From: Campylobacter insulaenigrae NCTC 12927 | GTDB taxonomy: Bacteria; Campylobacterota; Campylobacteria; Campylobacterales; Campylobacteraceae | Length of the DNA: 64,000 nucleotides | Direction: 5' to 3' | Assembly: GCF_000816185.1 (NCBI RefSeq) | Contig: NZ_CP007770.1 | Span: forward strand, 1,240,001-1,304,000 | Shown: positions 1-64,000 of the stretch, piece by piece | Layout of the letters: every line of letters starts with the position of its first letter | Position numbering within the stretch: position 1 is the stretch's first letter | Made by a program: the position numbers and the translations under genes | The notes under the pieces: generated by a model | What the model saw: the letters and a program-made list of their open reading frames with translations, nothing else | Databases searched by the model: none | What the model was told of the DNA's origin: nothing

Positions 1-354
1 ATGGAGTAATTTTTCTTTTTTTAGATTAAATTGCAAAACTTCAGCATCAACAAAACTAAGACCTTTACAACCTCCACCCTCATAACCATATTTGCAAAAT
101 AATTGCATTCCTAAACAAATCCCTAAAATAGGCTTTTTTTTATTTAAAACTTCATATTTTAAAAGATCAAATAAATTTAAATTATATAGATTTTGCATTC
201 CCTGATAAAATGAACCAACTCCAGGCAAAATCAATTTTGAAGCATTTGTAATATCTGTTTCACTTTGACTAATAACAACTTTCTTGTTAATAGCTTCAAA
301 AGCTTTAAATATTGACCTTAAATTCCCCAATTTGTAATCAACAATACAAATCAT
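1..354 (-). CDS. hisH: Glutamine amidotransferase subunit HisH (partial, 3' end outside window)
   Basis: The first 118 residues of a class I glutamine amidotransferase are present, and the reading frame stays open to the window edge. The start reads MICIVDYKLGNLRSI, as in HisH. The nucleophile motif GICLGMQ places the catalytic Cys at residue 80, the usual HisH position. HisH hydrolyses glutamine and passes ammonia to a partner synthase. The start codon overlaps the pseA stop codon by 4 bases (ATGA), so the two are translationally coupled. In Campylobacter a second hisH/hisF pair beside pseA is thought to supply ammonia for making the acetamidino form of pseudaminic acid on flagellin. Its location suggests this copy serves that role rather than histidine synthesis, but the partner hisF lies outside the window. 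Confidence 0.9.
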   Translation of the reverse strand, partial: MICIVDYKLGNLRSIFKAFEAINKKVVISQSETDITNASKLILPGVGSFYQGMQNLYNLNLFDLLKYEVLNKKKPILGICLGMQLFCKYGYEGGGCKGLSFVDAEVLQFNLKKEKLLH

Positions 355-1487
355 TTTAAAATATATTCTTCATTTTTAATTAATGATCCATCACTATCTT
401 TTAAAAATTTTCCATTCTTATCACGCTTAAAAATTTTTCTATTTGTAAAATTATCTACAATTTTTTCAAATTCATCTTCAGAAAATCCACTAAATTGTAA
501 ATATTTTTTTATGGCTTTTTTTGGTGGTTTTCCATCATATTTTTGGACCAAACGCACACCTTCTTCACGATCTATATAACCAAGTCTTATATCCAAGCAC
601 GCATTATCAGTAGCTCTTCCAAAACCATATTTACAGTATTTTAAATAATCATGTAAATGATTTGAATAACAATCTAAGTTTTCAAAATTTTCATAAGTAG
701 TTTCAACAGGTTTATCTGTAGTTATAAAACCATTTTCTTTGGAAATTTTAAGATTATTTTTATAATCCCATTTAAAATAATATCCTAAAAATAACCCACT
801 AACCCCCACTCTTTGCAATTCTTCATCACTTGGATAGGTGTAAAAATACAAATCTTTTTCACTAATACCATCAACACCTATCATATCACTAATACGATTA
901 CCAAGTAAACCGCCAAATTCTTCAAGCCACTCTCTCCCTAAAGTATTTTTATCTTTTGAACTAGCAGGGCCACCATATTCTACTTGTGGGCTTTCCCCCC
1001 AAATAATTAAAGGTATATTGAAATTTATAGCAATTCTTGGCACACTCGTAAAAATACCTAAGTGGTTTTGCCACTCATTATCTCCTGTTCTTATAAAAGC
1101 TTCTTTAGCTAATTTTTTATAAATTTTTGGATTACGCTTTATATGGATTAAATCCACACCTAAATTGTTAAGATTTGCTAAATTTTTTTTACCTATTTTA
1201 GTAGGAATACTAGGCTCAAAACAAACACACAATGGATTAAGACCTAATTCTAGACATTTCAAAACCTGAAAAGTAGAATCTTTTCCTCCGCTAACGCCTA
1301 TAACACAATCATAAATTGGATGTTTCTTATATTTTTTAATAAGTTCTAAAAATTCTCTTTGTCTTTCTTGCCAATTTATATTTTCATTTTTATCAATTTG
1401 AGAATTACACGCATCACATACCCCATATTCATCAAAATGCAAATCAGGTTTAGTATCTGGCATCACACATTTTTTACAAAATTTCAT
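351..1487 (-). CDS. pseA: N-acetyl sugar amidotransferase PseA (pseudaminic acid modification)
   Basis: This 378-residue protein has a PP-loop ATP pyrophosphatase motif, GVSGGKDS, at residues 64-71. Near the N-terminus are two Cys pairs, CKKC (4-7) and CDAC (24-27), which look like a zinc site. This is the layout of the WbpG/PseA/LegG family, which converts an N-acetyl group on a sugar to an acetamidino group using ammonia from HisH/HisF. In Campylobacter, PseA is needed for acetamidino-pseudaminic acid on flagellin. The adjacent overlapping hisH supports this role. The start ATG has only a weak ribosome site. A six-base G run in the coding strand encodes the WGES stretch and is probably too short for phase variation. 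Confidence 0.92.
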   Translation of the reverse strand: MKFCKKCVMPDTKPDLHFDEYGVCDACNSQIDKNENINWQERQREFLELIKKYKKHPIYDCVIGVSGGKDSTFQVLKCLELGLNPLCVCFEPSIPTKIGKKNLANLNNLGVDLIHIKRNPKIYKKLAKEAFIRTGDNEWQNHLGIFTSVPRIAINFNIPLIIWGESPQVEYGGPASSKDKNTLGREWLEEFGGLLGNRISDMIGVDGISEKDLYFYTYPSDEELQRVGVSGLFLGYYFKWDYKNNLKISKENGFITTDKPVETTYENFENLDCYSNHLHDYLKYCKYGFGRATDNACLDIRLGYIDREEGVRLVQKYDGKPPKKAIKKYLQFSGFSEDEFEKIVDNFTNRKIFKRDKNGKFLKDSDGSLIKNEEYILK

Positions 1488-1520
1488 AGTTTTTCCTAAA
1501 TAATATATACATAAATCGAC

Positions 1521-1526
1521 TATAAT
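1521..1526 (+). promoter_or_regulatory. Candidate -10 box for the TauE/SafE permease gene
   Basis: A TATAAT hexamer lies 52 bases upstream of the permease ATG, in the divergent spacer with pseA. Campylobacter sigma-70 promoters usually show a strong -10 with no clear -35, which fits. The region is very AT-rich, so chance matches are common. Confidence 0.4.
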
Positions 1527-1578
1527 TATTTATTATAAAGTTAAACAAATTATTTTCACAATAAAAATAAGGATTTTT

Positions 1579-2358
1579 ATGGATTTTATTTTTTTACCTT
1601 ATTTAATTATAGGCATATTTTCTGGAATAGCTTCTGGAATATTTGGTATAGGTGGCGGGATGATTATCGTTCCATTTATACTGATGCTAGGACTTAGCTC
1701 ACATCATGCAATAGCTATTTCAGTGGTACAAATGATTTTTGCTTCTGTTTTTGGATCTTATATAAACTATAAGAAGAAAAATTTAATTTTAAAAGATGGA
1801 TTAATCATTGGAATTGGCGGTTTCATAGGAGCTATATTTAGTGGAATTTTGCTTTCATATTTTTCAGATATTGCTCTTACTAGTGTGTTTTTATGTGTTA
1901 GTATTATTTTCTTTTTAAAATTTGCATTTAACAAACAAAACACCTTAAATATCACAAAATATTCTGATGTATTTAAAAATTTTATTTTATTATTTAGTGG
2001 TATTTTTACAGGAATTTTTGCTATATCCTTAGGTATTGGTGGCGGACTTTTAATTACTCCAATTTTGGCTTATTTTTTAGGATATGATAGTAAAAAAGTC
2101 GTCCCTTTAAGCTTGTTTTTTGTGATATTTGCTTCAGCATCTGGAATTTTATCATTTATAAAACACGATATTATAGATAAAGAAATTTTAATTAATGGGG
2201 GTATGGTTGGCATAAGCTCAATGTTTGGAGTATATTTAGGAATTAAAATTATGGAAAAAATAAATATTAAGTCTCACCACATAGCTTTGTTAAGCATTTA
2301 TGTATTTTCCATCACTATGACAATTATAAGCTTAATTAAAAAAAGCAACTTACTTTAA
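1579..2358 (+). CDS. TauE/SafE-family sulfite exporter-type permease
   Basis: This 259-residue, very hydrophobic protein has about seven to eight membrane segments. It contains two copies of the family's glycine-rich half-repeat: FGIGGGMIIVPF near residue 22 and LGIGGGLLITPI near residue 151. These internal repeats define TauE/SafE (DUF81) transporters, which move small anions such as sulfite, sulfoacetate or thiosulfate across the inner membrane. The substrate cannot be told from sequence. The ATG follows an AAGGA ribosome site. The gene stands alone on the plus strand between two minus-strand genes, and its stop codon lies inside the 3' end of flhB (9-base convergent overlap). Confidence 0.85.
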   Translation: MDFIFLPYLIIGIFSGIASGIFGIGGGMIIVPFILMLGLSSHHAIAISVVQMIFASVFGSYINYKKKNLILKDGLIIGIGGFIGAIFSGILLSYFSDIALTSVFLCVSIIFFLKFAFNKQNTLNITKYSDVFKNFILLFSGIFTGIFAISLGIGGGLLITPILAYFLGYDSKKVVPLSLFFVIFASASGILSFIKHDIIDKEILINGGMVGISSMFGVYLGIKIMEKINIKSHHIALLSIYVFSITMTIISLIKKSNLL

Positions 2359-3423
2359 TCTATCAGCAAATTTTTGTCTGTTTGATGTATAAACAAAACT
2401 TAAAACTTCGGCTACAGCTTTAAAAAGTTCAGGAGGTATTAAATCATTAACTTCACAAGTTTTATAAAGTTCTCTTGCTAAAGGAGGATTTTCATATATC
2501 ATAACATTATATTCATAAGCCATATCTTTTATACGTAAAGCTAGAAAATCCACTCCTTTTGCTAATACTTTAGGCGCAGATTCTTGTGAATTATCATAAC
2601 GCAAAGCTACAGCATAATGTGTAGGATTTGTTATAACTACATCAGCACTTGCTACATCTTGTATCATTCTCCTTCTAGCAGCTTCCATTTGCAAGCGACG
2701 AATTCGTCCCTTAACCAAAGGATCTCCTTCGCTTTGTTTAAATTCATCTTTAACCTCTTGCTTACTCATTCTTAAATTTTTAAAATATTGATACCTTACT
2801 AAAAGTACATCTAAAAATCCTATAATCAAAAAAGCTATAATAACTACTGCAGCTAAAATAATAGCTTTATCTCTAAGCCATGAAAGCTGAAGATAAATAG
2901 TATAAAGTTCAACTCTAGGAAGCTCTTGCATAAATTTTAATAAAAATACAAATGCTATGCCAAAAACAGTTCCAACTTTTAATATAATTTTTAAAGCATC
3001 TATTAGTTTTTTTAGTGAAAAAAGATTTTTAAGACCCTTAAGAGGATTAATCTTGCTAAAATTTGGTGTTATAGGTTTAGTAGTAAATAAAAAACCAAAC
3101 TGCAATAAATTTCCCATTATTCCAGATATCATAATTGTCAAAACAATAGGAAAAACCATAATAATCATTTCAAGAATAGTTTTAATAACAATTTTTTCAA
3201 AAATTTTTACATCAAATTCCACACCTATGAAACTTTGATAAAATCTATACAATCCTATAATTCTCTCACCTATAAAAGGCAAAGTAAAAATTACTACGAC
3301 AATCGCTATAATCAACACAACAACAGCAGAAGCATCTTGACTTTTTGGAACATTACCTTCTTGCCTAGCATCTTCTATTTTCTTGGACGTGGGCTCTTCG
3401 GTTTTTTCTTGATCATCAGCCAT
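2350..3423 (-). CDS. flhB: Flagellar type III secretion switch protein FlhB
   Basis: This 357-residue protein starts with the typical charged FlhB tail (DDQEKTEEPTSKK). Four membrane segments follow between residues 32 and 210, then a cytoplasmic domain with the self-cleavage motif NPTH at residues 266-269. Cleavage between N and P switches flagellar export from rod/hook to filament substrates. In Campylobacter the export apparatus also feeds into activation of the FlgSR/sigma-54 cascade. The motif is intact, so the switch should work. It is separated from other flagellar export genes but sits about 6 kb from motAB. Confidence 0.97.
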   Translation of the reverse strand: MADDQEKTEEPTSKKIEDARQEGNVPKSQDASAVVVLIIAIVVVIFTLPFIGERIIGLYRFYQSFIGVEFDVKIFEKIVIKTILEMIIMVFPIVLTIMISGIMGNLLQFGFLFTTKPITPNFSKINPLKGLKNLFSLKKLIDALKIILKVGTVFGIAFVFLLKFMQELPRVELYTIYLQLSWLRDKAIILAAVVIIAFLIIGFLDVLLVRYQYFKNLRMSKQEVKDEFKQSEGDPLVKGRIRRLQMEAARRRMIQDVASADVVITNPTHYAVALRYDNSQESAPKVLAKGVDFLALRIKDMAYEYNVMIYENPPLARELYKTCEVNDLIPPELFKAVAEVLSFVYTSNRQKFADRLK

Positions 3424-3586
3424 TATCTTTTTTAACCTTTAACTAAAAATAAGCAAGACATTATAAAGAAATAAACTAAAAAATTAACTTTAAGTTTAAA
3501 TAAACACAAAACAATTTATATGAAATTCACAAGTAACTATATAATTTAATATTAAAATAAAGTATATTTAGAAAAGTACATTCAAA

Positions 3587-3667
3587 ATGGATTATTTTAT
3601 CGAAACTATAGAAAAAGAATTACAATCATCTTTTGATAAGAATAAAATAGTTGGCTTCCAACATTAA
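3587..3667 (+). other. 26-codon micro-ORF upstream of a hairpin, possible gene remnant
   Basis: This short ATG ORF has the codons MDYFIETIEKELQSSFDK followed by eight more residues. It ends 4 bases before a perfect 11-bp hairpin that could terminate it. Its ribosome site is poor. The predicted peptide is charged and helix-like, like the start of a longer protein, so it may be the remaining 5' end of a deleted gene or a small protein. I do not recognise it. It lies in the 279-base gap between flhB and the chemoreceptor. Confidence 0.25.
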
Positions 3668-3671
3668 CAAC

Positions 3672-3697
3672 AAAGAGGTATAACAATATACCTCTTT
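3672..3697. terminator. Hairpin terminator at the 3' end of the chemoreceptor gene
   Basis: A perfect 11-bp inverted repeat (AAAGAGGTATA / TATACCTCTTT) surrounds a 4-base loop, 5 bases past the receptor stop codon. The flanks are AT-rich but lack a long T run on either side. It could serve the minus-strand receptor gene and the plus-strand micro-ORF together. Confidence 0.65.
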
Positions 3698-3702
3698 AAT
3701 TA

Positions 3703-5676
3703 TTAAAACTTCTTCTTCCCTGCATCTTCTAAGATATCATGAGCTATTTGATTTACATTCTCTGATATAACTGAACTATCTTTAGCTATTTTTAAATTCT
3801 CTTGAGTTACATGATCAATTTGAGCTACAGCATCATTAATTTGAGTAATACCTGTAGTTTGTTCTTTAATACTTTCACCCATTTCATTAATAGATTGAAC
3901 TAAGATATTAGTATTAGCTTCAATTTCACCTAAAGACTTTTGAGTTCTTTCAGCTAGATTTCTAACTTCATCTGCAACAACAGCAAATCCACGTCCATGT
4001 TCTCCAGCACGAGCTGCTTCTATTGCAGCATTTAATGCTAATAGATTGATTTGATCAGCAATATCTCCTATGATAGAAGTAACATTTTTAATCTCTTCAC
4101 TTTGAGCTATTACTTCACTAGTTTTAGATGAAACATTTTGCATAGAAGAAGTTATTTCTTCTAAAGCTGCTGCAGTTTCTTCTAAAGAAGAAGCTTGACT
4201 AGAAGATGAATCTGTTAATTCTCTAACAGCACTTTGTAATTTACCACTTTCTGTTGCTAATAAATTAGCAAATTCAGAAGATTGTCTTAACATTTGAACA
4301 ATTTCTTGTCCTAATACATTAGTAGTTACTTCTACTTCACCTTTAGCATTTTTAACTTCAGTAGTAAAGTCTAATGCTTTATAGCTATCAAATACACGAT
4401 TGATTTCATTCATATTAGAACCAACTTTTGCTTCTAATACACTAAGCATTTTATTTAATACATTTTTTAATTCTATTAATTGAGGATTAGCAGGTATTGC
4501 AGTAATTCTTGCTGTTAGATTACCACTTTCTATTTCTTTAGCTGTTTCAACTGATTGTTCTACTGCTAGACCATCTTGTTCTAAAGCATTTTTAGTTTTA
4601 GTAATGTTTTCATTAATAGCTAAAGCCATAGCACCAAATTCATCATTAGTATTAACATTAATCATAGCAGAGTCTTTTGTTTTATGATTGATGAAGTCAA
4701 AGAATGAGTTTAGGCCGGTTTGGATAGAATTAATAGGATTTAATAAATATGAAGCAAAAACTTTAACTAAAAAAAGCACAATTACAATAGATAATATTCC
4801 TATAATAAATTGTATTTTTAATGCTGCATAACCTGCTTTGGTATAAATATCATTTCCAACCATAGCACAAATGTTTATATTTGGATTTATAGTTCTATCA
4901 CACAATACGGCTTGAACTTTTCCAGCATCATCTTTAGCATAGAATAAAGTATCAATATTATCAGGATCTAATAAAGCAGGATTTTCGTTAATAGCTTTTG
5001 CTATATTTTCTCCTAAAGTAGTTTTCTTTAAAATAAGGTTAGAATCTTCATGAAACATTGTGGTGCCATCTTTAGAATAAACTGCTACAAAAGATGTATT
5101 AGTTCTTCCAATGTCTAAAATATCTTCTGAATACTGTTGCAAAGTATAGACTCCAGAAACAACTCCAATAATTTTTCCATCACTATACACAGGAGTAGAA
5201 TAAGATATACCAAACAAATCAGAATTTATCGGTTTATATGGATCACTCACAAAAATATCTTTACTTTTTTTAGCTCCAAGATACCATACGCTAGTTCTTA
5301 CGTCAAATCCACTATTTGGTGAATATTTTTTACCGGTATTATCATACATAATTCCATCTTCAGTTGCAAAAAATACATTTTCAAAACCTATAAATTCTTT
5401 AGCTAATTTTAAAACATTAAAAATTTCATTTGAATTATTGAAATTAATTTGGGCAATTATGCTAGATAACTCTTGAATTGAAGCTTTATTATCTCCTTCA
5501 TAAATATTAAACATATAACCTACATCAAATAATATCTTATCATGATTTTCTCTTAAATATTCAAAACTAGTATTTTTAGTTTGAAAATAAGACACACTGC
5601 TAATTGTCACAATTACAACAATAAACAAAATGCCCACCAACAAATTCACTTTAGAAACGATGCTATTCATTTTCAT
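3703..5676 (-). CDS. Methyl-accepting chemotaxis protein (transducer-like protein, Cache-type sensor)
   Basis: This is a transmembrane chemoreceptor of about 657 residues. One membrane helix lies near residues 10-32. A periplasmic domain of roughly 250 residues looks like a double Cache fold (it contains [13 protein letters not shown]). A second helix lies near 290-315, then HAMP, then the signalling hairpin with tip [20 protein letters not shown]. It senses an outside ligand and controls CheA/CheW. The ligand is unknown. I start it at the ATG of MKMNS because AAGGGA lies upstream of it; an upstream in-frame ATG would add 12 residues but lacks this site. From memory, flhB and ahpC are neighbours in C. 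jejuni, so this receptor may be an insertion. Confidence 0.93.
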
Positions 5677-5903
5677 AAAAAATCCCTTTATCACCTTAAA
5701 ATATACTGCCAAATTTACATTTAAATTAAAGTAACAATAAAAAATTTAGTTCTATCATAAATCTTCGAAAAAATGTAAGGAAGAAAAATATCAAATAAAT
5801 ATTAATAATTTTTAAATATTAAACAAAACCTACGTTATATATTGACTTTTTGTAATATAAAGTATTCTTAATTTATTTAAAATATTGCAAGAAAAATGGA
5901 TAT

Positions 5904-5927
5904 GCCTCAAACTTTTAAATTTGAGGC
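5904..5927. terminator. Terminator downstream of ahpC
   Basis: GCCTCAAA pairs with TTTGAGGC around an 8-base loop, 6 bases beyond the ahpC stop. On the minus strand the stem is followed, after a short gap, by a T run. On the plus strand it is followed by TATTTTTT. It can stop transcription in both directions, though no plus-strand gene ends here. Confidence 0.75.
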
Positions 5928-5933
5928 TATTTT

Positions 5934-6530
5934 TTATAAATTTGATTCATTTTTATCAAGATATTCAGCTACACCTTCTGGAGTTGCTTTCATACCTTTG
6001 TCACCTTTATTCCATCCAGCTGGACAAACTTCACCATGCTCATTAGTAAACAACATAGTATCAACCATTCTAATCATTTCATCAATGTTTCTACCAAGCG
6101 GTAAGTCATTAATAACTGCATGACGAATTGTTCCATCAGCATCTAGTAAGAAAGATCCTCTTAAAGCAACTGCTTCTCCAAACAATACATCAAAATTTCT
6201 AGCAATTTGTTTAGTTAAATCAGCAACTAAAGGAAATTTTACTTGACCTATACCACCTTGATTTACTGGCATATTTTTCCATGCAAAATGCGAGAATTCA
6301 TTATCGCAAGAAACACCAATTACTTCAATACCTCTATTTTTGAATTCTTGATATCTTTTATCAAAAGCGATAATTTCAGAAGGACAAACAAATGTAAAAT
6401 CTTTTGGATAAAAGAATACCACAGCACCTTTTGAACCTATATTTTTATAAAGATTAAAATCTTCAACTATTTCGTTATTTCCCAATACAGCTGGTGCTGT
6501 AAAATCTATAGCTTTTTTAGTAACTATCAT
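5934..6530 (-). CDS. ahpC: Alkyl hydroperoxide reductase AhpC (2-Cys peroxiredoxin)
   Basis: This 198-residue 2-Cys peroxiredoxin has its peroxidatic Cys49 in FTFVCPSE and its resolving Cys169 in EVCPAGW. It reduces hydrogen peroxide, organic peroxides and peroxynitrite in the cytoplasm and is re-reduced by thioredoxin-like donors. No ahpF is seen nearby. It is divergent from fdxA across a 189-base spacer, measured to the fdxA start chosen here. In Campylobacter ahpC is repressed by PerR with iron, and a perR gene is present at 23.9 kb. An inverted repeat in the spacer is a candidate operator. The gene has its own terminator and appears monocistronic. Confidence 0.97.
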   Translation of the reverse strand: MIVTKKAIDFTAPAVLGNNEIVEDFNLYKNIGSKGAVVFFYPKDFTFVCPSEIIAFDKRYQEFKNRGIEVIGVSCDNEFSHFAWKNMPVNQGGIGQVKFPLVADLTKQIARNFDVLFGEAVALRGSFLLDADGTIRHAVINDLPLGRNIDEMIRMVDTMLFTNEHGEVCPAGWNKGDKGMKATPEGVAEYLDKNESNL

Positions 6531-6632
6531 TAATTATATCTCCTAATTAATAAATTTTATTTGTAAGAAAATAATATCATTTATAAATTTAAAAAAAAAT
6601 TAATCGTTGTAAAAATACAAATCTGAATAATA

Positions 6633-6650
6633 TTATTATCAAAATAATAA
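6633..6650. promoter_or_regulatory. Candidate Fur-family (PerR/Fur) operator between ahpC and fdxA
   Basis: A perfect 7-4-7 inverted repeat, TTATTAT-CAAA-ATAATAA, lies in the ahpC/fdxA divergent spacer, 103 bases from the ahpC start and about 70 from the fdxA start. Fur-family regulators bind AT-rich dyads of this size. Assignment to PerR rests on known ahpC control, not on a consensus match I could check. Confidence 0.4.
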
Positions 6651-6719
6651 GATTTTAAGAATAAAATTCAAACAATTTTGATAATCTTACAAAGTATATT
6701 TTATTTAAAGGAGATAATT

Positions 6720-7004
6720 ATGGCAGTTAAAATTACAGATATTTGTATATCTTGTGGATCTTGCATTGATGAGTGTCCAGTTAGTGCTATTGTGGATGAT
6801 GCGAACAATCCAGAGGGAGAAGATAGATATTATGTATATGCTGATAAATGTGTTGAATGTGTAAGTTTTAATGATGAGCCAGCCTGTGCAAGTGCTTGCC
6901 CTACTAGTGGTTGTATAGTTTGGAGTGATGTTGTAAGTGGTCAACCAAGCCGTGATGCTATCGGAAGCGATCTAAGAGATGGCTCAACTCCAGTTTTTTC
7001 TTAA
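6720..7004 (+). CDS. fdxA: Ferredoxin FdxA, two [4Fe-4S] clusters
   Basis: This 94-residue small iron-sulfur protein carries C9-x2-C12-x2-C15-x3-C19 and C44-x2-C47-x8-C56-x3-C60. This is the YfhL-like pattern with a long insert in the second cluster motif. It carries low-potential electrons in the cytoplasm. In C. jejuni the divergently placed fdxA is iron-induced and contributes to oxygen tolerance. The start is the ATG of MAVKIT because AAAGGAG sits just upstream. An earlier in-frame start at 6678 would add 14 residues with no such site. A TATATT box lies 20 bases before the chosen start. Confidence 0.95.
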   Translation: MAVKITDICISCGSCIDECPVSAIVDDANNPEGEDRYYVYADKCVECVSFNDEPACASACPTSGCIVWSDVVSGQPSRDAIGSDLRDGSTPVFS

Positions 7005-7019
7005 AATTTACTAAATCTA

Positions 7020-7056
7020 TAGTTTATATAAATACCTCAAGTATTTATATAAACTA
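7020..7056. terminator. Long perfect stem-loop after fdxA
   Basis: A 16-bp perfect inverted repeat (TAGTTTATATAAATAC and its complement) surrounds a CTCAA loop, 15 bases after the fdxA stop. It lacks a T run on the plus strand, so as an intrinsic terminator it would be atypical. It may instead protect the fdxA message or act as a protein site. Confidence 0.5.
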
Positions 7057-7102
7057 AAAATTCAGTTCTCATAAATTTATATAATTTTAAAAGTTTTTCT
7101 GA

Positions 7103-7108
7103 TATAAT
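7103..7108 (+). promoter_or_regulatory. Candidate promoter of the ndk-rpmF-plsX-fabH operon
   Basis: A TATAAT box preceded by a T-rich stretch lies 56 bases before the ndk start, beyond the fdxA hairpin. It would drive the five plus-strand genes to fabH. Confidence 0.55.
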
Positions 7109-7164
7109 TCGCTCTTTTATCTATGAAAATAAAATGGATATTTTAATCATTTGAGGAGAAGTTC

Positions 7165-7578
7165 TTGGAAAAAACGCTTTCTATTATAAAACCTGATGCA
7201 GTAAAAAAAGGTGTTATTGGTCAAATTTTATCTCGTTTTGAAAATAATGGGTTAAGAATAGCTGCTACGAAGAAAGTTCAACTTTCTCAAAATGAAGCAG
7301 AAAGTTTCTATGCTGTTCATAAAGATAGACCTTTTTTTAATGATTTAGTTAAATTTATGATCAGTGGTCCAGTTGTTATTTCGGTTTTAGAAGGTGAAAA
7401 TGCTGTCTTGAAAAATAGAGAATTAATGGGTGCTACAAACCCTAAAGAAGCTGCTGCCGGAACAATTAGAGCTGATTTTGCAGATAGTATTGATGCAAAT
7501 GCCATTCATGGCAGTGATAGTTTAGAAAATGCTGAAATTGAAATAGGATTTTTCTTTTCAAAAACTGAAATTTTATAA
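7165..7578 (+). CDS. ndk: Nucleoside diphosphate kinase
   Basis: This 137-residue enzyme moves the terminal phosphate from NTPs to NDPs through a phosphohistidine, His115 in the NAIHGSD motif. The family's length and sequence start ([12 protein letters not shown]) match. Translation appears to begin at a TTG codon, with TGAGGAGAA upstream. No ATG fits, since the canonical first residues follow directly. Its stop overlaps the next gene's ATG by one base. It is the first gene of a run ending in fabH. Confidence 0.97.
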
Positions 7579-7928
7579 TGAAAATTCCATTCGTAAAACT
7601 CAATGCTGTTGATTATCCTTTTAAATTAGATCTTGATAATATAGTTTTTGAAGGTTCAATTAAGAAGAAAAATCAAAAACTAGCTCAGATTAGTGCTAAT
7701 TTAAAAGGTTTTATATATAGACATTGTGATCGTTGTGGCGAAGAAATGGAATTACAAATAAATGAGAACATCGAAATTCAAGTGAGTGATGGAATTTTTA
7801 AAGATGAAAATAATACTTTAAGTGATACCGTAGAATTTTTTGATTCTCATATTGATTTGATTGAATTAGCATATAGCGAATTACAATCGTATTTAAGTGA
7901 TTATTTTTATTGTGACAAATGTTTATAA
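7578..7928 (+). CDS. YceD/DUF177-family protein upstream of rpmF
   Basis: This 116-residue protein matches the DUF177 (YceD) family. That family is almost always encoded just before rpmF, and in plants and bacteria it has been linked to 23S rRNA or ribosome assembly. Two Cys pairs, C50-x2-C53 and C112-x2-C115 at the very end, could form a zinc site. It is coupled to ndk by a TAATG junction and is followed after 20 bases by rpmF. The exact role is not settled for this family. Confidence 0.85.
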   Translation: MKIPFVKLNAVDYPFKLDLDNIVFEGSIKKKNQKLAQISANLKGFIYRHCDRCGEEMELQINENIEIQVSDGIFKDENNTLSDTVEFFDSHIDLIELAYSELQSYLSDYFYCDKCL

Positions 7929-7948
7929 ATTAATTAAAGGAGTAAAAA

Positions 7949-8095
7949 ATGGCAGTACCTAAAAGAAGAGTAAGTAAAACTCGTGCAGCAAAACGTAGAA
8001 CTCACTATAAAGTTACACTACCAATGCCAGTAAAAGATAAAGATGGTAGTTACAAAATGCCTCATCGTGTAAATCCAGTTACTAAGGAATATTAA
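7949..8095 (+). CDS. rpmF: 50S ribosomal protein L32
   Basis: This 48-residue protein starts [20 protein letters not shown], the standard L32 N-terminus. It has no cysteines, so it is the zinc-free form. It binds 23S rRNA near the peptidyl transferase region. TAAAGGAG precedes the ATG. It sits between the YceD-like gene and plsX, the widespread rpmF-plsX-fabH arrangement that couples ribosome and membrane synthesis. Confidence 0.97.
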
Positions 8096-8100
8096 AAACG

Positions 8101-9090
8101 ATGACTAACATTGCTATTGATGCAATGGGTGGAGATTTTGGGGAAAAACCTATCATAGAAGGTGTTGTGCAAGCTCTAAGAGAAAGAGAATTTAACGCTA
8201 TTTTAGTAGGTAATCCTCAAAAACTTAAAACCTTAATACCTCAAGATTTGAATAAATTTATTCAATACGAAGAAGCTAATGATGTTTTTGCCATGGATGA
8301 AAATTCAACCGATGCTTTAAAAAGGAAAGATAGCAGCATATATAAGGCTATAGAATTGGTAAAAACCCAAAAAGCAAAGGCTGTAGTATCAGCCGGACAT
8401 AGTGGCGCAACCATGAGTTTAGCTACTTTAAGACTAGGAAGATTATCTAATGTCGCAAGACCTGCTATCGCAACACTTATGCCAAATATTCATTCTAGAA
8501 CATTGGTATTAGACGTAGGTGCTAATGTAGATTGTAAAAGCGAACATTTATTTCAATTTGCCATCATGGGTGAAGCTTATGCAAAAGAAATTTTAAACAT
8601 TAAAAAACCAAGACTTGCATTGTTGTCTAATGGTGAAGAAGAATGTAAAGGTAATGAGTTAACAAAGGAAACACACCAACTTCTAAAACAACTTCCAAAT
8701 TTCATAGGAAACGCAGAAGGAAAAGATATATTTAATGGTAGTATTGATGTGTTGGTTTGTGACGGTTTTAATGGTAATATTTTGCTCAAAACTGGAGAAG
8801 GTGTTGCTAGCGTCATTACAAAATTACTAAAGCAAGAAATTCAAAAATCCTTTCTGGCAAAAATAGGATATCTTTTAGCAAAACCTGCTTTTAGAGAACT
8901 AAAGACTCACATAGATTATGAAGAATATGGTGGAGCTCCACTTTTAGGTATAAAAGAATGTGTAATTATAAGTCATGGAAAAAGTGGTCCAAAAGCAATT
9001 AAAAATGCTATCTTTCAAGCTTTAAATTTCAGTCAGTCTAATATTAATTCCGTAATAGAAAAAGAACTTTATAATTATGAAACAAAATAA
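8101..9090 (+). CDS. plsX: Phosphate acyltransferase PlsX
   Basis: This 329-residue protein begins with the PlsX signature [14 protein letters not shown]. PlsX makes acyl-phosphate from acyl-ACP, the first step of the PlsX/PlsY route to phosphatidic acid, at the inner face of the membrane. The start is 5 bases after the rpmF stop. The 3' end overlaps fabH by 14 bases, so translation is coupled. The length is normal and the conserved [13 protein letters not shown] segment is present. Confidence 0.97.
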
Positions 9091-10060
9091 AGCCTCTCTA
9101 AGAAGTATAGCATCTTATTTACCAGATAAAGTTCTTAGCAATTTTGATTTAGAGAAGATTGTAGAAACATCCAATGAATGGATTTTAAGAAGAACAGGTA
9201 TAGAAGAAAGACGTATAGCAAACGACAATGAAAATACTAGTGATTTAGGTACTAAAGCCGCCATTAAAGCTATACAAAGAGCTAACTTAACTCCTCAAGA
9301 TATAGATGCCATTATAGTAGCCACTTTAAGTCCTGATTATTTTACTATGCCATCAACTGCATGTAAAATAGCTTCTAATTTGGGACTAAATAATGTTACA
9401 GCATTTGATATTTCTGCTGCTTGTTCAGGGTTTATTTATTTACTTGAACTTGCAAAGTCTTTAGTAGAAAGTGGTGCGAAAAATAATGTTTTAATTATTG
9501 GAGCTGAAAAAATAAGTTCCATTATAGATTATACAGATAGAAGTATTTGTGTGTTATTTGGCGATGGAGCTGGCGCAGGAGTTGTATCTTTAGATGATAA
9601 TTTTCCTATTATAGATATACATACTGCAAGTGATGGAAATTTTGGAGATTTGTTGATGACTCAAAGATCCCAAAAAAGTAATATATGTTTACCACTTTCT
9701 ATGCAAATGAAAGGTAATGAAGTATTTAAAGTTGCTGTAAATACACTAAGTAATGATGTGATTAATATTCTTGCAAAAAATTCAATTAAAAATGAAGAAA
9801 TAGATCTTTTTATACCTCATCAAGCAAATTTAAGAATCATTAAAGCTGTTCAAGAAAAATTAAATTTCAATGATAAACAATGTGTACTTACAGTTCATAA
9901 ATATGGAAATACTTCAGCCGCATCAATACCTATGGCTATGAATGACGCCTATGAAGATGGTAGGTTAAAACAAGGTTCTTTAGTTTTATTAGATGCTTTT
10001 GGTGGTGGATTTACTTGGGGCTCTGCTTTATTGAAATTTGGCGGAAAAAATAACAAATAA
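9077..10060 (+). CDS. fabH: 3-oxoacyl-ACP synthase III FabH
   Basis: This 327-residue ketoacyl-ACP synthase III condenses acetyl-CoA with malonyl-ACP to start fatty acid synthesis. The catalytic triad is visible: Cys116 in DISAACSGF, His in the IPHQAN motif, and Asn in [11 protein letters not shown]. The family length is typical. The gene starts inside plsX and is the last of the ndk-to-fabH run. Its stop lies in a palindrome shared with the end of motB, which converges on it 4 bases away. Confidence 0.97.
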
Positions 10061-10071
10061 TTTGTTATTTT
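10047..10071. terminator. Bidirectional palindrome between fabH and motB
   Basis: A 12-bp perfect palindrome is centred on 10059, so the final codons and stop of fabH and the final codons of motB lie in the stem. It is AT-rich (one G:C pair), with A runs on one side and T runs on the other. It is a plausible but weak terminator for both genes. Confidence 0.45.
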
Positions 10072-10799
10072 AACTGCTTAATTTGATCTAAAACGGATTT
10101 TTTTGTCTTAGTATCTGAAGAATCTATACGAATGTAAAATTCCACTCTATTGTTTTTTTCATCTTCTTTATCTTGCATTAATGGATAATTATCTCCAAAG
10201 CTTACAACTATTAACTGATCAGGATTAACTCCCCGATTTATGAGATAATCAGCTACGATCTGAGATCTTTTACTTGCTAAATCAAAATTACGTTTATGAC
10301 TTTTATCGCTATTATCTGTATAGCCTCTTAATTCTACTTGTGCTTGAGGTGGCATTTTTATAATTACATCTGTAATATGCTTTAGAAAATCTTGTACATC
10401 AGCAGAATTAATTTCTACACTACCTCTAGAAAATTCTACTCTTGCAGGTAAATTTAAAACAACGTTATTTTCTTTTTGATCTAATGCTGCCTTTAATTTC
10501 TCTATAGTCTCTTGCTGAGTCAAATTTAATTTTTTAAGCTTTTCTAATTCTTCCATATTAGCATTAGAAGGGGAACTGTATTTATGGTACGTTTCGCTTT
10601 CTTTTTCCACAGGGTTAGATGCAGTAAATTCAAAAATTTTAACAAATTCTGTTTTTAATGCTTCAGTTTTAGCAGGATTTGTTTCTGAAATAGCCCAAAG
10701 TGCAATAAATAGTGCTAAAAGCAGACTTAAAAAATCTGCATATGGAACTGCCCATTTCTCACCTGCTGGACATTCTGGACACTTATGTTTTTTACCCAT
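10065..10799 (-). CDS. motB: Flagellar stator protein MotB
   Basis: This 244-residue protein has a short cytoplasmic tail and one membrane helix (about 23-43). The proton-binding Asp22 is in PYADFLSLL. A plug/linker region is followed by a C-terminal OmpA-like peptidoglycan-binding domain (ELRGYTDNSDKSHKRNFDLA). MotB anchors the stator to the wall and, with MotA, converts proton flow to torque. It follows motA by 11 bases in one transcription unit. Confidence 0.97.
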   Translation of the reverse strand: MGKKHKCPECPAGEKWAVPYADFLSLLLALFIALWAISETNPAKTEALKTEFVKIFEFTASNPVEKESETYHKYSSPSNANMEELEKLKKLNLTQQETIEKLKAALDQKENNVVLNLPARVEFSRGSVEINSADVQDFLKHITDVIIKMPPQAQVELRGYTDNSDKSHKRNFDLASKRSQIVADYLINRGVNPDQLIVVSFGDNYPLMQDKEDEKNNRVEFYIRIDSSDTKTKKSVLDQIKQLK

Positions 10800-10810
10800 T
10801 TTTTTAACTC

Positions 10811-11584
10811 TTATTTATCAAATTGAGAAATTTTAGGATCATCATGACCTAAATAATTAAACAATTTTGCTTCTAAATCTCTTGGATTTGCACCCTCAGC
10901 AATACTAACAATTGCTTGAGAAATTATAATTCTTTCCTTAATTAATTCATGCGCATTCGCTTTTATTTTATGTCCCCAAGGTCCAAAAAGCGCATAAGCA
11001 CCAAAGATTCCAGTAACTGTTGCTGTAAAAGCTCCAGCAATACCAGCGGCCATTGCTTGAGGATCATCGAGTAATTTAAGTGCAAGCATCAAACCCATAA
11101 CAGCTCCAACAAGTCCCATAGTAGGACAAGTTTCACCAAATCTAATCCAGTATTCTGCACACTCTTTATAATATTCTTCCATTTCTTCTATTTGAATTTC
11201 CATAGATTCTTTTATTTCTTCTACGCTTTTACCATCGACCATCATCATCATAGTTTCTTTTAAGAATTCGTTATCTATTTCATTGGTTTTTGATTCAAGA
11301 GCTAAAAGACCGTCTCTTCTTGCTATTATAGAATATTCTACAAGCTCAGCTATTCTTTGACTTAAATTTACTCCAGCGCCTTTAAACGCAAGTTTTAATT
11401 CTTTATATGCTGCTTTAACAAATTGTTTGTGAGTCGCAGTCATAGCACAGAATGCTGCAGTTGGAACCACAATCAAAAATGAACTCAAATGGAGAACGTG
11501 CAAAGGATTCCCTCCTTCTAAAATATCCCCAACTGAAATACTTACAACTGCTAAAACCATTCCTAATATGGTTGAAAGATCCAT
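10811..11584 (-). CDS. motA: Flagellar stator protein MotA
   Basis: This 257-residue protein has four predicted membrane segments, two at the N-terminus and two after a large cytoplasmic loop (about 60-150). The conserved CPTMGLVGAVMGL segment carries the proline essential for torque. MotA pentamers surround MotB dimers and contact FliG (encoded at 27 kb). The ATG follows an AAGGAG site 12 bases after polA, so it may be read from upstream as well. Confidence 0.97.
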   Translation of the reverse strand: MDLSTILGMVLAVVSISVGDILEGGNPLHVLHLSSFLIVVPTAAFCAMTATHKQFVKAAYKELKLAFKGAGVNLSQRIAELVEYSIIARRDGLLALESKTNEIDNEFLKETMMMMVDGKSVEEIKESMEIQIEEMEEYYKECAEYWIRFGETCPTMGLVGAVMGLMLALKLLDDPQAMAAGIAGAFTATVTGIFGAYALFGPWGHKIKANAHELIKERIIISQAIVSIAEGANPRDLEAKLFNYLGHDDPKISQFDK

Positions 11585-11596
11585 ATAATATTCTCC

Positions 11597-14236
11597 TTAT
11601 TTTAATGCACCCCAGTTTTTGGCTATACTTGATGAAGTTTTTAATTTTACTTTTAATTTTACAATATTTTCCATAATATCACCAACATTTTTTGCAAATT
11701 CTTCACACAATTCATCTTTAACTTCAAAAATTAACTCATCATGAATTTGTAATATTAAATATTTATCTTCATTTAATATTTTTGCAATCTTAATCATTGC
11801 TAGTTTTATTATATCAGCAGCTGAACCTTGAAGTATAGAATTGATACTCTCTCTTTCATACATAGCAATTTGCATCGGTTTTGCATTTACAAAATCAAAA
11901 TAACGCTTTCGTCCTAAAAGAGTTGTAATAAAACCATCTTGTTTGGTTTGATTTTTAACATTTTCAAAATAATTTTTAATGCTACTAAAGTTATCAAAAT
12001 ACTTTTCAATATATTCTTTAGCCAATTTAGCTTCAATTTTTAAATTTTGACTTAAAGTTTTATAGCCCATACCATAAATAAGGCCAAAATTAATACTTTT
12101 AGCAATACTTCTTGTATGATAATTGTTAGATCCAAAAATCATTATAGCCGTTTTTGCATGAATATCTTCATCATTTTCAAATGCTTCTAAAAGCTTAATA
12201 TCTTCACTAAAATGAGCAAGCATTCTAAGTTCAATTTGAGAATAATCAAGTGAAACAAAACTATAACCTTGCTTTGAAACAAAACATGATTTATAATCTT
12301 TTGCATATTGACCATGTGCTGGAATATTTTGTAAATTTGGATCTTTAGAAGAAAGTCTACCTGTAGCTGTACCTGTTTGTAAAAAATTTGAATATATCTT
12401 GGAATTTGTATCATTTTTAGCAAGTTTTAGCAAAGGTTCGCAATACGTGCTAACCAATTTTGCCAATTCTCTATAAGCTAAAATTTCTTTAACAATAGGA
12501 TGTGCATCTATTATAGTGTTTAAAACCTTTTCATCAGTGGAATAGCCTGTTTTACTTCTTTTTCCACTTGGCAATTTTAATTTTTCAAATAAAATATCTC
12601 CAACTTGCTTAGGGGAGTTAATATTAAATTTTTCTTCTGCTAAATTAAAAATTTTATCACTTAAATTTTTAATATCTTGATTGAAATTTTGCATCAATTT
12701 TTCAAGTCTTATGGTATCAAGCTTAATGCCATTATTTTCCATCATTATCAATACTTTTATAAATTCAAATTCATTATTTATAGCAAGATTAAACAAAGGT
12801 TTTTCCAAATTTTTTACAAAATAAAGATAAAACCTTAATGTGATATAAGCATCTTCAGCAGCATATTTACAAGCTTTTTCTAAATCTACACTTGCAAAAT
12901 TTTCACCTTTTTTTACCAAATTATCAAAATGTAATGTTTCATAATCAAACAATCTTTTAGCTAAGTCATCCATATTCACCCGCAAGCTAGGATTATTTAA
13001 CCAAGCTAAAATCATAGTATCTGCATATTGTTTAGGTGGATTTATACCAAAATTATTTCTAATAATTTCAAAATCATATTTTAAATTATGCCCCACAATA
13101 ACACTTTTATAAATTTTCTCTATAGCTACCTTGGCTTTTTCTAAAGAGAGTTGCTTACCTACTCCTAAATAATCATGAGAAAGCGGAACATAAAAAGCCT
13201 CACTTTCATGTAAACAAAAACTAAAGCCAACAATTCTAGCTTCCTTGGTATTCAAACTAGTTGTTTCAGTATCAAAAGCAATAATACTTTGAGAATCAGT
13301 TGTATCTAAAATTTTAAATAATTCTTTTTCATCGATAATCAAACGCGCATTGAAACCTAAATTTTTATCTTTATTTTGTGGATTAATACGTAATTTTTTA
13401 AGTAAGGTATTAAGCTCATAATGTTCTAATACATCTATAATTTGCAATAAGGGCTCACCTTGAGGATACATACAATCTTTTAACATATGATCTACATTTA
13501 ATTCTTCATATAAAGAGGCTAATTTTTTACTTAAAAAGGCATTTTCCTTGCCTTCTAAAAGCAATTTTTTATTTCTTTCATTACGTATTAATGTTAAATT
13601 ATTATAGATTCCTTCTATGTCTTCAAATTCATCGAGTAAATTTTTAGCACCTTTTGCACCTATGCCTTTTACACCTGGAATATTATCAGAACTATCGCCA
13701 CATAATGCTAAAAAATCCCTAATCTGCGAAGGCTTAACACCATATTTTTCTAAGCACCCAGCTTCATCATAATCATTTTTTGAAATAGGACTATAAATAT
13801 TTACTTTCTCATCTTGAATCAATTGATACAAATCTTTATCTTGAGTGATAATTCTTATAAATATATCTTTATCTTGACATGATTTTACCAAAGATGCAAT
13901 AATATCATCAGCCTCATAACCTTCACAAGAAAAACTTGCAAAACCCATTTTCTCAATCATTTGAATACAAATTGGAATTTGTTCTAATAATTCATCTGGA
14001 GGAGGCGTGCGATTGCTTTTATAATTGGGATCAATCTCGCTTCTAAAAGTTTTACCTTTACTATCAAGTGCAAAAATAATCATATCGCTTGGATGTTCTT
14101 GTTTTAAAGTATAAATAAAATTAGCAAAACCGCTTATCATATTACTTGACTGACCCTTAGAATTTTTCAATCCTTTAAGAGCATAAAAAAGCCTAAAGAA
14201 AAATCCAAATGTATCAACTATCGTTAAAGTTTTCAT
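11597..14236 (-). CDS. polA: DNA polymerase I
   Basis: This protein has 879 residues from the chosen start, MKTLTIVDTFGFFF. It has the 5'-3' exonuclease domain (about 1-290), a 3'-5' exonuclease domain, and the polymerase domain. The proofreading motifs are intact: FDTETTSL, GHNLKYDFEI and YAAEDAY. Polymerase motif A (LDYSQIELR), motif B (RSIAKSINFGLIYG) and motif C (QIHDELIF) are all present. It fills gaps in repair and removes RNA primers. An upstream in-frame start at 14269 would add 11 residues with no family match, so I rejected it. Confidence 0.97.
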   Translation of the reverse strand: MKTLTIVDTFGFFFRLFYALKGLKNSKGQSSNMISGFANFIYTLKQEHPSDMIIFALDSKGKTFRSEIDPNYKSNRTPPPDELLEQIPICIQMIEKMGFASFSCEGYEADDIIASLVKSCQDKDIFIRIITQDKDLYQLIQDEKVNIYSPISKNDYDEAGCLEKYGVKPSQIRDFLALCGDSSDNIPGVKGIGAKGAKNLLDEFEDIEGIYNNLTLIRNERNKKLLLEGKENAFLSKKLASLYEELNVDHMLKDCMYPQGEPLLQIIDVLEHYELNTLLKKLRINPQNKDKNLGFNARLIIDEKELFKILDTTDSQSIIAFDTETTSLNTKEARIVGFSFCLHESEAFYVPLSHDYLGVGKQLSLEKAKVAIEKIYKSVIVGHNLKYDFEIIRNNFGINPPKQYADTMILAWLNNPSLRVNMDDLAKRLFDYETLHFDNLVKKGENFASVDLEKACKYAAEDAYITLRFYLYFVKNLEKPLFNLAINNEFEFIKVLIMMENNGIKLDTIRLEKLMQNFNQDIKNLSDKIFNLAEEKFNINSPKQVGDILFEKLKLPSGKRSKTGYSTDEKVLNTIIDAHPIVKEILAYRELAKLVSTYCEPLLKLAKNDTNSKIYSNFLQTGTATGRLSSKDPNLQNIPAHGQYAKDYKSCFVSKQGYSFVSLDYSQIELRMLAHFSEDIKLLEAFENDEDIHAKTAIMIFGSNNYHTRSIAKSINFGLIYGMGYKTLSQNLKIEAKLAKEYIEKYFDNFSSIKNYFENVKNQTKQDGFITTLLGRKRYFDFVNAKPMQIAMYERESINSILQGSAADIIKLAMIKIAKILNEDKYLILQIHDELIFEVKDELCEEFAKNVGDIMENIVKLKVKLKTSSSIAKNWGALK

Positions 14237-14297
14237 TGTTTTCCAATCATTTAAATATCCAATTATCACTAAAAATTATTTAAAAGTGGGTAAAAAT

Positions 14298-14741
14298 TTA
14301 AATAAAACCGGTCATAATAATTACACAAACATAACGACTTATCTTACCTAAAGCTATAAAACAACCAGTCTTTAAAGGAGAATATTTCGCAAACCCTAAA
14401 CCCAAAGCAAAAATATCCCCTATTAAAGGCAAAAAAGCCAAGAAAGCATATAAAAATCCAAAACGATTAAAATTTGCATCAATGTTTTTCATTTTTTTCA
14501 AAGAAGAATTAAAATATTTCTCTAAAATTTTACTCTTACCAAAATATGCTAAGGCGTAGGTAGTCATACTTCCTAAAGTATTTGCAAAACTTGATACAAA
14601 CAATATATAATAAATATTAAAATCTAATTTAACAAAAGCGACAACAAAAGCTTCACTCGCAAGTGGTAGTAGAGTACTAGATAAAAAACATACAAAAAAA
14701 AGACCTACATAGCTTATATCGTTATATAAAAAATCAAACAT
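14298..14741 (-). CDS. YqaA/DedA-like membrane protein
   Basis: This is a membrane protein of about 147 residues with four or so hydrophobic segments. It contains the SNARE-associated/DedA-like features: STLLPLASEAFV near the start, NTLGSMTTYALAYFGK in the middle, and a FLPLIGDIFALGLG segment. YqaA relatives are small members of the DedA superfamily, which includes lipid carriers. The substrate is unknown. I start at MFDFLYND, which follows the upstream gene's stop by 16 bases. An in-frame start further up would overlap that gene and add 26 poorly matching residues. Confidence 0.8.
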   Translation of the reverse strand: MFDFLYNDISYVGLFFVCFLSSTLLPLASEAFVVAFVKLDFNIYYILFVSSFANTLGSMTTYALAYFGKSKILEKYFNSSLKKMKNIDANFNRFGFLYAFLAFLPLIGDIFALGLGFAKYSPLKTGCFIALGKISRYVCVIIMTGFI

Positions 14742-14757
14742 ATATTTTGCTGAACTT

Positions 14758-15345
14758 CTACCATTGTATTCCACTATTATCAATAGCTTGAGAATAATAC
14801 TTATAAAGTTCGTCAACACGCTTTTTTAAAAAATCAAACCGAGACACACTAACAAAATTAGAATATATAGTGCCTCCACCATTTGACGTATATACAAATG
14901 TTTTGTGTGCTAATATGTATTGCTCGTAAGCATCTCGTAATTTGATCCAAGCTTTTTGTTCTTCTAAAAATGCAGCTTTATTTTTTTCATTTAATCTATT
15001 TTTATATAAAGAATAATATTTATTAAGTAATCTATCATATTTCTGATAACCATAAAAATAAGCTGAATTTATTCCTTGTGTAGAAGATTCATAATCTTGC
15101 AAAAGTTCAATTGCATAATCAATTTTATAACAATCTAATATATATTCTTTTAAAATCTCGCTAGTATTTTGTGCGTTTAGTTCTTCTAATTTCAGCTTAA
15201 TACCTTTTTCATACTCTTTTTGAATTATTTCAATTTTTTCTTTAGGCAACCAATTGATTTCTGTTTCCGATAAATCCATAGCAGCACTAAAATTAAAAAA
15301 CAAACTACTCATGATAAAAATTAATAATTTTTTATATTTATTCAT
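14758..15345 (-). CDS. Secreted LprI-like (DUF1311) protein
   Basis: This 195-residue protein has a clear signal peptide, MNKYKKLLIFIMSSLFFNFS, with probable cleavage after SAA. The C-terminal half has the DUF1311/lysozyme-inhibitor LprI pattern: a tetra-helical YDRLLNKYYSLY stretch, an AFLEEQKAWIKLRDAYE core, and a GGTIYSNF turn. Family members are periplasmic or surface proteins. One, in Mycobacterium, inhibits host lysozyme, but most are uncharacterised. It is upstream of and close to the YqaA-like gene. No catalytic residues are evident. Confidence 0.7.
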   Translation of the reverse strand: MNKYKKLLIFIMSSLFFNFSAAMDLSETEINWLPKEKIEIIQKEYEKGIKLKLEELNAQNTSEILKEYILDCYKIDYAIELLQDYESSTQGINSAYFYGYQKYDRLLNKYYSLYKNRLNEKNKAAFLEEQKAWIKLRDAYEQYILAHKTFVYTSNGGGTIYSNFVSVSRFDFLKKRVDELYKYYSQAIDNSGIQW

Positions 15346-15415
15346 ACCAAATATATCCTTGTTTCAAAATACTTGTATTATATTATTACTCACTTAATTG
15401 TTAGTTATTTTATTA

Positions 15416-15421
15416 TATAAT
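15416..15421 (+). promoter_or_regulatory. Candidate promoter for the trpB leader
   Basis: A TATAAT box lies 31 bases upstream of a 36-codon leader ORF and about 250 bases upstream of trpB. The expected start site is near 15428, giving a transcribed leader of about 245 bases before trpB. Confidence 0.5.
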
Positions 15422-15452
15422 AAAGGCTCATTTTAGATTTTAAAGGAGTTTT

Positions 15453-15563
15453 ATGTTATATATTTTAAATATACAAACATTTAAGATATTTGAAAATTTT
15501 AATTATTCTAAAAACTTTATTAATTCAAATTTTATATTTTCTCAAACTCCTTCTTGGCGTTAA
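15453..15563 (+). CDS. 36-residue small ORF in the trpB leader, possible leader peptide
   Basis: The ATG follows a strong TAAAGGAG ribosome site with good spacing. The peptide begins MLYILNIQTFKIF, is rich in Asn, Phe and Ile, and ends SQTPSWR-stop. Its only Trp is the penultimate residue. A small GGC/GCC hairpin spans the stop codon. Known trp leader peptides often end in Trp-Trp-Arg or similar, so it could sense tryptophan, but one Trp codon is few for classical attenuation. No other gene is seen between 15346 and 15673. Confidence 0.5.
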   Translation: MLYILNIQTFKIFENFNYSKNFINSNFIFSQTPSWR

Positions 15564-15673
15564 GCCTACTTCTATAATCTTTAAAATTATTTTTCTCATT
15601 ATTTTTAATTTATTATCAAAATTTAGTTGGTCATTTTGATCTAAAAAATTATATTTAATATCAAGGAATACTT

Positions 15674-16849
15674 ATGAAACAATACTATGGAAATTTTGGT
15701 GGACAATTTGTACCAGATAGTGTAAAAATAGCATTAAATGAAGTGGAATTAGCTTTTTTAAAATTCAAACAAGATAAAGATTTTAATCAAGAACTCAAAC
15801 AACTTTTAAAAACATATGTTGGAAGACCTACACCTTTATATTATGCTAGCAATTTAAGCAAAATTTACGGACATGAAATTTACTTAAAAAGAGAAGATTT
15901 AACTCATACAGGAGCACATAAAATCAATAATGCTCTCGCGCAAGCTTTAATGGCTAAAAAAATGAATAAAACAAAAATCATAGCAGAAACTGGGGCTGGG
16001 CAACACGGAGTTGCTACAGCCACTGCAGCAGCACTTTTAGGACTTGAATGTGAAATTTTTATGGGCGCTATAGATGTTAAAAGGCAAGCACTAAATGTTT
16101 ACAAAATGGAACTTTTAGGAGCTAAAGTTCATGCTATAGAAAGTGGTAGTAAAACACTCAGCGATGCAGTTGATGGAGCTTTAGATTTTTGGGTTAAAAA
16201 TATGAAAAATGTATTTTATGTTGTAGGTAGTGCTGTTGGACCTTATCCCTATCCACAAATTGTCACGCACTTTCAAAGTATAATAGGAAAAGAGTGTAAA
16301 GCTCAACTTAAAAAAATAAACAAAAATGTAGATTATATTATTGCTGCAGCTGGCGGTGGAAGTAATGCTGCTGGAATTTTTTATGAATTTTTAAAAGATG
16401 AAAAAATAAAACTTATAGGCGTAGAAGCAGCAGGATTGGGTCAGGATACTCCTTATCATGCAGCAACTCTTACCAAAGGAAAGACAGGAATCATACACGG
16501 AATGAAAACTAAAGTATTACAAAATGAAAAAGGTGAAATTTCACATACATTTAGCATTTCTGCTGGACTTGACTATCCTGGAATTGGTCCATTACATGCA
16601 CATTTGCAAGAGACCAAAAGAGCGAGTTATCATGCTGTAAGTGATGATGAATGTATTAACGCTTTAAAATTACTATGCAAACACGAAGGTATTATCCCAG
16701 CTATAGAAAGTTCTCATGCTTTAGCTTTTTTGGAAAAATTATGTCCTACTTTAACCAAAAAAAGTGTCATTGTTGTTAATCTTTCTGGAAGAGGTGATAA
16801 AGATATGCAAAGCATTTACGAATATAAAAAAAGAGAAATTTATGGTTAA
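15674..16849 (+). CDS. trpB: Tryptophan synthase beta chain
   Basis: This 391-residue protein of the TrpB1 type joins indole and serine to form tryptophan using PLP. Lys83 in HTGAHKINN is the Schiff-base residue, and GGGSNAAG binds the phosphate. The start MKQYYGNFGGQFVP is standard. It stands alone: no trpA, trpC, trpD, trpE or trpF flanks it, and uvrA converges. If no trpA exists elsewhere, the enzyme would serve indole salvage. A leader ORF and candidate promoter lie upstream. Confidence 0.96.
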   Translation: MKQYYGNFGGQFVPDSVKIALNEVELAFLKFKQDKDFNQELKQLLKTYVGRPTPLYYASNLSKIYGHEIYLKREDLTHTGAHKINNALAQALMAKKMNKTKIIAETGAGQHGVATATAAALLGLECEIFMGAIDVKRQALNVYKMELLGAKVHAIESGSKTLSDAVDGALDFWVKNMKNVFYVVGSAVGPYPYPQIVTHFQSIIGKECKAQLKKINKNVDYIIAAAGGGSNAAGIFYEFLKDEKIKLIGVEAAGLGQDTPYHAATLTKGKTGIIHGMKTKVLQNEKGEISHTFSISAGLDYPGIGPLHAHLQETKRASYHAVSDDECINALKLLCKHEGIIPAIESSHALAFLEKLCPTLTKKSVIVVNLSGRGDKDMQSIYEYKKREIYG

Positions 16850-16867
16850 AGCTAAGCTTTAACCATA
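16841..16867. terminator. Bidirectional terminator between trpB and uvrA
   Basis: A perfect 13-bp palindrome (TATGGTTAAAGCT and its complement around one base) contains the trpB stop codon in its left arm. It is followed by a T-rich stretch on the plus strand and an A/T stretch on the other. It sits 5 bases from the uvrA stop, so it can serve both convergent genes. Confidence 0.75.
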
Positions 16868-16872
16868 TGTAT

Positions 16873-19689
16873 TTATTTATTTTTTAATTCTAAATTTAAA
16901 TAATATCCTGTATAAGATTTACTTTTCTTGTAATTTTTAGCAAGTTCCTCAACACTACCTTCAGCAATTATTTTTCCACCCTTTACACCACCTTCTGGGC
17001 CCATATCAATCACATAATCCGCATTTTTGATAACATCAAGATTATGCTCTATTACAAACACACTATTGCCAAGATTTACCAAATGTTGTAATACTAAAAC
17101 TAATTTATCTACATCTTCAAAATGAAGTCCTGTGGTAGGTTCATCTAAAATATAAAGAGTTTTTCCTGTATCACTCCTGCTTAATTCTTTGGCTAATTTG
17201 ATCCTTTGCGCTTCACCACCACTTAAAGTAATTGCATTTTGTCCTAAAGTAAGATAATCAAGCCCCACTTTCACCAAGGTATCTAATTTTTGTTTAATTT
17301 TTGGAACTGAAGCAAAAAATTCATTTGCTTCTACAATACTCATATTTAAAACATCTGCTATGCTCTTGCCTTTATATCTAATTTCCAATGTGGCATCATT
17401 ATATCTTTTACCTTGACAAACATCACAAACTACCATTACATCAGGTAAAAAATGCATTTCAATTTTTATTTCCCCATCACCACTACACTTTTCACACCTA
17501 CCGCCTTTAACATTAAAAGAGAATCTACCTATTTTGTATCCTCTCATTTTAGCTTCTTTTGTTGCAGCAAAGAGATTACGAATTTCATCCATAACACCAG
17601 TATAAGTTGCAGGATTTGATCTTGGCGTTCTTCCTATAGGGCTTTGATCAAGATAAATTACTTTATCAAGCTTTTCAAGACCTTCTATCTTAACACCACT
17701 TAATGTTTTGACTTTTCTGGCACGATTTAATTCTTCCTGAGCAAATGGTAATAAAGTTTGTAAAATAAGTGAACTTTTTCCGCTTCCTGATACTCCCGTT
17801 ATAGCAACTAAATTACGCAAAGGAAATTTTACATTTAAATTATGGATATTATTAATGTTTACATCTTTTAAATAAATATAATCTTCTTGTTTTCTATTTT
17901 GTTGATGAGAAATTTGCTTTTTACCATTCATATAAAGTGCAGTATGAGTATTACGCTTTAATAATTCTTTATAACTTCCACTAAAAACTACTTCTCCTCC
18001 AAATTTACCAGCATTTGGGCCAATATCTACAATAAAATCAGCTTCCTCAATAGTCATTTTATCATGTTCTACAACGATCAAAGTATTACCTTTTTGCTGT
18101 AAATTCCTTAAAGTTTTAATAAGTTTTTGCGTATCTCTTTCATGTAATCCTATACTAGGTTCATCTAGCACATACATTACTCCACTTAATCCACTACCAA
18201 TTTGCGAAGCAATACGAATTCTTTGTGCTTCACCACCACTAATAGTTCTTGCATCACGCCCCAAAGATAAATAACCAAGTCCTACATCATATAAAAAAAA
18301 CAATCTTTCATTAATTTCTTTCAAGATAGGTTTTGCTATAGTATGTTCTTGATCGTTAAGATAAGAGAAATTTTTCTCTTTTGAAAAAAATGTCGTGGTA
18401 TTTTCTATACTCATATCTAAAATATCACCTAAATTTTTATCAGCAACTTTTACTGCTAAACTTTCAGCTCTTAAACGATGACCATTACAATCTTTGCAAA
18501 TTTTTTCGCTCATATATTCACTTAAATCTTTTTCGTCTTTTAACATCTCATAAGCATATTTTACTACACCTTCAAATTTACGATTTAATCGATGTCTTTT
18601 CCATAAAAAGCTAATTTCTTTTGCATTACCATACAATACCAAACGTTTTTCATCTTCACTTAATTGACTATAAGGAATTTTAATTCTTATCTCATTTTGC
18701 TCACAAAAAGCCATTAAAAATTTATAATAATAACTTTTATTAAAGCCATAAAGCAATTTAATAGCACCTGATTCTAAACTCAAATCTTCATTAATTATTT
18801 TTTTCATATCTAGTGAATATCTTATACCAAGCCCATCACAAGATGTACAAGCTCCCTTAGGAGAATTAAAAGAAAAACTTAAAGGTTCAAGCAAAGGAAA
18901 TGAAATTTTACAATCAAAACAAGCATTATGTTCACTATAATGAAAATGTTTAGGAATATTAAATTCTTCGTTATTAATTACTTCTATCTCAATTTCGCCA
19001 AAACTTTCATTTAAACCTTTTTCAATATCACTAGCTAATCTCGCCAACACATCTTCTTGAATTTCTAAACGATCAACAATCAACTTGATAGTATGTTTTT
19101 TTGTTTTAGCTAAATTAATTTCCTCGTCTAAACGTGTTAATACTCCATCAATTTGAGCTCGAATGTAACCCTTGCTTACTAAATTTTCTAACAAATCAGC
19201 AAAACTTCCCTTTTTTTCTTTAACTAAAGGAGCATAAATGATTATTTTTGCACCCTTAGGAAGTTTTAAAATTTCCCCAACTATATCAGCCGCACTCATA
19301 GACGAAATTTTTTGTCCACATTGATGACAATATTGAATTCCAATTCTTGCGTATAATAGCCTTAAATAATCATAAATTTCTGTAATAGTCCCTACAGTCG
19401 AACGAGGATTTTTAGAAGTAGTTTTCTGATCTATCGCAACAGCTGGAGTTAAGCCTTCAATTTTATCAACATTAGGCTTACCAACTTTATCTAAAAATTG
19501 TCTAGCATAAGCACTTAAACTCTCTATATAACGGCGTTGACCTTCTGCATAAAGAGTATTAAAAGCTAAAGTTGATTTACCACTACCACTTAAACCTGTA
19601 AAAACAATAAGCTTATTTTTTGGAAGTTCTAAATTTATATTTTTAAGATTATTTTCCTTAGCACCAATTATGCTTATTTTATCGCTCAT
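16873..19689 (-). CDS. uvrA: Excinuclease ABC subunit A
   Basis: This 938-residue protein has two ABC ATPase modules. Walker A motifs are GLSGSGKST near residue 33 and GVSGSGKSS in the second half. Signature motifs are TISGGEAQRI and TLSGGEAQRI. Zinc-binding CxxC pairs include CHQC, CFDC/CTSC and CEKC/CDVC. UvrA finds bulky DNA lesions and loads UvrB in nucleotide excision repair. The AAGGTGAT ribosome site suits the ATG. It is monocistronic and converges with trpB. Confidence 0.98.
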   Translation of the reverse strand: MSDKISIIGAKENNLKNINLELPKNKLIVFTGLSGSGKSTLAFNTLYAEGQRRYIESLSAYARQFLDKVGKPNVDKIEGLTPAVAIDQKTTSKNPRSTVGTITEIYDYLRLLYARIGIQYCHQCGQKISSMSAADIVGEILKLPKGAKIIIYAPLVKEKKGSFADLLENLVSKGYIRAQIDGVLTRLDEEINLAKTKKHTIKLIVDRLEIQEDVLARLASDIEKGLNESFGEIEIEVINNEEFNIPKHFHYSEHNACFDCKISFPLLEPLSFSFNSPKGACTSCDGLGIRYSLDMKKIINEDLSLESGAIKLLYGFNKSYYYKFLMAFCEQNEIRIKIPYSQLSEDEKRLVLYGNAKEISFLWKRHRLNRKFEGVVKYAYEMLKDEKDLSEYMSEKICKDCNGHRLRAESLAVKVADKNLGDILDMSIENTTTFFSKEKNFSYLNDQEHTIAKPILKEINERLFFLYDVGLGYLSLGRDARTISGGEAQRIRIASQIGSGLSGVMYVLDEPSIGLHERDTQKLIKTLRNLQQKGNTLIVVEHDKMTIEEADFIVDIGPNAGKFGGEVVFSGSYKELLKRNTHTALYMNGKKQISHQQNRKQEDYIYLKDVNINNIHNLNVKFPLRNLVAITGVSGSGKSSLILQTLLPFAQEELNRARKVKTLSGVKIEGLEKLDKVIYLDQSPIGRTPRSNPATYTGVMDEIRNLFAATKEAKMRGYKIGRFSFNVKGGRCEKCSGDGEIKIEMHFLPDVMVVCDVCQGKRYNDATLEIRYKGKSIADVLNMSIVEANEFFASVPKIKQKLDTLVKVGLDYLTLGQNAITLSGGEAQRIKLAKELSRSDTGKTLYILDEPTTGLHFEDVDKLVLVLQHLVNLGNSVFVIEHNLDVIKNADYVIDMGPEGGVKGGKIIAEGSVEELAKNYKKSKSYTGYYLNLELKNK

Positions 19690-20118
19690 TTATAATCACC
19701 TTTACATAGCTCAAATAATTTAAAAGCTTATATTCTATCACAAGTATTTAATAAATAACACATCATCACATTTTTAGTATGGTTAAAATATTTCAGCAAT
19801 TTATCTTGTTATAATAACTTGTATGTTTATATTATTAAATACAAACTTATAGGATTTTATGCTTATAAAGTGTTACAATTAGATAAAAAACTCTAACTAC
19901 AAATAAAATAATTCTTTGTAATCAACATTTTACTACTATTACTAACATTTATCCTTAGTTGGTCCTATACTTGCCACTCAAAATTATTAAAGAAAAATCA
20001 ATACTAAAAAATAGTATAAAAATCTGAAAAAACTTTTTTAAAGTTTTTCTTAAAAAATATAATAAAAACTTGAGCAAATATTGATAATAAGAAAATAGAA
20101 GTTTTGCTATATAAAAAA
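19690..20118. other. AT-rich intergenic stretch with no recognised gene
   Basis: A TATAAT box at 19810-19815 on the plus strand precedes an AGGATTTT-ATG and a 7-codon ORF (19859-19882, MLIKCYN). After that I see only AT-rich sequence with in-frame stops. A hydrophobic 61-codon ORF on the minus strand (19955-20140) is composed of A/T-only-type codons (Leu, Phe, Lys, Ile) and runs through the serC terminator, so I do not accept it as a gene. The uvrA promoter must lie at the left end. From memory this gap is the point where order departs from C. jejuni, so it may be decayed sequence. Confidence 0.45.
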
Positions 20119-20145
20119 AGATTTTGGTAATTTTTACCAAAATCT
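20119..20145 (-). terminator. Terminator of the serC end of the minus-strand block
   Basis: A 12-bp perfect stem (AGATTTTGGTAA / TTACCAAAATCT) with a TTT loop overlaps the serC stop. Read on the minus strand it is followed by a seven-T run. This is the strongest intrinsic terminator in the window and closes the minus-strand block. Confidence 0.85.
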
Positions 20146-21217
20146 AAGCATTTTTTTTAGCAAAATCTTTCATAAATTCACCTAAAATTTGAACCTTTTT
20201 TAAATCAATGGAATTATAAATACTTGCTCGGATTCCACCTAAAATTTTATGGCCTTTCAATCCTATCATTCCATTTTCTTCTGCTTCTTGTAAAAATTTT
20301 GATTCTAAATTTTTATCAGCTATATTAAAACTTACATTCATTAAAGATCTATCTTCTTTTTTGGCATAACCTTGATAAAAACCTTCACTTTGATCTATGA
20401 TTTCATACAAAAATTTTGCTTTTTGTATATTTTGCTCATTAATTTTATCTAATCCACCTTGATTTAAAAGCCACTTCATTTCAAGGTTAAACATATATAT
20501 AGCAAAAGTTGCAGGAGTGTTAAACATTGAATCATTTTCAACATAGACACTATATTTTAACATACTAGGTATATTTTTACTTTTACTGCGTTCTATCATA
20601 TCTTTTCGTATAAATGCGCAAGCAAGTCCTGAAATTCCAGCATTTTTTTGCACTCCTCCAAAGAGCATAGCAATATTTGAAAAATTAAGTTTTTTAGAGA
20701 AAAAATCACTAGAAGCATCAACAATCAAAGGGCTTTTAGTTATAGGATAATTATTATATTGAGTTCCGTAAATAGTATTATTTGAGCAAATATAAGCATA
20801 GTCAACATCATCACTAAATTTAAAGTTAGGAATATGATCAAATCCACTATCCTCGCTGCTTGCGACTATTTGAGTATTAACTTTTAAAATTTGAGCTTCT
20901 TTAATTGCTTTTTTTGTCCAAACTCCAGTATTTGCAAATTCACTAATTCCACCTAAGCTTAAGTTCATAGGAATCATTGCAAATTGCAAACTAGCACCAC
21001 CTTGAAAAAATAATATTTCATAATCATCGTTTACCTCATAAAGTTGTTTTGCTAACTTCATGGCTTCAAAATGCACTTCTTCAAAAATTTTTCCCCTATG
21101 AGATACTTCCATTATAGAAAAACCTTTTTGATGATAATCAAACAAATTTTCTTGTGCTTCTTTTAAAACCTCATCAGGTAAATTTGAAGGACCTGCACTA
21201 AAATTTATCACTCTCAT
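20144..21217 (-). CDS. serC: Phosphoserine aminotransferase
   Basis: This 357-residue protein starts at [14 protein letters not shown]. The PLP lysine is in [11 protein letters not shown]. SerC makes phosphoserine from 3-phosphohydroxypyruvate and also acts in pyridoxal phosphate synthesis. The chosen ATG has an AAAGGAG site. A longer in-frame start at 21280 would overlap xseA and add 21 unrelated residues. The final serine step enzyme, SerB, is encoded at 37 kb in the same orientation. Confidence 0.96.
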
Positions 21218-21227
21218 TATTTCTCCT

Positions 21228-22391
21228 TTATAGTATTTTTGCTTCCTTGTTTTCATCAATAGAGCAAAGTTCCACAACATCTCCTTTTTTAAGTTCTTTT
21301 AACGAAATATTTTTACCATTTTTTTGCAAATTAATTAAATTCTTACTTTTTTCAAAAAAATATTCATGCTGACTTAAAAGTTTTTGAATGTTAGTTAGTC
21401 GATTATCATAATTTAATACTTTCATTTTCACTAGATAATCAAGTTGTTTTTTAGTGGCAAATAATTGTTGCTTTTTTAAAGAAAATATATTTTCCAAAGA
21501 TCTTGCTTTTGCTAAATTACACAAAAAATCCACCTTATTTTCATATATTTTAAAAAAATTTAAAATTTGAGCTTTTAATTTTGTTTCAATTTCATCAAGA
21601 ATTTGCATCATAGTCATTTTAGAAGGAAAAATCATATCTATAGCAGCACTTGGGGTGGGTGCTCTTATATCTGCTACAAAATCACTAATAACATAATCAA
21701 TCTCATGTCCAATAGCAGAAACAATTGGTGTATCCAAAGAAAAAATATATCTAGCTAATTCTTCATCATTAAAACAAAATAAATCTTCCCTACTCCCACC
21801 ACCTCTGGCTAAAATAATAACATCAAAATTATCTTTTTTAGTTTTTTCTAATGCTTCAATCAAAGAACTAGGAGCACTTTGACCTTGAGTTAAAGCATTA
21901 AATACACTGATTTTACAAAAGTTATATTCCTTATTTTCAATAAGCTTTAACATATCTTGTAAAGCAGCTGAAGTCACAGAAGTAATAATTGCTATTTTTT
22001 CAGGATATTTTTTTATGCTTTTTTTTATTTTTTGATCAAATAATCCTTCTTTTTCAAGCTTATCCTTAAGTGCTAAAAACTTAGCTTCTAAATCTCCAAA
22101 ATTTGTTCTTTGCATACTTTTAGCTATGAATTGATATCTACCACTTGTCTCATATAAACTTACATAGCCTCTTAAATCAAGCATATCTCCAGCTTTTGGT
22201 TTAGTTTCTACAAATTGATTGTGACCCTTAAACATAATACAAGCTATACTTGATTTTTCATCTTTTAAATCAAAATACCAATGTCCAGAACTATGTATAG
22301 TAATTTTAGAAATTTCTCCACTTAATTCTATATCATCAAGATGAATTTCTAATAAGCTTTTAGCTTTTAAATTGAGCTCTGAAACTTTCAT
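21228..22391 (-). CDS. xseA: Exodeoxyribonuclease VII large subunit
   Basis: This 387-residue protein has an N-terminal OB fold (about 1-100), the catalytic core with [10 protein letters not shown], and a C-terminal helical region that binds the small subunit. It degrades single-stranded DNA. No xseB is visible here. Its start overlaps the ubiE stop by 4 bases. Confidence 0.95.
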
Positions 22392-23089
22392 TTTTTTCTT
22401 GCAATAAATTCAGAACAAATGCCGTAACTAAAGCTTTTATATTCTAGCATTTGAAAATATTCACCCAACTCATCTATGAAATCTTCTTTAGATAAAAAAT
22501 TTTCAATAGAATTAGGTAAATACTCATAAGCGGTATAATTTTTACTTATAAACCCACCAACTTTAGGTAAAATATTTTTAAGATAAAAATCTCTGCAATT
22601 TGCTATAAAACCACCTTGTTCTCTTTTGGTAAATTCAAGTACCAACAAAATACCATCTTTTTTTAAAACTCTTGAAAATTCTTTAATAGCTTCTTTTCTA
22701 TCTATAACATTACGAATTCCATAACTAATACTTATAATATCCGCACTTTGACTTTTCAAAGGAAGTTCTTGAGCTTTTGCTTGGGTAAATTCAGCATTTA
22801 GCCTTTTCTTTTTAGCCACTTCAAGCATACCAATACTTGGATCAATACCTTTAATGCTAACAATTTCTTTATTTATTTTATTTGCTTGATTTTGCCATTC
22901 TATAATCATATCTCCTGTTCCACAAGCAACATCAACAATATCAAGCTGATTTCCTACATATTTAAATGCATTTAAACAAGCTTTTTTTCTCCAATTTACA
23001 TCAGTGCCAAAACTTAAAATTCTATTTGCTTTGTCGTATGTTGGAGCTATATCATCAAACATTTTAACGATTTTTTCTTGCTTTTGCAT
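22388..23089 (-). CDS. ubiE: Demethylmenaquinone methyltransferase (UbiE/MenG)
   Basis: This 233-residue SAM-dependent methyltransferase has the binding loop VDVACGTGDM and the family's NRILSFGTDVNWRK region. It methylates demethylmenaquinone to menaquinone at the membrane. Campylobacter makes menaquinone, not ubiquinone, so a menG-like function is expected. It lies in a run with xseA and serC. Confidence 0.94.
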   Translation of the reverse strand: MQKQEKIVKMFDDIAPTYDKANRILSFGTDVNWRKKACLNAFKYVGNQLDIVDVACGTGDMIIEWQNQANKINKEIVSIKGIDPSIGMLEVAKKKRLNAEFTQAKAQELPLKSQSADIISISYGIRNVIDRKEAIKEFSRVLKKDGILLVLEFTKREQGGFIANCRDFYLKNILPKVGGFISKNYTAYEYLPNSIENFLSKEDFIDELGEYFQMLEYKSFSYGICSEFIARKK

Positions 23090-23095
23090 ATATTC

Positions 23096-23830
23096 CTACC
23101 TGTCTAATTTCTCAATAATTTTATTTATATTTTTGAGACTCTTTTCATTTTGATTCAATATCATTTTTTCATTTTTTATTAAGAGATCTATTTTATCTAT
23201 ATTTTTATATGTTTTAGAAAAATATTTAAAAATAAAATTTATTTTATCAAATTCTTTAAAATTATTTGAAGATTTTAGAATACTTTTTCTAAGAGAAATT
23301 AATTCTTTTTTTATAATAAAATTTAGCAATTCTTGTAAGTTTGTATCTTTTTGTCCTTGAAAAAAATCGCTATCATCTTTTAATACAAACTCTAAATTAA
23401 ATAAAAAATTTTTAATTTCTACACTATTTAAAATTTTACTAATTTCTTTGTAATTTGCTTTTGTATTTTTTAACAAATCAAATTTAGCTTTTAAAGCGTG
23501 AAGATCTTCTACTATTCTTTTTTGAATATTAAACTCAAAAATATTTTCAAAAATCATAAAATATAAAGTAAATTCATAAAGTTTTTTATTAATCTTCTTT
23601 AAACACTTATCATTAGGCTTATATAAAAATAAACCTTTTTGACGCTGAAATTTCTGATATATTCTAAAAAGTATAACTCTTAAAATATCAAAACTTCGCA
23701 TTTGTGATGAAGTAAGCAATCTTATTTTAGAGGTTAAAGCTATTGCACTTATATAATCACCATAAGTAAAAAACTGTAGTTTCTTTTCATCAAAAACTAA
23801 ATTTTTAAGATTTTTTACAACCTCTTTCAT
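23096..23830 (-). CDS. Hypothetical helical protein
   Basis: This is a Lys-rich, strongly helical protein of about 244 residues that I do not recognise by domain. Its C-terminal 50 residues look like a coiled coil (KNEKMILNQNEKSLKNINKI). There is no signal peptide or membrane segment. A TTG at 23845 would extend it by five residues, but GAGAGG directly abuts it, so I prefer the ATG at 23830 (MKEVVKNL). It sits between perR and ubiE with short gaps and is conserved at this position in Campylobacter as far as I recall. Confidence 0.7.
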   Translation of the reverse strand: MKEVVKNLKNLVFDEKKLQFFTYGDYISAIALTSKIRLLTSSQMRSFDILRVILFRIYQKFQRQKGLFLYKPNDKCLKKINKKLYEFTLYFMIFENIFEFNIQKRIVEDLHALKAKFDLLKNTKANYKEISKILNSVEIKNFLFNLEFVLKDDSDFFQGQKDTNLQELLNFIIKKELISLRKSILKSSNNFKEFDKINFIFKYFSKTYKNIDKIDLLIKNEKMILNQNEKSLKNINKIIEKLDR

Positions 23831-23873
23831 ACATTTTAAAACCAACCTCTCTCAACACAAAAATAAAAATTTT

Positions 23874-24290
23874 CTACTTATTCTTACAAAATTTACAACC
23901 ATTTATATGCGCAAAAACACCGAGATAATCTATAATATTACCAATCTTTTTTTCAAGATTTTCTTGATAAATTTGAAGTCCACTTTCTTCATAACGTATA
24001 TCTTCTATATGATTACACTTACTGCATATTACATGAATATGAGGATATTCATAAATATCATAACAAGTTTTTTGATTTGGTGTATTGATTTCAACGACCA
24101 AACCTTGCTCTTTTAAAGTATTAAGGTTTTTATAAACCGTTGCTAACGAAATAGACGGATACTCTTCTTTGATATTTTCATACAAAGAGTCTATATTAGG
24201 ATGTTCGTGACGTTTCAAAATTTTAAGAATACAAAGTCTTTGAGGCGTAGCTTTAAGATCACAATCTTTTAGCATTTGCATAAGTTCCAT
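23874..24290 (-). CDS. perR: Peroxide-responsive regulator PerR (Fur family)
   Basis: This 138-residue Fur-family repressor has a winged helix (ATPQRLCILKILKRHEHPNID, SLATVYKNLNTL) and a dimerisation domain. The structural zinc pairs CSKC and CKFC and the metal ligands in CYDIYEYPHIHVIC are present. With iron bound it represses peroxide defence genes and is inactivated by histidine oxidation. ahpC at 6 kb is an expected target. A candidate promoter lies upstream, and the gene heads the group ending in serC. Confidence 0.93.
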   Translation of the reverse strand: MELMQMLKDCDLKATPQRLCILKILKRHEHPNIDSLYENIKEEYPSISLATVYKNLNTLKEQGLVVEINTPNQKTCYDIYEYPHIHVICSKCNHIEDIRYEESGLQIYQENLEKKIGNIIDYLGVFAHINGCKFCKNK

Positions 24291-24313
24291 TTATATCTCC
24301 TAACTTTTTGCAT

Positions 24314-24319
24314 AGTATA
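24314..24319 (-). promoter_or_regulatory. Candidate perR promoter (-10)
   Basis: TATACT on the minus strand lies 23 bases upstream of the perR ATG within the 78-base gap after dxs. It supports a separate transcription unit for perR-to-serC. PerR is autoregulated in C. jejuni, but I see no convincing operator here. Confidence 0.5.
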
Positions 24320-24368
24320 ACTATTTTTTTATAAAAATATTATTATATTAAAAGATATTTTTTATCCT

Positions 24369-26198
24369 TTAATAACTTTTTATTTTTTGACATAAAGAAT
24401 TTATATCAAGTCCCAAAGAAGCTTCAACTACACTTGTTCTACCATGAGTAATAAATTTATCTTCATACTCAAAACTAATAACCTTAATATGATTTAGGTT
24501 TTCTCTTTGTATAAATTCCATAATTAAACTTGCAACACCACCTATTTTTACACTATCTGAAAACACAAACCAAGTTGTAGTTTTTTTTGCCAATTTTTTT
24601 AGAAATTCTTCATCTAATGGTTTTACAAATATCAGATCAATTAAGCTAGCATATTTTTCTCCTAGTTCATTTAAAACTAATTTTGCTCTACCTACTCCTT
24701 GTCCAAAACCTAAAAATGCTTTATCACTTTGATTATCAATTAAAATTTGCGCTTTGGCCAAATTTACTTGGCAAGATTTAAATTCTTTATCTAAAATAAA
24801 ATTACCTCTAGGATAACGAAATGCAAAGACTCCTTGATGAAAGTACGCATATTCCATAATTTTTTCCATCATGCCTTCATCTCTAGGAGCTGCAATAGTG
24901 ATATTTGGCACAGCGCTTAAAAAACTTATATCAAAAGCTCCTTGATGTGTTTCTCCATCTTCACCAACTATACCTGCTCTATCCATGGCAATAACAACAT
25001 TTAAATTCATAATTGCACAATCATGAATAACTTGATCATAAGCTCTTTGCATAAAAGTACTATAAATAACTATAAAAGGTTTAAAACCCTCTTTTGCCAT
25101 AGCAGCCATGGAAGTTACCGCATGTTGTTCAGCTATAGCTACGTCCCAAAAACGATGAGGAAAAGATTCTATAAGCTTATCAAGACCTGTTCCACTTGGC
25201 ATAGCTGCAGTTACACCAACTATATTCTCATACTTCTGAGCTAATCTTAATAAAATATTTGAAAAAATCTCAGTAGCACTTTTTTTATTAATAGTTTGTT
25301 TTATACTTTTTCCACTATTTATGTCAAAAGCACTAACTCCATGCCACTTAGCATTTTTCCCTTCAGCAATTTGATAACCTTTCCCTTTAACCGTTTGAGC
25401 GTGAACTACACATGGTTTTTTCATACTTTTTGCTTGATTTAATGCTGTAATAATCTCGCTAATATTATGTCCATTTATAGGTCCTATATATTCAAGTCCT
25501 AATTCTTCAAATAAAATTCCAGGAGTAATAAGCCTCAAACCTTCTTCAAATCTCTTCGCTACATATGAAGCACCTTGAGGAAAATATTCTAATATATCTT
25601 CAACACGCTTTTTAAATTTTTGATAAAACTGAGTCGCCATAGCTTGAGAAAGATATTTTGAAATAGCACCTATAGGTTTTGAGATACTCATTTCATTATC
25701 ATTTAAAATAATAATACAGGGATATTCCCTATCACCAAGTTCATTTAAAGCTTCATAAGCCATACCTGCACTCAATGCTCCATCACCTATTAAAACAACT
25801 GGCACGCGATCTTCATTTTTTAGCTGTATAGCTTTACAAGCTCCAACTGCTAAAGATATAGAAGTGCTTGAATGACCAGCTACAAAATAATCACCTTCAT
25901 CTGGTTTAGTGTAGCCGCTTAAACCCCCAAATTGTCTTAAAGTATGAAAAATATCATGCTTTTTATTTAAAAGTTTATGTGGATAAGATTGATGTGAAAC
26001 ATCAAATATAAAAGGATCTTTGTTCACCTCAAAAACATAGTGCATTCCTATAATAAGTTCTACAACACCTAAATTTGAACTTAAATGTCCACCATTTTTA
26101 CTAACCGTATCTATAATATTTTCACGTAATAAAGATGCTAAATTTTCTAGTTCTTTAACACTCATTTGCTTAATATCTAAATGATCAAAATCTATCAT
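24369..26198 (-). CDS. dxs: 1-deoxy-D-xylulose-5-phosphate synthase
   Basis: This 609-residue thiamine diphosphate enzyme condenses pyruvate and glyceraldehyde-3-phosphate, the first step of the MEP isoprenoid route. The domain order is typical: ThDP-binding GDGALSAGMAYEALN near residue 145, a pyrimidine domain, and a transketolase C-domain. The early GGHLSSNLG and GHSSTSIS motifs are intact. The ATG overlaps the fliH stop by 4 bases, so it ends the long flagellar/biosynthetic block. Confidence 0.97.
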   Translation of the reverse strand: MIDFDHLDIKQMSVKELENLASLLRENIIDTVSKNGGHLSSNLGVVELIIGMHYVFEVNKDPFIFDVSHQSYPHKLLNKKHDIFHTLRQFGGLSGYTKPDEGDYFVAGHSSTSISLAVGACKAIQLKNEDRVPVVLIGDGALSAGMAYEALNELGDREYPCIIILNDNEMSISKPIGAISKYLSQAMATQFYQKFKKRVEDILEYFPQGASYVAKRFEEGLRLITPGILFEELGLEYIGPINGHNISEIITALNQAKSMKKPCVVHAQTVKGKGYQIAEGKNAKWHGVSAFDINSGKSIKQTINKKSATEIFSNILLRLAQKYENIVGVTAAMPSGTGLDKLIESFPHRFWDVAIAEQHAVTSMAAMAKEGFKPFIVIYSTFMQRAYDQVIHDCAIMNLNVVIAMDRAGIVGEDGETHQGAFDISFLSAVPNITIAAPRDEGMMEKIMEYAYFHQGVFAFRYPRGNFILDKEFKSCQVNLAKAQILIDNQSDKAFLGFGQGVGRAKLVLNELGEKYASLIDLIFVKPLDEEFLKKLAKKTTTWFVFSDSVKIGGVASLIMEFIQRENLNHIKVISFEYEDKFITHGRTSVVEASLGLDINSLCQKIKSY

Positions 26199-27001
26199 TC
26201 ATTCGCCATATTTTTAATTTTTTGCAAACGAGAATTTAAATTTGACTCGATATTTCCAGCATCACTAAGAATTAAAACACTACCTTTGTTAATTGCATCA
26301 TCGACGCTAAATTTTAAATTATTACTTTGTAAATGCTCTTTTACATAATCAAAATCACTAGGATTTAATTTTAATTCAATACTAGTTGCATTTTTTAATT
26401 CTTCCATTAATTCTTTTGCTAAATTTAAAGCAATTATAGCTGAGTTATTTTCTACCTCTTTTGCAATCACTTCCTTTGCTATAACAACAGCAGTATCTGC
26501 AAGTTCATTTTCATTTTTTAATAAAAATTCATCAAGAGTTTGTATGGTATTTTCTAATTTTTCTACACTTTTTAAATATTTTTCTCTTAAATCTGCAAGT
26601 TCATTTTCAAAACTTTTTTGAGCCTCATCAAACCCCTCTTTGGTATATTTTTCTTTAGCATGTTCTAATTCGCTAGTTAAACGATTATTGAATTCAACTT
26701 CTTGACTTTCTATTTGCATTTGTAATTTAATAATATTGCTTGACATTTCATCAGTTTTTTTTAATAAATCTTCCACAAAATCTGGCTGAATTTGAGCAGA
26801 CGGAGTTTGAGGTACACTCTCTTCCACTTGAGTTTGAGAAATTTGTACATCAGGTTCTATAGTTTTTGTTTGTGAAGATTGAACTTCTTCATTTGACTTT
26901 ATCTCATCATTAGCTATTTCACTCATTACCTTAAAATGGTAATCTTCCACAACATGATTTGCAATATTAATATTTGAAATTACATTATTTAATTTAGCCA
27001 T
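26195..27001 (-). CDS. fliH: Flagellar export ATPase regulator FliH
   Basis: This 268-residue protein is Glu/Lys-rich with a long coiled coil (about 90-180) and a C-terminal FliH/V-type E-subunit-like domain (TAVVIAKEVIAKEVENN). It regulates FliI and links it to the C ring. The N-terminal 90 residues are acidic and Gln-rich, longer than in enteric FliH. It is 4 bases after fliG. Confidence 0.9.
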   Translation of the reverse strand: MAKLNNVISNINIANHVVEDYHFKVMSEIANDEIKSNEEVQSSQTKTIEPDVQISQTQVEESVPQTPSAQIQPDFVEDLLKKTDEMSSNIIKLQMQIESQEVEFNNRLTSELEHAKEKYTKEGFDEAQKSFENELADLREKYLKSVEKLENTIQTLDEFLLKNENELADTAVVIAKEVIAKEVENNSAIIALNLAKELMEELKNATSIELKLNPSDFDYVKEHLQSNNLKFSVDDAINKGSVLILSDAGNIESNLNSRLQKIKNMANE

Positions 27002-27005
27002 ATTC

Positions 27006-28034
27006 TTACTCTATCATCTCATCAGCCTCACCCATTTGGACAAGACCTTGTTCAGCTAATTTTTGCACCACTTCAACAACTTTTCTTTGCGCTTCTTCTA
27101 CATCTTTTACACGTACAGCTCCTAAAAATCCCATCTCTTCCACGAAAGCTTCAGCAGCACGAGTTGACATATTTGCCATAAATTTTTGTTTTAAATCCTC
27201 ACTAGCACCTTTTAAACCTATCATCAAATCACGCTTATCAGCAACTTTTAAAACTTCTCTAATCGCATTTGTGCTAAGCTGAGAAATATCATCAAAAGTA
27301 AACATCAAATCCTTAATAGTAGTAGCTAGTCTTTCATCGCTTTGTTCAATATAAGTAAGAGTTGTCTTGGAAGCTTTTTGTCCTAATCTATTAAGAACTT
27401 CAGCTACAGCTCTTGGACCGCCAACTTCAACTTTATAAGAAGTAAGACTTTCTAGCTTGCTTTCAAGCACAGCAGATACTCTTTTAATAATAGATGGAGA
27501 AATATCTCCTAAATTTGCCATTCTTATTACAACTTCAGCTCTTAATTCATCACTAAAATACTCTAAAGTTTCAGCAGCTTGAGTGGTATCCATATGTGCC
27601 AAAATTAAAGCAATAGTTTGAGGATGTTCTTTAATAATAAAATCAGCAAGTTGTTGAGGCTTAATTTGAGAAAGATAGGCAAAATTTTGGTTATTTTCCA
27701 TACTTTTAGTAAGTTTTTCTAAAATTTTACCCGCAATTTCAGGACCAAAAGTTCTAAATAAAATTTCTTTTGCGTATTCCAAACCACCACTTTTAAGGTA
27801 CTGATTAGATTGAAGTAAAGTATAAAATTCTTCAAGTACTGCAGTTGCAACAGGTTTATCTACATTCTTTGCTAAAGCAATATAACGAGAAATTTCAGTA
27901 ATAACATTAATATCCATATGAGAAAATAAAACAGTAGTAACATCTTCTCCAAGTTGGATCAAAAATATAGCAACCTTTTCTGGCATAGAAAGGTCATCAT
28001 AAATCATTTTTTGTTCTTCGCTAAGCTTTATCAT
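27006..28034 (-). CDS. fliG: Flagellar motor switch protein FliG
   Basis: This 342-residue protein has the three FliG domains. The N-terminal domain binds FliF, the middle contains the ARM-like LAHMDTTQAAETL, and the C-terminal torque helix has the charged residues that face MotA (encoded at 11 kb). It is part of the rotor and reverses on CheY-P binding. The stop/start overlap with fliF is one base. Confidence 0.97.
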   Translation of the reverse strand: MIKLSEEQKMIYDDLSMPEKVAIFLIQLGEDVTTVLFSHMDINVITEISRYIALAKNVDKPVATAVLEEFYTLLQSNQYLKSGGLEYAKEILFRTFGPEIAGKILEKLTKSMENNQNFAYLSQIKPQQLADFIIKEHPQTIALILAHMDTTQAAETLEYFSDELRAEVVIRMANLGDISPSIIKRVSAVLESKLESLTSYKVEVGGPRAVAEVLNRLGQKASKTTLTYIEQSDERLATTIKDLMFTFDDISQLSTNAIREVLKVADKRDLMIGLKGASEDLKQKFMANMSTRAAEAFVEEMGFLGAVRVKDVEEAQRKVVEVVQKLAEQGLVQMGEADEMIE

Positions 28035-29719
28035 TAGATATCCTTCTCGCCAAATTCTGCTTCATTTTCAACAAGCTTTTGTAACAATAAAGCCACTTCT
28101 TCTGCTTTCTCATTTGCAACGCCTCTTAATTTTTCAAGTAATACATCATATTGTAATGAATCCTCATCAAAATTATCTCCAAATCCAAGCTGCTCTTCAA
28201 CCTTTTTACGAGCAGCATTAAATTTCTCAATAGCGTCTTCAGCATCATCAATAAATTGTCCTTCTTTGCCTTCCATTTCTTCTTCAAGTTTAATATCTGC
28301 AAGCATCTTTTGTGAAAATGGCACAATAACTTTTTTGTAAAAAATAAAGAGTAAAAGTGCAGCAAAAACGTATTTAACAGGTGGTATAAATGGTTCAACA
28401 AATTTTGTATAAAAAGTTTGCACTTTATCTTCAACTTTAGCAGTTTTATGGAATTCTAAGTTATTAACTTCTACTGCATCACCTCTAGCAAGATTAAAGC
28501 CTATAGCACCTTTGGTTAAATTTTCAATAGCTTGAATTTCTTTTTCATTTAAAGAAATATATTCATTGGTAATATTTCCCTGATCATCAGTAATAACCTT
28601 ATATTTTCCATCTACAACAACAGCTGCTGAAATTCTTTTGATAGTTGCAAATTGTTTAGTTGTGTTAGTAATCTTTTTTGATATTTCATTGTTAGTAGTA
28701 GTTTGATTTTTTGTATAAATTTCGCGTGCACCTTTATCATCTAAACCTTCTACTGGGCCTATATTAGAAACAGCACCAGGAACACCTTGAATTTCCTTAT
28801 CTTTAAATCCTTCTTTATGTTCTTCTAAAGTTTGTTCGCTACGCACTACTGTATTAGGATCATAAACTTCGCTTTGAGATTGTTCTTTTGAAAAATCATA
28901 ATCAATACTAACCTTTGCAACAACTCTATCATAACCACCAGCAAACGGTGCAATAGCTGAAACAATTTTTTGCTCTAATTCGTATTCTTGATCTCTTTTG
29001 TATTTTATTTGTGCTGCTATTAAATCATCTGCAAAACCTTCTTCATCATCTAGTGGAATACCTTTTTGATCCATAATTTTTACGTTTTCTGGAGTAAGTT
29101 TTGTAACTGAAGAGGCAATTAAATTCTTAATTCCCATGATTTGTTTTTTATTTAATTTTAGCCCATCTTTAACCGTTAGAGCAACTGATGCAGTGGGTGG
29201 AACTTGTTGTTGGGTAAAAAGAGTATCTTTTGCAAACGCAATATGAACTGTTGCACTATGTATTGGTTCTAAGCTTTCTATAGTTCTTGCTAATTCACCT
29301 TCTAAGGCTCTTTGATATTTTACTTTTTGTTCAGCTTCTGTTGCTCCAAATTCTTGTTTATCAAAAAGTTCAAAACCTACTTTATTATCTTTTGGTAATA
29401 ATCCAGCAGAAGCTATAGCTAATCTCTGTTTATAAACTTGTTCATTAGGTACTAAAATGGTTCCTTCATTGCGTAAAATATAAGGCACACCACTTTTTTC
29501 AAGTTGCGTCACAATCATAGCCGAATCACTAGTATTAGCATTTTCAAATAACACAGAATAACCTGCATCATTAGCCATACTTGAGCCACTTCTAAATAGG
29601 GTTAAAAAAACTAAAAATCCAACTACCACTACAATAGAAGCAGCAATAATAATACGCTGTTTTAAACTCAAATTCTGATAAAGTTGCCCCACTTGGTGCA
29701 ACATAGTTTTATAATCCAT
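28034..29719 (-). CDS. fliF: Flagellar MS-ring protein FliF
   Basis: This 561-residue protein has a membrane helix near 25-44 (IIIAASIVVVVGFLVFLTLF). Ring-building motifs follow, and a second helix lies near 445 (VKYVFAALLLFIFYKK). The acidic C-terminal tail binds FliG. It is the base on which the export gate and C ring assemble. It begins the fliF-G-H-dxs set, 7 bases after hisC, so it is probably read through from upstream biosynthetic genes. Confidence 0.97.
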   Translation of the reverse strand: MDYKTMLHQVGQLYQNLSLKQRIIIAASIVVVVGFLVFLTLFRSGSSMANDAGYSVLFENANTSDSAMIVTQLEKSGVPYILRNEGTILVPNEQVYKQRLAIASAGLLPKDNKVGFELFDKQEFGATEAEQKVKYQRALEGELARTIESLEPIHSATVHIAFAKDTLFTQQQVPPTASVALTVKDGLKLNKKQIMGIKNLIASSVTKLTPENVKIMDQKGIPLDDEEGFADDLIAAQIKYKRDQEYELEQKIVSAIAPFAGGYDRVVAKVSIDYDFSKEQSQSEVYDPNTVVRSEQTLEEHKEGFKDKEIQGVPGAVSNIGPVEGLDDKGAREIYTKNQTTTNNEISKKITNTTKQFATIKRISAAVVVDGKYKVITDDQGNITNEYISLNEKEIQAIENLTKGAIGFNLARGDAVEVNNLEFHKTAKVEDKVQTFYTKFVEPFIPPVKYVFAALLLFIFYKKVIVPFSQKMLADIKLEEEMEGKEGQFIDDAEDAIEKFNAARKKVEEQLGFGDNFDEDSLQYDVLLEKLRGVANEKAEEVALLLQKLVENEAEFGEKDI

Positions 29720-29726
29720 CTAATCC

Positions 29727-30824
29727 CTATAAACTAAAAATTTGTAAAAATTCTTCGAAAAACCTTGAATTTTCATATTCTGTACCTATGCTTATGCGTA
29801 TAGCATTTAAACCATAGCTTTGTAAGTTTCTTACTATTATACCCTTTTTAAGCAGTTTTTCAGATAAATCTGTACTATTTTTTTTATCAAAAAAATAAGT
29901 AATAAAATTTGTGTAACTTTCTATATACGAAATTTCATTTTTTCTTGCGAATTCTTCATATAGTTTCATTTGTGAAAAATTATTTTTTAAAGTTTTTTCT
30001 ACAAATTCTTTATCATCTAAAGCAGCAAATGCTGCTTTTAAACTTAAGTTAGTAACATTAAACGGTGCTCTTAATTTATAAAAAGTATTTATGATTTTTT
30101 GTGAAGCTATGCCATAACCAACCCTCATACCACCTAAGCCATAAAGTTTTGAAAAAGTTCCTAGATATACAACATTTTGAAAGTTTAAAATCAGTTCTTG
30201 GGGATCAATAAATTTACTTTTATCTTTAAAACTTGCAAATTCACTATACGCTCCATCAATTACAACCAAACAATCCTCATCTATTTTGCTTATAAATTCA
30301 AAAACATCTTTTTTGTCTAAACATTCTCCTAAAGGATTATTAGGTAAACATAAAAAAATTATTTTAATTTCATTTTTATGTTTTTGATATAAGTCACATA
30401 ATTGCTCTAAATCATGGATCAAACTTTGAGTTTTATAAATTTTTGCACCCACTTGTTTTGCATAAATTTCATACATAGCAAAACTTACTCCACATTGTAA
30501 ATAAGCTTTCATATGATCAAGTTTTGCATAAACAGCATATTCGATTATTTGATCGCTTCCGCTTCCTATGATGATATTTTCATTTAAAACATTAAATTTT
30601 TTTGCTAAAGCTTGCTTTAACTCAATCATAGTATCATCTGGATAAAGATGGGCTAAATGAGCGTTTTTTATAATAGCTTCTTTTGCTTTTAAGCTCGTTC
30701 CATAAGGATTTTCATTACTGGCTAATTTAATAACTTCTTTTAAGTTATATTCTTTTGCAATCAAATCAATATCTTTTCCACTTTCATAGGTTTTAATTGC
30801 TTCTAAAAAAGGATTAAATTTCAT
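29727..30824 (-). CDS. hisC: Histidinol-phosphate aminotransferase
   Basis: This 365-residue aminotransferase of fold type I has its PLP lysine in [13 protein letters not shown]. HisC transaminates histidinol-phosphate, and members also accept aromatic acids. Its place after pheA suggests it may serve phenylalanine and tyrosine synthesis too. The start is the ATG of [10 protein letters not shown] with an AGGAG site. A start at 30851 would add nine residues without support. It overlaps pheA by 11 bases. Confidence 0.93.
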
Positions 30825-31887
30825 TATTTTCTCCTGATAAATACGAACCAAGCCATTGTATATAATCAGCTTTTTTTAAAACTCTTTGAACATTATCATC
30901 ATCAATATGTCCTTCAAAATCTATAAAAAAACTATGAATAAATTCTCTTGTTTTTATAGGACGTGATTCTAATTTTGTAAGATTAATACCTTCTTTTTTA
31001 AATTCATATAGTAAATCACTAAGGCCCCCTGGTTTATGAGCAGTATGAGCTAAAATAGAAGTTTTACAATGACTCATTTGTGGTAATTTTATATCACTTA
31101 ATATCAAAAATCTTGTGCGATTAGCTAAATTATCTTCGATTCTTTCAAATAAAATAGGGACATTATAAAGTTTAGCTGCTATTTTAGAACAAATTGCAGC
31201 TGATTTTGTATCCATAGAAGCTAAATAAGCCGCATTAGCTGTAGATTTACTCGCTATAAATTCAACCTCATTTAAATCATGACTTTCTAAAAAATTTTTA
31301 CATTGATTATAACCTTGTGGATGAGAATAAATTCTTTTAATTTCTTTTAAATTTTCACTCATACTTACAAAAGAATGATGAATATCCATATAAAGTTCTG
31401 CAAAAATTTTAATTTCTTCGTATTTACCTAAACAATCAAGCGTAACGCCAACAGCACCTGCTGTATTATTTTCGATAGGAACAACACCATATTTAGCTTC
31501 TTTATGAACAAGCTCCTTAAAAACATCTTCTATATTTGCTAGTGGAATATAACGACTCATAGCTCCAAAACGACTTCTAGTGGCTTGATGTGTATAACTA
31601 CCTTCAGGCCCTAAATAAGCTATACTTTGAGGCATTTCTAAATTTCTTGAAACAGCAAAAATTTCTTGATAAATAGCTTCAATAGCATTTTGATCTAATA
31701 AACCATTGTTTTGATTTTTAAGCCTATTGATGATAGCTCGCTCTCGCTCTGGTCTATAAATACTTCCACCTATATTCTTTTTAATTTCTCCTATATTTTT
31801 TACATAAAGCATTCTTTCATTAAGTAAGCTTAAAATTTTATCATCAATATTATCTACTTTACTTCGTAGTATTTCTATTTCTTTCAT
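30814..31887 (-). CDS. pheA: Bifunctional chorismate mutase/prephenate dehydratase
   Basis: This 357-residue fusion has an AroQ chorismate mutase domain (about 1-85), a prephenate dehydratase domain, and a C-terminal ACT domain. The TRFLIL motif in NRTRFLIL is in the dehydratase active site. KPGGLSDLL and KLESRP match the ACT sites that bind phenylalanine for feedback control. It yields phenylpyruvate. It overlaps the HAD gene start by 4 bases. Confidence 0.97.
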
Positions 31888-32645
31888 GCAAACCTCGATA
31901 TATAATACTCTTTAATACTATCATATACAAAATTCAACTTAGTCAAATCCAAACCTTTTGTATCTGAAATTTTACCACTTAAAACCAAAGATGTCTGCAT
32001 ACCAAGTTCTTTAGCACCTATTAAGTCTCCTTTGTAATCATCGCTAATAATCATTACATCTTCAAATTTTGCTTTTGAATTTTGAATTTTTAATAAATTT
32101 AAAGCACTAGTATAAAAGGCTTTGCTTGGCTTACCTACAACACAATATTCAAAATCATAAGAATTTTTTAACATAGCCATAATACTACCAACGCCTGGAT
32201 AGAGACGATGATTTTTTTTATAAATACTCCCCTCGTGCATAGCAATTGCTTTAATCCCATGTTTAATATATTCATTCATATAAGCAAAATCTTCAAATTT
32301 AAACTCATCATAACTAGCTACCAAAAAAGCTTGCGGATTTTTAAAGTCAATTTCATATCCTAATATTTCAAGACTATACAAAAATTCTTTTGACCCAAAA
32401 GCTGCCACTTTACATGGTTTTAAATAATCTTTTAAAACATGAAACGGATCAATATAAGCATTTTCCTTAATTTCAAAACCCAAATCTTGCAGTTTATTTA
32501 AAAAATTTAAGTTTTTAGTATTATTGGTAATAACAACATAAGGAATTTTTTCCTTGTTTAAAGTCTTAAAAAGTTGCAAAGAACCTTCTATTGGACTTTT
32601 ATCTATATCTGAAATTAAAGTACCTTGAACATCTAAAAAAAGCAT
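31884..32645 (-). CDS. HAD-superfamily hydrolase, NagD-like
   Basis: This 253-residue NagD/HAD-IIA-like protein has motif II VITNNTK near residue 40 and a C-terminal motif IV VMIISDDYKGDLIGAKELG. Motif I reads FLDVQGTL: the nucleophile Asp5 is present but the usual second Asp (general acid) is Gln7. The GT pair remains. This could reduce phosphatase activity or change its chemistry. The gene lies between lysA and pheA, which gives no clear substrate. Confidence 0.85.
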   Translation of the reverse strand: MLFLDVQGTLISDIDKSPIEGSLQLFKTLNKEKIPYVVITNNTKNLNFLNKLQDLGFEIKENAYIDPFHVLKDYLKPCKVAAFGSKEFLYSLEILGYEIDFKNPQAFLVASYDEFKFEDFAYMNEYIKHGIKAIAMHEGSIYKKNHRLYPGVGSIMAMLKNSYDFEYCVVGKPSKAFYTSALNLLKIQNSKAKFEDVMIISDDYKGDLIGAKELGMQTSLVLSGKISDTKGLDLTKLNFVYDSIKEYYISRFA

Positions 32646-32646
32646 A

Positions 32647-33858
32647 TTAATCCTTTAAATATTCTACCTCTAAGGCAACTTGGTCAGCGTAACTTTCTCG
32701 TTTTCTAATTATTCTTATTTTATCATTTTCTTTTGCAAGCTCACAAACTCTGTTTCTAGTGTTGTAATTACTACTCATACTAAACCCATAAGCACCCGCA
32801 CCCTTAACTATGATCAAATCTCCCGTTTTTGTAGGAACTAATTTTCTATTTTGTGCCAAGAAATCTCCACTCTCACAAACTCCACCAACTATATCACAAA
32901 GACTTAAATTTCCTTTTATATTATCAGTTAAAAGTTCTATTTCGTGATAAGCTTTATACAAACTTGGACGCAATAAATCATTCATAGCGCCATCAACAAT
33001 TACAAAACGTTTTTCTCCGTTACACTTTTCATACAATACTTTAGTAACAAATTCACCAGCATTTGCCACCAAAAATCTTCCAGGTTCCATACCAATACAT
33101 ACATCAAGTCCTTGCAAACTTGCTAAAATACCTTGTGCATACTCATATAAATTTGGCTCTTGTTCATCTTTATAACAAACCCCAAGCCCTCCTCCTATAT
33201 CAAAGAATTTAAGATTAATATTTAAAACAATTAATTCTCTAAGTAGTTGTGAAACAATTTTTGATGCTTCTTGTATGCTGCTAATATCTAAAATCTGAGA
33301 ACCGATATGAAAATGCACCCCAACAGGCTCTAAAAAACTAGATTTTTTTGCATAAATATACATCCTTTTAGCATTTTCAATATCCACACCAAATTTATTT
33401 TCATGCAAACCAGTAGAAATATAAGGATGAGTCTTTGCATCTACATTTGGATTGACCCTTATACTAATTCTTGCACTTCTTTGCATTTTACTTGCAATTT
33501 GTTCTATAAGAAACATCTCAGCTTCACTTTCAATATTAATATAAAGTATATTTTTATTTAAAGCAAATTCGATTTCCTCAATACTCTTTCCTACACCACT
33601 AAAAATAATTTTATAATTTTTAGCTCCAGCTTTTAAAGCTCTATAAATTTCACCAGCACTCACACAATCAAATCCGCTATCTAAAGAAGCCAAAAATTTT
33701 AAAACACTTAAATTAGAATTCGCTTTAACAGCGTAAAAAATTTGAGATTTCCTTGCTTTAAAGGCATTTTTTAGTTTATCAAAACGCTCTTTAATCTTAT
33801 CAAAGTCATAAATATAAAATGGGGTTTGATACTCATTTGCTAATTTATAATAATCCAT
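32647..33858 (-). CDS. lysA: Diaminopimelate decarboxylase
   Basis: This 403-residue fold type III PLP enzyme carries its PLP lysine in FYAVKANSNL near residue 45. It has the HIGSQ and GGGLGV motifs and the substrate-site CESGDFLA segment. It decarboxylates meso-diaminopimelate to lysine. It is followed after one base by the HAD gene. Confidence 0.97.
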   Translation of the reverse strand: MDYYKLANEYQTPFYIYDFDKIKERFDKLKNAFKARKSQIFYAVKANSNLSVLKFLASLDSGFDCVSAGEIYRALKAGAKNYKIIFSGVGKSIEEIEFALNKNILYINIESEAEMFLIEQIASKMQRSARISIRVNPNVDAKTHPYISTGLHENKFGVDIENAKRMYIYAKKSSFLEPVGVHFHIGSQILDISSIQEASKIVSQLLRELIVLNINLKFFDIGGGLGVCYKDEQEPNLYEYAQGILASLQGLDVCIGMEPGRFLVANAGEFVTKVLYEKCNGEKRFVIVDGAMNDLLRPSLYKAYHEIELLTDNIKGNLSLCDIVGGVCESGDFLAQNRKLVPTKTGDLIIVKGAGAYGFSMSSNYNTRNRVCELAKENDKIRIIRKRESYADQVALEVEYLKD

Positions 33859-33876
33859 AAATTACCTCTTTTATTG

Positions 33877-34938
33877 TTATTTATTTTTAAAATAATAAAA
33901 GCTGCCTATTGTCATTAAAATAAAAATTGGCAACATTATACCAAGCTCTGGAAGTAAAATATCATTTTTACTTAATCTAATAAGTAAAAATAATAATCCC
34001 CATACCCCAAGTACTGATATAAAAAATATAAAAGCTAAAAAAGCTAAATTAAAAAATCTTGCAGTGATTGGAAAATAATAATAAATTATAAGCATCAAAA
34101 AAGGTGCAAAAAATGGAAATAAAATTAAAGAATACAAATTTGTTCTAAGAGCGCTTGTAGAAATACTTTGTTTAGAAAATATAATAATACTTTCTAAGGC
34201 ATCTTTAATAGAATAAGAAGGGTCATTTTCTACCAATGAAATTCGTTCTAGTATTTTTGGAGAAAAATCTTCCAACCCTTTAAGATTATTAAATTCTTCT
34301 ATTTTTAAGCCTTCTTGCGAAACAATTAAATATTCAGGAGTAATTGTAGATTTAACTTCATTTAAATCCCAAAAATTTCCTTTAAATTGCGCATTAGATG
34401 CTTGAATAAGTTGTTTTATATCTAGATCTTTTATCTTAAAAATTTTGACATTATATAGGGAATTAGCACTAGTTTTTTCTATATAAACAAAACTATCGTT
34501 GTATTTTATTAAAACTTCATTGCCTTCTCTTGATATTACTCCTGTTTTTACTATATTGCTTTTATATTCATTTGCATAAGCAAAAGGTGTAAAATTTAAT
34601 CCAACATATAAAATACAAAAAAATAAAGCCCATAAAAATGGGTAAAAAACAACTTGATTTTTACTAAGTCCTAAAGCATATAAACTTACAAATTCATTGG
34701 ATCTTATCATATGAAATATACACAAAATTAAAGCAAAAACTATAGCAAGTGGTAAAATATAAGAAATCGCTGAACATACTAAAAAAAATACATAAAGAAG
34801 TTCTAAATTGGCACTTTTGGGAATTTTATTAAAATTCACCAAAAAATCAATCGCTACAAAGAAAAAAGTTAAGGAAAAAAATAATATAAAAAATGATTTT
34901 AGATATAAAGATGAGATGTAGCGAAAAAAAATATTCAT
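33877..34938 (-). CDS. LptF/LptG-family LPS export permease
   Basis: This 353-residue protein has three membrane helices near the N-terminus (about 15-35, 45-75, 90-110). A periplasmic beta-jellyroll domain (about 130-240) follows, then three helices at the C-terminus. This is the LptF/LptG (YjgP/YjgQ) layout. The partner pulls lipo-oligosaccharide from the inner membrane toward LptC. Whether it is F or G cannot be told by sequence reading alone. Lipid A genes lpxB, lpxH-like and eptC-like occur further upstream in the same block. Confidence 0.85.
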   Translation of the reverse strand: MNIFFRYISSLYLKSFFILFFSLTFFFVAIDFLVNFNKIPKSANLELLYVFFLVCSAISYILPLAIVFALILCIFHMIRSNEFVSLYALGLSKNQVVFYPFLWALFFCILYVGLNFTPFAYANEYKSNIVKTGVISREGNEVLIKYNDSFVYIEKTSANSLYNVKIFKIKDLDIKQLIQASNAQFKGNFWDLNEVKSTITPEYLIVSQEGLKIEEFNNLKGLEDFSPKILERISLVENDPSYSIKDALESIIIFSKQSISTSALRTNLYSLILFPFFAPFLMLIIYYYFPITARFFNLAFLAFIFFISVLGVWGLLFLLIRLSKNDILLPELGIMLPIFILMTIGSFYYFKNK

Positions 34939-34941
34939 TAC

Positions 34942-35481
34942 TTAAACCTTCAAAGAATACTTTGAAGCAATTATTTCTATGTTAGAATTTAAAAGTTCAA
35001 ACAAAGCTTTTTTTGCATGAGCTAAAATTTCATTTAATCTTTCTTTTTCTTCTTGTGTAAATTTTCCCAATACATGAGAAACTACATCAAAATTTTTTCC
35101 TATACCTATACGAATTCTCTCATAATGGTTTCCACATAAACCATCAATACTTTTAAGTCCATTATGACCACCACTTGTGCCACCTATTTTAAATTTCAAG
35201 ACACCTAAATTCAAATCTATATCATCATGGATGACTATAATTCTTTCGCACTTATAAAATTCTTTAACAGCGTAAACACTTTGACCGGAAAGATTCATAA
35301 AAGTAGAAGGTTTTAAAAAAAGGGTAGAAGAACTTTTAAAAAGCTCTCCTTTAAATTTAGCATTGGAAATTTTTGTAACTTCCAAATCTTTTATCAGTAA
35401 ATCAATTAGCATAAAACCGACATTATGCCTAGTTTGATCGTATTGCTCTCCTATATTACCAAGTCCTACGACTAAGGTCAT
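34942..35481 (-). CDS. pth: Peptidyl-tRNA hydrolase
   Basis: This 179-residue enzyme cleaves the ester in peptidyl-tRNA released by drop-off. The catalytic His is in TRHNVGFML. The conserved [10 protein letters not shown] and HDDIDL segments are also present. It starts one base after rplY and leads into the LptF/G gene. Confidence 0.97.
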
Positions 35482-35482
35482 T

Positions 35483-36019
35483 TTATCTTGCTTTTTCTAC
35501 GCCAACTACAGCAACTCTATCAGCATCAACCATAGTCACACCTTCAGGTACAACAACATCACGGATTAAAAGCGCATCTCCAACATCAAGTTTTGTAACA
35601 TCAAGTTCAAAGAAATTTGGCAAATTCTCAGCAGCACATTTTACTTTTAATCTTCTTTTTGATTGGATTAGAACACCTTTATTTTTAAGACCTATTGCAG
35701 TTCCTACTACTTTTACTGGAACCATATATTTAGAAATAACACCTTTTTGCGCTACTTTTAAATCTACATGTTTAAGTTCAGCTGTAACAGGATCTTTTTG
35801 ATAATCAACTACAACTACATTTAAAACTTGAGAACCAACTTTTACATCAAAAGCTAAAGTAGTTTTTTTACGAACTTCTTTAATAAATTCATTCACCTTA
35901 AAAGCTGCATTGATATTTTCTAATCCTTTTCCATAGATATTTGCGATTAGATAACCATCTCTTTTTAAAGCCTTCGCAGCTTTTCTACCGATACTCTCTC
36001 TAACGATACCTTCTAGCAT
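35483..36019 (-). CDS. rplY: 50S ribosomal protein L25/general stress protein Ctc
   Basis: This 178-residue protein has the N-terminal L25 5S rRNA-binding domain (about 1-95) plus the C-terminal TL5/CTC extension. It is thus the longer Ctc form, not the short enteric L25. It binds 5S rRNA in the central protuberance. A 47-base gap separates it from tal, so a promoter may start here. The run with pth is common in bacteria. Confidence 0.95.
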
Positions 36020-36066
36020 CTTTAACCCTTTCTAAAAAAATAAGTATTAATTATATCCAAATAAGT

Positions 36067-37038
36067 TTATAAAGATTTTAAAATATCCTCATAAGCTATA
36101 CAAAATTGCTCCAAACCATCATCAAGCAAATCCTTACAAGCTTTACTTAAAGCATCTTTTGAAATATTTGCATTCAATTTTTTCTCTATACACTCATCTT
36201 TTAAAGGCTCTTTAAATATAATTTGCTTGCCTTTAAAAGCCTTGATAGCATCTAATGAAGCAGTATTAATAGCCTTATCATAGAGTAATTCTTTAATATA
36301 ATAATCTTTTTCTAAATCATCGCCCTTGACGCCGGTGCTAGCAAAAAGTGCTCTAATATCATCTTCATTTTGTTTTACTATATATTTATAAGCTTTTGTA
36401 GCAGTTAAAATTCCTATAAAGTTTTTATCTAAAACCTGATCATTTAAAAGTCTATCAAAACGACTTACAAAAATACTAATTACAGCTTGTGGTTCTCTAA
36501 TTTTTGCAATATTATTTTTTCTAAATTCTTTTAAACCTAAATTTAAAGCATCAAAACATTCTTTTGTTTGCTCAAAATCAAATACCAAAGTAGCATTTAC
36601 ACTAATACCATTTTTCATTAGTTCTTGCATAACTTCATATGAAGCCTTTGTTGCAGGAATTTTAATCATTACATTATCTTTTGCAATCTGAGTATATAAT
36701 CTCTTCGCTTCAGCCAAAGATAAACTGGTATTATCCTTTAATCTTGGATCAATTTCAATACTTATAAAACCATCATCTTTTTCATAATAATTTAAAGCAA
36801 GTTTATCTGCGGCTTTTGCTATATCTTCTATAGCTAGACACTCATATAAAGATTTTTTATCTTTTATATGATAATTTTTTATTTTTTCTTTGTATTTGTG
36901 TGAATTTAAAATTGCATTTTTAAAAATAGCAGGATTTGAAGTAGCTCCATTTATAGCTTTTAAAATAATTAAATCTTGAAAATATGTATCTAGAAATTCA
37001 TTTTCTACAAAATCACACCATAAGGAAAATTTTTTCAT
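36067..37038 (-). CDS. tal: Transaldolase
   Basis: This 323-residue protein has the Schiff-base lysine in VMIKIPATKAS and the entry motif NGATSNPAIF. It moves dihydroxyacetone units between sugar phosphates in the non-oxidative pentose phosphate route. In Campylobacter this is needed since oxidative pentose enzymes and a full glycolysis are lacking. Its start overlaps the serB stop by four bases. Confidence 0.93.
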   Translation of the reverse strand: MKKFSLWCDFVENEFLDTYFQDLIILKAINGATSNPAIFKNAILNSHKYKEKIKNYHIKDKKSLYECLAIEDIAKAADKLALNYYEKDDGFISIEIDPRLKDNTSLSLAEAKRLYTQIAKDNVMIKIPATKASYEVMQELMKNGISVNATLVFDFEQTKECFDALNLGLKEFRKNNIAKIREPQAVISIFVSRFDRLLNDQVLDKNFIGILTATKAYKYIVKQNEDDIRALFASTGVKGDDLEKDYYIKELLYDKAINTASLDAIKAFKGKQIIFKEPLKDECIEKKLNANISKDALSKACKDLLDDGLEQFCIAYEDILKSL

Positions 37039-37661
37039 TTTATTACCTTTATAATTTCTTTTAAATCTTTTTTATCAATGCAAACATCTGCATATTCTTT
37101 CAAAATAGTTTTCGCACAAAAAGCTATTTTTAATCCACATTCATCAAACATAGATATATCATTTGCCCCATCACCTACGCACATAATTTCTTTAGTATTT
37201 AAATTGAGAAAACTTTTTAATCTTTGCAGTATAATACCTTTAGAGTTATTAAACATAATTTCCCCGCCGACTTTACCTGTCAAAAATCCATCTTTATGAT
37301 GTAAAAAATTAGCAAATCCAAAATCAAAGCAAAGTTTCCTTTGTACAAGATCTATACCCTCATGAAAACCGCCACTAAAAACTATAATTTTGACATTTTG
37401 TGATTTTAAATATTCACAAAGTTCTATAGCACCATTCATCAAAGGTAAATTTTCACAACATTGTTTTACTTGAGTTAAAGGCATACCTTTTAGTAAAGCT
37501 ACTCTTTCTAATAAACTTTCAAAAAAATCAAGCTCACCATTCATAGCCTTGTCGGTAATGTTTTTTACAGCATCACCGACATGATATGCTTTTGCTAAAA
37601 TATCGATGGTCTCACCATCCATCAGCGTAGAATCAAAATCAAAAGCACAAAGTTTTATCAT
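37035..37661 (-). CDS. serB: Phosphoserine phosphatase
   Basis: This 208-residue HAD phosphatase has motif I DFDSTL intact near residue 8 (nucleophile Asp), motif II FSGGF, and motif IV VGDGANDISM. It releases serine from phosphoserine, the last step after SerC (20 kb). It overlaps cheW by one base, an arrangement linking chemotaxis and serine synthesis genes only by location. Confidence 0.95.
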   Translation of the reverse strand: MIKLCAFDFDSTLMDGETIDILAKAYHVGDAVKNITDKAMNGELDFFESLLERVALLKGMPLTQVKQCCENLPLMNGAIELCEYLKSQNVKIIVFSGGFHEGIDLVQRKLCFDFGFANFLHHKDGFLTGKVGGEIMFNNSKGIILQRLKSFLNLNTKEIMCVGDGANDISMFDECGLKIAFCAKTILKEYADVCIDKKDLKEIIKVIK

Positions 37662-38176
37662 TAAAACTCGCGTTTTAACAAAGCTTCAGCTTTTAGTATA
37701 GTTAAGATATTTTCTTCTCTTTTACCTATACCGAAAATCATTCCTTTTTCTTTCAATAAAGTTTCAGGTGGTGGATCAATTCTATTTCTATGAATTTTAA
37801 TAGCCTCTGTTAATCTATCTATGACAAATCCCGCATTACCTACTGGATTTTGGTTTCCATTAGCTATACCTTTTAATACAATATATCTAGTTTGAGGAGT
37901 CATTTTAGAACTTCCTTGATTAAATCTTTTTGCAAGATCTATCAAAGGCATAACATTACCCCTCATATTAAATACACCAAGTACATAATCAGGTACACTA
38001 GGAACCCTAGTATATTCTATTGGCTTAATTATTTCTTGAATATTAAGAATCGGAATAGCATATTCCTCATCTCCTACAACAAAACCTACAAGCTGAATAA
38101 TATCCTCTTCTTTAATATCAGGTTCTGAAATTTGTGCTTGTTGTTTTTGCAAAACCTGGTTTAATTTATCATTCAT
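37661..38176 (-). CDS. cheW: Chemotaxis adaptor CheW
   Basis: This 171-residue single CheW-like domain has the conserved EEYAIPILNIQEIIKP and NMRGNVMPLIDLA segments. It couples receptors such as the one at 3.7 kb to CheA. It starts 4 bases after cheA, in a cheV-cheA-cheW order. Confidence 0.96.
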   Translation of the reverse strand: MNDKLNQVLQKQQAQISEPDIKEEDIIQLVGFVVGDEEYAIPILNIQEIIKPIEYTRVPSVPDYVLGVFNMRGNVMPLIDLAKRFNQGSSKMTPQTRYIVLKGIANGNQNPVGNAGFVIDRLTEAIKIHRNRIDPPPETLLKEKGMIFGIGKREENILTILKAEALLKREF

Positions 38177-38180
38177 CTTT

Positions 38181-40475
38181 TTATCCTAGTTTTAAATTTT
38201 TTCTAACTACATTTTCTAAATACTCTGGAGAGTAAGGTTTAGTAATGTATTCAGTCATACCTACTTCAACACCTCTTAAACGATCTGATTTGCTGGTTCT
38301 TGAAGTTACAGCTACAAGTGGAAGATTGTTGTATTTAGAATATTTTCTAATTTCACCTGCTAAAGTATAACCATCCATTCTTGGCATTTCAATATCAATC
38401 AACACAGCATCAATATCATGCTCACCTGATTTAATAGTATTTAAAGCTTCAACACCGTTTGTAGCCTCAATCACGCTAACTCCTAATGGTTCTAAAGATT
38501 TTTGCATGATATTTCTATCCATTTTAGAATCATCTACTATAAGCACAGTATAATCACTCGGTTTTTCTTTAACTACTTTTTTAGCTTGTGATTCAATTTG
38601 AGCTTTAATATCAATCTTGATTTCTTTAGCAATATCCATCATAGCAGCCACATCAATAATCAATGTCACTCTACCATCACCACGAATAGTCGCGCCCGCA
38701 ATACCTTGAATATTTTGCAAATATTCTCCCATTGATTTGATAACGATTTCTTCTTGACCAACTAGAGTATCTACCATAATTCCAAGCTTACTTTCTGCTA
38801 CTCCTATTACAACTACATAAGTTTGATCATTATTTTCAAGTACCTGTTTAACTCCAAACACATCTGAAAGTCTTACAAGCGACAATACTTCATCTCTCAA
38901 ACGCAGTACATTTTTACCTTCAATAGTATAAATATCATCAATTGGAACTCTAACAGTTTCAAGAACAGAAGCAAGTGGAATAGCAAAAAATTCTTCTTGA
39001 GTGCCAACAAGCAATGACTGAATAATAGCCAAAGTAAGTGGAATTTTCAACTTCATAACAGTGCCTTTTCCAAGCTCACTATCTACCTCAATTACACCAT
39101 TTAATTTTTCGATATTTGTTTTAACAACATCCATTCCAACGCCACGGCCTGAAACATTAGTAATTTTTGCCGCAGTAGAAAATCCTGGTTTAAAAATCAA
39201 TGTAAATGCTTCTTTGTCAGTCATTTGATCAGCTTCACGTTCTGTAATCAAATTCTTCTCTATAGCTTTAATTTTTAAAGCATCAGCATCAAGACCTTTT
39301 CCATCATCTGTAATCTCAACAACAATATGGTTTCCTTCGTTGTATGCTTTAAGATTAACAGTTCCTTTTTCTGGTTTTCCATTAGCAACACGAGTTGCAG
39401 GATCTTCAATACCATGATCACACGAATTTCTAATCATATGCATGATAGGATCACCAATTTCCTCAACTATAGACTTATCAAGTTCAGTTTCTTCACCTGA
39501 AATTTCAAGCTCCATTTGTTTTCCAAGTTCACGACCCAAATCACGCACAACTCTTGGAAATTTATTAAACACTTTTGCAATTGGTTGCATTCTTGTTTTC
39601 ATAACAGCAAGCTGTATGTCAGTAGTAACTATACTTAGTTGAGATACTACTTGATTTAATTCTTCTAAGAATTTTTCACCATCGTAACGCTCTTCAACAT
39701 CATCATAAATTTTCAATAAACGATTTTTGCCTAAAACAAGCTCTCCAATTAAATTCATTAAGTGATCAAGTCTTTTAACTTCAACTCTAATCGTTTGATC
39801 CATGCTTGCACCACTACTTGCTCCACCAGCTGCTGGAACTTTTTTCTCAGAAGGACTTTGTGCTGATGCTGCTTTCTGAGGACTTGGCACATCTTGAACT
39901 TTTTTCTTTTCAGCACGTCTTGCTTGATCTTCAGCCTTTCTAGCTTTTAAAAGTCTTTCAATCTCAGCTTCTACTTCATCATCACTGAGTTTATTTACAT
40001 CAACATCAGGTTGCTCTTCAGCTTTAACTTCTTCTTGTTTATTTTCTTCAACTTTAACTTCAGCTTTTACATTGTCTAAGCTTTCACCTTCTGATACAGC
40101 AGTTAATCTTGTACAAATTGGAGCTATATCAAGTCCTATTGCAGTATCATTTCCATTATCTCTTATTGAATTTAATAAAGTTTTCATCATATCAATAGAT
40201 TCTAAAACCACATCCATAACTTCAGGAGTAATTTTAAGTTCATTATGTCTTGCTTTATTTAAAACATCTTCCATATGATGAGTAAGTTTAGTTAAAACAT
40301 CAAAATTTAAGAAGCTTGAAGATCCTTTAACAGTGTGTGCAACACGAAAAATTCTATTTAATAATTCTAAATCTTCAGGATTTGCTTCTAATTCAACTAA
40401 ATCATGGTCAATTTGCTCAACTAATTCAAAGGCTTCAACTAAAAAATCCTCAAGTATTTCTTGAATATCTTCCAT
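38181..40475 (-). CDS. cheA: Chemotaxis histidine kinase CheA with C-terminal receiver domain
   Basis: This 764-residue protein has an Hpt domain with phosphorylated His47 (RVAHTVKGSS). An acidic linker, dimerisation helices and the HATPase with DDGKGLD and GRGVGMDVVK follow. Then come a CheW-like domain and a response-regulator domain (about 645-764) with phospho-Asp in VLIDIEMPRMDG. This CheA-REC fusion is typical of Campylobacter and Helicobacter, where the receiver may act as a phosphate sink. It is flanked by cheW and cheV. Confidence 0.97.
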   Translation of the reverse strand: MEDIQEILEDFLVEAFELVEQIDHDLVELEANPEDLELLNRIFRVAHTVKGSSSFLNFDVLTKLTHHMEDVLNKARHNELKITPEVMDVVLESIDMMKTLLNSIRDNGNDTAIGLDIAPICTRLTAVSEGESLDNVKAEVKVEENKQEEVKAEEQPDVDVNKLSDDEVEAEIERLLKARKAEDQARRAEKKKVQDVPSPQKAASAQSPSEKKVPAAGGASSGASMDQTIRVEVKRLDHLMNLIGELVLGKNRLLKIYDDVEERYDGEKFLEELNQVVSQLSIVTTDIQLAVMKTRMQPIAKVFNKFPRVVRDLGRELGKQMELEISGEETELDKSIVEEIGDPIMHMIRNSCDHGIEDPATRVANGKPEKGTVNLKAYNEGNHIVVEITDDGKGLDADALKIKAIEKNLITEREADQMTDKEAFTLIFKPGFSTAAKITNVSGRGVGMDVVKTNIEKLNGVIEVDSELGKGTVMKLKIPLTLAIIQSLLVGTQEEFFAIPLASVLETVRVPIDDIYTIEGKNVLRLRDEVLSLVRLSDVFGVKQVLENNDQTYVVVIGVAESKLGIMVDTLVGQEEIVIKSMGEYLQNIQGIAGATIRGDGRVTLIIDVAAMMDIAKEIKIDIKAQIESQAKKVVKEKPSDYTVLIVDDSKMDRNIMQKSLEPLGVSVIEATNGVEALNTIKSGEHDIDAVLIDIEMPRMDGYTLAGEIRKYSKYNNLPLVAVTSRTSKSDRLRGVEVGMTEYITKPYSPEYLENVVRKNLKLG

Positions 40476-40477
40476 TT

Positions 40478-41431
40478 TTACTCCTCACCTTTTTCATGTT
40501 TTGCTACAACACGAGAAATTTCAGCAAAAAAATCACTCGCATTAAATTTAACTAAATAGCCTTCGCCACCAGCTTCTTTAACACCTTTTTCACTCATAAA
40601 TTCATTTGATAATGAAGAATTAAAAACTATAGGTATATTTTTATATCTTTCATCTTCTCTTACTTTAGATGCAAAATGAAATCCATCCATTTGTGGCATT
40701 TCAACATCACTCACAATAATTTTCAAATGTTTTTTCAAATCTGCACCATAAGTGTTATATAACTCTTCAAGTTTATGTAAACCTTCAATACCATCTTTAG
40801 CTTCTACAACTTTCAAACCTATTCTATTAAGTAAATCTTTAACAAGTTTTCTCGCAGTAGAACTATCATCAAGTGCCAAAGCAAGTCCATCAATTTTTTG
40901 AATTTTAGAATCATCTATATTGGTATCTGGGGCATAAATTCCAAGTTCTTGCACTATACTTTCTAGATCTAAGATAAGTAAAACCTCATCTCCTTCTATC
41001 TTAGTAACACCTGTAATCTTACCTTTATCTAAGCTCCCTGCACTGGTAGCAAAAGTAGCTGGTTCTATATTTTTCCAATTAATTCTACGAATTCTTTTAG
41101 CTTCATGAACTATAAATCCGATTAACACATTACTAAATTCTGTAATAATTACCCTAGGTTTTATAGTTGTCATCTCTGGCTCTTGTATTTGCATCCATTT
41201 AGCAAGATTTATTACCGGAATCACAACACCACGAAGATCAAAAATACCTTCAACATAATCAGGTACCCCTGGAATTTCAGTTAAAAAAGGAATTTTAATA
41301 ATCTCTCTAACTTTAGAAACATTAACACCATAAATTCCTTCATAAATCTTATCGTGGCCTTGTTTAAAGATGCGAAAATCAACAAGTTCCATTTCATTTG
41401 AACCTGTCTTTATGACATTCTCATCAAACAT
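40478..41431 (-). CDS. cheV: Chemotaxis coupling protein CheV
   Basis: This 317-residue fusion joins a CheW-like domain (about 15-165, with LRGVVIPVINLAKW) to a receiver domain (about 185-315, with phospho-Asp in IVSDVEMPQMDG). It links receptors to CheA and can be tuned by phosphorylation. The start overlaps the LpxH-like gene by one base. Confidence 0.96.
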   Translation of the reverse strand: MFDENVIKTGSNEMELVDFRIFKQGHDKIYEGIYGVNVSKVREIIKIPFLTEIPGVPDYVEGIFDLRGVVIPVINLAKWMQIQEPEMTTIKPRVIITEFSNVLIGFIVHEAKRIRRINWKNIEPATFATSAGSLDKGKITGVTKIEGDEVLLILDLESIVQELGIYAPDTNIDDSKIQKIDGLALALDDSSTARKLVKDLLNRIGLKVVEAKDGIEGLHKLEELYNTYGADLKKHLKIIVSDVEMPQMDGFHFASKVREDERYKNIPIVFNSSLSNEFMSEKGVKEAGGEGYLVKFNASDFFAEISRVVAKHEKGEE

Positions 41432-42159
41432 TATGCCTCCTTAAGTTCTATTTTATGAAATCTGATTTCTGAGTCGTATTTTACTATAAAAAAACTTTCC
41501 TTATATGCAAAAGTAGCTAAATTTAAATATTTTATATTATCTAGTTTTAAAAACACATCTTGATGATAATGTCCCTCTATAATAAAATTCATTTGATATT
41601 TTTTCATACGATCTTTTATGAGAGATTCGAAATTAGATATTTTTCTTGTAAGATATTTTTTTTCTTGCGAATTTAAAATCTCATATGTAATTTTTTCTTT
41701 ACATATGAAATTTAGAAAATTTAGAAAATAAAGCAAATAATGATTTCTCAAGCTCTTTAAGAGAAATTGCAACAATGGTTTTAAAAAAATATCCCCATGT
41801 GCTAATTTAACCTTAGTACGCTTTATATCTTCAAACTCACAAACTAAAGGCTGTTTACTTATACTATAAACTTTTACTTTAACAAAAAATTTTTCTAAAT
41901 TAAAATCATGATTTCCCTCTAAATATATGATTTCGATATTATCAGCTAATTCTTCTAAAAGTTCTATGTAAGGTTTAGCAAAAGCATGAGTTGCTTTCAC
42001 TTCATAAATCAATAAATCAAAAATATCACCCATTAAAAAAAGCTGTTTAGTTTGAATTTGATTATTTTTTAAAGCTTGTAAAAATTTCCAAAATCCTCGT
42101 CTGTTTTTGTTTTCATGAGCATCAGCTATAAAAATAGCATTTTCTTTTATATGTATCAA
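41431..42159 (-). CDS. LpxH-like metallophosphatase (UDP-2,3-diacylglucosamine hydrolase type)
   Basis: This 242-residue calcineurin-like phosphoesterase has its metal-binding blocks in order: ADAHEN, LMGDIFD, LEGNHDF, a His in LAHGDIF, and EGHYHQD. Size and motifs fit LpxH or a close relative, which makes lipid X for lipid A at the inner membrane. The usual N-terminal motif is DxH; here it is DAH, so it is intact. lpxB, the next step in the pathway, is encoded about 2 kb upstream in the same run, supporting this job. Confidence 0.8.
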   Translation of the reverse strand: MIHIKENAIFIADAHENKNRRGFWKFLQALKNNQIQTKQLFLMGDIFDLLIYEVKATHAFAKPYIELLEELADNIEIIYLEGNHDFNLEKFFVKVKVYSISKQPLVCEFEDIKRTKVKLAHGDIFLKPLLQFLLKSLRNHYLLYFLNFLNFICKEKITYEILNSQEKKYLTRKISNFESLIKDRMKKYQMNFIIEGHYHQDVFLKLDNIKYLNLATFAYKESFFIVKYDSEIRFHKIELKEA

Positions 42160-43886
42160 TACTTAGATTTCTCACTTTTTAAAACTTTATCATAGTCAAC
42201 ATCGCCATTGAAAAATCGAATTCTATTTGTATTAAATGCATCATTGATAATATCTCTTTTTTCATCATAATCTTTAACGTAAATTCCACCAATTGCACTT
42301 AATGTATGGATCAAATCATCTGTCATAAAAGGTTTATCTTTTGAAACTAATATTCTTTCTACAATTTCAGGATGATTATTCTTGAAATTATCACTCATAA
42401 TAAAGAAAAATGGAATTTCAGCCGTAAATTTTGAAGTTACAAAATGTTCAGCTCTATCCCTATATTCAAATACACTTTCTCCATGGTCACTGATATAAAT
42501 TATAATGGCATCTTTGTCTTTGAAAATATTAAAAATCTCATTAACAAAATAGTCATTATATAATACTGCATTGGCATATTCTGCTACTTCTTGTTTTTTT
42601 TCTTGACTCAAATTTCGCTTTATATCATTAAAATTAAATTTATCAAACTCTTTCTCATATCTTCTTTTATAATTTGCATGAGTTCCCATTAACTGCAAAA
42701 TGAAAAAATCTTTATCATCAAGCTCTTTTTTAACAAGTGGCAACATTTCTGTATCCAAAGCTTTAGACAAAATTTTATCATCATTAATAAACTGATTTAA
42801 AAAAATAGTTTTATGTGCCCTATTAGCTACAGCAGTGGTTATACTTGTGTGCCCTGACATGGGTTCATGATTTGATATAAAAATACTTCTATAACCTGCC
42901 AAATTAAATAAATCAACAACATTTAACCGATCTTGCCAATTTTCTTCATTCTCTATATTTGAAAAATTTAATACTCTTCTCAAAGAAGCTTGAGTGCTTG
43001 CAAATGAAGCTATAGTATCACTAAATTTTATTAAATTTCCACTTTGTTCAAGATTTTTTAAATTGGGGGTAGTATTTAATTCATAGCCATACAAACTCAT
43101 ATAATTTCTCTGAGTACTCTCACCTACAATAAAGACAATATACGGAATTTTTTCTTTAAGAATCACTTTATTTTTATATAGATTAGCTACTTTTTCATAA
43201 TTTGTTAAATAGAATTTATAATTAGTCCAAAGTCCATTTTTACCATAATATTCTACAAATTGAATAGGAATATCAATAACAAAAGAAAAATTCAACTTAT
43301 CAAAAGAATATTTCCCTTGATGTTTAACAAAATATCTATTGGCTATATCTACAAACAAAATGATAATTACCAAAACATAAAAAATACATAAGAAATTTTT
43401 AACTTTATTTTGTACATAAATTTTAGGTTTTATTTTATAAAACATAAGTAAAAATATCATGATTAACGTGTAAAACACTATCACGCTTATTACAATTTTG
43501 TAATTAATATAAACTTGAATAAATTCATAAATTTCTTTAATATCAGTCTGTAACAAAATATCTATCATTATAACATTAAGCTTTGAATAATAAAATACGA
43601 GCAAATACACTTGCAATAAAAAAATAAACGTCGCAAGCAAACTAAAAATATATACAATATATTTAGTTTTTTCTTTTAAAAACAAATAAAACAAATGAAT
43701 AATAAAAATATCCAAAACACAAATAGTGAAAATATATTTTGTAGCTCTAAAAAATATCCATTCAGTAAATTCTCGTTGAAAAGTAAAATAACTCCACCAT
43801 AATGCAATAATAATATCCAATACAATAATCAAGGCAATATATGGAATATATTTTAAAACAAAATCAAAATATGTTTTTTGTGTCAT
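42156..43886 (-). CDS. Phosphoethanolamine transferase (EptC-like sulfatase-fold membrane protein)
   Basis: This 576-residue protein has five membrane helices in the first 180 residues and a periplasmic alkaline-phosphatase-like domain. The nucleophile region is VGESTQRNYMSLYGY, whose Thr would be phosphorylated. Metal ligands include the YISDHGES segment. EptC in Campylobacter adds phosphoethanolamine to lipid A, the rod protein FlgG and N-glycans. Its place between greA and lpxH-like genes agrees with lipid A work. Other family members differ in acceptor, so the exact substrate is inferred. Confidence 0.82.
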   Translation of the reverse strand: MTQKTYFDFVLKYIPYIALIIVLDIIIALWWSYFTFQREFTEWIFFRATKYIFTICVLDIFIIHLFYLFLKEKTKYIVYIFSLLATFIFLLQVYLLVFYYSKLNVIMIDILLQTDIKEIYEFIQVYINYKIVISVIVFYTLIMIFLLMFYKIKPKIYVQNKVKNFLCIFYVLVIIILFVDIANRYFVKHQGKYSFDKLNFSFVIDIPIQFVEYYGKNGLWTNYKFYLTNYEKVANLYKNKVILKEKIPYIVFIVGESTQRNYMSLYGYELNTTPNLKNLEQSGNLIKFSDTIASFASTQASLRRVLNFSNIENEENWQDRLNVVDLFNLAGYRSIFISNHEPMSGHTSITTAVANRAHKTIFLNQFINDDKILSKALDTEMLPLVKKELDDKDFFILQLMGTHANYKRRYEKEFDKFNFNDIKRNLSQEKKQEVAEYANAVLYNDYFVNEIFNIFKDKDAIIIYISDHGESVFEYRDRAEHFVTSKFTAEIPFFFIMSDNFKNNHPEIVERILVSKDKPFMTDDLIHTLSAIGGIYVKDYDEKRDIINDAFNTNRIRFFNGDVDYDKVLKSEKSKY

Positions 43887-44371
43887 TAAAATTCTAAAGT
43901 CTTGTAAGTTATAGAAATAATTTCAAATTCACTTTCACCCTTTGGCAAACGCACTTTAAAATCATCACCTTCTTTCTTTCCAAGCATAGCTCTAGCTATA
44001 GGTGAATTGATAGAAATATAACCTTTATCTAAATTACTTTCATTTACACCTACTAAAGTATATGTGCTTTGTTTTTCACTTTCCATATCTTCTACTACAA
44101 CGGTTGAACCAAATTTTACGCTATCATGCTCATAAGAACTTGGATCAATAATTTGCGCTCTTGATATTAAATCTCCAAGTTCAGCTATCTTGCCTTCTAT
44201 AAACGCTTGTTTTTCTCTTGCTGCATGATACTCTGCGTTTTCTTTTAAATCTCCATGTGATCTTGCTATATCTATTTCCTCAACTACTTTTGGACGCTCA
44301 TGCTTTTTTAAATTTTCCAATTCTTTTTCTAATTTTTCATAACCATACTTACTCATAGGCTCTTTTTGCAT
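43886..44371 (-). CDS. greA: Transcription elongation factor GreA
   Basis: This 161-residue protein has an N-terminal coiled-coil hairpin carrying [15 protein letters not shown] and a C-terminal FKBP-like domain. It enters the polymerase secondary channel to cut backtracked RNA. I start at MQKEPMSK because GAGGTG precedes this ATG. The in-frame ATG four codons upstream overlaps that site. It is 12 bases after lpxB. Confidence 0.96.
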
Positions 44372-44383
44372 ATTACACCTCAT

Positions 44384-45478
44384 TTAAACTTCATAAAGGA
44401 TTTTAGCTAAATTTTTTGCACTTGCAAATTGTAAATATTCCTTTAAGAAACTGACTTTATCAAAAAATCCCTTATAATCATATTTAATAAAAGCTTCATA
44501 TAACTTATTTACACTAACATCATCTTGCAAAAATTCAGGATTTAATGGTTCTTTTTTTGCAAAATCTAAAAAAATATTTGCAAGTCCTATATATTTTAAT
44601 TTTACAAAAAGTTTTGCTATAAAAATATCAATTGCTTTTGCCTTATAAGTTAGAACAAAGGGCGTGCCCACTAAAGCTGCTTCCAAAGTAGCAGTTCCGC
44701 TGCAAATAAAAGCAAAATCAGCTTTTTTAAGAACTTTTGGGGTGTTAGTTTGAATTTCAAAATCGCTAATGTCGCCATAAACTTCTAACTTATTTAAATT
44801 AAATTCAGGCACACAAAGGATCTTTTCACCTTTGAATTTAGTACTCAATTTTCTAAAAATAGGCATTAAACGCTTAATTTCACTCTTTCTTGAACCTGGC
44901 AAAAAAGCTATTATTTTTTCATCATTTTGCTTTAAAAGCAAAGAATTAATATCAACTTCATTTTTGAATTCTTTTATTTCATCTAAAAGTGGATGACCTA
45001 CATAAACACTTTTACTAAAAAATTCTCTATCAAAAGGCAAGATAGAAGCTAAAATATCAAAATTTTTTTCTATGATAGGAATTCGTCCTTTTTTCCAAGC
45101 CCAAACTTGAGGCAAAATATAATAAATTCTTTTTACTTTAGAATTTGCTTTTTTTAAAGCCTTTGCAAAAGGTATATTAAAAGCAGGAGAATCTATACAT
45201 AAAATCGCATCAATTTTTTGAGTAAAACTTAGACTTACTAGCTCTTTTATGGCTTTTTTTGCTTTTAAAATGAGTGGTAAAACTTCCACAAATCCCATAG
45301 CGCTAAACTCATGTGAGCTATAAAGTGGTTTAGAATTTAAGCTAAATTCTTTACATAAATTCTCATCATAAATTCCTACTAAATCAAATTCTTTATACTC
45401 ATTTTTATAAGCTTTTAAAACTTCTTTTAAATGCAAATTTGCAGAAGGCTCTAAAGCACAAACTAAAAATTTTTTCAT
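44384..45478 (-). CDS. lpxB: Lipid-A-disaccharide synthase
   Basis: This 364-residue GT19 glycosyltransferase joins lipid X and UDP-diacylglucosamine. Typical segments are [14 protein letters not shown] near residue 58 and [10 protein letters not shown]. The start is the ATG of [15 protein letters not shown] with a GGTGA site; an ATG four codons up lacks one. It appears to lead the long minus-strand block and is divergent from pepT. Confidence 0.96.
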
Positions 45479-45528
45479 ATATTTCACCATATTTTTACAT
45501 ATTTTACTAAAATATTATTATTTAAAAG

Positions 45529-45534
45529 TATAAT
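45529..45534 (+). promoter_or_regulatory. Candidate pepT promoter
   Basis: TATAAT lies 32 bases upstream of the pepT ATG within the 88-base spacer shared with divergent lpxB. A T/A-rich stretch precedes it. Confidence 0.5.
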
Positions 45535-45566
45535 TTATTAAAACTTAAAATAAATAAGGATAACAC

Positions 45567-46799
45567 ATGGATATCGTTGAGAGATTTATAAACTACACCA
45601 AGATCAATACTACTACAAGTAGAGAAAATGGTGCTAAAGGCATCATGCCATCAAGTCCTAACCAAATGGAACTTGCAAAATTACTTGAAAAAGAATTACA
45701 AGATCTAGGTTTAAAAAATATAAAAAGAAGAGAAAATACCATTACAACAGCTCTTTTACCAGCAAACACTCCAAATGCTCCAAAGATAGCATTTTTTGCA
45801 CACTTAGATACAAGTATGGAGCAAACTAATGATACCAAAGCACAAATTACAAATTATCAAGGTGGAGATATATGCTTAAATCAAGATTTAAATATATATC
45901 TAAAAGAAAGTGAATTTAAAGAACTTAAAAATTACATAGGAGATGATATCATTCACACCGATGGGACTAGTTTACTTGGCGCTGATGATAAAGCTGCTAT
46001 TGCTGCTATTATGGATATGCTAGAGTTTTTTAGTAAAAATCCTGATATTAAGCATGGAGATATTTATGCTTGCTTCTTACCAGATGAAGAACAAGGCTTA
46101 AGAGGAGCTAAAGCCTTTGATATTAATGAAATTGATGCTGATTTTGGGTATTGTTTAGATTGTTGCGAAATAGGAGAATTTATTTATGAAAATTGGAACG
46201 CTGGAGATTGTGAAGTAGAATTTATAGGCAAGTCCGCTCACCCTATGAGTGCGAAAGGAAAACTAGTTAATTCTTTAATATTAGCTCATAAATTTATTTC
46301 AATGCTTCCAAATGGCGAAGCACCAGAATATACAGAAAATAAAGAAGGTTATTTTTGGGTAAAAGAAATCAAAGGCAATAATGCTAAAACTATTTTAAAA
46401 ATGGATGTTAGAGAATTTGATGATGAAAAATATAAACAAAGAATGCAATTTTTACAAAATTTATGCGATAGTTTTAAGCAACTTTACGGGGATGATAAAA
46501 TAAATATCAAATTAAGCGATAGATATAAAAATGTATTTAATGCACTAAAAAGCACTCAGTCACTACCTATTAAACTTGCTTTGCAAGCTTATGAAAATTT
46601 AAATATCAAAACTAAAATTATTCCTATGCGTGGTGGATACGATGGAGCAGTCTTATCTGAAAAAGGCTTAGCATGCCCTAATATATTCACAGGAGCACAT
46701 AATTTTCATTCTATTTATGAATATTTACCTGTCAATTCTTTAAAATCAGCAAGCAAAGTTTTACAAGAAATTATAATCCTCGCAGGAAAAGAAAATTAA
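45567..46799 (+). CDS. pepT: Peptidase T (tripeptide aminopeptidase)
   Basis: This 410-residue M20B zinc peptidase has two metal ions held by residues in FFAHLDTS, GADDKAAIAAI, PDEEQGLRG, DCCEIGEF and GAHNFHSIYE. It removes the N-terminal residue from tripeptides in the cytoplasm. An AAGGA site precedes the ATG. It is alone on the plus strand with its own promoter-like box and terminator. With PepE, DcuC and the asparaginase, it belongs to an amino acid and peptide feeding set in this window. Confidence 0.96.
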   Translation: MDIVERFINYTKINTTTSRENGAKGIMPSSPNQMELAKLLEKELQDLGLKNIKRRENTITTALLPANTPNAPKIAFFAHLDTSMEQTNDTKAQITNYQGGDICLNQDLNIYLKESEFKELKNYIGDDIIHTDGTSLLGADDKAAIAAIMDMLEFFSKNPDIKHGDIYACFLPDEEQGLRGAKAFDINEIDADFGYCLDCCEIGEFIYENWNAGDCEVEFIGKSAHPMSAKGKLVNSLILAHKFISMLPNGEAPEYTENKEGYFWVKEIKGNNAKTILKMDVREFDDEKYKQRMQFLQNLCDSFKQLYGDDKINIKLSDRYKNVFNALKSTQSLPIKLALQAYENLNIKTKIIPMRGGYDGAVLSEKGLACPNIFTGAHNFHSIYEYLPVNSLKSASKVLQEIIILAGKEN

Positions 46800-46818
46800 G
46801 CCCTATTGGCTTAATTTT
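46792..46818 (+). terminator. Terminator of pepT containing its stop codon
   Basis: A perfect 11-bp stem (AAAATTAAGCC / GGCTTAATTTT) with a 5-base loop starts inside the last codons of pepT and includes the TAA. The closing T run makes it a good intrinsic terminator. Confidence 0.8.
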
Positions 46819-46843
46819 CATAAATATTACATAATTTAATATA

Positions 46844-46866
46844 TAAATAATAAAATTTATTATTTA
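46844..46866. promoter_or_regulatory. Inverted repeat upstream of zupT, candidate operator
   Basis: A perfect 11-bp inverted repeat around one base reads TAAATAATAAA-A-TTTATTATTTA. It ends 30 bases before the zupT -10 box. All A/T, it could be a metal-regulator site (Fur or Zur type), but such AT-rich dyads also occur by chance. Confidence 0.3.
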
Positions 46867-46896
46867 AAAATAATTTTTTATTATTTATTTTTTTGC

Positions 46897-46902
46897 TATA
46901 AT
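46897..46902 (+). promoter_or_regulatory. zupT promoter (-10), implying a near-leaderless transcript
   Basis: TTTTTTTGCTATAAT ends 7 bases before the zupT ATG. A start site about 7 bases past the -10 box would fall on or next to the ATG. No ribosome site fits between them. The T tract before the box is typical of Campylobacter sigma-70 promoters. Confidence 0.55.
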
Positions 46903-46909
46903 ATCCTCC

Positions 46910-47776
46910 ATGGAATTTACATTAGAACAAATTTTAATAGCAATGATTTTAACTATTCTTGCGGGTATTTCTACAGCAGTTGGCTCTATAATAGCATTTT
47001 TTAGCAAAAATGATAATTTTAGATTTCTTGCTTTTGGGCTTGGTTTTTCTTCTGGGGTAATGATATATATTTCTTTTATGGAAATCTTACCTTCTGCTTT
47101 TATAGATTTTAGAAAGTATTACAACTCAAGCTATGGTGAGCTTCTAGCTCTTTTATGTTTTTTTGGTGGAATTTTTTTCTCAGCTATTGTTGATAGACTT
47201 ATACCTAAAGATATCAATCCACATGATCCAAAAGATGATTTAAGCGAATTAAAATTTTGTCTTTTAAGTGACAAAGATAAACAAATTTCTAATAATCAAT
47301 CATTTAAAAAGATTAATGTAAAAGCATTAAAAAGAACAGGAATTTTTACAGCGCTTGCTATAGCTCTTCATAATTTTCCTGAAGGATTTGCAACTTTTAT
47401 GGCAACCCTTGATAATATTAGTTTTGGTATAGCTATCGCTGTTGCTGTTGCTATACATAATATCCCTGAAGGAATAGCTGTATCACTACCTATTTATTAT
47501 GCCACTAACAATAAGAAAAAAGCATTTATTTATTCTACTCTTTCAGGAATAGCAGAGCCTATAGGAGCAATTGCAGGAGCATTCTTAATCTTGCCTGTTA
47601 TGAGCGAATTAACTTTAGCTATAACTTTTGCTATAATAGCTGCAATTATGATATTTATTTCTTTTAACGAATTACTTCCTGCTGCAAAAGCTTACGATAA
47701 AGGCCATGATAGTCTTTATGGTTTAGTTCTAGGAATGGCCATAATGGCAATCAGCCTCATTTTATTAAATCCTTAA
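46910..47776 (+). CDS. zupT: ZIP-family zinc transporter ZupT
   Basis: This 288-residue ZIP permease has eight membrane segments. The metal-site helices carry HNFPEGFATFMA and HNIPEGIAVSLPI, the signature of ZupT. Members import zinc and other divalent metals. A His-poor loop with several charged residues lies at about 95-135. The gene has its own promoter box directly before the ATG and ends at a bidirectional terminator with dcuC. Confidence 0.94.
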   Translation: MEFTLEQILIAMILTILAGISTAVGSIIAFFSKNDNFRFLAFGLGFSSGVMIYISFMEILPSAFIDFRKYYNSSYGELLALLCFFGGIFFSAIVDRLIPKDINPHDPKDDLSELKFCLLSDKDKQISNNQSFKKINVKALKRTGIFTALAIALHNFPEGFATFMATLDNISFGIAIAVAVAIHNIPEGIAVSLPIYYATNNKKKAFIYSTLSGIAEPIGAIAGAFLILPVMSELTLAITFAIIAAIMIFISFNELLPAAKAYDKGHDSLYGLVLGMAIMAISLILLNP

Positions 47777-47794
47777 AACAAAAAATCACAAGAA

Positions 47795-47827
47795 ATGAAA
47801 ATTCAGCCATAAAGGCTCAATTTTCAT
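47795..47827. terminator. Bidirectional terminator between zupT and dcuC
   Basis: ATGAAAATT-C-AGCC pairs with GGCT-C-AATTTTCAT around ATAAA, with a single C:C mismatch. It lies 18 bases after the zupT stop and reaches into the dcuC stop codon. A/T runs on each side suit both directions. Confidence 0.75.
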
Positions 47828-49122
47828 AACAATACAAAAACTATAACAATAACCGAAACAAAGCACCCTAAAGCTGTTCGCTTAACAACTTCTAAAGGGC
47901 TAACCCCAGCCATAGTTGAAACAATGATGCAAGCACCCAAAATAGGACTAACATACCTTCCAAGTACTGCGGACATAGAAACTATAGTTCCTAATTTAAC
48001 CTGATCAAAGCCTAAATCTTGCGCATGAATTGTTACTGCTTTATTAAATGCCATAGCTGCAGCATCTCCACTACCTGTAATCATAGCCATAATAAAAGGT
48101 ATAAATGTACCACCAAAACGAACATAATGTTGCTCATTTTTTAACCACTCTATGATGATATCTATAACACCACAAGCTTTAAGACCTGCCACAAAAACAC
48201 TAGCTGCTATAATAATACCAATTATTTCAGCATATGATTTTCCCATACCATTAAAAAATTCATTAAAAATATTATCAGGTTTATTTAGTGTTATGATTAA
48301 AGTCACAATGGCGCCCAAAAGCATTGCTTCGGCTACTTCAATTTGTTTTGTCCAAGTTAAAAATTCATAATTATGCAAAGGACTAGCACCTATAATTAAA
48401 ATCAGTAAAGGAACCAAAGGCATAAGAGCATAGTGAAATTTTACTTTTTCTATAACTTCTTCCTTGCGATTTACTATCTCAAACACTTTTCCTTTTTGAT
48501 AATCTTTTAAAACTAAAGCCATAATCATCAAAGAAAACATTACAATCACTCCAGCAGTTAGAGCGTTAGGAGTTTGAACAATAATAATATCTTGTATATT
48601 TTTACCAGAAATTTCAGAAATAACTGCCGTATGAGAAACACCTGGACTCAAAATACCACCCATAGTCCCGCACAACACCGAAGCAGCTGCCATAGCTGGT
48701 TTAATACCTGAAGCCATCAAAAGCGGGATTAAAGTAGCACCAACAGCTGCACTACAACCAGCTGCTGAAGGTATAGCAATAGAAATAAAAAAGGTTATTA
48801 CAAAAGCAAGTGGAATTAAAAAAAACCCTAAATTTTTTAAAGGTGCTGTAAGAAGTTTTACTAAATGCTGATCACACCTTGTTGCTTTCATAACAAAAGC
48901 AAAACCCATACTAGCACATATTGCTTTAAGTAAAGCAGGTTGAACCATAGTATGCGTAAAAGCACTCAAGGCATCTATAGGCTTTAAAGATACTAAACAC
49001 AAAATAAAACCAACACCAAATAAAACACTTTTAGTTTCGTATTTTTTTATCAACAAAACTATGGCAATTAAAGTCCCCAAAGCAGCTATAACTAAATACA
49101 TATCTTGAATTAAATTTTGCAT
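47824..49122 (-). CDS. dcuC: C4-dicarboxylate transporter DcuC
   Basis: This 432-residue hydrophobic permease has about 12 segments and the DcuC-family features GGILSPGVSHTAVISEI and MAMITGSGDAAAMAF. DcuC mainly exports succinate, or exchanges it for fumarate, under low oxygen. It starts 8 bases after pepE, and an operon with an Asp-dipeptidase would join aspartate release to fumarate/succinate exchange. This link is inferred from location. Confidence 0.92.
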   Translation of the reverse strand: MQNLIQDMYLVIAALGTLIAIVLLIKKYETKSVLFGVGFILCLVSLKPIDALSAFTHTMVQPALLKAICASMGFAFVMKATRCDQHLVKLLTAPLKNLGFFLIPLAFVITFFISIAIPSAAGCSAAVGATLIPLLMASGIKPAMAAASVLCGTMGGILSPGVSHTAVISEISGKNIQDIIIVQTPNALTAGVIVMFSLMIMALVLKDYQKGKVFEIVNRKEEVIEKVKFHYALMPLVPLLILIIGASPLHNYEFLTWTKQIEVAEAMLLGAIVTLIITLNKPDNIFNEFFNGMGKSYAEIIGIIIAASVFVAGLKACGVIDIIIEWLKNEQHYVRFGGTFIPFIMAMITGSGDAAAMAFNKAVTIHAQDLGFDQVKLGTIVSMSAVLGRYVSPILGACIIVSTMAGVSPLEVVKRTALGCFVSVIVIVFVLL

Positions 49123-49130
49123 TTTTCTCC

Positions 49131-49835
49131 TTAATAAGTATATTCTTGATCTAATTTTAAAAGGCTTTCTTGCATAGGATAAGTAAAAATTTTTACATCT
49201 TTAAAACCTACGGATTTTAAGGTATTATTTTTGATCTTTAAAGCACAACCTTCAGGTAAAGCATAAACTTTATCATTAGGATTTATGATCAAATATTCTT
49301 GCAAACGCTCTTCGCGACTTTCTCCATTATGTCCTTTTATTTTACCGCTTATAAAATGAGGATTTATTTGATATGGAAAAAGATTTAAACTATCAAAACT
49401 TTGAGGCATTACTATAGGCATATCATTAGTTGTTTTTATACTTGCACCTGCTATATTTGATCCAGCACTCCAACCTATATAACAGGCACCATTCATAACA
49501 CTATTTTTTATACTTTCTAATAAATCATTCTTATACAGTTGATTTAAAAGCTCAAAACTATTTCCTCCACCTACCATGATTACTTTAGCATTTAAAATAG
49601 CTTCTTTAAAATTATCAAATTTGTGTAAAGATTTTATATTATCTTTTTGTAAACCTTGTCTTACTTTTTCTTCATATTCATCATAAGTTCTCCGAACACC
49701 TGCATAAGGTATAAAAAGAATTTGCTCATTTAAAACATTATTTTCATTTAAAAAAGAATCGATAAATTCTTTTGTATGGCTTAAATAAGGGCTATCTTGA
49801 TAAGATGATGCACTAAAAAGCAAAAGATTTAGCAT
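49131..49835 (-). CDS. pepE: Dipeptidase E (alpha-aspartyl dipeptidase)
   Basis: This 234-residue S51 peptidase has its catalytic Ser123 in GWSAGSNIAG and GGGNSFELL before it. PepE cuts dipeptides with N-terminal aspartate in the cytoplasm. It leads a two-gene unit with dcuC. A TATAAT box lies 25 bases upstream, and GGAGAAAA precedes the ATG. Confidence 0.94.
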   Translation of the reverse strand: MLNLLLFSASSYQDSPYLSHTKEFIDSFLNENNVLNEQILFIPYAGVRRTYDEYEEKVRQGLQKDNIKSLHKFDNFKEAILNAKVIMVGGGNSFELLNQLYKNDLLESIKNSVMNGACYIGWSAGSNIAGASIKTTNDMPIVMPQSFDSLNLFPYQINPHFISGKIKGHNGESREERLQEYLIINPNDKVYALPEGCALKIKNNTLKSVGFKDVKIFTYPMQESLLKLDQEYTY

Positions 49836-49859
49836 ATTTTCTCCTTATAATTTTTAAAC

Positions 49860-49865
49860 ATTATA
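49860..49865 (-). promoter_or_regulatory. Candidate promoter of pepE-dcuC
   Basis: TATAAT on the minus strand, 25 bases upstream of the pepE ATG, within the 246-base pepE/surE divergent spacer. The rest of that spacer is AT-rich with no clear structure. Confidence 0.5.
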
Positions 49866-50081
49866 ATATATTAAACCATTGATACTAATAATAAAAAATT
49901 ATTTATTTTTAAAATATTATTAAATTTTTACATTATGTAATTTTTTAAAAAAATATTATTGTTTTTAACAAACATATATTTATAACTTAACTAAAAATTA
50001 TAATTTTAAAAATAAAAAAGAGAGTTTTTATAAACTTGATGTTAAAATCACATTCTCAATATTAAATCAAAGTAAAAAACA

Positions 50082-50855
50082 ATGAAAGAAATTTTAATCA
50101 CAAATGATGATGGTTATGAAAGTAAAGGGCTTACAAAACTTGTCAAAATGCTTAAAAAAGAATTTAAAGCTAAAATTACTATAGTAGCTCCAGCTACTGA
50201 AAAATCGGCATGTTCGCATTCTATTACCTTAACAAAACCTTTAAGATTTCATAAAATCAAAAAAAGATTTTATAAACTTGATGATGGGACTCCTGCTGAT
50301 TGTATTTACCTTGCTTTACACACTTTTTACAAAAAACGTTTGCCAGATCTTGTAATTAGTGGAATTAATAAAGGGGCTAATATAGGTGAAGACATCACCT
50401 ATTCAGGCACTTGTGCAGGAGCTATGGAGGCAGTTTTACAAGGAATTCCTGCAATTGCTTTATCACAATTTTATCAAGATAATCAAGAAAAATTAGATTT
50501 CAAACTTGCCTTAAAAATTACAAAAAAAATAGTCAAAAATATTTTTAAAAAGAATTTTCCCTTGGATAAGAAAGAATTTTTAAATATTAATTTTCCTTCT
50601 ACAAGAATAAATTTCAAAGGTATTAAGGTTTGCAAAGCAGGGAAAAGAATTTATAATTATAAAGCTCATGCAAATACCAATCCTAGAGGTGTGCGGTATT
50701 ATTGGTTGGCTACAACTAACCTTGATCATGAGCATGAAAAAAGATCTGATATTGCACTTTTAAAACAAGGTTATGTCACAATAACCCCTATAATGCTTGA
50801 TCTAACAGCTTATAAACAAATAAAAAATCTCAAAAAATGGATAAAAAATGGATAG
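50082..50855 (+). CDS. surE: 5'/3'-nucleotidase SurE
   Basis: This 257-residue protein starts with the ITNDDGYESKG motif, whose two Asp residues bind metal. SACSHSIT and ISGINKGANIGEDI follow. SurE removes phosphate from nucleoside monophosphates and polyphosphate. A TAAAAT box lies 34 bases upstream. It overlaps tcdA by 8 bases, starting a three-gene plus-strand unit. Confidence 0.96.
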   Translation: MKEILITNDDGYESKGLTKLVKMLKKEFKAKITIVAPATEKSACSHSITLTKPLRFHKIKKRFYKLDDGTPADCIYLALHTFYKKRLPDLVISGINKGANIGEDITYSGTCAGAMEAVLQGIPAIALSQFYQDNQEKLDFKLALKITKKIVKNIFKKNFPLDKKEFLNINFPSTRINFKGIKVCKAGKRIYNYKAHANTNPRGVRYYWLATTNLDHEHEKRSDIALLKQGYVTITPIMLDLTAYKQIKNLKKWIKNG

Positions 50856-51495
50856 ATACACTCGTATAAAATGGCTTGTAAATGATGATAATTTTGCCAA
50901 AATTCAAAACACTAAAGTTTTAGTTTGTGGGCTTGGGGGTGTTGGCGGAATATGTGTAGATGCCTTATATCGCAGTGGTTTTACCAATCTTACCTTAATA
51001 GATGCTGATAAATTTGAAGTCACAAATCAAAACCGCCAACTTCATAGTGAAAACATAGGTGAAGAGAAAGCTAAAGTTTTTGAAAAAATTTATAAAGCTA
51101 AGGGAATAGTAAGCAAAATTGACAATCAATTTTTAAATGAATTTGATTTAAGTAAATTTGATTTAATCATCGATGCGATTGATGACATACCAGCCAAAGT
51201 AGCTTTAGTAAATTTAATCAATTTTAAAAAACAAATTTTTATTTCATCAACTGGCGGAGCTAGAAAATTAGATCCTACACGCATAAGAACAACAAGTATT
51301 TTTAAAACTTATGGCGATGCACTTGCAAAAAAATTCCGTTATGAACTTAGAAAATCTGGATTTAAGGGAAATTTTGATGTAGTATTTTCTGATGAAGAAG
51401 CAAATTGCAAAAATCTTGGCTCCTTTATGGGTGTCACAGCTTCATTTGGACTTGCTTTAGCTTCTTTAGCTTTAAGAAAAGTACTTGAAAAATAA
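50848..51495 (+). CDS. tcdA: tRNA threonylcarbamoyladenosine dehydratase TcdA-like
   Basis: This 215-residue E1-like/ThiF-fold protein has the ATP-binding GLGGVGG near residue 28 and DADKFEVTNQNRQ for adenylation. DPTRIRTTSIFKTYGDAL is close to the TcdA/CsdL pattern rather than MoeB or ThiF. It cyclises t6A37 in tRNA. Some annotations call such genes ThiF/MoeB. It ends one base into the OXA gene. Confidence 0.8.
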   Translation: MDRYTRIKWLVNDDNFAKIQNTKVLVCGLGGVGGICVDALYRSGFTNLTLIDADKFEVTNQNRQLHSENIGEEKAKVFEKIYKAKGIVSKIDNQFLNEFDLSKFDLIIDAIDDIPAKVALVNLINFKKQIFISSTGGARKLDPTRIRTTSIFKTYGDALAKKFRYELRKSGFKGNFDVVFSDEEANCKNLGSFMGVTASFGLALASLALRKVLEK

Positions 51496-52253
51496 TGCGA
51501 TGGTTTTTATTTATAAGTATTTTATGTAATCTTACTTTTTCAAATGAAATTTTGCAAGATATTTTTAAAGATTACAATGAAAGTGGAATTTTTATTGCAT
51601 ATGATGGTAAAAATTATTATAGCAATGATTTTAAAAAAACAGATAAAAGAATTTTACCTGCTTCTACTTTTAAGATTTTCAATGCCCTAATAGCACTTAA
51701 TGAAGGCGTTGTAAAAGATATCAATGAAATTTTTTATCACTACAAAGGTGAAAAAGTATTTTTACCATCTTGGAAAAATAATGCAAATTTAGCCCTAGCT
51801 ATGCAAAGATCTCAAGTTACTGTATTTAAGAAATTAGCTAGAAAAATTGGCTTAGAAAAAATGCAAGCGAATTTAAATAAACTCAACTACGGTAATAAAA
51901 CAATAAGTAAAATAGATGAATTTTGGCTTGATAATTCCTTAAAAATAAGTCCAAAAGAACAAGCAAATTTGCTTTTTAAGCTCGCTAACTTAGCATTAGA
52001 TTATCCTAAAAATATACAAAAAGAACTTATAAATATCATCAAACTAAGCGAAAATAATCATTATGAACTTTTTGCAAAAACAGGTTGGGGTTTAGATAAA
52101 TTTGGGCAAATAGTGGGTTTTGCAAAAGATAAAAAATCTCATCAAATTTATGCTTTTGCTTTATGTATGGATATAAGTGATTTTAATAAACTTTATCTAA
52201 GAGAGAAGTTAGCAAAAAAATATCTATCAAACTTAATCAAATTTGGCACATAA
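51495..52253 (+). CDS. Class D (OXA-type) beta-lactamase
   Basis: This 252-residue protein has a short signal peptide (MRWFLFISILCNLTFS). The class D motifs are intact: STFK at 57-60 with Ser57 as nucleophile, SQV in QRSQVTVFKK, YGN in LNYGNKT, and KTG in FAKTGWG. The carboxylated lysine would be Lys60. The OXA enzymes of Campylobacter hydrolyse penicillins. Its start overlaps tcdA by one base, so it is read with surE and tcdA, with no own promoter visible. Its last 17 bases overlap bioC on the opposite strand. Confidence 0.92.
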   Translation: MRWFLFISILCNLTFSNEILQDIFKDYNESGIFIAYDGKNYYSNDFKKTDKRILPASTFKIFNALIALNEGVVKDINEIFYHYKGEKVFLPSWKNNANLALAMQRSQVTVFKKLARKIGLEKMQANLNKLNYGNKTISKIDEFWLDNSLKISPKEQANLLFKLANLALDYPKNIQKELINIIKLSENNHYELFAKTGWGLDKFGQIVGFAKDKKSHQIYAFALCMDISDFNKLYLREKLAKKYLSNLIKFGT

Positions 52254-52944
52254 AAAATAAAGGATGATAAGTTAAGGTATTTTGAAATTCTTTTTCATAA
52301 TTTTTCAAAAATTCTTTTCCTATAAAAAATTTTTTCTGCAAGGCATTTACTCCGCTTAGTTTTAAATGTTTAAAAAGTCCTAAAGTAGAGTTAAATTTCA
52401 AATTTACAACCTTTTCTTTAGCTTGCAAAACTTTAAAATTTGTAGAAAGTTTTTTTGAAATTTGCTCTAAACTCAAATAATCTAATGACAAATTTGTGCT
52501 TTGTTTTATTTGTATGAAATTTTTTTCTCCAAAGGTAGAAAAAAGTAAAATCCCATTTTTATTTAGCATGCTCGTAAAATTTTCTAAAAGATCATCTATC
52601 TTTAACCACTGCATACAAGCATTTGAAGCTATAAGATCAAATTTTTTCGTATAAAAATGATGATTTTTAAGTTCATTCATATCAAAAATGCCAAATTCTT
52701 CATATCGACAAGGATTTTCAAAGAAATAAATATCATTTAAAAAATACTTTTTAAATTTTATATTTTTTTGCAGCATTTGACTAAATTCTCCTGTGCCACA
52801 TCCAAACTCAAGTACCTCATCAAAACAACTTAAATCACTTTCAATAAGCATTTCGCAAAGCTCTTTAGCCATGTCTTTTTGCACAGGCGTATTTGTATTA
52901 TAAGTGTCTTTTGCTCTTATGAAAGATTGCAAAGCTCTTCCCAA
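52237..52944 (-). CDS. bioC: Malonyl-ACP O-methyltransferase BioC
   Basis: This is a SAM methyltransferase of about 235 residues with the binding loop EFGCGTGEFS. BioC methylates malonyl-ACP to disguise it as a fatty acid starter for pimelate synthesis. The start is uncertain. A TTG at 52944 gives the longest form, and a TTG at 52932 has GGAAGAG upstream; both lie inside the bioG 3' end, and no ATG suits. It is the last gene of a bioF-bioG-bioC unit, with the OXA gene converging. Confidence 0.88.
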   Translation of the reverse strand: MGRALQSFIRAKDTYNTNTPVQKDMAKELCEMLIESDLSCFDEVLEFGCGTGEFSQMLQKNIKFKKYFLNDIYFFENPCRYEEFGIFDMNELKNHHFYTKKFDLIASNACMQWLKIDDLLENFTSMLNKNGILLFSTFGEKNFIQIKQSTNLSLDYLSLEQISKKLSTNFKVLQAKEKVVNLKFNSTLGLFKHLKLSGVNALQKKFFIGKEFLKNYEKEFQNTLTYHPLFFMCQI

Positions 52945-53543
52945 GTGTGGTATTTAAAAAATGCAAAATGTGGCTCATCAACAAACCTTGCTTTTTCTTT
53001 GAAAAAATTTAAAGTATGTTTAGGTGGGAAAATTTTATCATCTTTGCTAATTATCGCTTTAGCCCAAGTGAAATTTTCATTTAAATCTTTAGTACAAAAC
53101 TCATATAAGCTAAAAAGCTCATTTTTTAAATGCTCACTTTCTTCAAAGTAAAACCAGCCACTCAAATTAGCTCTTTTTTCAAACAAATTTGCTTTAAAAT
53201 CTTTTAAAACAAATCTTTTCATTGTAAACTTATAAATAGCATTTTTAATCCCGAATTCATCATTTATAGCCAAATTTGTACCATTTATAGCTATTTTTTT
53301 ATCAAATTTTAAATCTTTTAAAATTTTACTCGCTACACAAACTCCCATAGAAAAGCCAACAAGAATAATTTTTTCAAATTTATTAAGATTAAATTCCCAA
53401 TCAAAACTCGTATAATCATACACCATTAAAACATTTACATCACTTTTTAAATGCGTAAAATGGCTAAAATGCGAACAAAACCCTGAAAAAAACAAAATCA
53501 ACTCGCGCGAATTTGCATTTTCATGTAAAAAATGAGTTTTCAA
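52917..53543 (-). CDS. bioG: Pimeloyl-ACP methyl ester esterase BioG
   Basis: This 208-residue alpha/beta hydrolase of the DUF452/BioG type has a nucleophile elbow GFSMGV with Ser65. A His near the C-terminus (192 or 199) would complete the triad. BioG removes the methyl ester at the end of the BioC-initiated pimelate route, replacing BioH. It lies between bioF and bioC, and the overlap with each (4 and up to 28 bases) couples translation. Confidence 0.9.
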   Translation of the reverse strand: MKTHFLHENANSRELILFFSGFCSHFSHFTHLKSDVNVLMVYDYTSFDWEFNLNKFEKIILVGFSMGVCVASKILKDLKFDKKIAINGTNLAINDEFGIKNAIYKFTMKRFVLKDFKANLFEKRANLSGWFYFEESEHLKNELFSLYEFCTKDLNENFTWAKAIISKDDKIFPPKHTLNFFKEKARFVDEPHFAFFKYHTWEELCNLS

Positions 53544-54664
53544 AATACCTCCAAAACTTTTTCTAAATCTTTTTTCACTAGCCCAGCATGCAAAGAAAAA
53601 CGAATTCTAGCTGTATTTTTAGCCACTGTTGGCTCTTTAATAGCAAGCGCAAAAACACCTTTTTCTAAAAGCTTTTGAGAAATTTTACTAGCTAATGTAT
53701 TTTGCCCTAAAACAAAAGAGATGATATAAGCCTCACCTAAAACTGCACCTTTGCTTGCCAAAGCATTTTTAAACCAAGTGCTTAGCTCCAAAAGCTCATT
53801 TCTTTGAGTGTTAAATTCGTGCAAATGCTTAAATACATGCAAAGTCCAAGCTACATTGATAGGTGCAATAGCGGTTGAATATATAAAAGCTCTTGCTTTA
53901 TTGATAAAAAATTCTTTTTCATCGCTTATCATGCAAGCTCCCATAGAAGCTATGGCCTTACCAAAGGTAAAAACTAAAAAATCTATTTCCTTTTCTAAGC
54001 CCAAAAAATTCACATAACCCAAACCATTATCTCCAAAACACCCCACACTATGTGCTTCATCTATATAAATTTTTATATTTTTGTATTCTTTTTTTAAGCT
54101 TACAAATTCTTTTATAGGTGCAAAATCCCCGTCCATACTAAATAAAGCTTCACTTATGATAATGATGTTTTCAAATTCTTTATAATGCTTTTGTACTAAG
54201 CTTTGTAAATGCTCTATATCATTGTGTTTAAATCTTATAAATTTAGCCCCACCAAGCCTTAAACCATCAATGATACTTGCATGCACTTGTTTATCCGCTA
54301 AAAACAAAGTATTTTTAATACTTGCTAAAGCTTGTAAACAGCTTATATTTAAAGCATAGCCATTATTAAAATGTAAGATTTTTCTGCCTAACTTAGCTTC
54401 TAAAAAGCTTTCAAATTCATCAAAAATAGCATAATTTCCACTCAAACTTCTTGAGCTTGAACTAGAAAATTCAAATTCTTTTAAATGTGTTAAAAAATCT
54501 TGCTTTAACGCTTTTTCATTGCTTAAATTTAAATAATCATTTCCTGCTAAATTTAGCAATTTTTGCTCATTATAAATAACATATTTTCCATCATGCTTTA
54601 ATGAGCGTAAAATTCTAAAATTATCTTGTTGTTTTAATTCATCTAAAATTTGCGTAATTTGCAT
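53540..54664 (-). CDS. bioF: 8-amino-7-oxononanoate synthase BioF
   Basis: This 374-residue PLP enzyme has its lysine in LVFTFGKAIASMGA and the DEAHSVGCFG motif. It joins pimeloyl-ACP and alanine to give 8-amino-7-oxononanoate. Its start overlaps no upstream gene; the Sel1 gene lies 23 bases before it, and the two may be co-transcribed. Confidence 0.94.
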   Translation of the reverse strand: MQITQILDELKQQDNFRILRSLKHDGKYVIYNEQKLLNLAGNDYLNLSNEKALKQDFLTHLKEFEFSSSSSRSLSGNYAIFDEFESFLEAKLGRKILHFNNGYALNISCLQALASIKNTLFLADKQVHASIIDGLRLGGAKFIRFKHNDIEHLQSLVQKHYKEFENIIIISEALFSMDGDFAPIKEFVSLKKEYKNIKIYIDEAHSVGCFGDNGLGYVNFLGLEKEIDFLVFTFGKAIASMGACMISDEKEFFINKARAFIYSTAIAPINVAWTLHVFKHLHEFNTQRNELLELSTWFKNALASKGAVLGEAYIISFVLGQNTLASKISQKLLEKGVFALAIKEPTVAKNTARIRFSLHAGLVKKDLEKVLEVF

Positions 54665-54687
54665 TATTTTTTAAGCCTTATGTAGTT

Positions 54688-55068
54688 TTAACAATCTAAA
54701 TCATCTCTTAAATCACAAGCTTTTCCAAAATATTCTAAAGCTTTAGAAATATCTTTTCTAACACCAGATCCAATTGCATACATAGCTCCAAGATTAAAAC
54801 AACCTAAATCACTATTTAAGTCACAAGATTTTTGATATAATTCAACTGCTTTAAAATTATCCTTTTTTATGCCAGATCCATTTGCATACATAATTCCAAG
54901 ATTAAAACAACCTAAACCATCATTTAAGTCACAAGATTTTTTAAAGCATTTTAAAGCTATTAAATAATCGCCTCTATCGTAAGCTTTAATTCCTTTTGCA
55001 ACCAAATCCTCTTGCGAGTATACAAAATTTAAAAATAAAATTGCTAATACAATTAATACTTTTTTCAT
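54688..55068 (-). CDS. Secreted Sel1-repeat (Hcp-like) protein
   Basis: This 126-residue protein has a signal peptide (MKKVLIVLAILFLNFVYS) followed by Sel1 repeats. Cys pairs with seven residues between occur at 46/54, 82/90 and 118/126, the pattern of Helicobacter cysteine-rich Hcp proteins. It ends at the last Cys, so it is short for the family, whose members usually have four or more repeats. Hcp proteins bind partners in the periplasm or outside; beta-lactam binding was reported for some. No specific role follows from its bio gene neighbours. Confidence 0.85.
   Translation of the reverse strand: MKKVLIVLAILFLNFVYSQEDLVAKGIKAYDRGDYLIALKCFKKSCDLNDGLGCFNLGIMYANGSGIKKDNFKAVELYQKSCDLNSDLGCFNLGAMYAIGSGVRKDISKALEYFGKACDLRDDLDC
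54715..54930 (-). repeat. Two tandem 108-bp Sel1 repeats
   Basis: The gene has a 36-codon period: residues 47-82 and 83-118. They share CFNLG-x-MYA-x-GSG and KD positions. Identity is high at DNA level within the core, so unequal recombination could change copy number. Confidence 0.7.
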
Positions 55069-55199
55069 GTTTTACTCTAAATTTAAGATAAAAGACTAAT
55101 TATATAAATATTTTACAAATAATACTTTTTTCATTTTAAAACATAAATTTGACTAAAAAAATTGTAGTATCATTAAAATAAAAAATCAAAGAAGCAAAT

Positions 55200-56468
55200 A
55201 TGAATTTAAAAGAACTAGACTTAAAATACATTTGGCACCCTTGCACGCAAATGAGCGATCATGAATTTTTACCTTTAATACCTATAAAAAAAGCTAAGGG
55301 AATATATTTGTATGATTTTGATGAAAAATCATACATAGACTGTATTAGCTCTTGGTGGGTAAATATTTTTGGCCATTGTAATGATTATATAAACGAAAAA
55401 ATCAAAGATCAGCTACAAAATTTGGAACATGTTTTACTTGCAGGCTTTTCGCATGAGCCTATCATAAAGCTTTCACAAAGACTTTGCAAACTTTTACCTT
55501 TTGATAAATGTTTTTTTGCAGACAACGGAAGTTCAGCCATAGAAGTAGCTTTAAAAATGAGTTTTCAATACCACTTAAACAATGGCTCTAAAAAGGATAA
55601 ATTCTTAGCTCTTAGCAATTCTTATCATGGAGAAACCTTAGGTGCATTAAGCGTTGGCGATGTAGCGCTTTATAAAAAAACCTATGAGCCTTTACTTTTA
55701 AAAAATATCACAACGCCTGTGCCAACTAGCAAGGACTATACAAAAGAACTTGAAATTTTAGAAAGCATTTTAAAAAATCATCATCATGAAATTTGTGCTT
55801 TTATACTTGAGCCTTTACTTCAATGTGCAGGCAATATGCATATGTATGAGCTTGGGTATTTAAATGAAGCGATTAAGCTTGCTAAAAATTATGATGTGCA
55901 AGTGATATTTGATGAAATAGCCACAGGTTTTGGACGCACAGGAGAAATGTTTGCGCTAGATTATTGTTCACAAAGCATTGATTATATATGTCTTTCTAAA
56001 GGTATCACGGGCGGGTATTTACCCCTTTCAGTAGTGCTTACTAAAGATGAAATTTATGAGAAATTTTATGATAGCTATGAAAGTCAAAAAGCCTTTTTAC
56101 ACTCTCACTCTTACACAGGCAATGCCCTAGCTTGCGTAGCGGCTAATGCGACTTTGGATATTTTTGAAAAAGAAAATATCATCACAAAAAACAAAATCAA
56201 AAGTGCTTTTATAAAAACTCAATGGGAGAGTTTAAAAGAATTTGAATTTTTAGGAAATTTTAGAAATTTAGGTATGGTGAGTGCATTTGACATACAAAAA
56301 AGCAAATACCAAAGAGCTGGACTTGAAGTTTTTCAAAAAGCCTTAGAAAAAGGATTACTTTTAAGACCACTTGGAAACACTATATATTTTATGCCACCAT
56401 ATATTATAAATGAAGATGAAATTTCTTATGTAGTGCAATCTTTAAGAGAGATTTTTAAGAATTTTTGA
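55200..56468 (+). CDS. bioA: Adenosylmethionine-8-amino-7-oxononanoate aminotransferase BioA
   Basis: This 422-residue class III aminotransferase has its PLP lysine in [14 protein letters not shown] and the entry motif IWHPCTQM. It makes 7,8-diaminononanoate with SAM as amino donor. It is divergent from the bioF set across a 131-base spacer and converges with bioD, sharing 27 bases at the 3' ends. No BirA operator is evident in the spacer. Confidence 0.95.
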
Positions 56469-57014
56469 AAGTTTTTCACATACTGTATCATCAAATTCTA
56501 TAATAGGAATTGAAGTATATTTACTTATAAAATCCTTGCTAAAATTATCTTGAGTTTTTAAGATTAAAGCAAGAATTTTAATATCTCTTTGTTTTAGTGC
56601 TTCTATGCTTAAAAGCGTGTGATTGATACTTCCTAGATAATCTTTTGCGACTAAAATCGTAGGGTACTTAAACGCACTCATATAATCAATCATCGTTTTT
56701 TCATCATCAAGGGGCGAAAAAAGCCCACCAGCTAGTTCAATAATGAGTTTATCACTTTGTGGAATTTGTATATCAAAGGCCTTATAGTTTAAATTTTCTA
56801 AAATCCTGCCTTTGTGTGGCGAAGCAGGAGTTTGCAAAAACACACCTTCTTTAAAAATCTTAGTTTTTGGGCTAAATTGAGATACTACCTCGCTATCTTT
56901 TGGCGTGCCTGCTTGAATAAGCTTAAAATAATCAAAGCCCAATTCCTTACAAAGCCTAGCACTTAGATAAGTCTTACCAACATCTGTGTCTATACCGCTG
57001 ATATAAATTTTCAT
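56442..57014 (-). CDS. bioD: Dethiobiotin synthetase BioD
   Basis: This 190-residue P-loop carboxylase-like protein starts [15 protein letters not shown]. It adds CO2 to diaminononanoate with ATP. It is slightly short (typical about 220). It is 7 bases after the SMR pair, so it may share their transcript. bioB is not in this window. Confidence 0.92.
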
Positions 57015-57021
57015 ATTTTTC

Positions 57022-57336
57022 TTAGGAAAGTATTTTTAAGCCTATTGTACAAGCAATAATTATGATAATCAACGAAAGCTTTATAAAGCTTTTATTTTCT
57101 TTATAAAAAAGAATTCCAATTATCACTCCACCAGCAGTACCAACTCCAGTCCATATAGAGTATGCTACGCTCATAGCTATGCTTTGCATACTCAAACTTA
57201 AAAATCCAAAAGAGAAGGCAAAACTAATTGCTAAAGCCAAAAAATACAACCTCTTTTTAGTTTTAACCAATTCTTTCATGATAACAATACCAAGAACTTC
57301 AAAACATGCTGCAAGATTGAGAAAAAACCATTCCAT
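57022..57336 (-). CDS. Small multidrug resistance family protein, subunit 1
   Basis: This 104-residue four-helix SMR protein carries the family's membrane Glu in [12 protein letters not shown] (residue 13). Its start is the ATG of MEWFFLNL, one base after the stop of its partner. An upstream in-frame start at 57357 overlaps the partner. Paired SMR genes usually form heterodimeric exporters (EbrAB, YkkCD types). The substrate is not clear. Confidence 0.85.
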
Positions 57337-57337
57337 A

Positions 57338-57676
57338 TTAACTCTCTTTACTTGCAAATTTAAGCCCTATAACACTCAAAAGCAAAATAGCTATCAAAAT
57401 AATTTTTATAATAGATACAGGCTCGTTAAAAATCAACATTTCGTTTAACACTACACCCACAGTTCCAATACCCACAAAAACACTATAAACAATACTTACT
57501 TCTAATTTTTCACAAGCTTTTAGCATGCATGCAAATGAAATATAAACACCTATGATAGTTAATACATAGTGCCAAATTTCACTAGAATGTTTCAAACCAC
57601 TTACCCAAAAACATTCCACAACTCCACCTAGCACAACCATAAACCAAGCAAAATTTGCACTCATTTGTTTAAACAT
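57338..57676 (-). CDS. Small multidrug resistance family protein, subunit 2
   Basis: This is a 112-residue four-helix SMR protein. The first helix reads WFMVVLGGVVECFWVSGLKH, with the essential Glu and a W/GLK pattern that resembles the guanidinium exporter (Gdx/SugE) branch. I start at MFKQMSAN, with AAGGA upstream; other in-frame ATGs exist at the ends. It is translated just before subunit 1. No guanidine riboswitch is visible before it. Confidence 0.85.
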   Translation of the reverse strand: MFKQMSANFAWFMVVLGGVVECFWVSGLKHSSEIWHYVLTIIGVYISFACMLKACEKLEVSIVYSVFVGIGTVGVVLNEMLIFNEPVSIIKIILIAILLLSVIGLKFASKES

Positions 57677-57805
57677 ATACATCCTTAAAATCAAAAGTGC
57701 AAATTATACCAAATTTTAATATTTCATAATTTTAAATATTTCACTAATAAAATTAAATATTTATTAATATACATTTAATTTTTATTTTTATAAAATAAAA
57801 ATTAC

Positions 57806-57811
57806 TATAAA
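57806..57811 (+). promoter_or_regulatory. Candidate promoter of the asparaginase gene
   Basis: TATAAA lies 19 bases upstream of the ATG. The AAGGAAG ribosome site is at 57820-57826, so a very short leader of about a dozen bases is expected. Confidence 0.4.
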
Positions 57812-57830
57812 TTACATTAAGGAAGTAAAA

Positions 57831-58868
57831 ATGAAATTATTAATAAAAAGCAAAAATATTTTGCTCACATTAGCAAGTATAGCACTTTTATCAAGTACCA
57901 ATGTACTAGCAAAAAATTTCGAACCAGTTATTGTTATCCATGGAGGTACAAGTGGATTAGGTCTTACCGAAGAAGAATTTATTAAAAGAGAAAAGGTAAT
58001 GAAAGAATCTTTAAAAGCTGGTCAAAACATACTTGAAAAAGGAGGAAGTTCTGTTGATGCAGTTATTGCAGCTATAAAAGTAATGGAAAATAGTCCTGAA
58101 TTTAATGCTGGAAAAGGAGCTGTATTTACTTCAGATGGATTTAATGAACTTGATGCTTCTTTAATGGATGGAAAAAGTTTGAATGCAGGTGCTATTGCTA
58201 TGGCTAGAACTATTAAAAATCCTATAGAAGCAGCAAAAATTGTCATGGATAAAACTCCTCATACTTTAATAGCAGGAGAAGGTGCTGACAAGCTTGCTAA
58301 AAACAATGGCCTAGAGATTGTTAATCAAAAATATTTTTACACAGATCACAGATATAAACAATTACAAGATGCTAAAAAAAGTAAAAAAGTATTACTTGAT
58401 AGTGATAAAGCAAAAGCTCATTTAGGAATAAGCACAGAACCTTACTTAGGAACCGTTGGAGCCATTGCTTTGGATAAAAATGGAAATTTAGCAGCAGGAA
58501 CAAGCACAGGCGGAACTACAAATAAAATGACAGGTCGCATTGGAGACTCTCCTATTATAGGTGCTGGAAACTATGCAAATAACGACTCAGTAGCAGTATC
58601 TTGCACAGGAACTGGAGATATTTATATTAGAGTTGCTGCTGCCCACGAAGTTGCATCATTATATAAATATAAAAAATTATCAGTACAAAAAGCAGCTGAA
58701 GAAACCATAAAAGAAGTAGCAGAACTTGGCGGAACGGGCGGAATTATTTCTATTGATAAAAATGGTAAAGTAGGATATGCTTGGACTAAAGATAAGCTAG
58801 GTATGTATCATGGCGAAGCAAGAATAGGTAAAGAGCCTAAGATATTTTGGCCTGTAGATAAAAAATAA
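57831..58868 (+). CDS. Secreted Ntn-type asparaginase/isoaspartyl peptidase
   Basis: This 345-residue N-terminal nucleophile hydrolase of the plant-type asparaginase/IaaA family has a signal peptide (1-28, cleavage likely after VLA). The auto-cleavage site precedes Thr208 in GTVGAIALDKNGNLAAGTSTGG, of which the first part is decisive. Processing gives two chains. It hydrolyses L-asparagine and isoaspartyl dipeptides. Export suggests it frees aspartate in the periplasm for uptake. C. jejuni, as far as I recall, uses the unrelated AnsB type for this. It converges tightly with the YrdC-like gene. Confidence 0.9.
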   Translation: MKLLIKSKNILLTLASIALLSSTNVLAKNFEPVIVIHGGTSGLGLTEEEFIKREKVMKESLKAGQNILEKGGSSVDAVIAAIKVMENSPEFNAGKGAVFTSDGFNELDASLMDGKSLNAGAIAMARTIKNPIEAAKIVMDKTPHTLIAGEGADKLAKNNGLEIVNQKYFYTDHRYKQLQDAKKSKKVLLDSDKAKAHLGISTEPYLGTVGAIALDKNGNLAAGTSTGGTTNKMTGRIGDSPIIGAGNYANNDSVAVSCTGTGDIYIRVAAAHEVASLYKYKKLSVQKAAEETIKEVAELGGTGGIISIDKNGKVGYAWTKDKLGMYHGEARIGKEPKIFWPVDKK

Positions 58869-59291
58869 TTATCGAACTTTAATTAATCTCGTGCCTCGTA
58901 GCTTAAAAATCTTTGAGGCACTATTTTCGAAAAAAATTTCATCTATAATCTCATCAGCATTTTGTCTAGCCCATTTTTCATCAAATTTTTTTCCATGTTT
59001 ATTTGCTGAAGTAGAATAAAGCCAATCAAATTGTTTTAAAAATTCTTCATGAGCACAATCTTTTACAACGCGTATTGCTTTAGAATTAGAGTATAAAAAA
59101 GTAGTTTTTTTGCTTTTTCTAATGGTATTTTTAAAGTATTTTGGAATTCTTGTAAGCTTTTGAAGCTCACTAAATTTAGCTGTTGTAATAAGACAAGGTT
59201 TATTTAATTGCCTTTTTTTGAGTTTATTAAGGGCTTTTAAATCTTTACTTAAAAACCCAGCAGTTGTATCAGTTTGAGCTAAATAAATCAT
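58869..59291 (-). CDS. Short YrdC/Sua5-like domain protein
   Basis: This 140-residue protein has the Sua5/YrdC features: a PCLITTAKF substrate strand near residue 32 and [10 protein letters not shown] near residue 95. The family usually has about 190-200 residues or more, so this one lacks parts. Full-length enzymes make threonylcarbamoyl-AMP for t6A tRNA. This short form may be a relic or a divergent family member. It overlaps the carB stop by 4 bases and starts no new unit. Confidence 0.65.
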
Positions 59292-62200
59292 CCTTTTAAA
59301 TATTCTTGTAAGCTTTTAATTTCTAAATAACTTTTATTTTGCATAGCTTTTATAGCTTTAACTCCTGCATAAGCGGCTCTTAAATTTGTAAAATATGGAG
59401 TTTTAAAACGCAAAATATTTGCTCTAATTTTTTTAGTATCACCTTTAAAGCTATGCTCATCACTTGTATTGATAGCTAAATGGATTTCAGCATTTTTAAT
59501 TTTATCTTCAACATTTGGACGACCTTCTGAAATTTTATGCACAAATTCACATTCTATTTTTGCTTCTTGTAAAATTTTATAAGTTCCACTAGTAGCTATA
59601 ATTTTAAATCCAAGTTTAATATATTCATTAGCTAAATCCACTGCATATTTTTTATCTTTTTCTCTTAAAGATAAGAACACATTCCCACTTTTTGGTAAAA
59701 AATTTGATGAAGCAAGTTGGCTTTTTGCATATGAATTTGCGAAATTTTCACTCAAGCCCATGACTTCTCCAGTTGATCGCATTTCAGGACCAAGATCAAG
59801 ATCGCTGCCACTAAGTTTTGCAAAAGGAAAAACAACCCCTTTAACACTAATATGATTTGATTTTTTAGCTTTTAAAATTCCATTTTTTTCTTCAACCACT
59901 TCAAAAGTATCATAAAATTTCAAACTTTCTCTTAAATTCCCTTGCCACATTACGCGTGTTGCTACTTTAGCTAAAGGAATTCCAGTAGCCTTACTTACAA
60001 AAGGCACTGTTCTACTTGCTCTTGGATTTACTTCTATCATATAAAGTTTATTTTCATAAATTGCAAATTGTATATTTAAAAGCCCTACAACTCCTAAATT
60101 TAAAGCTATATCTTTGGTTTTTTGTTCAATTAATTCAAGCATTTTTTCATCAATATTTAAAGCAGGTAATGAACATGCACTATCACCTGAATGAATTCCT
60201 GCTTCTTCAATATGCTCCATTATCCCAGCTACATATACATCTTTGCCATCACAAATAGCATCAACATCAAGCTCAGTCGCATTGTCTAAGAACTGATCTA
60301 TTAAAACAGGACTTTTATCACTCACATCTACTGCTTCTTGCATATAAATTTTAAGCTCATTTTCATCATATACCACGCGCATAGCACGTCCACCTAAAAC
60401 ATAACTTGGTCTAACAAGAACAGGATAGCCTATCTCATTTGCTTTTGTTATTGCCTCTTCTACGCTAATTACTGTGCCATTTTTTGGTTGGTTAATCCCT
60501 AAATCATCTATGAATTTAGCAAATTTTTTTCTATCTTCTGCTAAATCTATCACTCTGGCACTAGTTCCTATAATCTTAGCACCAATTACACTTAAACGCT
60601 TAGCAAATTTTAACGGAGTTTGGCCACCAAAATGCACAATTACCCCATCTGGCTTCTCTTTGTCAATCACCGCTCTTAAATGCTCAAAATCAATGGGTTC
60701 AAAATACAAAATATCACTTGTATCATAATCTGTCGAAACTGTTTCAGGATTACAATTATACATGATAGTTTTCACGCCCATGTCTTTTAGAGCAAATGAA
60801 GCGTGCACACAAGCATAATCAAATTCAATCCCTTGCCCTATACGATTAGGTCCTCCGCCTATAATCATTACTTTTTTATCTTTTTTATCTTTACCATCTT
60901 TAATTTGAGTTAATTCGCTAGCATTGACACTAGAATATAAATAAGGTGTAAGAGCTTCAAATTCACCCGCACAAGTATCTACCTCGCTATATTGAACAAT
61001 AATTTTTTGTTTCATTCTCGCATAATAAATATCATTTTGACTTAATTCTAAATTATCTTTTTGATTGACTAAACTAGCTATTTTCTTATCTGAAAATCCA
61101 AAATTCTTAGCTTTTCTTAAAAGATGCTTATTGTTTAAAATATCCATATCTATTATTTCTTCAAAATCAACTATTTCTTTAATTTGATTTAAAAACCAAG
61201 TATCAATTTTGCAAAGCTCATAAAGTTCTTGAACACTAAACCCATCTCTAAATGCTTGTGCTATATAAAGTAATCGTTTTTCATTTGCATGACGAATTTT
61301 TGCTGTAAGTTCATTTTTATCACAATATATCACATCAAAACCACTTAAATTTCTTTCAAGAGAACACAAAGCCTTTTGTATACTTTCTTTAAAAGTTCTA
61401 CCTATTGCCATTACTTCGCCAACACTTTTCATGGCTGTACCAAGCTCTGTACTAGCTCCTGGAAATTTTTCAAAAGTAAAACGAGGAATTTTGGTTACTA
61501 TATAATCAATCACAGGTTCAAAAGAAGCAGGGGTTCCTGTTATATCATTTTTAATTTCGTCTAAACTAAATCCAACAGCCAAAAGTGTTGCAATTTTAGC
61601 TATAGGATAACCTGTAGCTTTACTTGCTAAAGCACTAGATCTAGAAACACGAGGATTCATCTCTATAACAATCATTCTACCATTTTGAGGATTAACGGCA
61701 AATTGTACATTTGATCCACCAGTATCAACACCAATTTCTCTTAAAATAGCAAAAGAAGCATTACGCATTACTTGATATTCCTTATCAGTAAGTGTTAAAG
61801 CCGGAGCTATAGTGATACTATCTCCAGTATGTACCCCCATAGGATCAAGATTTTCTATGGAACATACTATGATACAATTATCATTTTTATCGCGTATAAC
61901 TTCCATTTCGTATTCTTTCCAACCAAGCAAACTTTCTTCGATTAAAATTTCATGTATTGGGCTGAGTGCTAAGGCTGTATTTGCAAGTTCTTTAAATTCA
62001 TCCATATTATAAACTACACCACTACCTGCACCACCTAAAGTAAAAGATGCTCTAATCATCAAAGGAAAACCTATAGTATCAACAGCTTTTAAAGCTTCAT
62101 CATAATTATACGCATACATAGATTTTGGCAAATCCATACCTATTTTTTTCATACACTCTTTGAAAATCTGTCTATCCTCGCCTTTTTTGATAGCTTCTGG

Positions 62201-62551
62201 ATTGGCTCCTAAAAATTTAACATCTTTTAACTGGCCACTTTCATAAACTTCCATTGCTACATTTAATGCTACTTGACCACCCATGGTTGGCAATATAGCA
62301 TCAATATTTTCCTTTTTTATAATGCCTAAAATACTCTCTTTTGTAATTGGTTCTATGTAAGTTGCATCAGCAAATTCAGGATCTGTCATAATAGTCGCGG
62401 GATTAGAATTAATTAAAACTACTCTATATCCTAATTCTTTTAAAGTTTTAGCAGCTTGAGCTCCAGAATAATCAAATTCACACGCTTGTCCTATAATGAT
62501 AGGACCACTACCTATTAGAAGTATATTTTTTATATCTGTTCTTTTTGGCAT
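59288..62551 (-). CDS. carB: Carbamoyl-phosphate synthase large chain
   Basis: This 1087-residue protein has two ATP-grasp halves (about 1-550 and 555-935) and a C-terminal MGS-like allosteric domain. Start motif [20 protein letters not shown] and second-half [17 protein letters not shown] are typical. With CarA it makes carbamoyl phosphate for pyrimidines and arginine. carA is not in the window. The ATG overlaps nothing; mreC lies 76 bases upstream. Confidence 0.98.
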
Positions 62552-62627
62552 AAATTTTCCTAAGATGATTTTTGTCTAAAATTATAACAAATCAAAGTTT
62601 TTTAAAAGTTGAATTTATTATGGAAAA

Positions 62628-63371
62628 TTAATTTTCTACCATATAAAAATAACTTGGAACTTTTACCTTAACATAAGGTTTTACGTAGGCATTTTGATAG
62701 GCTCCTTCTTCTTCTATTTTAAAAACCTCTCCTACTGGAATACCTGAAAAAAATATTTCATCTAATCCACTTGTATAAACCCTATCATTTATTTTAATTC
62801 CAAGCCATTTAGGAATATATTTTACTAAGATATAATCGTTTTTTCCATGAGCTATACCTGGAGCTTGATCTTTACCAACATAAACAGAAAATACACATTC
62901 TTCATCACCTTGCAAAAGCCCCATCGCTCTACCATTTTTTTCCACTACAATACCTGCAGTATATCCATTATAAATAAGACCTTTAACTTTATCTTTATAA
63001 TCTAAAATATCAAGCCATACTTTATGATAATCGCTGATTTGAACATAAGAAATAGCTTTTACCAAATTCACACTAGGATAATAAAAACTCGAATTTTTAT
63101 CGCTTAAAATATTATTTAGCTCATTAGAAAAATTTTTCATATAAATATTATTTTTTTCGAGTTCTAAATTTCTTTCTCGCAACTTTCTAATCTCTTGTGC
63201 TTGATTAAAATGTTCATCAAATTTATGCTTTATAAAAGTAAGACTTTGAGAAAAATATTCAAGTGCTATTGAGTTCAAATTTAACACATTTCGTTTTATT
63301 ACATCTCCATAATAAAACGAAATAAAAACCAAGAAAGATAAAACAAGTATACTAAAAATTTTACTCTTCAT
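62628..63371 (-). CDS. mreC: Rod shape-determining protein MreC
   Basis: This 247-residue protein has an N-terminal membrane helix (7-24), a coiled coil (about 50-90), and a periplasmic beta domain. It scaffolds cell-wall elongation with MreB, PBP2 and RodA. It starts inside the last 11 bases of mreB. No mreD follows; carB does. Confidence 0.94.
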   Translation of the reverse strand: MKSKIFSILVLSFLVFISFYYGDVIKRNVLNLNSIALEYFSQSLTFIKHKFDEHFNQAQEIRKLRERNLELEKNNIYMKNFSNELNNILSDKNSSFYYPSVNLVKAISYVQISDYHKVWLDILDYKDKVKGLIYNGYTAGIVVEKNGRAMGLLQGDEECVFSVYVGKDQAPGIAHGKNDYILVKYIPKWLGIKINDRVYTSGLDEIFFSGIPVGEVFKIEEEGAYQNAYVKPYVKVKVPSYFYMVEN

Positions 63372-64000
63372 TGGTTAGTTGATGTAATAAAGAAATTTCT
63401 TCCAAAGCTTTTCCAGTACCTTTTGCAACTGCTAATAATGGTTCATCTGCTACGTAAACTGGAAGTTTAACCACTTCAGAAAGATATTTGTCCAGTCCTC
63501 GTATTAAAGCTCCTCCACCTGTAAGCACAACCCCATTTTCAACAATATCAGCTGCAAGATCAGGTGGCATCATCTCAAGAACTATTTTTAATGCATCGGC
63601 AATTTCTTTTAAATGCTCTCTCATAGCCTCTCGAACATCTTCGCTTGTAAGCTCTATTCTATTTAATAAACCAGTGACTTGATCACGCCCTTTAACCACC
63701 ATAGAAAGCTCTTTTGGAAGTTGTACCGCAGAACCTATTGATATTTTAATTTCTTCTCCTGTTCTTTCACCTATTACAAGATTGTATTTTTCTTTTACAT
63801 AATTTACTATACTAGTATCAAGTTTATCACCTGCTGTGCGAATCGACTTTGATATAACAAGCCCACCCAACGAAGTAACTCCAATTTCAGTAGTTCCACC
63901 ACCAATATCCACAACTAAACTTCCTTGTGGTTCTCGGATTGGTAAATTTGCACCTATAGCAGCAGCCATTGGTTCTTCTATTAAAAATACTTCCCTTGCT
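63361..64000 (-). CDS. mreB: Rod shape-determining protein MreB (partial, 5' end outside window)
   Basis: The C-terminal 212 residues of the actin homologue MreB, with a nucleotide-binding DIGGGTTEIG loop and a GGGALIRGLDKYL phosphate-2 segment. The open frame continues to the window edge with AREVFLIEEPM, so no start codon is visible. It directs helical wall synthesis from the inner membrane. Confidence 0.97.
   Translation of the reverse strand, partial: AREVFLIEEPMAAAIGANLPIREPQGSLVVDIGGGTTEIGVTSLGGLVISKSIRTAGDKLDTSIVNYVKEKYNLVIGERTGEEIKISIGSAVQLPKELSMVVKGRDQVTGLLNRIELTSEDVREAMREHLKEIADALKIVLEMMPPDLAADIVENGVVLTGGGALIRGLDKYLSEVVKLPVYVADEPLLAVAKGTGKALEEISLLHQLTNEE

Follow-up and report, generated by a model that had tools for sequence, protein, structure and literature searches.

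The window analysed here, a 64,000-nucleotide stretch of the genome of Campylobacter insulaenigrae NCTC 12927, carries an orphan trpB gene for the tryptophan synthase beta chain (391 aa; positions 15674 to 16849, + strand). The gene is intact; its product scores 610 bits against the NCBIfam model TIGR00263, whose equivalog cut-off is 392 bits, and its closest solved chain is 5ey5. Between relatives, trpB shows dN/dS values of 0.06–0.11, which speaks for strong purifying selection, and the gene is therefore in use. An earlier note on this DNA had described trpB as standing without any other trp gene and had proposed a search of the genome for trpA. Our genome-wide searches for trpA, trpC, trpD, trpE and trpF bear this description out: the trpA, trpF and trpD families gave zero matches in the complete 1.465 Mb genome, the sole match to the trpC model is partial and reaches 51 bits versus about 263–296 bits for true TrpC proteins of relatives, and the best match to the trpE query (97 bits) resembles a paralogue found in all genomes, whereas true TrpE proteins score about 400–900 bits. 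All five genes are absent from this genome. Most simply, the remaining enzyme would produce tryptophan out of serine and scavenged indole.

A short open reading frame of the TrpL type, MLYILNIQTFKIFENFNYSKNFINSNFIFSQTPSWR*, lies upstream of trpB on the same strand (15453 to 15563, +). It comprises 36 codons, ends in Ser-Trp-Arg-stop (SWR*), and its stop codon is followed at a distance of 110 nt by the trpB start codon (ATG, 15674). The sole Trp codon of this leader, UGG (15555–15557), is the penultimate one, and UGG makes up only 0.37% of the codons in the window. A Shine-Dalgarno sequence, AAAGGAG (15442 to 15448, +), precedes the leader, and a TATAAT hexamer (15416 to 15421, +) is, judged by its sequence, the putative −10 box of a leader-trpB transcript. 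We thus located all of the elements that had been proposed from the letters alone: the TATAAT box, a strong ribosome site and a 36-codon reading frame with a single, penultimate Trp codon about 110 bases before trpB.

Conservation of the leader among lari-type genomes

Our data set comprised 49 genomes of the genus, 15 of which carry an orphan trpB of the kind found in the window; we refer to the clade formed by these 15 genomes and relatives such as G027 as lari-type, since the C. lari group named in the earlier note agrees, in our judgement, with the relatives that we found. A comparison across relatives, as the earlier note had advised, revealed that the leader is kept in all 15 orphan-trpB genomes, each time with its own AAGGA-type Shine-Dalgarno sequence, a Ser-Trp-Arg-stop end and a distance of 94–130 nt to trpB. 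It has 23 codons in 13 genomes, and 36 codons in the window and in G026. These two also have a further sequence in common: window positions 14758–15345 (−), located between a dedA-like gene and the leader, encode a 195-aa protein without NCBIfam match, and a sequence resembling this segment lies upstream of the leader of G026. A TAnaAT-type box (TATAAT, TAGAAT or TACAAT) is situated 37–43 nt 5′ of the leader ATG in 15/15 lari-type genomes, and no conserved box of this type was found between leader and trpB in the same 15 genomes.

The end of the leader lies in a 15-base block, CTTGGCGYTAAGCCT, that is identical in 14 of the 15 genomes and differs in the fifteenth by one synonymous CGT-to-CGC change. 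In the window, this core (CTTGGCGTTAAGCCT; 15553 to 15567, +) comprises the UGG codon, the Arg codon CGU, the stop codon UAA and the adjacent GCCU. The reversed core pattern, used as a control, yielded zero matches, no second copy with at most one mismatch is present elsewhere in the window genome, and only three further sites within one mismatch of the pattern were detected, in G039 and G044. The recurrence of the ending and the block in 15/15 genomes, the zero matches to the backwards pattern and the rarity of UGG together amount to more than chance; a chance reading frame is ruled out by the conservation in 15 genomes. Based on these comparisons, the leader is a real and conserved element, and very probably a regulatory one.

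In the lari-type relative G027, both trpB and the leader are gone and no trace of the leader is left; at the corresponding place between the dedA-like gene and uvrA, genes that we read as dsbB-like are found (L128, 240–2010). These data bear on the idea that the leader is a relic, or that it acts in reinitiation or mRNA stability, without any sensing of tryptophan. The pathway formerly controlled is indeed gone, and the leader-to-trpB distance may be within reach of reinitiation, but a relic would not keep the UGG-CGY-UAA core in all 15 genomes when the other residues of the peptide change, nor would one expect this core to be lost along with trpB, as happened in G027. We consider such an explanation improbable.

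Relationship to the TrpL leaders that precede trpE

In relatives possessing the full operon, the genes are arranged in the order trpE-GD-F-B-A; a leader precedes trpE and none precedes trpB. Leaders ending in Trp-Arg (WR) plus one residue were found upstream of trpE in 19 of the 27 trpE-bearing genomes of the genus, a count in which G041 is represented by the 30-codon reading frame with a proper Shine-Dalgarno sequence and in which G044 was not assessable. These leaders comprise 21–30 codons, lie 40–70 nt before trpE, possess one Trp codon each and end, for example, in LRSWRF, FRYWRF, LKLWRL or LYLWRS. The Trp codon occupies position 22 in the majority of these leaders, as it does in the 23-codon lari-type leaders. 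With the core removed, the best alignment of these lari-type 23-mers to the 24-mer trpE leaders is the unshifted one, and 169 of 5000 permutations were as good (0.034); the 36-codon leaders of the window and of G026 align with the other leaders at the last residues only. The signal in the non-core alignment lends modest support to a common descent of the lari-type and trpE leaders.

The trpE leader of the genus is the TrpL of C. jejuni, a 24-aa peptide encoded upstream of trpEDFBA (cj0345–0349) (PMC3847290, PMC11955535). TrpL was predicted from dRNA-seq data; it has a single C-terminal Trp codon and its RNA extends only a little beyond the stop codon (PMC3847290), and initiation peaks at this leader are seen in Ribo-seq experiments with retapamulin (PMC11955535). 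In the dRNA-seq study, TrpL was confined to C. jejuni, C. coli and C. doylei (PMC3847290). Our literature search found no paper that treats trpB or the biosynthesis of tryptophan in connection with C. lari.

In our phylogenetic tree, the lari-type TrpB proteins form a branch of their own next to those encoded in the trp operons of the genus (91/63 support). This sister relationship leaves a foreign origin of trpB unsupported, and on the sequence evidence the gene is a vertically inherited Campylobacter trpB. Given this position of the TrpB branch, the gene and its leader would most simply descend from an ancestral operon through loss of the intervening and following genes. The option, raised in the earlier note, of a trp-operon leader that survived the loss of its operon is hence well supported, both by the similar leader before trpE in relatives and by the vertical inheritance of trpB.

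Leaders of this kind are not found before every trpE gene. None precedes trpE in G012, G045, G048, G031 and G032; G030 (L114) has a leader-like reading frame, MYKSQSPHTNSLFSLFLWPFF, with a Trp residue and no Arg after it, and that of G039 (L110) lacks Trp and is perhaps decayed. In other genera of the family, no such leader was present in the 22 trpE upstream regions (out of 23 taken) that had enough sequence. Most of these upstream regions contain a TATAAT-like box near trpE, and one of the other-genus loci (L136) has a 12-codon reading frame ending in Trp that lacks a Shine-Dalgarno sequence and is far from trpE. Two peculiarities concern trpB itself: trpF and trpB of Campylobacter sp. US33a form a single 592-codon frame for a fused TrpF-TrpB protein (L039, 5395–7173), and the trpB gene of G006 (C1, 71606–72776) has in-frame stops though trpE and trpA match well, so that this strain may be a tryptophan auxotroph or its assembly may contain an error.

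Constraint on codons and on the peptide

The Arg codon that follows the Trp codon is CGY in all 34 WR leaders (15 lari-type and 19 trpE-type), a count that informs on the third base since these leaders were gathered by TGGCG; leaders recovered in a search without this filter likewise all have CGY. Among the Arg codons of the window, CGY accounts for 23% and AGA is the main codon. The conserved part of the peptide is confined to its last two or three residues. The comparison of synonymous with non-synonymous changes that had been suggested for the leader yielded, outside the core of two lari-type pairs, dN 0.39 with dS 0.08 and dN 0.33 with dS 0.45, values that are rough for such short reading frames; this part drifts freely, while trpB is constrained as described above.

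These findings weaken the proposal of the earlier note that the leader is a nascent-peptide sensor for tryptophan or indole. In such a TnaC-like device, the TrpL chain in the ribosomal tunnel would bind free tryptophan or indole and arrest translation at the Trp-Arg-stop end. The position of the motif at the stop codon and the retention of Arg as well as Trp in all 34 WR leaders are compatible with it, and the Arg conservation in particular leaves room for a sensor of this kind. However, the remainder of the peptide changes at about the same rate at non-synonymous as at synonymous sites, the length of the leader varies from 21 to 36 codons, and the invariable use of CGY where AGA is the main codon suggests that the RNA, and not the residue alone, is under constraint. 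We therefore regard a nascent-peptide sensor as very unlikely; the conservation of UGG-CGY speaks more for a constraint on the position of a stalled ribosome and on the RNA.

RNA structure and the output of the switch

A GGC/GCC hairpin over the stop codon, noticed already when the locus was first read, can form: minimum free energy and alignment folds give a 3-bp hairpin, GGC-GUUAA-GCC (15556 to 15566, +), with its arms at 15556–15558 and 15564–15566. All of its pairs are invariant, so that covariation cannot be scored and cannot back it. A short A+U-rich hairpin, GGUCA-UUU-UGAUC (15629 to 15641, +), was recognised by eye in alignment and fold within the spacer; it can form with 4–7 bp in every lari-type leader, with exchanges among A-U, G-U and G-C pairs. 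We found zero terminator-like sites when searching for an intrinsic terminator in positions 15340–15720. Rfam gave no match above chance for the leader region, and a known RNA family was dismissed on this ground.

RNAalifold detected in the lari-type leaders an excess of structure over shuffled columns, which stems from close relatives and from pairs that are mostly invariant; in the trpE leaders, it found no consensus structure above shuffled columns. In the lari-type prediction, UUUCUU before the UGG codon pairs with the Shine-Dalgarno sequence of trpB, AAGGAA; in the window, the latter (15663 to 15668, +) may pair with UUCUU just 5′ of the Trp codon. This pairing would permit a translational attenuation, a variant of the tRNA-Trp-sensing leader discussed below, in which the pyrimidine-rich codons up to and including UGG close the trpB ribosome site unless a ribosome is stalled there. 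In nine lari-type leaders, the window around the Trp codon ranks 3–18 of about 150–200 windows as a partner of the Shine-Dalgarno sequence, but all pairs are invariant and shuffled windows are as good in 4–33% of cases. Moreover, the predicted cost of opening the trpB Shine-Dalgarno sequence in lari-type leaders is about the same with or without a ribosome on the Trp codon, and ribosome-dependent opening was rejected as a candidate. We judge translational attenuation at trpB to be possible but doubtful. For a sub-group of trpE leaders (L111, L112 and L113, from G003, G041 and G040), the predicted opening cost at the trpE Shine-Dalgarno sequence falls from 6–8 to about 2–5 kcal/mol once a ribosome occupies the leader at its Trp codon or stop, a modelling hint of translational attenuation at trpE.

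The spacers 3′ of the leaders are U-rich and G-poor, with a T-A skew of 0.22–0.50 in the lari-type and mostly 0.25–0.7 in the trpE-type, compared with a mean of 0.05 (sd 0.18) in window controls. These spacers, and the C. jejuni TrpL RNA that ends behind the stop codon, favour premature transcription termination behind the leader as the switch, even though we saw no terminator; we give this output about an even chance and consider it likelier than a closing of the ribosome site.

Discussion

Taken together, our data make it probable that the leader is a TrpL gene that was inherited from the trp operon of the genus, was retained at trpB, and senses a shortage of tRNA-Trp. From its observed conservation, the core motif shared with the leaders before trpE and its loss along with trpB, we infer the following circuit. 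Transcription would start about 25 nt 5′ of the leader. If charged tRNA-Trp runs short, translation would halt with the lone UGG codon in the ribosomal A site, two codons ahead of the stop, and the stalled ribosome would cover the conserved stop region. This stall would spare the downstream RNA from termination, or the trpB ribosome site from closing; TrpB would then be made and would join scavenged indole to serine to yield tryptophan. With ample tryptophan, the ribosome would instead terminate and leave, and trpB expression would fall. Codon sensing through ribosome stalling suits a gene of biosynthesis, and it agrees with our finding that the genus has no TrpR repressor; trpB is probably still switched by the tryptophan supply. 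Against this tRNA-Trp-sensing leader stand its one Trp codon, the terminator that we did not find, the trpE leaders devoid of a common fold, the reliance of the lari-type structure signal on closely related sequences, the modest homology outside the core and the 36-mers that do not align beyond their ends.

The lari-type leader resembles C. jejuni TrpL in being a short reading frame with a ribosome site and a promoter (by sequence), co-oriented upstream of a trp gene, and in its one Trp codon, which forms part of a WR motif close to the C-terminus (15/15 lari-type, 19 trpE-type). It differs in preceding an orphan trpB rather than trpE, in its stop directly after WR (one codon fewer), in its spacer of 94–130 rather than 40–70 nt and its 36 codons in the window species, and in the conserved GCC after the stop and the spacer hairpin. 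In the trpL leader of E. coli, two Trp codons stand in tandem and a G+C-rich terminator/antiterminator is present. Like the leaders studied here, this trp operon leader peptide has Trp succeeded by Arg close to its C-terminal end; however, every leader studied here has one Trp codon, and neither tandem Trp codons nor a recognisable terminator/antiterminator were found in the lari-type leader. The earlier argument that one Trp codon speaks against classical attenuation has less force than it seems to have: all WR leaders before trpE, where they head a complete biosynthetic operon, also have one. The terminator of a classical attenuator is, however, missing. TnaC, another leader peptide whose Trp residue and stop codon region are control points, depends on residues distributed over its chain and switches on the breakdown of tryptophan when tryptophan is abundant. 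In contrast, conserved residues along the chain are not found in the lari-type leader, in which the last ones only are kept and dN is not clearly below dS in the two pairs, and its target is a synthetic gene.

With our analysis, TrpL, so far on record for C. jejuni, C. coli and C. doylei alone, is extended to a clade that lacks the tryptophan pathway. As this case indicates, a regulatory leader can survive the loss of its operon and stay tied to the sole remaining gene. That an operon attenuator with one Trp codon, no terminator and almost no constraint on its peptide was re-used, once the pathway had collapsed, to place a lone indole-salvage enzyme under the control of tryptophan starvation, through pairing between the Trp-codon region and the trpB ribosome site in this clade, is a rather unlikely scenario. 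The 34 natural variants of a leader with one Trp codon make single-codon control without a visible terminator directly testable. Finally, the retention of trpB and its leader suggests that indole made by neighbours is part of what C. lari-type bacteria live on.
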